Virus record (IMG/VR): IMGVR_UViG_3300047554_000100
Coordinates: 1 to 23,896 of that record
Direction: 5' to 3' (one strand)
Length of the DNA stretch: 23,896 nucleotides
DNA from: a virus
Shown here: positions 1 through 23,896 of the stretch, piece after piece
Layout of the letters: each line of letters opens with the position of its first letter
How positions within the stretch are numbered: the first letter of the stretch is position 1
Position numbers and translations under genes: made by a program
Notes under the pieces: generated by a model
What the model was told of the DNA's origin: nothing
Databases searched by the model: none
Seen by the model: only the letters and a program-made list of their open reading frames with translations

Positions 1-587
1 GTGTTACGAGTGCTCGGAGGAACGATCAGGAAACGACCGTCCATAGGAACATCGTTGTCGTCCAGACGCTGAATGCTACGACGAATAGCAGCATCGGTCA
101 GAGCGCCAGCGGTGCCGGTGTAGGCGGTAGTACCGTCAGCACCCGAGTAAGCACCAGTGTAGCCAGCAGTGCCGTCACCACCGTTAGCCTTACGGCCCAG
201 TTGCACCAGAACGGAGTCAACTTTCTTAGCCAGAGCGTAGCCAGCGTCATCAGTGTAGAACTGACGCAGCGAAGCCAGAGCTTGAGCTTCCACGATGTCT
301 TCGATCAGACGGCTGTATTCCCAGTGTTGGTTGATGCTCACGGTCTTCTCAGACTCGGTAGCAGCAATCAGAGTCACTTGAGTCGAAGCAGCCTTAGCAG
401 AGGCATCGCCACGAGTGGGAGCGGGAATGTGAACGGTGTCACCTTTCTTGCCCTTGAAGTTCATCTTCTTGACGAGGTTAGCAGCAACCAGATTCTTCTT
501 GTAAGCTGCAATGATTTCATCACTCCAAACTTCCGGAATGAACGTTGCGGAAGTCGTAGTAGTGACGTGATTAGTGCCTAAACCCAT
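1..587 (-). CDS. Major capsid protein, N-terminal 195 codons (runs off left edge)
   Basis: This is the N-terminal part of a phage major capsid protein; the reading frame is open to the window edge, so the C-terminus is missing. The protein begins MGLGTNHVTTTTSATFIPEV and continues with a VWSDEIIAAYKKNLVAANLV-type helix and a GKKGDTVHIPAP strand. That layout, an N-terminal arm with 'FIPEVWSDEI' followed by a 'GDTV.IP' strand, is familiar from podovirus and siphovirus coat proteins. The ATG at 587 follows a strong AAGGAG site. It lies directly downstream of the scaffold gene, the usual scaffold-then-coat order, which supports the call. The exact coat-protein subfamily cannot be fixed without the missing part. 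Confidence 0.85.
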   Translation of the reverse strand, partial: MGLGTNHVTTTTSATFIPEVWSDEIIAAYKKNLVAANLVKKMNFKGKKGDTVHIPAPTRGDASAKAASTQVTLIAATESEKTVSINQHWEYSRLIEDIVEAQALASLRQFYTDDAGYALAKKVDSVLVQLGRKANGGDGTAGYTGAYSGADGTTAYTGTAGALTDAAIRRSIQRLDDNDVPMDGRFLIVPPSTRN

Positions 588-630
588 TTTAAAATCTCCT
601 TAGATTTAATGATTAATAAAACTTATTTAC

Positions 631-644
631 GTGACTTGCGTCAC
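631..644 (-). promoter_or_regulatory. GCAA-tetraloop hairpin between scaffold and capsid genes
   Basis: On the minus-strand transcript the sequence GTGAC-GCAA-GTCAC forms a perfect 5-bp stem closed by a GNRA tetraloop. It overlaps the scaffold stop codon and sits about 45 nt upstream of the capsid start. No U-run follows directly, so it is not a standard intrinsic terminator. A role in mRNA processing or stability, allowing higher capsid than scaffold expression, is inferred. Confidence 0.4.
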
Positions 645-1432
645 TTTACTCGCCCTTCAGCGTATGCTGCCATGATTTCATCTTGTAAGGCATCATAACG
701 CGAGGGATCTGTCATGCGTAGCCGGATAAGGTCGGCACGGCGATAGACTTTCTTGGAGGACTCACCTGTTCCAGACACATCCACTGCTGCAGCTTTAAGA
801 TTCTGTTTACGGGCCTGTTGACCAGCTTCCACAGTTTCTTTAGACTTAACAGTACGGATCTGCTTGAACGTAGAGAGCAGTTCGTCAGCAGCGTTGAAGT
901 CATACTGAGCGTCAGCCAGAGCAAACATATTCAGACGAATAGGAGATGCTTTGACCCACTCAATGAATTCACCATCTTGAACAATATCCTTAAAGTCAGG
1001 ATGTTTCTGCTGAAGTGCCTGTTGTGTCTGCATCTGTTTAAACTGCATAGTAGCTTTACGAGCAGCAATTACATCAGGATGTTCAGCAACTGCTTTTTGA
1101 ACAGCAGTCTTGGGATCTTCAAAGAAGTCAATCTCTTGTGTTTCTTCTTTTGGAGGCGTACTTGGTTGTTTACTAGAGAGTTGTTGCTTAATGAGTTCAT
1201 CAGCTAAGCGTCGAACCTCTCCAACTTCCTGAGCCTGCTTACCAATGAGCTTTTCAGCTTCTTGGTGCATCTTAACAATATCTTCAAGTGATTTACCCTT
1301 GTACTTTTCAGGGATCACAGGAGCACTGTCTTCAACTTCAGGTGTTGGATTGTTGTTATTATTTTCAATCTGTTCAACTGCTTCTAATTCACTCAAATTA
1401 GTCAGTTCATCTGTATTTTCAATAAGAGCCAT
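641..1432 (-). CDS. Capsid scaffolding (assembly) protein
   Basis: 263 aa, acidic and predicted largely helical. The N-terminal third is rich in Asp, Glu and Asn and contains five consecutive Asn. It is followed by a PEKYKGKSLEDIVKMHQEAE segment and a helical GKQAQEVGEVRRLADEL stretch. The 'P.KY.GKS.ED...M...AEK.IG.Q..EVG.LR..AD' signature is familiar from podovirus scaffolding proteins, which act as an internal core during procapsid assembly and leave before DNA packaging. The basic, helical C-terminus (about residues 215-263) matches the usual coat-binding region of scaffolds. The ATG at 1432 has an AGGAGAAGG site upstream. Its position between portal-side genes and the capsid gene agrees with this role. 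No protease gene is visible in the window. Confidence 0.85.
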   Translation of the reverse strand: MALIENTDELTNLSELEAVEQIENNNNNPTPEVEDSAPVIPEKYKGKSLEDIVKMHQEAEKLIGKQAQEVGEVRRLADELIKQQLSSKQPSTPPKEETQEIDFFEDPKTAVQKAVAEHPDVIAARKATMQFKQMQTQQALQQKHPDFKDIVQDGEFIEWVKASPIRLNMFALADAQYDFNAADELLSTFKQIRTVKSKETVEAGQQARKQNLKAAAVDVSGTGESSKKVYRRADLIRLRMTDPSRYDALQDEIMAAYAEGRVK

Positions 1433-1502
1433 ACCTACCTTCTCCTGCTCGTTATTAGCGAGTTCTAGGAGCCTTTATAATAGATTCAGAGTTGTTCCTA
1501 AC

Positions 1503-1736
1503 TCAGGAGTTCTGTTTCTGTTCTTGTTTGAGCTTTTCAGCCCTTACACGTGTCCAACGATCATAAGCATCAGGGAAAGCACCGGTGAAGCCTTCCAATT
1601 TAATGCTAGGCGCAGACACAGCCCTGACAGCATCCTTACCACAAATCGGACAACTAATAGTCCGAACGCTGTCATCTCTTAACGCTTCAGTCACGTGAGC
1701 ATCGTCACAGAAAAAATCAAATAACCTTTTAGCCAT
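1503..1736 (-). CDS. Small zinc-ribbon protein, FmdB-like
   Basis: 77 aa. It starts MAKRLFDFFCDD and carries a clear CPIC knuckle at about residues 29-32, followed by 'GKDAVRAVSAPSIKLEGFTG'. The layout (aromatic/Cys start, CPxCG, then a 'v..PSfkl.G..G' strand) resembles the FmdB/CxxC-CxxC zinc-ribbon family often found in phage head operons. The first knuckle keeps only one cysteine (C10), so metal binding may use an Asp or His or be incomplete. The ATG at 1736 overlaps the preceding gene by 8 nt and has a GAGGAT site. The C-terminal 20 residues are charged and helical. The function is unknown; a structural or assembly-related role is inferred from position only. Confidence 0.65.
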   Translation of the reverse strand: MAKRLFDFFCDDAHVTEALRDDSVRTISCPICGKDAVRAVSAPSIKLEGFTGAFPDAYDRWTRVRAEKLKQEQKQNS

Positions 1737-1962
1737 TTGTTAGATCCTCATAGACTTTTTCACACGCTTCCTTGCGCTTTAAAATCAAATCCAATATGTC
1801 TAGTTGACCTTTACGGAAAAATAAATCGTGTGTGTCCGTAGTCAATGTAACGTTATTGATATTTGTTTTTAACTTATCGAAGTCTTCTAAGAGGTCTTTC
1901 CACCCCTTAGAAGCCATCATATCAAAAGCATTCTCGTAATATTCTTGAAGTTCTTTGTCCAT
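1729..1962 (-). CDS. Small helical phage protein of unknown function
   Basis: 77 aa, predicted all-helical and acidic (MDKELQEYYENAFDMMASKG...). I recognise the general type from podovirus head operons, just after the portal, but know no function. I chose the ATG at 1962 because AAGGAG lies 8 nt upstream; a longer GTG start at 1980 would place that Shine-Dalgarno inside the gene. It lies 21 nt after the portal stop and overlaps the next gene by 8 nt, so the two small genes are probably translationally coupled. The sequence 'DTHDLFFRKGQLDILDLIL' is the most distinctive segment. A minor head or accessory protein is possible but not shown. Confidence 0.7.
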   Translation of the reverse strand: MDKELQEYYENAFDMMASKGWKDLLEDFDKLKTNINNVTLTTDTHDLFFRKGQLDILDLILKRKEACEKVYEDLTNG

Positions 1963-1983
1963 CAGGAGAACTCCTTCCACATA

Positions 1984-4002
1984 TTATTGTTTAGATTGTT
2001 TATTAATCATCTGAAGAGCTGCAATGCGCTCGTTAGAGGCAATGTCTTGAGCTTTCAGATTGATTTGTTTTTCTTTGAGCAGCACATCAGCTAATTTGAT
2101 ACGCTTTTCAAAGTCATCACCATTATCGAGGTTAGTTGCAGCAGACTGAATAACATCAATCTTCATCTTTTCAGGCATTAACTGAGTTTCAACCATTGTC
2201 TGTTGAGCTTCAGCGGATGCTTTCTGAGCTTTAGCCTGTAAATCAGCAATTTGAGCCTGTAACAGAGCCATTTGAGCTTGTTGCTGCATCATCTGAGCTT
2301 GCTGAGCTTCAGGATTAGGCTGAGACATCTGTTCAAGCGTCTGAATAAGCTCTGCACGGTTAGTTAAGGAGCTATTCTGTAAGATTCCCTTAAGAATCAG
2401 AGGCAAGACAGGCGTATTCGGCCCTAAAGTCTGCAGTAAACCAATTAATTGTTGCTGTTCAAACTCACGAGCAAGGATACCCAGAGTAGCTGTAGGGACA
2501 AAATTCATGTCTACAGTAGGATAACGCTCAGAATCAAACTGCATATAACGATAAGCAGCTTTGTAAATGAACGGAACCATGAAATCTTCTTGGAAATTAG
2601 TCAGAGTACGTTTATACTTCTTGATAATTCCAGCCATAGCCATAGACATACCACCTGCGGTAGCGTCACGAGGCACATTAGAGGGCATTCCAGCACTATC
2701 TACCGTACCTGTGGCCTGCAGAAGCATACGCTCAAAGTTCTGAGCTGTAGCAGCAGCATTCCCGTCAGTCTGTCCAAAGTGGAATGGAGAGAGGATTTCG
2801 TTAGGATTGCCGTTAGTGAGGATAGCTTTACCGGGACGAATCTCAAACTTAGCCCCACGAGGCAAGCGAGTAGCATCCATAGCGATCATCGGAGCAGTTG
2901 TCAGAGCCAGAGAATCTAAATGAGCTCGTAACTGTGCATCAATAGACTTCTGCATATTGTAGGCTTTCTCGACTGTACCGCGACCCCAGAAACGTCCGGG
3001 AACAGTATCGTCTTGATAAGCAACAACTGGACGATCCTTCATCATGTAAGGATTCTCTTCAGCCTTAAGCAGCATAGAATCGTTAGCAATGACGATGATA
3101 GCTTCTACTAAGTTACAATAATCATCAGCCTCAGAACCTTCAGGGAAGAGTTCTTCGTATTTGTCTTCGTCACCTTCTAAGAGGTACTCACGAGGAACAA
3201 GGCCGTAATAAGTAACTAACTTAACCTTATCATCCTGATATGTCTTAAGATCCTGTGTAGGCTCTAATTCAGTATCTTCGTATGTAGAATGGATATCCAC
3301 TTTCTTATAGATACCTTTTTCGATACCTTCAACAACCTTGTGGATAGAGACATACTTTTCAATAGCCACGCCTAAAGCATCATCAATTGAGTCAGCATTA
3401 GGATCAATCAGGAAGTTCTTAGGATTAACAGGCTTAATCTTGACTGCTGTACGTTCCTTCTCCTGCACACCGATAGCTGCAGTACCTGCAACACCGGGAA
3501 TAGGCTGAGTAGCTGGAATGTATTCTTTCTCAGTCTTGACGATGATCTCACCGATACCTGTACCGTAGATCTCAGCCATGAGTTCAATCTGATCTACTGA
3601 CTTCTTGACTTTATCTTTCTTGAAGTCTTCCATCAGTTGAGCACGTAAAGCTTCAACATCTAAGGAGTTACCGTTGACATCACGAATATCGTCTTCAATG
3701 TCAAAGAAGTCCCCTTGACCGAAGATAGCTTCCATTATCTCAGCGTGACGAGTCTCTACAGCTTGCTGAGTAGCAGGGGAGATAATCCGACTACGCTCAG
3801 ACTCTCGCATCTTATCTTGAGGGTCCCAGATACCACGGAAGATACGCTCATACTCAAGCCACTTATCCATGTAGTTAGCGTCACGATGGTCACGCCAACG
3901 AGTAATGTGATCTACGACAAAAGCTGTGAGTTCCTTCTCAGCTTCTGTAGGCTCCTCAAAAGACTCGTATTGTTCTTTGTTGTCTTCCATTAAGTTCACC
4001 AT
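1984..4002 (-). CDS. Portal (head-tail connector) protein
   Basis: 672 aa. Portal proteins form the dodecameric ring at the head vertex through which DNA is packaged and ejected. Visible features are an acidic N-terminus, a 'RGIWDPQDKMRESERSRI' segment followed by 'SPATQQAVETRHAEIMEAIFG' (about residues 55-95), and a middle region with VVAYQDDTVPGRFWGRGTVE typical of portal crown and wing regions. A Gln/Ala-rich predicted coiled coil lies around residues 565-630. The length is closer to long P22-like portals than to the roughly 530-residue T7 connector. The ATG at 4002 overlaps the upstream gene by 7 nt and has AAGG just upstream; an in-frame ATG at 3990 is an alternative start. The position between large terminase and scaffold is canonical. 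Confidence 0.88.
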   Translation of the reverse strand: MVNLMEDNKEQYESFEEPTEAEKELTAFVVDHITRWRDHRDANYMDKWLEYERIFRGIWDPQDKMRESERSRIISPATQQAVETRHAEIMEAIFGQGDFFDIEDDIRDVNGNSLDVEALRAQLMEDFKKDKVKKSVDQIELMAEIYGTGIGEIIVKTEKEYIPATQPIPGVAGTAAIGVQEKERTAVKIKPVNPKNFLIDPNADSIDDALGVAIEKYVSIHKVVEGIEKGIYKKVDIHSTYEDTELEPTQDLKTYQDDKVKLVTYYGLVPREYLLEGDEDKYEELFPEGSEADDYCNLVEAIIVIANDSMLLKAEENPYMMKDRPVVAYQDDTVPGRFWGRGTVEKAYNMQKSIDAQLRAHLDSLALTTAPMIAMDATRLPRGAKFEIRPGKAILTNGNPNEILSPFHFGQTDGNAAATAQNFERMLLQATGTVDSAGMPSNVPRDATAGGMSMAMAGIIKKYKRTLTNFQEDFMVPFIYKAAYRYMQFDSERYPTVDMNFVPTATLGILAREFEQQQLIGLLQTLGPNTPVLPLILKGILQNSSLTNRAELIQTLEQMSQPNPEAQQAQMMQQQAQMALLQAQIADLQAKAQKASAEAQQTMVETQLMPEKMKIDVIQSAATNLDNGDDFEKRIKLADVLLKEKQINLKAQDIASNERIAALQMINKQSKQ

Positions 4003-4286
4003 TTAACCTTATCAGCCCAGTAAGCAGCAGACATCTTACCTTTGGCAATGTTCTTTGCATGACGAGCTTTGAAGCTCTCACGGCGCTTACGTTCAGCTTC
4101 TGTTTCATCCTCAGACTCAGGAGAACCGGAGACTCCTTGTTGTCCAAAACGAATAGTCTTGATTTGGTCGCCTTCTTTGGCAACTACAACGTGACTTTTA
4201 GTTGGATGTCCGGGAGTACGTTTAGGTTTGTTATAACCTTCTACGCCAGCCTTCTCAAGCCGAGGGTCTTTCTTTTTAGTTGCCAT
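3996..4286 (-). CDS. Small basic conserved phage protein between terminase and portal
   Basis: 96 aa, strongly basic. It starts MATKKKDPRLEKAGVEGYNK and carries KRTPGHPTKSHVVVA, a FGQQGVSGSP segment and a C-terminal 'RRESFKARHAKNIAKGKMSA..W' motif. I recognise this motif from small phage proteins often encoded next to terminase or portal genes, usually labelled hypothetical. The conserved basic 'FKARH..NI.KGK..A.YW' end suggests nucleic-acid or head-protein contact, but no activity is established. AAGGA lies about 6 nt before the ATG. It is 8 nt downstream of the large terminase stop and overlaps the portal start, so it belongs to the packaging operon. Confidence 0.75.
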   Translation of the reverse strand: MATKKKDPRLEKAGVEGYNKPKRTPGHPTKSHVVVAKEGDQIKTIRFGQQGVSGSPESEDETEAERKRRESFKARHAKNIAKGKMSAAYWADKVKW

Positions 4287-4294
4287 ATACGTCC

Positions 4295-5554
4295 TTAATA
4301 TCCACTGATAGGATCTAAGATTTCATATTCATCTTCTTCGTAATCCTGTTGATAGGATACGATAGCTAACTGATCGACATAGGATAGAGCATCTACCAAG
4401 TCATCATGAACGCCCGCAGTAGGGAACATGACTAACTGATCTTCAAACTCACTCCAGTCTTCATCTTCATTAAACGTGATACGTCCATGCTCTAAGCGAC
4501 CTTGAAGACTCCAGACAACCCTATCTGTTTTCTTCTTGTTACCATGAGTCAAGTCTTGAATATGAGCATAGATGTTATTCTTACGCATCAGGTCATTCAA
4601 GTAAGGCAAGACAGCATTCTTTAATGCTCCTCGCTCAATACCCACAGCAATGGGCTCATAGTCACGAATAGTCTGTAAGATCTTTACAGCAGTCTCTCGG
4701 ATATCCCACCGACCATGTACAATCTTAGCAATCCACCAGTCACCATTGTCTGCAATCTTAGCAATAGCAATGGCAGATTCATCTAGACGTTTCTTAGAGG
4801 CTCCTGCATTCTTAGCTACTTCTTCAAAGCCTGCTAAGTCGATAGCCACTACGTAACTACCGTACTGAGGCTCATCACCTAGCTTAAACCATTCTTGCTT
4901 AAAGACATCAGCACCTGAGGTATCAAAGGAAGATAGATATTCCTGTTTGAAAGCAAAGGAACTTAATGTTCTCTTAGCTGCCTCAATTTCCTTAGGATCA
5001 ATAGTTTCGTTATCTGCTGTAGTCTTGTGCCAGCTCTTCCATTCCTCGTCCTCACCCGACTGTCCAAGCTTGAACGTATCATAGAACCAGTTACGACCAC
5101 TAGGCGTACTGATAAATAAAGCTCTACCTTTTTTGTCTGACAAAGCAGCACGTAAGATCTTTTCCCATACATCCTGCTTAATGAACGCACATTCATCAAG
5201 AACCAGATAAGTAAGAGACACACCTCGTAACGAATCAGGGTTATCAGCCCCTCGTACAAGGATCTTCCTGCCATTGATAAGGGTGATTTCAAGGTTATTA
5301 ACATGGGATGATTTAATTACAGGCCTACCGAGGTCATGTAAGAGATCCCAGATAATGCTACGAGCCTGTCCAAGGGTAGGAGCTACGTACATGACGCTAG
5401 AGCCCTCAGGACAGTTTAAAGCCTCAATAAGGAGTGTGACAGCAGATAGACGGGACTTACCACAACGACGACCAGCAGCTACTACTTTAAAACGTGTAGA
5501 GTCTTTAAAGACCTCTTGCTGCCATTTAAGAAGTTGAAAGTTTAACTCAGACAT
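4295..5554 (-). CDS. terL: Terminase large subunit (packaging ATPase-nuclease)
   Basis: 419 aa. It packages DNA into the prohead and cuts it, using an N-terminal ATPase and a C-terminal RNase H-like nuclease. The Walker A motif GRRCGKS is at residues 28-34, preceded by an adenine-binding region around LLKWQQEVF. Walker B YLVLDE is at 116-121, with catalytic E121, and the coupling motif 'FISTPSG' follows around residue 150. The nuclease half has 'VVAIDLAG' (first acidic residue), 'VGIERG' and a terminal 'HDDLVDALSY' acidic motif. The length is normal for a compact phage terminase. The ATG at 5554 overlaps the small-subunit stop by 8 nt, with GGGAAG upstream. The assignment is secure; the end type generated (cos, pac or direct repeats) cannot be read from it. 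Confidence 0.95.
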   Translation of the reverse strand: MSELNFQLLKWQQEVFKDSTRFKVVAAGRRCGKSRLSAVTLLIEALNCPEGSSVMYVAPTLGQARSIIWDLLHDLGRPVIKSSHVNNLEITLINGRKILVRGADNPDSLRGVSLTYLVLDECAFIKQDVWEKILRAALSDKKGRALFISTPSGRNWFYDTFKLGQSGEDEEWKSWHKTTADNETIDPKEIEAAKRTLSSFAFKQEYLSSFDTSGADVFKQEWFKLGDEPQYGSYVVAIDLAGFEEVAKNAGASKKRLDESAIAIAKIADNGDWWIAKIVHGRWDIRETAVKILQTIRDYEPIAVGIERGALKNAVLPYLNDLMRKNNIYAHIQDLTHGNKKKTDRVVWSLQGRLEHGRITFNEDEDWSEFEDQLVMFPTAGVHDDLVDALSYVDQLAIVSYQQDYEEDEYEILDPISGY

Positions 5555-5948
5555 CGTTAGTGTCTTCCCGTTCAGTAAACTCTACATCAGTTACATCATA
5601 TACTTGCTCAGTATTTACCGATGGGGAATTTAATCCTGTAATATTGATACTGATCTGAGGTGTAGATCCTGAGTTCTTAGTCTGGTCAAAAGCAGACACA
5701 GGGACAATACGATCAGCTACTAACTTCCATGCAGCAGCTTGGTGAGGATGTTCATCATTTAAGGCAGCATCAAGGATAGTCTCTAAGACTCTGGCTGACT
5801 TAGGGGATGCTAACATCCTAGCTTTATATTCATTGATGATAGCAGCATCACCTTTAGGACGACCTACTTGTCCTCTGTTACCTGATTTAACTGCTTCAAG
5901 GTCAGACTTCTTAGGTCTACCTTTCTTATTACCTGATGGCTTTGTCAT
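5547..5948 (-). CDS. Putative terminase small subunit
   Basis: 133 aa. The call rests on position directly before the large subunit, an 8-nt overlap with it, and size. The N-terminus is basic with two AT-hook-like 'GRPK' elements (KKGRPKK and VGRPKG), which suggests minor-groove DNA binding. A helical centre, 'INEYKARMLASPKSARVLET', is followed by 'HQAAAWKLVADRIVPVSAF', and the C-terminal third is acidic and probably disordered. The 'ML.SP.S..VLE.I...AL.D.HP.Q..A.K...DR..P' pattern is familiar from podovirus DNA-maturase A/terminase small-subunit genes. The ATG at 5948 has GGAG about 6 nt upstream; a GTG at 5951 is an alternative. Twenty bases overlap the gene before it. Confidence 0.75.
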   Translation of the reverse strand: MTKPSGNKKGRPKKSDLEAVKSGNRGQVGRPKGDAAIINEYKARMLASPKSARVLETILDAALNDEHPHQAAAWKLVADRIVPVSAFDQTKNSGSTPQISINITGLNSPSVNTEQVYDVTDVEFTEREDTNDV

Positions 5949-6243
5949 CACTATCTCCGATATTCTCCGACTTACGGTATCGTTGGTTATATTGTTTCTT
6001 ACAGTCTTTACACCAGCTAGAATAACCAGTAAAGGTTGACTTATCTACATCAAAACTGAATAAGGACTTTTCTGAACTACACTTAGTACAAAGTTTAGTA
6101 CCTTTAAGCATAGCTTCTTTAATCTTTGCTTTAGCTTCCCTAGAAGCTTTAGCTCTTTGCTTACGTTCCAAGTATCTTTCAGACGGAGGCTTAAAACGTC
6201 CTGTAATTGAAGTATTGGAAGAAGTTTCAATATCCATTAACAT
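5929..6243 (-). CDS. Small zinc-finger protein, endonuclease VII-like N-terminal motif
   Basis: 104 aa. The first half is basic and helical (SERYLERKQRAKASREAKAK). The second half holds CTKC, 'SEKSLFSFDVD', then WCKDC and a basic 'KKQYNQRYR' tail. The 'C..C...K....F.......G....C..C......YR' arrangement is common in phage zinc-finger and HNH/endonuclease VII-like proteins. The catalytic His/Asn part of an HNH nuclease is absent, so it is more likely a DNA- or RNA-binding protein. I chose the ATG at 6243 because AAAGGGA lies 6 nt upstream; a TTG start at 6258 is possible. It is the first gene of the leftward operon and overlaps the small terminase start by 20 nt. Confidence 0.7.
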   Translation of the reverse strand: MLMDIETSSNTSITGRFKPPSERYLERKQRAKASREAKAKIKEAMLKGTKLCTKCSSEKSLFSFDVDKSTFTGYSSWCKDCKKQYNQRYRKSENIGDSDDKAIR

Positions 6244-6271
6244 ATCTGTCCCTTTCAAAAGACATAATAAA

Positions 6272-6299
6272 AAGGATGTTTTATCCCTACGACATCCTT
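6272..6299 (-). promoter_or_regulatory. Hairpin in leader of the packaging operon
   Basis: AAGGATGT (6272-6279) and ACATCCTT (6292-6299) form a perfect 8-bp inverted repeat with a 12-nt loop. It lies about 30 nt upstream of the first leftward gene, inside the leader made from the promoter at 6534-6562. It could stabilise the 5' end or control translation; no U-run follows, so it is not a clear terminator. Confidence 0.45.
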
Positions 6300-6311
6300 A
6301 AACGTAGTGAA

Positions 6312-6330
6312 AGCCAGTAGAGTACTGGTT
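6312..6330. promoter_or_regulatory. Palindrome CCAGTA-GAG-TACTGG, possible operator
   Basis: CCAGTA (6314-6319) and TACTGG (6323-6328) are perfect 6-bp arms around a 3-bp centre; the symmetry extends weakly outward. The same CCAGTA...TACTG arms recur at 7049-7062, next to the rightward promoter. Shared arms at both ends of a divergent region suggest binding by one dimeric regulator; this is inferred. Confidence 0.45.
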
Positions 6331-6505
6331 AGATCTTTAGAATCTTTTAAATCTTTAACGTACAGGAATCTAAGGTAAATATATTATTTATGTATATACT
6401 TAACTTAGTTCCCTTACAGGTGTACGTAATCCTGTCTTAGGTAACTTAGAAGTGGCCCAGTCTTCTTAGTTACTTTAGAGTCTTTACCTTGAGTTCCTGA
6501 TCTGT

Positions 6506-6535
6506 TTGTCTTTGTCTCTAACAGATACCTATAAT
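6506..6535 (+). promoter_or_regulatory. Possible weak rightward sigma-70 promoter overlapping the leftward one
   Basis: TTGTCT (6506-6511), an 18-bp spacer and a perfect TATAAT (6530-6535) read rightward. The -10 shares bases with the leftward TACAAT, so the core CTATAATTGTA can act as a -10 on both strands. Transcription from here would run through the repeat cluster at 6707-6937. The -35 is weak, so confidence is low. Confidence 0.35.
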
Positions 6536-6562
6536 TGTATCACGTTTTTCCCTTCATGTCAA
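6534..6562 (-). promoter_or_regulatory. Strong leftward sigma-70 promoter of the packaging/head operon
   Basis: On the minus strand a perfect -35 TTGACA (6562-6557) is followed by a 17-bp spacer and -10 TACAAT (6539-6534). TGA sits immediately before the -10, giving an extended -10. Upstream, at about 6565-6605, the same strand has phased A- and T-tracts (AAAATATTTTAAAAAAA), typical of an UP element bound by the RNA polymerase alpha subunit. Transcription would start near 6528, leaving a leader of about 285 nt before the first gene. This indicates use of host RNA polymerase for these genes. Confidence 0.8.
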
Positions 6563-6609
6563 GTCTTTTCTTCATCTTTTTTTAAAATATTTTCTTTTTT
6601 ATCTATAGA

Positions 6610-6623
6610 GTCACCTAAGTGAC
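6610..6623. promoter_or_regulatory. Short palindrome GTCAC-CTAA-GTGAC
   Basis: A perfect 5-bp inverted repeat with a 4-nt centre lies just upstream of the UP-like A-tracts of the leftward promoter. It could be a regulator site or a small hairpin. There is no further support. Confidence 0.3.
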
Positions 6624-6706
6624 ACTTATAAGTTCCCACTTTCAGGGTGCACAGCATCTCGCATAAGCCCTACACTTAACATAATATTTATCTTTACATG
6701 ACAGGA

Positions 6707-6937
6707 ACTTACGAGTTTACTTACAAGTAGCTCTTCTGTCCCCAATTATTCTTAGTTTTACTCTTTTGTGAACGGTAGAGGCTCCGTCAAAGTCTCTCAC
6801 ACATCCATACCCCTCCCCCCTATCAAGATATGCTTATATAGTTATATAAGTCCATGCTTATATGCTCATATGCTTATATAAGTCTATGTCTATATGCTTA
6901 TATAGTTATACTTACAAGAAACTTACGTGAAACTTAC
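6707..6937. repeat. Five ACTTAC repeats with helical spacing
   Basis: ACTTAC occurs at 6707-6712, 6719-6724, 6910-6915, 6921-6926 and 6932-6937. The step within each group is 11 or 12 bp, about one turn of the helix. The two groups flank the AT-rich ATATGCTTATATA cluster. Such phasing is typical of cooperative binding sites for an initiator or regulator; that function is inferred. Confidence 0.5.
6828..6910. repeat. AT-rich direct repeats (ATATGCTTATATA), origin-like
   Basis: The 13-mer ATATGCTTATATA occurs exactly at 6828-6840, 6868-6880 and 6892-6904, with a partial copy around 6854. The first and third copies extend to an identical 19-mer, ATATGCTTATATAGTTATA. The segment is almost entirely A/T and lies beside a pyrimidine-rich strand. 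Iteron-like repeats plus easily melted DNA in the only long gene-free stretch suggest a replication origin; this is not proven. Confidence 0.55.
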
Positions 6938-7034
6938 ATTGTCGTCAGAGTCACGTTAGAGTAACATTTCAGATGGTGGGATGTGAGGGACGGTGTAGCA
7001 CCCTATCAAGGTAACCTAGAACATACCTGTATAG

Positions 7035-7062
7035 TTATCCAGTATTATCCAGTATAGTACTG
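7035..7062. promoter_or_regulatory. Tandem TTATCCAGTA repeats and CCAGTA-TAG-TACTG palindrome
   Basis: TTATCCAGTA is repeated without a gap at 7035-7044 and 7045-7054. The second copy forms a palindrome with TACTG at 7058-7062. The site lies about 30-55 bp upstream of the -35 of the rightward promoter. A second tandem pair, TGTAAAGA at 7070-7077 and 7080-7087, follows. All repeat steps are 10 bp, so bound proteins would lie on one face of the helix. It is a probable operator or activator array. Confidence 0.5.
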
Positions 7063-7090
7063 TATGCTGTGTAAAGAATTGTAAAGATAG

Positions 7091-7118
7091 TGGACAAGCT
7101 AAAAATCTATGTTATAGT
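7091..7118 (+). promoter_or_regulatory. Rightward sigma-70-like early promoter
   Basis: TGGACA (7091-7096), a 16-bp spacer and TATAGT (7113-7118) match sigma-70 at 5/6 in each hexamer. It is the last promoter-like element before the first rightward gene at 7169 and would start transcription near 7125. Repeats directly upstream suggest regulation. Confidence 0.6.
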
Positions 7119-7168
7119 TCATCCATGTTCAACACAAACACCAGCCGCAAGGCGCAGGAGCAAACATC

Positions 7169-7375
7169 ATGTACATTGAAAATACCAAAACTGGCGTCAC
7201 CTACTACATACGTACTTGCAAAGATCGTGCTGGTTTTGCATCGTGCGTTATCCATCGTCAGGGAAACACTGAAAAGCTGGTCATGCGTGAAGTTTACCCG
7301 ACACGTTCACGAGCATATCACAGTGCCTTGAAAGCTTGTGAAGCTTTAGCACGCAATCATGCATACTTCAACTGA
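7169..7375 (+). CDS. Small early protein of unknown function
   Basis: 68 aa. The sequence alternates beta-like segments (TGVTYYIRTC, FASCVIHRQ, KLVMREVYP) with a C-terminal helix (RAYHSALKACEALARNHA), suggesting a compact mixed alpha/beta fold. I do not recognise a family. I chose this frame because AGGAG lies 8 nt before the ATG and because the protein looks globular. An overlapping frame starting at 7125 lacks a Shine-Dalgarno. It is the first gene of the rightward operon and lies directly after the promoter at 7091. First-position small genes in phages are often host-takeover or regulatory proteins, but that is only an inference here. Confidence 0.65.
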   Translation: MYIENTKTGVTYYIRTCKDRAGFASCVIHRQGNTEKLVMREVYPTRSRAYHSALKACEALARNHAYFN

Positions 7376-7389
7376 AAGGAAACACTATC

Positions 7390-7482
7390 ATGAACACTTG
7401 GAAAGACTATCTCACCGCCGTAGTCATTGGCCTTGTGCTTACTGTACTGGCCTTGGAGTACTTTGACGTACTGGTCAAATAA
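7390..7482 (+). CDS. Predicted single-pass membrane microprotein
   Basis: 30 aa: a short polar start (MNTWKDY), then a continuous hydrophobic segment of about 16 residues (LTAVVIGLVLTVLALEY), then an acidic/basic end. AAAGGA precedes the ATG by about 9 nt. It sits 14 nt after the previous gene, in the same direction. The size and single predicted membrane helix suggest an inner-membrane peptide. Its function is unknown. Confidence 0.55.
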   Translation: MNTWKDYLTAVVIGLVLTVLALEYFDVLVK

Positions 7483-7510
7483 CACTATCAATCAATCAAG
7501 CGAGACTATC

Positions 7511-8149
7511 ATGCAAGCTATCAACACCACAAAATTGACTCTCAAGACAGCTAAAGACATAGCGGGTACACTGGGCAAGCCTTCAAAAATGCCGGGTTTG
7601 TCTTATGGTATATCCGCTAAACAATGCATAACTGGTGCAAAGCTTGCAAAGATTGAAGGTACAGTCTGTCACGGATGCTATGCGCTTAAGGCTAACTATA
7701 GTTATCCCAGTGTACAGAAAGCCCATATTAAACGCGGGGATTCTATCATGCATCCACTGTGGGTTAAGGCCATGGTAACGCAAATTCTCGCCAGCAAGAC
7801 TGGCTATTTCAGGTGGCACGATAGCGGTGATTTGCAAAGCTTTCAACACCTTCTAAACATTGTTTCTGTAGCTGAAGCTTGCCCTAGTGTCGCGTTCTGG
7901 CTACCTACTAAAGAGAAAAAATTTATTAGTCAATACTTGGAAAGCTTCGGTAACTTTCCTAACAATCTGTGCATACGTGTATCCGGCGCCATGGTGGATG
8001 GTCCTAGGCCCGATTTTTCGCATACGTCAACCGTAGTAACCGACCCTGCTAAGGCAACGTGTCGAGCCTTCGAAAATAACAATAAATGCGGGGATTGTCG
8101 TAAATGCTGGAATAAAGATTTTAAGAATGTAGCATATCTTAAGCATTAA
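7511..8149 (+). CDS. Gp88-like cysteine-cluster protein, function unknown
   Basis: 212 aa. The N-terminal part has C39, C53 and C56 in a 'C-x13-C-x2-CYA' arrangement. The centre has YFRWHDSGDLQSFQHL and 'CPSVAFWLPTKE', and the end has CRAF...KCGDCRKCW, a further Cys group. The 'CxxCYA ... R.H.SGD...  ...P...F...TK' pattern resembles the Gp88 family of phage proteins. Two separated Cys groups could bind iron-sulfur clusters or zinc, and a distant relation to radical-SAM-type folds is conceivable, but no activity is established. I chose the ATG at 7511; a longer frame from 7427 would run over the microprotein gene and has a low-quality N-terminus. The ribosome-binding site is weak (GCGAG). Confidence 0.65.
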   Translation: MQAINTTKLTLKTAKDIAGTLGKPSKMPGLSYGISAKQCITGAKLAKIEGTVCHGCYALKANYSYPSVQKAHIKRGDSIMHPLWVKAMVTQILASKTGYFRWHDSGDLQSFQHLLNIVSVAEACPSVAFWLPTKEKKFISQYLESFGNFPNNLCIRVSGAMVDGPRPDFSHTSTVVTDPAKATCRAFENNNKCGDCRKCWNKDFKNVAYLKH

Positions 8150-8166
8150 TTCTAGATTGTAGACTG

Positions 8167-8192
8167 TAGCATATCCGTGATAGTGTATGCTA
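8167..8192 (+). promoter_or_regulatory. Inverted repeat TAGCATA-N12-TATGCTA
   Basis: Perfect 7-bp arms at 8167-8173 and 8186-8192 lie in the gap between the Gp88-like gene and the DUF6927-like gene. The left arm is part of an 11-mer, TGTAGCATATC, that also occurs at 8128-8138 in the end of the preceding gene. It could be an operator or an mRNA hairpin; no U-run follows. Confidence 0.4.
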
Positions 8193-8237
8193 TGGCCTAC
8201 AATTGTCTGTAGGGTTAGCCTTTAAAGGGGTTTCACA

Positions 8238-8819
8238 ATGGGCTGGGTTTTCTATCCTGACAATCAAGCATTGACACCTGATGCTATGCTTAAACGGGAA
8301 TTTAACTGTACAGACACTAGCGGTACAGTTTATAACGTAATAGATAGCGCGACTAGGGGCAATGCATGGTACGCTATCGTGCAAGTAACAATGCCTGACA
8401 GTACCATTAAATACTGGGGCGCAGTATGTCTGTTTAAACGTTCTAAACGGCTAAACGAATTCGGATATAAGGATATAGGCGAGTCAGCAGGCCCTAATGC
8501 GGCTAATGCGCCCTTACGTATCGTTGATAAGCTTGATAAGTTACGGCCAATTGACCCTAATGACGAGAGTTTAGGGGCTAAATGGGCTAGGGACTGGCGT
8601 GCTAGGTGTAGGGCTAACGCTAAAGCTAAAAAGCGCCCTGAATTGTCTAAAGGCATGATCGTAAAATTTACCGATAATGGCCCTGAATTTTTGTTAGATT
8701 CTAAGGCTGGCCCTCGCCGGGGATGGTATGTTAGAATGTTGAACGGCTATGGTACGGGCTCACTGTACTACGCTAGCGCAAAACAATGTAACAATGCAAC
8801 AATCATTCAAGGGGTCTAA
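8238..8819 (+). CDS. DUF6927-like protein
   Basis: 193 aa. It begins MGWVFYPDNQ and contains LKREFNCTD, a beta-rich 'AWYAIVQVTMPD..IKYWGAVCL' region, then NEFGYKDIGESAGPNA and a basic WRARCRANAKAKKRP segment. The order 'MGW.FY ... REF ... GYKDM.ES.GP ... WR.RCR.N' is the pattern I associate with the DUF6927 family seen in phages and plasmids. The C-terminal third ('GMIVKFTDNGPEFLLDS') looks like an SH3-like or beta-barrel segment. No function is established. AAAGGGG precedes the ATG by 7 nt. The gene is followed at once by another small gene with an equally strong site. Confidence 0.7.
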   Translation: MGWVFYPDNQALTPDAMLKREFNCTDTSGTVYNVIDSATRGNAWYAIVQVTMPDSTIKYWGAVCLFKRSKRLNEFGYKDIGESAGPNAANAPLRIVDKLDKLRPIDPNDESLGAKWARDWRARCRANAKAKKRPELSKGMIVKFTDNGPEFLLDSKAGPRRGWYVRMLNGYGTGSLYYASAKQCNNATIIQGV

Positions 8820-8820
8820 A

Positions 8821-9018
8821 ATGTATCAAGTACAATTCATATCAAGTGGGATAGTAGCTTTTAGTTCTACTGATAGGGCTATGTGTCAACACTTCATTGA
8901 GTGTAATAACTATTCCGAAGACATACCAATGATTGACCCTGATACGGGCGAGATTGTCCCGGATCAATGGGTTAAGGGTGAATGTCTTAATCTGTTTAAG
9001 CTTATAAAGGTAAAATGA
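8821..9018 (+). CDS. Small phage protein of unknown function
   Basis: 65 aa. It starts MYQVQFISSGIVAFSSTDRA, then has 'CQHFIECNNYSEDIP', and ends in a DPDTGEIV turn and a Lys-rich tail. The fold is probably a small beta sheet with one helix. I do not recognise a family. The ATG is one base after the stop of the DUF6927-like gene, and AAGGGG lies 6 nt upstream, so it is translated in the same operon. Confidence 0.6.
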   Translation: MYQVQFISSGIVAFSSTDRAMCQHFIECNNYSEDIPMIDPDTGEIVPDQWVKGECLNLFKLIKVK

Positions 9019-9019
9019 T

Positions 9020-9151
9020 ATGTGGCCCTTTCCATCTGTCAATGGCGTTAGAACGCCTGAATCACTAGCTTTAGAGTCTCTGCCACCAGAGAAACCTAAA
9101 ACAGTGTATGAAGTATGTCAATTAACTGAACCCGAGGAGGCATTGCTATGA
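9020..9151 (+). CDS. Proline-rich small protein, hypothetical
   Basis: 43 aa, starting MWPFPSVNG with a PPEKPK stretch in the middle and an acidic end (QLTEPEEALL). There is no predicted membrane segment. AAAGG lies about 8 nt before the ATG, and its stop overlaps the next start as ATGA. The tight coupling on both sides is the main support, since the protein is short and unrecognised. Confidence 0.5.
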   Translation: MWPFPSVNGVRTPESLALESLPPEKPKTVYEVCQLTEPEEALL

Positions 9152-9381
9152 AATCATACATATACACCATCGAAGATACCTTCATGGGTATCGAATTGAC
9201 TATTGAAGGTGAATTGGTAGACTGGGGGGATAACTCACCACCTGAGATAGTTATCAATGATATTTCATATGGTGATAAACCATTGTCCTTGTGGTGTCTT
9301 AGTGATAGCTTCATCAAGCATTGCCAAGATAGGATTTTCCAGACATGGTGTTTTGAACCTACAAAGAAGGAACAAGCATGA
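9148..9381 (+). CDS. Small phage protein of unknown function
   Basis: 77 aa, acidic. It begins MKSYIYTIEDTFMGIELTIE and continues with ELVDWGDNSPPEIVI and a 'DRIFQTWCFEP' end. The alternating hydrophobic pattern suggests a small beta-rich fold. A GAGGAGG site lies about 7 nt upstream. It overlaps the previous stop by 4 nt and the next microprotein start by 4 nt, so these three genes form a coupled series. The function is unknown. Confidence 0.6.
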   Translation: MKSYIYTIEDTFMGIELTIEGELVDWGDNSPPEIVINDISYGDKPLSLWCLSDSFIKHCQDRIFQTWCFEPTKKEQA

Positions 9382-9458
9382 GGGAACAGTTAAAAATCAC
9401 TGGTCTATTGGCTTTTATCATCATTCTGTACATTGTAGGAGGATACATTGATGCATGA
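9378..9458 (+). CDS. Predicted membrane microprotein
   Basis: 26 aa: a polar start (MREQLK) followed by a hydrophobic stretch, ITGLLAFIIILYIVGGYI, long enough for one membrane helix. It overlaps the preceding gene as ATGA and contains the GGAGGA site of the following 18-aa frame. It is too short for a family call. Confidence 0.45.
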   Translation: MREQLKITGLLAFIIILYIVGGYIDA

Positions 9459-9507
9459 ATGCCCTGAAAAGGCCCTTAAACGGGCTTTAGAGACGATTTC
9501 AGGATAA
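9451..9507 (+). CDS. 18-aa microORF with strong ribosome-binding site
   Basis: This frame (MHECPEKALKRALETISG) has AGGAGG 8 nt before its ATG and overlaps the preceding microprotein by 8 nt. It contains the convergent terminator-like hairpin. It may be a real micropeptide or a chance frame; the Shine-Dalgarno is the only strong evidence. Confidence 0.3.
   Translation: MHECPEKALKRALETISG
9469..9488. terminator. Terminator-like hairpin between convergent genes
   Basis: AAGGCCC and GGGCTTT form a 7-bp stem (one G-T wobble) around a 6-nt loop. Read on the minus strand the stem ends in a short run of four T, fitting weak termination of the HNH gene that stops at 9499. The rightward strand lacks a good T-run, so rightward termination would be inefficient. 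Confidence 0.45.
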
Positions 9508-9960
9508 ATTCATATCTGGAAGAGTCCACGGCTTCACGATGCGCTGTTCAATGGCTCTGATCTTATTCAATAGTTCATCTTCCCGATATCTTTGGGCACG
9601 GATTGACTTTTGAAAAGATTCACCCATTTCTGATAGTTCATCGTCCGACCATCTAACAAGCTTTTCAAACAATGAATGATACTTTTCTTCAAGAAACTCT
9701 AAACGATCCATGACAGTGATAAGTTTTCGAGCACCTAGCAGACGGTTACATTCACTGCAACAAGGGACAGTTGATAGAGGGATTTGAGACCTGCGTAAAG
9801 CTTCTAAACCGAATGTTTCGACCCAAGACAAGGGAGGAACATGGTCTAAGGTCTCAGCAGGACAGGCACAGTAGATGCAGGTATATCCTTCTTCAATGTA
9901 ATGACGGCTATATAGTCCGTTGTATGTGCGATAAAGTCTGTTTCGTTCTTTGTTGTTCAT
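9499..9960 (-). CDS. HNH endonuclease, opposite to its neighbours
   Basis: 153 aa from the ATG at 9960; a TTG at 9972 is an alternative. The N-terminal half is an HNH-type zinc-bound nuclease domain: CIYC at 28-31, the catalytic-type DH at 39-40 ('ETLDHVPP'), then 'PCCSECNRLLG' with CxxC and Asn at 68-72. The C-terminal half is helical and charged, probably for DNA contact. The gene faces left inside a rightward gene array and has its own promoter and a terminator-like hairpin. That is the pattern expected of an inserted homing-type endonuclease. No interrupted host gene or intron ends are visible, so it would be a free-standing type. The start has only a weak GGA site. Confidence 0.8.
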   Translation of the reverse strand: MNNKERNRLYRTYNGLYSRHYIEEGYTCIYCACPAETLDHVPPLSWVETFGLEALRRSQIPLSTVPCCSECNRLLGARKLITVMDRLEFLEEKYHSLFEKLVRWSDDELSEMGESFQKSIRAQRYREDELLNKIRAIEQRIVKPWTLPDMNLS

Positions 9961-9978
9961 AGTAAAATCCAAAAATGG

Positions 9979-9987
9979 TGCTATAAT
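9979..9987 (+). promoter_or_regulatory. Rightward extended -10 promoter
   Basis: TGCTATAAT is a perfect extended -10 reading rightward toward the gene at 10042; no clear -35 is seen, which extended -10 promoters tolerate. It shares bases with the leftward -10 of the HNH gene. The core CTATAATTGTA (9981-9991) is identical to the one at 6529-6539. Confidence 0.45.
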
Positions 9988-10013
9988 TGTACCATAAGTT
10001 TACAAAAAATCAA
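9986..10013 (-). promoter_or_regulatory. Leftward promoter of the HNH gene
   Basis: On the minus strand TTGATT (10013-10008), a 16-bp spacer and TACAAT (9991-9986) form a good sigma-70 match. The start would be near 9979, giving a very short leader before the ATG at 9960. Confidence 0.55.
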
Positions 10014-10029
10014 TACGTAAAATTACGTA
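10014..10029. promoter_or_regulatory. Palindrome TACGTAA-AA-TTACGTA, possible operator
   Basis: Perfect 7-bp arms with a 2-bp centre abut the -35 of the leftward HNH promoter and precede the AAGGAG of the rightward gene at 10042. The short centre suits a dimeric DNA-binding protein better than an RNA hairpin. Confidence 0.45.
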
Positions 10030-10041
10030 GAAGGAGTTAAA

Positions 10042-10287
10042 ATGCGCTGTATAGCCTGTGATAAAAGATTGTCTGACTATGAGACAACACTTAAACACGC
10101 TGAGACAGGTCACTACCTTGATCTGTGCATGGACTGTCTGAGCGAGATAGCACGACAAGTACCCATGCCAGTGAAGGGAAGGAAAGACCTTATTCACAGT
10201 ATGGATACTCAAGAAGAAGTTGACGAATTGACAGAAGTGGAGTACAATAAGTACTTTAAAGGAGACAGAGAAGATAAAGATACATAA
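10042..10287 (+). CDS. Small two-knuckle zinc-binding protein
   Basis: 81 aa. CIAC (residues 3-6) and CMDC (29-32) form two zinc knuckles, with 'GHYLDLC' between them, as in zinc-ribbon or treble-clef fingers. The C-terminal half is acidic (DTQEEVDELTEVEYNKYF). The acidic tail and small finger suggest a protein- or nucleic-acid-binding adaptor, but no family is recognised. AAGGAG lies 6 nt before the ATG. It follows the divergent promoter pair at 9979-10013. Confidence 0.65.
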   Translation: MRCIACDKRLSDYETTLKHAETGHYLDLCMDCLSEIARQVPMPVKGRKDLIHSMDTQEEVDELTEVEYNKYFKGDREDKDT

Positions 10288-10290
10288 ATG

Positions 10291-10327
10291 TAATATACTG
10301 TTAATGTATATTATTATTGTTATACAT
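10291..10327 (+). promoter_or_regulatory. Two mutually exclusive AT-rich hairpins
   Basis: TAATATAC (10291-10298) pairs with GTATATTA (10306-10313). Alternatively ATGTATA (10304-10310) pairs with TATACAT (10321-10327). The two share the GTATA segment, so only one can form. They lie between the gene ending at 10287 and the promoter at 10350-10378. The stems are AT-only and weak, so function is uncertain. Confidence 0.3.
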
Positions 10328-10349
10328 ATATAAAGTTACTTTAAAACGC

Positions 10350-10378
10350 TTAAGATACGTTAAAGTATCCTTTATAGT
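10350..10378 (+). promoter_or_regulatory. Rightward sigma-70-like promoter
   Basis: TTAAGA (10350-10355), a 17-bp spacer and TATAGT (10373-10378) match 4/6 and 5/6. The spacer contains a GATAC...GTATC inverted repeat (10354-10369) that could bind a regulator. Transcription would begin near 10385, ahead of the 59-aa gene at 10440. Confidence 0.5.
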
Positions 10379-10396
10379 ATAGCAAGAATCGTGCCA

Positions 10397-10412
10397 GCAT
10401 ACGCAAGTATGC
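10397..10412 (+). promoter_or_regulatory. GCAA-tetraloop hairpin in a 5' leader
   Basis: GCATAC-GCAA-GTATGC is a perfect 6-bp stem with a GNRA tetraloop, about 30 nt before the ATG at 10440 and just after the predicted start of transcription. It is likely an mRNA-stabilising 5' structure, like the GCAA hairpin at 631-644. Confidence 0.45.
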
Positions 10413-10439
10413 GTACAACTTTAACAACTTGGAGTCATC

Positions 10440-10619
10440 ATGTCTGAAGTTAATTTTGAAGAAGCGCATTACTATTGGGTTTTGTCTGAAGTTTGTGATC
10501 TTATTCGAGATTATGGGTACACTAAAGTACTCATGGATATAGACAAATCATTGAGGAATCAGGACTTAGAAGTTACCTTGAAGAATACGATTCCAGACAC
10601 TCTGGAAGAGGATCATTGA
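10440..10619 (+). CDS. Small acidic phage protein of unknown function
   Basis: 59 aa, starting MSEVNFEEAHYYWVLSEVCD, predicted mostly helical, with an acidic C-terminus (DTLEEDH). TTGGAG precedes the ATG by about 6 nt, and a promoter and leader hairpin lie upstream. I recognise no family. Two Asp/Glu-rich helices suggest a protein-binding role, which is only a guess. Confidence 0.6.
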   Translation: MSEVNFEEAHYYWVLSEVCDLIRDYGYTKVLMDIDKSLRNQDLEVTLKNTIPDTLEEDH

Positions 10620-10676
10620 ATGATTATGTCTGTTTGTCTTGTTGTCTTGACACTTATAAAAGTAAGCATAAAGTAA
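10620..10676 (+). CDS. 18-aa hydrophobic microORF
   Basis: MIMSVCLVVLTLIKVSIK is a hydrophobic peptide starting immediately after the stop of the preceding gene, with AGAGGA about 7 nt upstream. It overlaps the promoter-like element at 10647-10674. It could be a membrane peptide or a chance frame. Confidence 0.25.
   Translation: MIMSVCLVVLTLIKVSIK
10647..10674 (+). promoter_or_regulatory. Rightward promoter with consensus -35
   Basis: A perfect TTGACA (10647-10652) is followed by a 16-bp spacer and TAAAGT (10669-10674), a 4/6 -10. It lies just upstream of the gene at 10690 and could feed the replication genes. Confidence 0.45.
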
Positions 10677-10689
10677 CAAAGGAACGTAA

Positions 10690-10941
10690 ATGAGTATGTT
10701 GTCTTTAAACATGAATATCAATGACTGTGCAGTTACTGTAGAGTTCTATTGGTATGGTGAAGATCCTGATTGGGAGACAATGATTGTTAATGCTCTATTG
10801 CCCTCTACAGTGGCTCCTGAAGCTATGTATTGGGTAAAGGTTAACGATCTACTGTCTGACGATGATTGGAATGCTATCGAGGCAGAGATTTTCTGGAACA
10901 AAGATAAACTACAGATACAGGCACATGAACAGGACTATTGA
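10690..10941 (+). CDS. Small phage protein of unknown function
   Basis: 83 aa, acidic, Trp- and Asp-rich: VTVEFYWYGEDPDWETMIV and VNDLLSDDDWNAIEAEIF stand out. The pattern of a beta strand followed by an acidic helical end resembles small conserved podovirus proteins of unknown role. AAAGGAA lies about 5 nt before the ATG, directly downstream of the promoter at 10647. It is followed at one base by the GC-rich gene at 10943. Confidence 0.65.
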   Translation: MSMLSLNMNINDCAVTVEFYWYGEDPDWETMIVNALLPSTVAPEAMYWVKVNDLLSDDDWNAIEAEIFWNKDKLQIQAHEQDY

Positions 10942-10942
10942 A

Positions 10943-11539
10943 ATGAGCATCCAATCACGTAGTGATGTAGAAGTAATTAGCCTCTTAGAGGCGTCCAGCC
11001 CTGTAAGGGCAATGAAGCAGGCGCTGGAGGCTATTGCAAACAGCGGCGACTTTCTATTCAACTGGCACGACTGCGAACCAAACAATGAACGCGAAATGTC
11101 TCGTTACCAAGAAGTGCTTGCGATGAACGAAAAGGCCTTCACCACCCTCCGCACCGCCATCGATGCCGCTGAGAAGCAAAGCGCAGAGGAACGTAGTTCC
11201 GTAGAGCGCGGGGAGCCGGCGGCGTGGCGCGAAGCCGTACTTGATCTTATTGATGACTGCCCCGGCTTGACAATGGAGCAGGATCACTGGCTCACCCGGC
11301 GAGTTAAGGAAATCGACGCACCGTCCGCAGCACCTGTGCAGGAGCCGGTGGCGTGGGTGTACAAAGACAAATACGGCAACTTGCATGAAAGCTCTTCGCC
11401 AACAGTACCTCCTGATAGCTTCCCGGTTTACACCCAAGAAGAAATCCAGCGCCTGAGCGCACTGGTACGGGCACAGCAGATCACCATCGACAAGCTGGAG
11501 GCAGCAACTGAGAAAGCACATGACGAGCAAATTCCTTAA
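10943..11539 (+). CDS. GC-rich phage protein with two EPxAW motifs, probably imported
   Basis: 198 aa. The N-terminal half is helical (AMKQALEAIANSGDFLF...). Two similar motifs, GEPAAW (90-95) and QEPVAWVY (133-140), precede a WREAVLDLIDD helix and a KYGNLHES...FPVYT segment, and the end is a coiled coil (IQRLSALVRAQQITIDKLEA). 'EPVAW...PLYT'-type modules are familiar from proteobacterial, especially beta-proteobacterial, phage and prophage proteins of unknown function. The base composition is clearly higher in G and C than the flanking genes (for example GCGCGGGGAGCCGGCGGC near 11206). I chose the ATG at 10943, with AGGA about 9 nt upstream; the C-terminus overlaps the primase-helicase start by 20 nt. 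Confidence 0.65.
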   Translation: MSIQSRSDVEVISLLEASSPVRAMKQALEAIANSGDFLFNWHDCEPNNEREMSRYQEVLAMNEKAFTTLRTAIDAAEKQSAEERSSVERGEPAAWREAVLDLIDDCPGLTMEQDHWLTRRVKEIDAPSAAPVQEPVAWVYKDKYGNLHESSSPTVPPDSFPVYTQEEIQRLSALVRAQQITIDKLEAATEKAHDEQIP

Positions 11540-13118
11540 ACATATCGCCTGTGAGAACTGTGGCAGCTCTGACGGTAACTCACTCTATGACGATGGTCAT
11601 GAATACTGTCATGTATGTCAGACATTCAAGCCCGGAGAAGAGAGCGAAGAGATGTCAAATATACGTGACAATTTTGCAAGAAAGAACATTGTGAAGATAG
11701 ACATTAAAGGTACTATCAAGGGAATTCCTGATCGCGGTATCAACCGACAAACCTGTGAAAAGTTTGGAGTAACACAAGATGACACAAAGCAATACTACCC
11801 TTATGCTGACGAAGGAGGAACTATTGTCGCTGTTAAATCACGCACTGTGGAGAACAAGAGTTTCTCGATTAACGGAGACTTCAAATCAGCCGCTCTTTTC
11901 GGTCAACATCTCTTCCACTCAGGTGGGAAATACGTCACGGTATACGAAGGAGAACTTGATGCACTGGCAGGATATCAACTTACAGGTAGTCAATGGCCTT
12001 CTGTCAGCATTAGGAACGGAGCACAAGCTGCTCTGAAGGACTGTAAAGCCCAGTACGAATGGCTCAATAGCTTTGAGAACATCGTAATCTGTTTTGATGG
12101 TGATGAACCGGGGAGAAAAGCAGCTAAGGAAGTTGCTGAACTCTTTGGACAGAAAGCTAAGATTGTTCAGCACAAAAGTGGCTTGAAAGATGCTTGTGAG
12201 TATCTTATTGGCGGTCAAACAAAGCAGTTTGTTCATGAGTGGTGGAATGCTGAAACGTACATTCCTGATGGTATCGTCAATGCAGCCAATCTCTGGGAAG
12301 ATATCTGTAAGCCAGAACCTAAGGCAGAGGCTCTGTACCCTTGGGAAGGCCTGAATAAGCTCTTGTACGGGCTTAGGAAGGCTGAACTGATTACAGTCAC
12401 TGCTGGATCAGGTTTGGGTAAGAGTCAATTCCTGCGGGAGATTCTGTACCATCTCTTGAAGACTACAGACTGGAAGATTGGTGGTATGTTCTTGGAAGAG
12501 AGTACACGTAAGACTGCACGGAGTATTATGAGCCTTCACGCTAATAAGCTCTTGCATCTTCCGGATACTCCGGTCACTGAATCCGAATTGAAGGAGGCTT
12601 TTGATGCTACCTTGGGAAGCAATAGGGTATATCTTTTTGATCACTTTGGCAGCAGCGATGTTGACAATATCGCAAACCGAATCCGATATATGGTTAAAGC
12701 TTGTGACTGTCGTGTTGTGTTCCTCGATCATATTAGTATCGTGGTCTCAGGGCTAGACAATGGTGACGAGCGTAAAGCCATTGATGCAATGATGACTAAA
12801 CTGCGTACACTGGTACAGGAACTTGAGGTTACCTTGATCTGTGTATCGCATCTACGAAGGCCACAAGGAAATGCAGGACACGAAGATGGACAAGCTGTGT
12901 CACTCTCTCAGCTTCGAGGATCAGGTGCTATTGCTCAACTCAGTGATGCGGTCATTACTCTTGAACGAAACAGCATGGCAGAAAATGAATCAGAACGACA
13001 TAAGACAAAAGTTGCTGTCGCTAAGAATCGCTATAATGGATACACTGGACCAGCCTGTGAACTCCAGTACGTTAAAGACACAGGACGAATGTTAGAGATG
13101 AAGGAAGAGACACTATGA
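11520..13118 (+). CDS. T7 gp4-like primase-helicase
   Basis: 532 aa. This enzyme unwinds DNA ahead of the polymerase and makes RNA primers. A zinc-binding domain carries C11, C14, C30 and C33. The TOPRIM-type primase core has EGELDALAG with E143 and 'CFDGDEPGRKAAKE' with D193 and D195. The helicase has Walker A GSGLGKS (296-302), Walker B 'VVFLDHIS' at about 400, and a C-terminal 'LRGSGAIAQLSDAVI' and 'KNRYNGYTGP' as in DnaB/gp4 helicases. The length is close to T7 gp4 (566 aa). The ATG at 11520 lies inside the previous gene and has a weak GAGAAAG site. It heads the replication block and overlaps the next gene as ATGA. Confidence 0.93.
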   Translation: MTSKFLKHIACENCGSSDGNSLYDDGHEYCHVCQTFKPGEESEEMSNIRDNFARKNIVKIDIKGTIKGIPDRGINRQTCEKFGVTQDDTKQYYPYADEGGTIVAVKSRTVENKSFSINGDFKSAALFGQHLFHSGGKYVTVYEGELDALAGYQLTGSQWPSVSIRNGAQAALKDCKAQYEWLNSFENIVICFDGDEPGRKAAKEVAELFGQKAKIVQHKSGLKDACEYLIGGQTKQFVHEWWNAETYIPDGIVNAANLWEDICKPEPKAEALYPWEGLNKLLYGLRKAELITVTAGSGLGKSQFLREILYHLLKTTDWKIGGMFLEESTRKTARSIMSLHANKLLHLPDTPVTESELKEAFDATLGSNRVYLFDHFGSSDVDNIANRIRYMVKACDCRVVFLDHISIVVSGLDNGDERKAIDAMMTKLRTLVQELEVTLICVSHLRRPQGNAGHEDGQAVSLSQLRGSGAIAQLSDAVITLERNSMAENESERHKTKVAVAKNRYNGYTGPACELQYVKDTGRMLEMKEETL

Positions 13119-13336
13119 AATGGACTGTAAGACCCTTGAAGGGAAAATACTATGGCACTGAGGTAACTGACGGAGATAAAGTTATCAAAGTGTGGACAGG
13201 GTACACTGGACAGGTTTCTATTCGTGAAATTGAAGAAGGATGGACAGAAGAATATGGTTTTGACCATGTTGAATCTGACGTAGATTATAAAATTGCTTGT
13301 ATAATCTGTGATGCGTTAAACAAGGAACAAGTATGA
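13115..13336 (+). CDS. Small phage protein of unknown function
   Basis: 73 aa with a beta-rich N-terminus (MKWTVRPLKGKYYGTEVTDG, KVIKVWTG) and a helical end (YKIACIICDALNKEQV). It overlaps the primase-helicase stop by 4 nt and the next start by 4 nt, so it is translationally coupled in the replication operon. I know no function. Confidence 0.65.
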   Translation: MKWTVRPLKGKYYGTEVTDGDKVIKVWTGYTGQVSIREIEEGWTEEYGFDHVESDVDYKIACIICDALNKEQV

Positions 13337-13515
13337 AGTACTCAGACGGAGGCAAAGGGGATGCACCACGTAAGCAACAAGATCAGAAGGCTTACGATGA
13401 AGGATGGGATAGAATCTTTGGAAAGAAACCTAAGCGTAATGTCTATGATGAGATCGTAGAAGGTTTTGATAGTATGAAGACTTTAGATAAATCACAGGAT
13501 GAATGCAATGATTAG
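13333..13515 (+). CDS. Small conserved podovirus protein (GGKGDxxR...WDxIFGKK)
   Basis: 60 aa, basic then acidic. It begins MKYSDGGKGDAPRKQQDQKA and has 'YDEGWDRIFGKKPKRN'. The 'GGKG..R......Y...WD.IFGKK' motif is common in small podovirus proteins that sit near the polymerase genes; no function is established to my knowledge. It overlaps the genes on both sides (4 nt and 8 nt). Confidence 0.7.
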   Translation: MKYSDGGKGDAPRKQQDQKAYDEGWDRIFGKKPKRNVYDEIVEGFDSMKTLDKSQDECND

Positions 13516-13660
13516 CATTGAACACCTCATCGTAGGAGCCACAGGACTAGGGTATCTCATCGTAGGTATCCTCCAGTGGAGCAAAGGTGAACTGAGTAAC
13601 GGTATGATCTGGACAGGCTATGCTTTTGCTCAGGTTGGACTATGGATGAATTTAAAATGA
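13508..13660 (+). CDS. Small two-helix membrane protein
   Basis: 50 aa. Two hydrophobic segments, LIVGATGLGYLIVGIL (about 7-22) and MIWTGYAFAQVGLWM (about 33-47), are separated by a short polar loop (QWSKGELSNG). This suggests a helical hairpin in the inner membrane, as in small podovirus membrane proteins near the polymerase genes. It overlaps its neighbours by 8 and 19 nt. Holin or membrane-anchoring functions are possible, but holins usually sit with lysis genes, which are absent here. Confidence 0.6.
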   Translation: MISIEHLIVGATGLGYLIVGILQWSKGELSNGMIWTGYAFAQVGLWMNLK

Positions 13661-13884
13661 GAGCCTCAGATGTAATCAGGATCATCAAACAACTACAGGA
13701 AAATAAAATGATGGACATTGACAAACTCATCGGACGTATGGTACAATTAGAGAAAGAGCTTTTGGATTTACGCCTAGAGCACAATGAACTGTTGGAAGCA
13801 TACAAGAAAGACGTAGATGAAGCGTATCGTTCTGGATATCGAGACGGATCTGAGTCACCAAAAGATTCATCTGGTAATCACTAA
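13642..13884 (+). CDS. Coiled-coil protein overlapping the DNA polymerase start
   Basis: 80 aa, predicted almost entirely helical with heptad-like leucines (DKLIGRMVQLEKELLDLRLE, HNELLEAYKK), then a polar end (GSESPKDSSGNH). The start is uncertain. The ATG at 13642 overlaps the membrane-protein gene by 19 nt, whereas the ATG at 13657 gives an ATGA overlap like others in this operon. Its last 68 nt are also the first codons of the DNA polymerase in another frame. It may be a small partner of the replication machinery, but that is inferred from position only. Confidence 0.6.
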   Translation: MDEFKMRASDVIRIIKQLQENKMMDIDKLIGRMVQLEKELLDLRLEHNELLEAYKKDVDEAYRSGYRDGSESPKDSSGNH

Positions 13885-15559
13885 AGACCTTGACACTGAA
13901 GAAGTAAAGACATGGAAAGAAGCAAAGCCATTTCAGGACTATATAAAGGACGCTACGTTGATCGTAGCTCACAACGGCATCGGGTTCGACTTTCCAGTGT
14001 TGAACAGGCAATGGAATACGAAGATTGGATTGAAGAGAGTATTCGATACGTTGATAGTAAGCAGGCTACTCGATCCGAGTCGAGAACAAGGCCACAGCCT
14101 AGAGGCTTGGGGGAATACTCTCAAGTTTCAGAAGATTAACTACAAGGCTACATGGCAGTGGCTACAGGGAAGACGAGAAGAATATGACGGAGAATGTTTC
14201 GACAAACCTATTGATAGTCTTATGGAGCATTATTGCTCTAGGGACGTTGAAGTTTGTGCTAAACTGTATCTTAAACTATGCAATGATCTCAATGAGAAAC
14301 AGTTTTCGCAAGATTCTGTTGAGTTGGAACATAAAGTCGCGGCTATAATCGCAGAACAGGAAAGAAATGGATTCAAATTGGACACCGTTTGGGCCACTTG
14401 TCTACTTACTGACATCAAAGGAAAAATGGCAGGAATATATGAGCAGATGCAACATAGATGGCCTCCCTACGAAGTACCACGAGTCAGTGAGAAAACAGGA
14501 AAGCAACTCAAACCCTTGTGCGTTACTTTCAACCCCGGCTCTCGAAAGCAAATCGGAGAAAAGCTGATAGAGCTTGGATGGAAGCCTAAGAAGTTTACCG
14601 AGACTGGTCAGGCTATGGTCGATGAGGGTACACTCTCAGAGATCAAGAACATTCCTGAAGCAGCTATGATCGCTGAGTATCTGATGCTGCAGAAACGAGT
14701 GGCACAGATCGAGAGCTGGTTAGAGGCTGTGAAGGATGATGGCAGGGTTCACGGTAAGGTCATTACCAACGGAGCAGTGACAGGCCGAGCTACGCATAGT
14801 AGTCCGAACATGGGGCAGGTTCCAAACACATCATCCATTTATGGCGCTGAGTGTCGAGAGTGTTGGACTGTGGAAGAAGGCAACGTGCAGGTTGGCGTGG
14901 ATTTATCTGGGATTGAGTTGCGTTGTTTGTCTCACTATATGCAAGACGCTGAATGGCAGCATGAATTGCTTGAAGGAGATGTGCATTGGAAGAACACACA
15001 AGCTTTTGGACTTGTTCCAATGGGTACTGTGAAGGAAGACATCAAGGAGCATAAAGATGCACGTAATTTGAGTAAGACATTAACCTATTCTGTGCTCTAC
15101 GGCGCAGGCCCTGCTAAGGTAGGCTCAACTGTTGGAGGGTCTGCTAAAGAAGGTGGTAAACTGATTGACAACTTCATGAAGAATACCCCTTCATTGAGGA
15201 AGTTGAAAGACAAGGTTGATAAGTTTTCTGCTAAAGGATGGGTTCCGGGATTAGATGGTAGAAAGATATGGGTGCGTAGTGAACACGCTGCACTCAACAG
15301 TCTGCTACAATCTGCTGGAGCTATTATTGCAAAGAAGTGGATTGTGTGCTTTACAGAAGAACTTAAAGCTAAGAAGATTCCTTATAAACTTCTAGCATGG
15401 GTTCATGATGAAGTACAGATTGAAACTAAACCGGAGTATGGCGACATGGTAGGTAAAATTGTTGTAGAATCTGCTCGAAGGGCAGGAGAGCTTTTGAAGT
15501 TTAGATGTCCAGTGGATGCTGAGTATCGCATTGGGAAGAACTGGCATGACTGTCACTAA
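13817..15559 (+). CDS. Family A DNA polymerase with 3'-5' exonuclease (T7 gp5-like)
   Basis: 580 aa. The exonuclease has DIET with D7 and E9, AHNGIGFDF with D58, and HYCSRD with Y140 and D144, so it is complete. In the polymerase, motif A is VDLSGIELR with D362, motif B is RNLSKTLTY with R416, K420 and Y424, and motif C is VHDEVQ with H530 to E532. Tyr at the O-helix position is T7-like, where E. coli Pol I has Phe. The thumb region between 'MQHRW' and 'VTFNPGSR' is much shorter than in T7, so the thioredoxin-binding insertion looks absent. The start must be near 13817 because the first catalytic Asp is residue 7; the ribosome-binding site is weak. Confidence 0.95.
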   Translation: MKRIVLDIETDLSHQKIHLVITKDLDTEEVKTWKEAKPFQDYIKDATLIVAHNGIGFDFPVLNRQWNTKIGLKRVFDTLIVSRLLDPSREQGHSLEAWGNTLKFQKINYKATWQWLQGRREEYDGECFDKPIDSLMEHYCSRDVEVCAKLYLKLCNDLNEKQFSQDSVELEHKVAAIIAEQERNGFKLDTVWATCLLTDIKGKMAGIYEQMQHRWPPYEVPRVSEKTGKQLKPLCVTFNPGSRKQIGEKLIELGWKPKKFTETGQAMVDEGTLSEIKNIPEAAMIAEYLMLQKRVAQIESWLEAVKDDGRVHGKVITNGAVTGRATHSSPNMGQVPNTSSIYGAECRECWTVEEGNVQVGVDLSGIELRCLSHYMQDAEWQHELLEGDVHWKNTQAFGLVPMGTVKEDIKEHKDARNLSKTLTYSVLYGAGPAKVGSTVGGSAKEGGKLIDNFMKNTPSLRKLKDKVDKFSAKGWVPGLDGRKIWVRSEHAALNSLLQSAGAIIAKKWIVCFTEELKAKKIPYKLLAWVHDEVQIETKPEYGDMVGKIVVESARRAGELLKFRCPVDAEYRIGKNWHDCH

Positions 15560-15935
15560 GTATCCAAACGGTTATTTCAAAGATAAGAAGTGTAAGACCT
15601 GTATTAATGTCTTTACTCCTTCTAATCCTTGTCAGCTCTATTGCTCTACGAAGTGTCGTGGTAAGAACTCTTACTATAAAAGGAATTATGGAATAGATGA
15701 GGCTGATCTTGAACAGATGAAGAAAGATCAAGACTACAAATGTTATATCTGTGGTTCGGAAGGCTTCTTGATTGGTAAAAACAATCATAATGAAAAGCTT
15801 GCAGTAGACCATGACCATAAAACAGGCAAAGTAAGGAAGCTTCTTTGTCATAACTGTAACCGTGCTTTAGGTTTGTTACAAGACAATCCGGAGCTACTAA
15901 GAAAGGCAGCTTCGTATGTCGAAGAACACAAATAA
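15546..15935 (+). CDS. Recombination endonuclease VII-like resolvase
   Basis: 129 aa. Endonuclease VII-type enzymes cut branched DNA such as Holliday junctions before packaging. An N-terminal zinc-ribbon-like section has C16, C19, C29, C33 and C37. The nuclease core has CYICG (66-70), LAVDHDHKTGKVR with the DHDH at 88-91, and LLCHNCNRALG (C101, C104, N105). This is the HNH/beta-beta-alpha-metal pattern of the T4 gp49 family. The ATG at 15546 overlaps the polymerase stop by 14 nt, with GGGAAG upstream; a longer frame from 15516 would lie inside polymerase. The C-terminus overlaps the next gene by 20 nt. Confidence 0.88.
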   Translation: MTVTKYPNGYFKDKKCKTCINVFTPSNPCQLYCSTKCRGKNSYYKRNYGIDEADLEQMKKDQDYKCYICGSEGFLIGKNNHNEKLAVDHDHKTGKVRKLLCHNCNRALGLLQDNPELLRKAASYVEEHK

Positions 15936-16101
15936 ACTTGTAGGTACAATCACCATTGATGTCTATGAGGATAGCTTTGAAGTTAAGGCTTCAGAGAAGA
16001 TTGACTTGATGACTGTATGGATGGTTGCTACAGGAATGCAAGATTATTTAGAAGAACTTGCTGAAACACTTGACACAGCACCATCTTCTATGATACACTA
16101 A
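15916..16101 (+). CDS. Small acidic phage protein of unknown function
   Basis: 61 aa: a beta-rich start (KLVGTITIDVYEDSFEVKAS) and a helical, acidic second half (VATGMQDYLEELAETLDTA). The start overlaps the endonuclease VII-like gene by 20 nt; a weak AGG lies about 10 nt upstream. No family is recognised. It is the last protein gene but one before the tRNA pair. Confidence 0.55.
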   Translation: MSKNTNKLVGTITIDVYEDSFEVKASEKIDLMTVWMVATGMQDYLEELAETLDTAPSSMIH

Positions 16102-16135
16102 TAGCATTGATTGATTGGTTGAAAGGAACAAACAT

Positions 16136-16291
16136 ATGAAATTTGAACTTGAACAGAATGAAGCAGCCTTCATCATCCGTGTGATTGGTCAACTGCCTAC
16201 TGAGTCTGGTGCTTTCCCGTTGCATCAGAAGCTTGTAGCGCAGTATCAGTCGCAGGACGATACCGCTGACGAGGCTCCTAAGGCTGAGTAA
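16136..16291 (+). CDS. Small phage protein just upstream of the tRNAs
   Basis: 51 aa, MKFELEQNEAAFIIRVIGQL followed by 'PTESGAFPLHQKLVAQYQSQ' and an acidic tail. 'F.L...EA..I...IGQLPT..GA..L...L..Q' is a pattern common in short phage proteins of unknown function. AAAGGAA lies about 7 nt before the ATG. Its stop is 8 nt before the first tRNA, so it probably shares a transcript with both tRNAs. Confidence 0.65.
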   Translation: MKFELEQNEAAFIIRVIGQLPTESGAFPLHQKLVAQYQSQDDTADEAPKAE

Positions 16292-16299
16292 CTAATAAA

Positions 16300-16384
16300 G
16301 GACGATTGGTGAAATAGGTAAACACAGGAGACTTAAAATCTCCCGCCGAAAGGTTTGAGAGTTCGATTCTCTCATCGTCCACCA
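16300..16384 (+). tRNA. tRNA-Leu (anticodon TAA)
   Basis: The acceptor arms GGACGAT and ATCGTCC pair perfectly over 7 bp, followed by an encoded ACCA. The D-stem is GTG/CAC. The anticodon stem GGAGA/TCTCC encloses CTTAAAA, giving anticodon TAA, which reads UUA. The variable arm is long (about 13 nt, with GCC-GAAA-GGT), as in class II leucine tRNAs. The T-arm is GAGAG-TTCGATT-CTCTC. The structure looks fully functional. Confidence 0.93.
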
Positions 16385-16389
16385 AACAC

Positions 16390-16464
16390 GCCGAATTAGC
16401 ACAGTGGTAGTGCAGTCGCCTTGTAAGCGAAAGGTCAGGGGTTCAAATCCTCTATTCGGCACCA
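16390..16464 (+). tRNA. tRNA-Thr (anticodon TGT)
   Basis: GCCGAAT and ATTCGGC form a perfect acceptor stem, followed by ACCA. The D-stem is GCAC/GTGC, and the anticodon loop CTTGTAA gives TGT, reading ACA. The T-arm AGGGG-TTCAAAT-CCTCT is good. The first anticodon-stem pair (G-A) is a mismatch, a small weakness. It lies 5 nt after tRNA-Leu. Confidence 0.92.
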
Positions 16465-16472
16465 TTTTTGAC

Positions 16473-16564
16473 AGCTTGATCCGTCACCTTCTCTGCGTAG
16501 CGGGGAGGAAGCTCCGGGAGTTCCGGAGGGCAGTGACCTAGTAGTATGGTAAGCTAGTTTTTTT
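16473..16564 (+). ncRNA. GC-rich multi-stem RNA ending in a T-run (candidate ncRNA or leader)
   Basis: AGCTT (16473-16477) can pair with AAGCT (16551-16555), and ATC with GGT next to it. Inside, GTCAC (16483-16487) pairs with GTGAC (16533-16537). That stem encloses two hairpins: CTTCTC-type pairing with GGGGAG (16488-16507) and a perfect CTCCGG-GAGTT-CCGGAG (16512-16528). Seven T (16558-16564) follow, just before the AAAGGA of the SSB gene. It lies in the 113-nt gap between tRNA-Thr and SSB, which has no ORF. It may be a small RNA, a terminator or attenuator, or a regulated SSB leader; the structure is hand-folded. Confidence 0.45.
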
Positions 16565-16577
16565 AAAGGAAAATGAA

Positions 16578-16997
16578 ATGGATATGAAGCCTGTAAAGAT
16601 CGGTGGTGAACTCTTCTGGAGCAATTGGATGCATAACTTCAATACGAAGTTCAATGAGGACAACAAGAAGTATGAATGCACAATCGGTAATCTTTCTGAT
16701 AAGGCTGCTGAAGCTCTGAAGGAACTGGGTATCCAGATCAAAGAGAAAGATACGATGGGTAAGTACATTGTCGGTAAGAGCTTGTATAAGTTTGAGCCTG
16801 TGGACAATGATGGTAACAAGGTAGATATTGAGCGTATTGGTAACGGCACTAAAGTTACCGCTCTGGTGTCTAGCTATCGTCATAAGATGTCTGCTAAATA
16901 TGGTGCTGCTCCATCTATCAAGATGCTGATCGTCACTGAGCTTAAGGAGTACAATCCTGAGCCGAAAGACTCTGAAGAAGATGACGACATCCTCTAA
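16578..16997 (+). CDS. T7 gp2.5-like single-stranded DNA-binding protein
   Basis: 139 aa. It would coat single-stranded DNA and recruit polymerase and helicase. The call rests on size, position among replication genes, an OB-fold-like alternating strand pattern ('YECTIGNLSDKAA', 'KYIVGKSLYKFEPVD', 'TKVTALVSSYRHKM'), and an acidic tail ending EEDDDIL. In T7 gp2.5 such a tail binds the partner proteins. The 'GN.(T)KV.A....YR....  .G..P.IK.....EL.EY' segment is typical of podovirus SSBs. AAAGGA lies upstream of the ATG at 16578; a competing ATG at 16573 stops after four codons. The gene overlaps the exonuclease by 17 nt. Confidence 0.85.
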   Translation: MDMKPVKIGGELFWSNWMHNFNTKFNEDNKKYECTIGNLSDKAAEALKELGIQIKEKDTMGKYIVGKSLYKFEPVDNDGNKVDIERIGNGTKVTALVSSYRHKMSAKYGAAPSIKMLIVTELKEYNPEPKDSEEDDDIL

Positions 16998-17715
16998 AGA
17001 GGCTCCTAAACAACTACTCATCGATTCTGATTTTTTGATCTATTCGGTAGGTTTTGCTAGTGAGGAGGATTCTGAGAAGTATGCTAAAAGCAGGTTAGTA
17101 GAGACAATGGAAGATATGGTCTACTTACACCTGAAGGCAGATTCTTATGAAGCCTTCTTAACTGGTAAAAACAATTACCGTTATGACATTGCAAAGACAG
17201 TTCCTTATAAGGGTAATCGTAAGGACATGAAGAAGCCTAAGCACTATGAGGCTCTTCGTGAACATATGGTTAACCGATTAGGGGCTGTCATTGTAGATGG
17301 ACAAGAAGCTGACGATGAGGTAGCTATCAAAATGTCGGTAAATCCTGATAAGTACCTACTTGTTGGTGTCGATAAAGACCTCAGGCAGATACCGGGATGG
17401 CATCACAATCCGCATAAGGCACAGACTGATTATGTCAATGACTTCGAGGGTTATAAAGCATTTTGTACGCAGCTACTCACTGGGGACAGGGTTGACAATA
17501 TTCCCGGCCTCCTCGGAATTGGCCCTGCAAAGGCAGCTAAGGCGCTTAAAGATGCTAAGACGAAAGAAGATCTCCTTCGGCAAGCATTCAAAGTATACGT
17601 GGAAAAGGAACATGGAATTGAATATTTTGTGGAACAAGGCCAGCTCTTGTGGCTCAGGCGATACGAAGGTGAGCTGTGGCAACCAGACGTAAATCTCTTA
17701 CAGCTAAGCAAGTAG
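16981..17715 (+). CDS. 5'-3' exonuclease, T7 gp6/FEN-like
   Basis: 244 aa. It removes RNA primers and degrades DNA ends. The acidic active-site residues of the FEN/5'-nuclease fold are present: D15 and D17 (LLIDSDFL), 'GQEADDEVA' with E109, D111 and D112, 'VGVDKDL' with D131 and D133, and TGDRVDNIPG with D169 and D172. A helix-hairpin-helix, GIGPAKAAKAL, follows at 179-189. 'YKGNRKDMKKP' at about 76-86 matches the flexible arch region. The start lies in the SSB tail (17-nt overlap) and the end overlaps endonuclease I by 40 nt, so the three genes are a tight unit. Confidence 0.9.
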   Translation: MTTSSKEAPKQLLIDSDFLIYSVGFASEEDSEKYAKSRLVETMEDMVYLHLKADSYEAFLTGKNNYRYDIAKTVPYKGNRKDMKKPKHYEALREHMVNRLGAVIVDGQEADDEVAIKMSVNPDKYLLVGVDKDLRQIPGWHHNPHKAQTDYVNDFEGYKAFCTQLLTGDRVDNIPGLLGIGPAKAAKALKDAKTKEDLLRQAFKVYVEKEHGIEYFVEQGQLLWLRRYEGELWQPDVNLLQLSK

Positions 17716-18086
17716 CAAAGAAGTACGGCTTCCGCAGTGGCTTGGAAGAGCGCATTGCGGAGCAGTTGGACAAGGCAGGTGTAGAGTACACTTATGAGCA
17801 GGTTAAGTTGAAATATATTCGACCTGCTTCTCAGCATATCTATACACCTGACTTTGTGTTAGCTAACGGCATCATTGTAGAGACTAAAGGTAGGTTCTTA
17901 CCTGCTGATCGTCAAAAGCATTTACTGGTTAAGAAACACAATCCAACATTAGATATCAGGTTTGTCTTTAGTAACTCCAGAGCTAGGATTACTAAGACAA
18001 GCAGAACTACTTACGCTGATTGGTGTGAGAAGAACGGATTTAAATATGCGGATAAGACAATTCCGCAGGAGTGGATTGACGAATGA
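17676..18086 (+). CDS. Endonuclease I, T7 gp3-like junction resolvase
   Basis: 136 aa. It resolves Holliday junctions and branched DNA and in T7 breaks down host DNA. The catalytic set of T7 gp3 is conserved: E24 (FRSGLEE), D59 (YTPDF), E69 and K71 (VETKG). 'YIRPASQHIYTPDF' and 'RFVFSNSRARI' also match the family. The C-terminus ends FADK/WI-like ('KYADKTIPQEWIDE'), slightly shorter than T7 (149 aa), which has an extra basic tail. The start is a GTG at 17676 with AAGGTGA just upstream. It overlaps the exonuclease by 40 nt and the next gene as ATGA. Confidence 0.94.
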   Translation: MATRRKSLTAKQVAKKYGFRSGLEERIAEQLDKAGVEYTYEQVKLKYIRPASQHIYTPDFVLANGIIVETKGRFLPADRQKHLLVKKHNPTLDIRFVFSNSRARITKTSRTTYADWCEKNGFKYADKTIPQEWIDE

Positions 18087-18304
18087 GTAATATTGATACA
18101 GGTGGACCAGCGTTTCCAACAAACGATGTTTGCTACAACGGCATGAGCTTGCGCGACTACTTTGCGGCCAAGGCGATGCAGGCGGCCACCAGTGGGCACA
18201 TCGGCCACTACGGTCACGAGAGCAACCACTGGCAGGTCAATGATATTGCGAGTTATGCCTACGAAATGGCCGACGCTATGATGAAAGCAAGAAACAAGGA
18301 ATAA
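18083..18304 (+). CDS. Small phage protein, GMSLRDYFAAKAMQ family
   Basis: 73 aa. 'TGGPAFPTN...GMSLRDYFAAKAMQA' and 'ASYAYEMADAMMKARNKE' form a pattern widespread in phage and prophage genes of many proteobacteria; no function is established to my knowledge. It has a short disordered start and two amphipathic helices. The middle of the gene is GC-richer than its neighbours (for example GCGGCCACCAGTGGGCAC), so it may have been acquired. It overlaps endonuclease I by 4 nt. Confidence 0.75.
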   Translation: MSNIDTGGPAFPTNDVCYNGMSLRDYFAAKAMQAATSGHIGHYGHESNHWQVNDIASYAYEMADAMMKARNKE

Positions 18305-18308
18305 CAAG

Positions 18309-18545
18309 ATGAGTAATATCTTTAAAATGTTAGAGCAGCAATCTGTGCGAGATGCATGGAATGATGTCATGGAAGCTCTTGTGGTAGAGCGCCTGAAGGA
18401 AGACTATCTTCTGTGTATTGACTGGGCAGACATGGATACGGCTAACGCTATCCTTGTGGTGCTCCGTTACTTCATGGTGTATGATGAATTTAGTAATTTC
18501 TTGAAGGAGGCACGTGATGCAGGTTATGCTAATCCGCGAGAATGA
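18309..18545 (+). CDS. Small helical phage protein of unknown function
   Basis: 78 aa, predicted all-helical: 'VRDAWNDVMEALVVERLKED' and 'DTANAILVVLRYFMVYDEFS' are the main helices. Similar short proteins occur in podovirus replication blocks; no role is known to me. AAGGAA lies about 8 nt before the ATG. The C-terminus contains the strong AAGGAGG of the next gene and overlaps it by 29 nt. Confidence 0.65.
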   Translation: MSNIFKMLEQQSVRDAWNDVMEALVVERLKEDYLLCIDWADMDTANAILVVLRYFMVYDEFSNFLKEARDAGYANPRE

Positions 18546-18690
18546 AGACGGTAGTGCAGACTACGCTTTTGATCTGACTAAAGAGGAACAAGCTGATCTT
18601 ATCAAGTTTGGTATCTTGGAAGCTCTCAAAGCAGGTATCAAAGCAGGTGAACAACTAACTTGTGAGGGTAAGGACATCAATGAAAGCTGA
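18517..18690 (+). CDS. Small conserved phage protein (IRENEDGSADYxFDLT)
   Basis: 57 aa, MQVMLIRENEDGSADYAFDL then 'TKEEQADLIKFGILEALKAG'. A short beta hairpin followed by a 'T.EE...L...GI..A...GI' helix is a recurring small phage protein of unknown function. A perfect AAGGAGG lies 6 nt before the ATG. It overlaps thyX by 11 nt and sits in a +1 frame relative to the previous gene. Confidence 0.65.
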   Translation: MQVMLIRENEDGSADYAFDLTKEEQADLIKFGILEALKAGIKAGEQLTCEGKDINES

Positions 18691-19339
18691 AGTAGTTAGC
18701 TATTCTCAACCGGCTAGGAAGTTTCTTGACCAAGGGTTAAAGACTCTTCAAGATCTCGTTGTCTATAAAGCACGAGTGTCTAATCCGACAAATCAGTTCA
18801 ATATGTTGACAGGTGATAAGCTTGTTGACTATCTGATCCGGAATAAACACTGGAGTCCTCTTGAGATGGTGAGTGTTTGTATGGAGATTGAGACTACTCG
18901 TGACATTGCTCGTCAGATCCTTCGTCACCGTAGTTTCAGCTTCCAAGAGTTCTCACAGCGATACGCTGAAGTAAATAGCTTCTCTATCCGTGAATGCCGA
19001 ATGCAGGACACTAAGAATCGACAGAATAGCTTGACTACTGACGATATTGAACTTCAACAGTGGTGGGGATCTGCTCAGGCTCGTGTACAGAAAGAGGCTG
19101 AGTTCATGTATCAGGCTGCTCTGAATCGAGGTATTGCTAAAGAGCAGGCTAGAGCGTTGCTTCCTGAAGGATTAGCTATGAGTCGTATGTACATGAACGG
19201 TACGCTTCGTAGCTGGTTGCATTACATTGAGATCCGTACCGATGTAGCTACTCAAAAGGAACATCGTGACGTAGCTCTTGAGTGTAAGAAAGCTTTGGCT
19301 GAACTGTGTCCTACAATTATCAAGGATTTTATTGAATGA
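18680..19339 (+). CDS. thyX: Flavin-dependent thymidylate synthase ThyX
   Basis: 219 aa. It makes dTMP from dUMP using methylene-tetrahydrofolate, FAD and NADPH. The ThyX signature RHRxxSxxxxSxR is intact as RHRSFSFQEFSQR at residues 82-94. Also visible are 'NKHWSPLEMVSV' (the usual 'H.SP.EH' segment, with Met in place of the second His) and a late 'ALLPEGLAMSRMYMNGTLRSW' that matches the substrate and FAD-binding end. I chose the ATG at 18680, with AAGGA 6 nt upstream; an upstream frame from 18662 lacks support. It overlaps the previous gene by 11 nt and the next as ATGA. Confidence 0.95.
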   Translation: MKAEVVSYSQPARKFLDQGLKTLQDLVVYKARVSNPTNQFNMLTGDKLVDYLIRNKHWSPLEMVSVCMEIETTRDIARQILRHRSFSFQEFSQRYAEVNSFSIRECRMQDTKNRQNSLTTDDIELQQWWGSAQARVQKEAEFMYQAALNRGIAKEQARALLPEGLAMSRMYMNGTLRSWLHYIEIRTDVATQKEHRDVALECKKALAELCPTIIKDFIE

Positions 19340-19641
19340 ACGATATTAATCAAGTGAACGAGATTGAGAGTATTCTTGATGAGTTTGACTTTAATCGAGT
19401 TCAAACTGCCATGAAAGCTCTTGACTGGAAATACTACAATAGTGCTGATGCTTATCCATCTATTGGTGAGCTTCGTCGTATGGCTCGTCAATTGTTGCTT
19501 GAGGCTTACGTGGCTCCTGTGTGTCCTGAGTGGACTACAGGGACAGGTGGCTTTGAAGTTACACGTTATATGTACATTGGGGATACCAAGAAGTATATCT
19601 CATTGAAGTTTGTACTTACAGAATGGAATAATTATGATTAA
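19336..19641 (+). CDS. Conserved small phage protein of unknown function
   Basis: 101 aa. 'FDFNRVQTAMKALDWKYYNS' is followed by 'YPSIGELRRMARQLLLEA', then 'TGTGGFEVTRYM' and a closing beta segment 'ISLKFVLTEWNNYD'. The 'FDF..V...M..L.W.W......PS..EL...A..LL..A......TGGF.' pattern occurs in many phage genomes with no known function. It is coupled to thyX by an ATGA overlap and overlaps mazG by 8 nt. Confidence 0.7.
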   Translation: MNDINQVNEIESILDEFDFNRVQTAMKALDWKYYNSADAYPSIGELRRMARQLLLEAYVAPVCPEWTTGTGGFEVTRYMYIGDTKKYISLKFVLTEWNNYD

Positions 19642-19951
19642 ATTCGATGATTATCAAGATGAAGCATTCACCTACGCTCTCAAAGAAGCACGGTGTATCC
19701 CTTACATGGTGTATGGCATTGCAGGTGAAGTAGGTGAGCTTAGTAGCTGGTACGCTAAGACAGTACGTGATGGCTACGGCTCTCGTGACTTCAATGATGT
19801 CAAGAAAGAGCTTGGGGATATCTTGTGGTTCGTAGCAGGTCTATGCTCTGTCTATGGTCTTAAACTGTCTGACATTGCTAAGATGAACATTGCTAAGCTT
19901 GAATCACGCAAGAATCGTAATGTCATTCAAGGTGATGGAGACAACCGCTAA
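19634..19951 (+). CDS. mazG: MazG-like nucleotide pyrophosphohydrolase
   Basis: 105 aa. MazG enzymes hydrolyse nucleoside triphosphates to monophosphates; in phages they may also lower (p)ppGpp or recycle host nucleotides. The metal-binding motifs are GEVGEL (E32, E35) and KKELGDILWF (E59, D62), the EExxE...ExxD arrangement of a single-domain MazG. I chose the ATG at 19634; the longer frame from 19610 overlaps the previous gene more. The ribosome-binding site is weak (TGGAA), so translation probably depends on coupling. The stop shares one base with the next start. Confidence 0.88.
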   Translation: MIKFDDYQDEAFTYALKEARCIPYMVYGIAGEVGELSSWYAKTVRDGYGSRDFNDVKKELGDILWFVAGLCSVYGLKLSDIAKMNIAKLESRKNRNVIQGDGDNR

Positions 19952-20727
19952 TGCGTATCCTTGTAATCCCAGACTGTCAGGTTAAAGAAAATGTACCGCT
20001 TTCGCATCTCACATGGGCAGGAGAAGCCATCTGTGATTATCGTCCTGATGTTGTGGTTAATCTGGGGGATTTCGCTGATATGCCTAGCCTCAGTAGCCAT
20101 GACGTTAAAGGTTCTAAGTACTTTGAAGGACTTCGTTACAAGAAAGATATTGAGGCTACCAAAGAAGCCATGAAGATGCTTCTGAAGCCTCTTAAGGATC
20201 TTCAGAGTAAGCAGAAGAAAAACAAGGAGAAGGTTTATAAGCCTCGTATGGTACTGACTCTCGGTAATCATGAGAATCGTATCGACAGAGCTGTAAACAA
20301 TAATCCTACCTTGGAAGGCTTGATCTCAACTAAGGACTTGGAGTATGAGAAAGACTGGGAAGTACATGAGTTCCTCCATCCAGTATTCATTGGAGGTGTG
20401 GGTTTTAACCATTATTGGCCTGTGGGCGCTATGGGAAGACCTGCCGGTACTGCTAGTGCTATCATCAATAAGCTTCATATGTCTTGCATTGCTGGACATC
20501 AACAAGGTAAACAAGTTGCCTACGGTAAACGTGCAGACGGACAGCCTATTTGTGCTATCATTGCTGGCTCTTATTACCTTCACGATGAGAGCTATATGGA
20601 TCAGCTTAGCAATAGGCATTGGCGTGGTCTTGTTGTCTTGAATGAGGTCAAGGACGGACATTTCGATGAGATGTTCTTGAGTATTGAATACTTGCAGAGG
20701 AAGTACGATGGAAGAAAAGACTTGTGA
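19951..20727 (+). CDS. Metallophosphoesterase (calcineurin-like)
   Basis: 258 aa. The two-metal phosphoesterase motifs are present in order: D8-C-Q10 at the first strand, GDFADM with D40, GNHENR with N106 and H107, and GHQQG with H183. The first motif has Gln where DxH is usual, and the last has GHQQ instead of GHxH. That variant is seen in phage members but could change metal binding. The region at about 76-95 is a basic, Lys-rich loop. Substrate is unknown; a nucleotide or nucleic-acid phosphoester is likely given the neighbours mazG, RNR and the DUF3310 gene. The start overlaps mazG by one base. Confidence 0.82.
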   Translation: MRILVIPDCQVKENVPLSHLTWAGEAICDYRPDVVVNLGDFADMPSLSSHDVKGSKYFEGLRYKKDIEATKEAMKMLLKPLKDLQSKQKKNKEKVYKPRMVLTLGNHENRIDRAVNNNPTLEGLISTKDLEYEKDWEVHEFLHPVFIGGVGFNHYWPVGAMGRPAGTASAIINKLHMSCIAGHQQGKQVAYGKRADGQPICAIIAGSYYLHDESYMDQLSNRHWRGLVVLNEVKDGHFDEMFLSIEYLQRKYDGRKDL

Positions 20728-21088
20728 TAATTGTTTCTACACTAAAACAGAAGCTCATCAGTTTCCTTGTAGTGTTTGCTCGTGGAGCAATAAATGGGTA
20801 GACATTAATGTGTTTAAACCAGATACGAAACAGATTCGTGAGTGGGACGACAATGATGCTTTTGTAGTTAAGAACAATGATGTGATTAACTCACCGCAAC
20901 ATTACACAAAGGGTAACTTTGAGGTGATTGATGTCATTGAAGATTGGGACTTGAACTTCCGTCTAGCTAACTCAATCAAGTACATTGCACGACATAAGCA
21001 CAAAGGGAAACCTCTTGAGGACTTGAAGAAAGCCCTCTGGTACTTAGAGAGGGAGATTAGTAAATGGGAATCACTCTCGAAGAACTGA
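20708..21088 (+). CDS. DUF3310 protein with N-terminal zinc ribbon
   Basis: 126 aa. Residues 6-24 form a zinc-ribbon pair, C6/C9 and C21/C24. Residues about 61-117 match DUF3310 ('SPQHYTKGNFEVIDVIEDW', 'ANSIKYIARHKHKG', 'EDLKKALWYLEREI'), the fold of T7 gp1.7, reported as a nucleotide kinase. The zinc ribbon plus DUF3310 join suggests substrate or partner binding is modulated by the N-terminal part. I chose the ATG at 20708, with AGAGGAAG upstream; a frame from 20684 is less supported. It overlaps the phosphoesterase by 20 nt and the next gene by 25 nt. Confidence 0.82.
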   Translation: MEEKTCDNCFYTKTEAHQFPCSVCSWSNKWVDINVFKPDTKQIREWDDNDAFVVKNNDVINSPQHYTKGNFEVIDVIEDWDLNFRLANSIKYIARHKHKGKPLEDLKKALWYLEREISKWESLSKN

Positions 21089-21225
21089 AAGAGAAGCTTG
21101 CAGGCTTAGATGAGGTTACACTGATGGAGATACTGGACATCCACAGTGATGAGCTTGTCGAAGCCTTCGAGGATAGAATTGAAGACAACATTGATAAACT
21201 AAAGAGGATGCTAAATGACATTTAA
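21064..21225 (+). CDS. Small acidic helical phage protein
   Basis: 53 aa, MGITLEELKEKLAGLDEVTL then 'MEILDIHSDELVEAFEDRIE' and a charged helical end. 'TLEELKE.L..LDE.TL.E.LDI.S.E.V..FED.IED' is a recurring small phage protein, probably a helical dimer, of unknown function. GGGAG lies about 8 nt before the ATG. It overlaps the DUF3310 gene by 25 nt and the RNR gene by 11 nt. Confidence 0.65.
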   Translation: MGITLEELKEKLAGLDEVTLMEILDIHSDELVEAFEDRIEDNIDKLKRMLNDI

Positions 21226-23122
21226 AATGACACCGTATAACGAGTACATTGCAAAGAGCCGCTATTCTCGTTATCTGGACAAAGAAGGCCGTCGAGAGCA
21301 CTGGCCTGAGACAGTGGAACGCTATCTGAACTTTATGCGCTTCCAACTTAAAGACAAACACGCTTACAATCTGAGTGATGATCTGTACGATGAGCTGTAT
21401 AAGAATATTGTAGGCTGTGAGGTGATGCCTTCTATGCGCTCATTGATGACTGCGGGTGAGGCTCTGGAGCGTCAGAACATTGCAGGTTATAACTGTAGCT
21501 ATCTGCCTATTGATGATCCTAAGGCATTTGATGAGGCTATGTATATCCTGCTCTGTGGTACAGGTGTGGGTTTTAGTGTGGAGCAAAAGTATGTCAATAA
21601 ACTCCCTGAGATCCCTGCTCAGTTGTTTGATTCTGAGTCTATGGTTGTCGTTAAAGACTCCAAAGAAGGATGGGCAAAGGCTCTGCGACAAGTTATCGCC
21701 TTGCTATATGCAGGTGAAGTACCTAAGTGGGATGTATCGTCAGTACGTCCTGCAGGCACTCGACTCAAAACCTTTGGTGGTAGAGCTTCAGGGCCGGAGC
21801 CTTTGGTTGAACTTTTTAAATACACGGTGGGTAAATTTAAAGGAGCTTGTGGACGTAGGCTTACCTCTCTGGAAGCCCATGACATTCTCTGTAAGATCGG
21901 GGAAGTTGTGGTCGTTGGAGGGGTTCGACGTAGTGCTATGATCTCTCTGTCTGACTTGAGCGATGATCGTATGGCTCACGCTAAGGCAGGCAACTGGTGG
22001 GACGGTAACGGTCAACGTGCTCTGGCTAACAACAGTGCAGTGTATGATGTAAAACCTGATGTTGGTCAGTTTATGCGTGAATGGAGCAGTATCTATGAAA
22101 GTCATTCGGGAGAGCGTGGCATCTTTAATCGGTATGCTTCCGAGCTTCAAGCAGCTAAGAATGAACGTAGGGACTTGGGTAAAGAGTGGGGTACTAATCC
22201 TTGCTCAGAAATTATTCTTCGTCCTTATCAATTCTGTAATCTTTCTTCTGTTATCGTGCGTAGCGATGATACTATGGATCGACTTCGGAATAAGGTTCGT
22301 CTGGCGACTATTCTTGGGACTTTTCAATCGACGATGACTCACTTTCCGTATCTGCGGAAGATCTGGCAGACAAACACTGAAGAGGAGCGTCTGTTGGGTG
22401 TGTCTATGACTGGTATCTTGGACAATGTTCTCTTGAATGATCCAGATAACACAAACCTTGCTAAAACCCTTGAGGAGCTAAAGTATGTGGCTATCGACAC
22501 TAATGCTGCTTTTGCTGACGCTATTGGTATCAACCGTAGTGCAGCGATCACGTGCGTTAAGCCTGAAGGCACAGTTAGCCAGCTTACGGGTACTGCAAGT
22601 GGTATTCATCCTCAGCATAGTCAATATTACATTCGTCGTGTACGATCTGATAACAAAGATCCTCTGACTACCTTCCTAAAGTCTCAAGGATTCCCTTCGG
22701 AGCCTTGCTTTATGAAGCCTGAGAGTACAACAGTGTTTAGCTTCCCTATGAAGGTTGCTGAAGGTGCTGTACTGCGTGATGATATTGATGCTATTAAGCA
22801 CCTGCGCCTGTGGCTTGCTTTCCAGCGTCATTGGTGTGAGCATAAACCTTCGGTGACTATCTCTGTTAAAGAGCATGAGTGGCCTGAAGTTGGAGCTTGG
22901 GTGTGGAAACACTTTGATGAGATCACTGGTGTGTCTTTCCTGCCTCATGACGGCGGGACGTATCGCCAAGCACCTTATGAGGAGATTGATGTTGTGACTT
23001 ATGATAAACTTGCTGCTGAGATGCCTGTAGGTATTGACTGGACGCTGTTTGCAGAGAATACAGACAACGTTGAAGGTGCTCAGACCCTTTCGTGTACTGC
23101 TGCAGGAGGCTGCGAAATCTAA
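21215..23122 (+). CDS. Adenosylcobalamin-dependent (class II) ribonucleotide reductase
   Basis: 635 aa, single chain. It reduces ribonucleotides to deoxyribonucleotides without oxygen or a separate radical subunit. C94 (AGYNCSYLP) matches the substrate cysteine C119 of the Lactobacillus enzyme. NPCSEI has C330 and E332, and C341 follows in 'QFCNLS', matching C408, E410 and C419. The C-terminal redox pair C627/C633 sits in 'SCTAAGGCEI', as expected for thioredoxin- or glutaredoxin-type reduction. Also visible is 'GVGFSVEQKYVNKLP'. There is no intein or insertion. The ATG at 21215 has AGAGG about 7 nt upstream; M5 is an alternative. The glutaredoxin gene follows by two bases. Confidence 0.93.
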   Translation: MTFKMTPYNEYIAKSRYSRYLDKEGRREHWPETVERYLNFMRFQLKDKHAYNLSDDLYDELYKNIVGCEVMPSMRSLMTAGEALERQNIAGYNCSYLPIDDPKAFDEAMYILLCGTGVGFSVEQKYVNKLPEIPAQLFDSESMVVVKDSKEGWAKALRQVIALLYAGEVPKWDVSSVRPAGTRLKTFGGRASGPEPLVELFKYTVGKFKGACGRRLTSLEAHDILCKIGEVVVVGGVRRSAMISLSDLSDDRMAHAKAGNWWDGNGQRALANNSAVYDVKPDVGQFMREWSSIYESHSGERGIFNRYASELQAAKNERRDLGKEWGTNPCSEIILRPYQFCNLSSVIVRSDDTMDRLRNKVRLATILGTFQSTMTHFPYLRKIWQTNTEEERLLGVSMTGILDNVLLNDPDNTNLAKTLEELKYVAIDTNAAFADAIGINRSAAITCVKPEGTVSQLTGTASGIHPQHSQYYIRRVRSDNKDPLTTFLKSQGFPSEPCFMKPESTTVFSFPMKVAEGAVLRDDIDAIKHLRLWLAFQRHWCEHKPSVTISVKEHEWPEVGAWVWKHFDEITGVSFLPHDGGTYRQAPYEEIDVVTYDKLAAEMPVGIDWTLFAENTDNVEGAQTLSCTAAGGCEI

Positions 23123-23124
23123 CT

Positions 23125-23304
23125 ATGAAAACAGTATACACAAAGGATAACTGTCCTGCTTGTGTTACTTTGAAGGCTTCCCTCGTTAAGTTGGGGGAAG
23201 CTTTTAAAGAGATCAAGATTGGCAGAGACATCACACGAGAAGAGTTCATGGCTAAGTTTCCTACGGTTCGTACAGTTCCGTATGTGCTTGACGATGACAA
23301 GTAA
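23125..23304 (+). CDS. Short glutaredoxin
   Basis: 59 aa. The CPAC active site is at residues 10-13 and the cis-proline loop TVPY at about 51-54, the two hallmarks of the glutaredoxin fold. Family members are usually 75-90 aa; this one stops just after the cis-proline strand, so the GG-containing last helix is missing. It follows RNR by two bases and is the obvious candidate to reduce the RNR C-terminal cysteine pair. I chose the ATG at 23125; a start at 23092 lies inside RNR. AGGAGG lies somewhat far upstream (about 14 nt). Confidence 0.85.
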   Translation: MKTVYTKDNCPACVTLKASLVKLGEAFKEIKIGRDITREEFMAKFPTVRTVPYVLDDDK

Positions 23305-23380
23305 GGTAGTAGTAACAATGCGTATTGTGGAGATGATTACTTGTCTCCACATTATTGCTAATACATGGAGGCACTGGTAA
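23294..23380 (+). CDS. 28-aa microORF overlapping the glutaredoxin end
   Basis: MTSKVVVTMRIVEMITCLHI then ANTWRHW-like end. It overlaps the glutaredoxin by 11 nt in another frame and ends one base before the PhoH start. No Shine-Dalgarno fits the first ATG well; an internal ATG at 23318 has AAGG about 12 nt upstream. It may be a micropeptide or chance. Confidence 0.25.
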   Translation: MTSKVVVTMRIVEMITCLHIIANTWRHW

Positions 23381-23381
23381 C

Positions 23382-23896
23382 ATGAATGTACCTGCTAAAA
23401 AGGAGACTGCAAAAGAAAAGCAGTCTAACAGTTTGAAGTTGAAACTGGATGACATGGCAGTTATCAAGCCTAAGACAGACAAACAGAAAGAGTTCTTTGA
23501 GTCCTATCAACGTGGTGATTACTTCATGGCTTTGCATGGAGTAGCTGGCACAGGTAAGACATACATTGCCTTGTATAAGGCTTTGGAAGAGGTTATGGAT
23601 CGTAACAATCCCTTTAACAAGGTGACTATTATCCGTAGCTCAGTTCAGAGTCGTGATATGGGCTTCCTACCGGGAGATGTTGATGAAAAGATGGACGTAT
23701 ACATCCAACCTTACCGACAGATTTGCTCAGATCTGTTTAAGCGAAAGGATGCTTGGGATCGCTTGGTGGAGCAAGGACACATTGAGTTTGTGTCTACAAG
23801 CTTCATTCGTGGTACTACCTTCATGCATAGTATCCTGATTGTCGATGAGATGCAGAACATGAACTTTGAAGAGCTGGATACGATCATTACTCGTGT
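23382..23896 (+). CDS. phoH: PhoH-like ATPase, N-terminal 171 codons (runs off right edge)
   Basis: The open frame begins MNVPAKKETAKEKQSNSLKL and continues to the window edge. Walker A GVAGTGKT is at 53-60, a 'VTIIRSSVQSRDMGFLPG' segment follows at 81-98, and Walker B ILIVDEMQN with D155 and E156 is at 151-159. The 'R..VQ....GFLPGD..EKM..Y.QP' core is diagnostic of PhoH-family ATPases, common in marine and aquatic phages. Their role is unresolved; RNA-related or phosphate-stress roles have been proposed. GGAGG lies about 10 nt before the ATG. The C-terminus is outside the window. Confidence 0.92.
   Translation, partial: MNVPAKKETAKEKQSNSLKLKLDDMAVIKPKTDKQKEFFESYQRGDYFMALHGVAGTGKTYIALYKALEEVMDRNNPFNKVTIIRSSVQSRDMGFLPGDVDEKMDVYIQPYRQICSDLFKRKDAWDRLVEQGHIEFVSTSFIRGTTFMHSILIVDEMQNMNFEELDTIITR

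Follow-up and report, generated by a model that had tools for sequence, protein, structure and literature searches.

The DNA under study, called the window below, is a stretch of 23,896 nt from a virus (positions 1–23,896 of IMG/VR record IMGVR_UViG_3300047554_000100). Its plus strand carries two tRNA genes, a structured RNA element and the ssb gene, in this order. A sigma-70-like promoter, TTGACA-18-TACACT (16070–16099), a match from a consensus scan, is the probable start of the transcript comprising the tRNAs, the RNA and ssb. The tRNA genes, recognized by both ARAGORN and Rfam, encode tRNA-Leu(TAA) (16300–16384), the commonest tRNA just 5′ of the element in the homologues, and tRNA-Thr(TGT) (16390–16464), whose ACCA end lies 8 nt from the element. 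The complete conserved element occupies positions 16473–16557 (89.4 bits with the R1/R2 covariance model) and is followed by seven T (16558–16564), the ssb ribosome-binding site AAAGGA and ssb itself (16578–16997), the likely target of the element. A recombination-endonuclease-VII-type ORF (15516–15935) is placed between the DNA polymerase gene and the tRNA/ssb interval, and comparable ORFs are found there in several relatives. Elsewhere in the window, a stretch of about 870 nt (6259–7124) contains no listed ORF of at least 60 aa and is bordered by minus-strand genes on one side and plus-strand genes on the other.

The gene downstream of the element, already taken for ssb in the first-pass annotation, is predicted to encode an OB-fold protein of the gp2.5/Enc34 type with an acidic tail. 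Its product matched no Pfam or PHROGs sequence profile. The AlphaFold2 model (pLDDT 81.8) was matched by Foldseek to the SSB of phage Enc34 (5odk, E 5e-5) and to T7 gp2.5 (1je5, E 1e-4); the assignment as a gp2.5/Enc34-type SSB is confirmed only by this predicted fold.

Structure and covariation of the element

The first-pass annotation had described a GC-rich structured segment between the tRNAs and ssb. Its placement was right, as tRNA-Thr ends at 16464 and the ssb ORF starts at 16578, and covariation supported the structure. The GC content is indeed higher in the element (58% versus 43% window-wide), but only within the top 1.9% of 85-nt stretches, hence composition by itself proves nothing. 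Single-strand folding recovered the annotated outer stem, the closed junction, its closing stem being GUCAC/GUGAC, and a pair of hairpins that includes CUCCGG/CCGGAG. The stability of this fold did not exceed that of dinucleotide-shuffled sequences (z −0.61; 50 of 200 shuffles equal or better), and thermodynamic stability was rejected as a proof of structure. Since neither stability nor GC content stood out, the proof had to be comparative.

Homologues were collected by pattern scans of IMG/VR and then scored with the covariance model. At least 37 distinct homologues were obtained on approximately 45 contigs of diverse uncultured phages, mostly from freshwater; all 37 members scored at least 61.9 bits, the best chance matches being near 21. 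The 5′ strand was left free in three of the pattern scans, in one of them together with the loop half (A2) that pairs with it. The final scan, with stem C and GGCAG free, returned known members only, which indicates that these parts are conserved independently of the search patterns. Two loosely defined, gapped patterns, TTGATCC...GTAGTATGG and AGCTTGATCC...GGNAGTG, gave L094 and L239, the matches listed being mostly random. Each member contig examined carried a single copy, and four near-full-length relatives carried none. BLAST searches of isolated phages and plasmids found no member, only tRNA or chance matches, and the five matches from a pattern scan of bacterial genomes (UAUGG form only) were all assigned to chance by sequence or score. 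The homologue set and its consensus offer a ready basis for in vitro work on cleavage, SSB binding and in-line probing.

The architecture common to the homologues is a three-way junction, built of stem B and hairpins 1 and 2, closed by a pseudoknot between the 5′ strand AGCUUGAUCY and the loop of the 3′ hairpin C. The consensus reads 5′ YAGCUUGAUCY - B1 - hairpin 1 - AAG - hairpin 2 - GGCA - B2 - C1 - UAnUAU - (G/A)GUAAG - C2. In the window, the element starts with the nearly invariant A1 (AGCUUGAUCC, 16473–16482), the 5′ strand of pseudoknot helix A; the final base of A1 covaries with the A2 loop. The junction-closing stem B is formed by B1 (GUCAC, 16483–16487) and B2 (GUGAC, 16533–16537), with compensatory changes in four of five pairs and 100% pairing. 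Enclosed by it are hairpin 1 (16488–16508), variable in sequence and length, with both-side changes in all seven pairs, and hairpin 2 (CUCCG...CGGAG, 16512–16528), with a variable apex and both-side changes in all five pairs. Comparison of the homologues showed the junction strands AAG (16509–16511) and GGCA (16529–16532, left free in one search pattern) to be nearly invariant. Hairpin C (CUAG-UAGUAUGGUAAG-CUAG, 16538–16557) ends the element; its stem reads CCUG/CAGG and CCAG/CUGG in homologues, and the 3′ half of its loop, GGUAAG (A2, 16548–16553), pairs with A1. The first-pass annotation had missed this third hairpin (CTAG-TAGTATGGTAAG-CTAG in the DNA) and its pseudoknot with the 5′ strand.

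Compensatory changes in homologous intervals, the absence of which that annotation had named as evidence against its own proposal, were found and strongly favour a structure. RNAalifold applied to the first 16 members gave 22 pairs, 17 of them with a compensatory change. When the pseudoknot was written in and all 37 members were used, 94.4% of cells were paired versus 80.3% in shuffles, both-side changes occurred in 19 of 26 pairs, and the covariation score was 0.423 versus 0.162 for shuffles; none of 500 shuffles was as high in either of the latter two measures. In a control with the partners slid, pairing was only 33–44%. Covariation was seen in every helix, and 66 pair-class changes were counted on a tree built from the elements themselves, so the event counts are approximate.

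One pair of helix A varied (C-G in 19 members, U-A in 18, mismatch in none), with approximately three changes on this tree, and the other four pairs were invariant. Two pairs of hairpin C varied, with 100% pairing. As both helices are supported, the pseudoknot is the simplest model, the other option being helices that alternate, and we infer that helix A and hairpin C form simultaneously. Two other pairing schemes were discarded. In the plain nested outer stem of the first-pass annotation and of minimum-free-energy folding, helix A itself was kept, but hairpin C is supported too. An HDV-like scheme, in which CUU would pair with the junction AAG, can be drawn on paper, but both sides are invariant and the A1–A2 covariation contradicts it as the main pairing.

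G-U pairs are numerous (e.g., U-G at one position in 28 of 37 members), which fits RNA better than DNA. The junction and loop nucleotides are near-invariant and the apices of the hairpins range in size from a few to more than 40 nt; conservation centred on the junction and pseudoknot points to a folded active or recognition site rather than to an antisense seed. Judged from these comparisons, the segment 16473–16557 is a genuine structured RNA.

Genomic context and cassette exchange

The element is sense-oriented and stands before ssb in nearly all members, usually directly, in the recurring order DNA polymerase A, a variable set of endonuclease VII-type ORF, small ORF and tRNA, then the element, ssb and a 5′-3′ exonuclease gene. 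In 19 of the 37 members, its 5′ edge lies 3–8 nt past the CCA of a tRNA, nearly always tRNA-Leu(UAA); the remaining 18 have no directly adjoining tRNA. Five members (L084, L086, L207, L422 and L482) have the element 3–27 nt behind a −10 box. Altogether, about two-thirds of members have the 5′ edge either a few nucleotides from the 3′ end of a tRNA or a short way behind a promoter, and many homologues have, ahead of the tRNA or of the element, a promoter resembling the sigma-70-like one of the window, also matched by consensus. On the other side, the distance to the ssb start ranges from 20 nt, as in the window, to 113 nt, and in some loci the gap is occupied by further structured RNAs or, in L428, by a small ORF. 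The exception to the order is L208, with ssb upstream of the element and a primase-helicase gene downstream.

The ssb genes that follow are of several divergent kinds (L213 type, L207 type, L422 and L460), L207 and L460 encoding more divergent relatives of the SSB of the window. The protein in the ssb slot of L422 is of a different kind with no profile match; from its position, we infer that it is also an SSB. The presence of the element is sporadic: it was found in only two of 80 loci in the ssb search and in about one-tenth of the closest 80 ssb loci of the L213 kind, hence ssb expression does not require it. Beside real tRNAs, three loci (L050:768–831, L445:9928–9991 and, on the minus strand, L455:6883–6946) carry a conserved tRNA-like segment of 64 nt, GAGGGCCAAGAACT ... 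GCAACCCTCACC, recognized by neither ARAGORN nor Rfam.

A direct replacement was seen between L393 and L395, which are 97% identical over about 500 nt on either side of the element. Between −6 and +3 relative to the element, L395 has 25 nt instead, containing the hairpin UGACAGCCUGGAAAGACAGGC; by this comparison, the element is an exchangeable cassette. The second RNA hairpin (UGACAGnnnnGGAAAGACnnnnC; consensus UGACAGnnnnG-GA(A/G)AGA-Cnnnn'C, with compensating stem changes) is present in 21 distinct copies, among them L338:2950–2985, L395:2949–2985, L336:2935–2970 and L208:6024–6060. All stand before ssb except that of L208, which precedes the primase gene, and none occurs elsewhere in the scanned loci; the L338 copy had no Rfam match. 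Three loci (L208, L424 and L445) carry both the element and the second hairpin. The restriction of this hairpin to the leader slot and its exact replacement of the element in a 97% identical relative point to a leader-specific role. The cassette-like swap of one conserved RNA for another makes a possible control of ssb by leader RNAs testable in phages other than T4.

Comparison with known RNA families

With Rfam 15 at gathering thresholds, the window and two further sets of 13 and 12 loci yielded only tRNAs, and relaxed thresholds added nothing relevant, only chance matches. The earlier statements that the segment is neither a tRNA nor a known riboswitch core held in these searches: ARAGORN and the Rfam tRNA model (RF00005) detected no cloverleaf or tmRNA in the element, only the two flanking tRNAs, and the comparison with Rfam models suggested at the outset ended with no family matching the element. 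The sole weak Rfam echo inside it was freshwater-2 RNA (RF02980), a hairpin with a U-run and AAAGGA...AUG, which scored 14.1 bits (E 5.7; gathering score 49.9). Freshwater-2 RNA has neither the junction nor the pseudoknot, and the U run in the match is not conserved in the homologues. The element is an RNA fold uncatalogued so far in the part of the literature covered, an earlier description in a subscription journal being possible. With its covariation-supported pseudoknot, it joins the few structured RNAs known from phages.

HDV, hammerhead and other ribozymes of Rfam did not match the element even at E 10. The HDV-like theta ribozymes are small pseudoknotted RNAs positioned a few nucleotides from phage tRNA genes (PMC10879173), and the element shares this neighbourhood. 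The helix order differs, however, since the 5′ strand of the element has its partner in the loop of the final hairpin, and half of the members have no tRNA adjoining. The HDV-like arrangement, with a P1 joining the 5′ strand to the segment that separates P3 from P4, and then P4 and J4/2, was not found: only AAG separates hairpins 1 and 2. The STAXI motif of Weinberg's 2010 set is likewise a pseudoknot near ssb genes, for which a role as single-stranded DNA was considered (PMC2864571). STAXI forms tandem repeats, whereas the element, with its three-way junction, occurs once per contig and had no Rfam match to STAXI.

The leader of T4 gene 32 contains a small H-type pseudoknot without a three-way junction and is the precedent for an SSB acting on its own leader. 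Nearly all members likewise have a leader pseudoknot, supported by covariation, ahead of a phage ssb gene assigned by fold, often with an A/U-rich stretch, as in T4, between pseudoknot and start codon. The three-way junction sets the element apart from the T4 leader, and there is no known sequence similarity between them. GOLLD and ROOL are ornate RNAs associated with phages and tRNAs. Like the element they are structured, but they are much larger (PMC12286853), and neither was matched by Rfam here.

Possible roles of the element

The element probably helps to control the expression of replication genes. With a probability of about 0.5, we consider it a compact pseudoknotted, cis-acting 5′-leader RNA of the ssb/replication transcription unit, setting ssb expression. 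After transcription or tRNA excision it would provide the ssb mRNA with a structured 5′ end, and it may act most likely via a bound protein and/or by shielding this end from decay; by analogy with T4 gene 32, the phage SSB itself is the candidate protein. Such a protein-bound leader element or 5′-end stabilizer would be the best fit, at about even odds. Covariation, the G-U pairs, the position before divergent kinds of ssb, the closeness to tRNAs or −10 boxes and the leader-only second hairpin count for a cis-acting leader, action in cis being favoured by the constant strand and the leader position. The variable spacing to ssb, the RNAs or ORF in between, the order in L208 and the sporadic presence count against it. 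The SSB attenuator of the first-pass annotation comes close to the leader proposed here, but no switching element is conserved. Among the homologues, neither a conserved terminator nor a conserved pairing with the ribosome-binding site was detected, which together with the spacing of 20–113 nt argues against a classical riboswitch or attenuator.

A new class of catalytic or ligand-sensing RNA, a self-cleaving ribozyme or an aptamer heading the phage replication transcript and interchangeable with the shorter hairpin class, is rather unlikely. Unlikely, too, is a stand-alone small RNA excised from the tRNA-containing transcript that would act in trans on a component of the host or of the phage. 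Processing with the tRNAs, as first suggested, would suit the half of the members with the element 3–8 nt past a tRNA, the compact, fully closed fold, the unfixed spacing to ssb and a cassette-like presence resembling that of accessory tRNAs. It accords poorly with the 18 of 37 members without an adjoining tRNA and with an element that is always in sense and nearly always before ssb; moreover, conservation is lowest in the hairpin loops, its possible antisense seeds, which makes regulation by base pairing unlikely.

Two further proposals are somewhat less likely again, and equally so. A self-cleaving ribozyme cutting near its own 5′ edge, which would trim the 3′ trailers of tRNAs or the 5′ end of the mRNA, could account for the invariant core, the sharply defined 5′ boundary, where all 37 members have a pyrimidine at −1, and a tRNA neighbourhood like that of theta ribozymes (PMC10879173), but not for the many members with no tRNA to process, and the pairing of the 5′ strand with a far 3′ loop is unlike the HDV arrangement. 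A processive antitermination RNA similar to HK022 put or EAR would explain why a structured RNA whose loops are invariant stands where the ssb-exonuclease operon begins, in five members shortly after a promoter. Many members are, however, operon-internal, after an ORF, downstream terminators were not identified, and the Rfam searches matched no known antitermination RNA family. A metabolite-sensing riboswitch over the replication genes is more doubtful still: conservation centred on the junction and pseudoknot is aptamer-like, but neither an expression platform nor an Rfam riboswitch match was found. A single-stranded DNA structure serving replication, as proposed for STAXI (PMC2864571), is very improbable in view of the frequent G-U pairs, the location at probable transcript 5′ ends and the single copy. 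Least probable of all is an intrinsic terminator or attenuator that has the seven T as its end: the annotated T run between hairpin C with helix A and the ribosome-binding site is there, but it is peculiar to the window, homologues having A(A/U)(C/U)UUU or another sequence, which makes termination unlikely; the 4-bp terminal stem is weak and not the G+C-rich stem with a conserved U run of such terminators, the terminator scan called no site, and ssb starts 13 nt beyond, with no promoter found between the element and the ssb start.

Other RNAs were also noticed in ssb leaders. A structured-looking RNA with no Rfam match occupies the ssb leader slot in L012 (3519–3573) and L401, in the latter just 5′ of ssb; both loci contain GAAAGCGGATGCTG ... 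CAGACGCAGCGAGTA. A module like TGACGCTATGCCCATAGCATAGAGGGTC occurs in hairpin 2 of the element in L207, L211, L215, L084 and L464 and recurs in the otherwise different leader RNAs before ssb in L342 and L372, as if domains had been exchanged.
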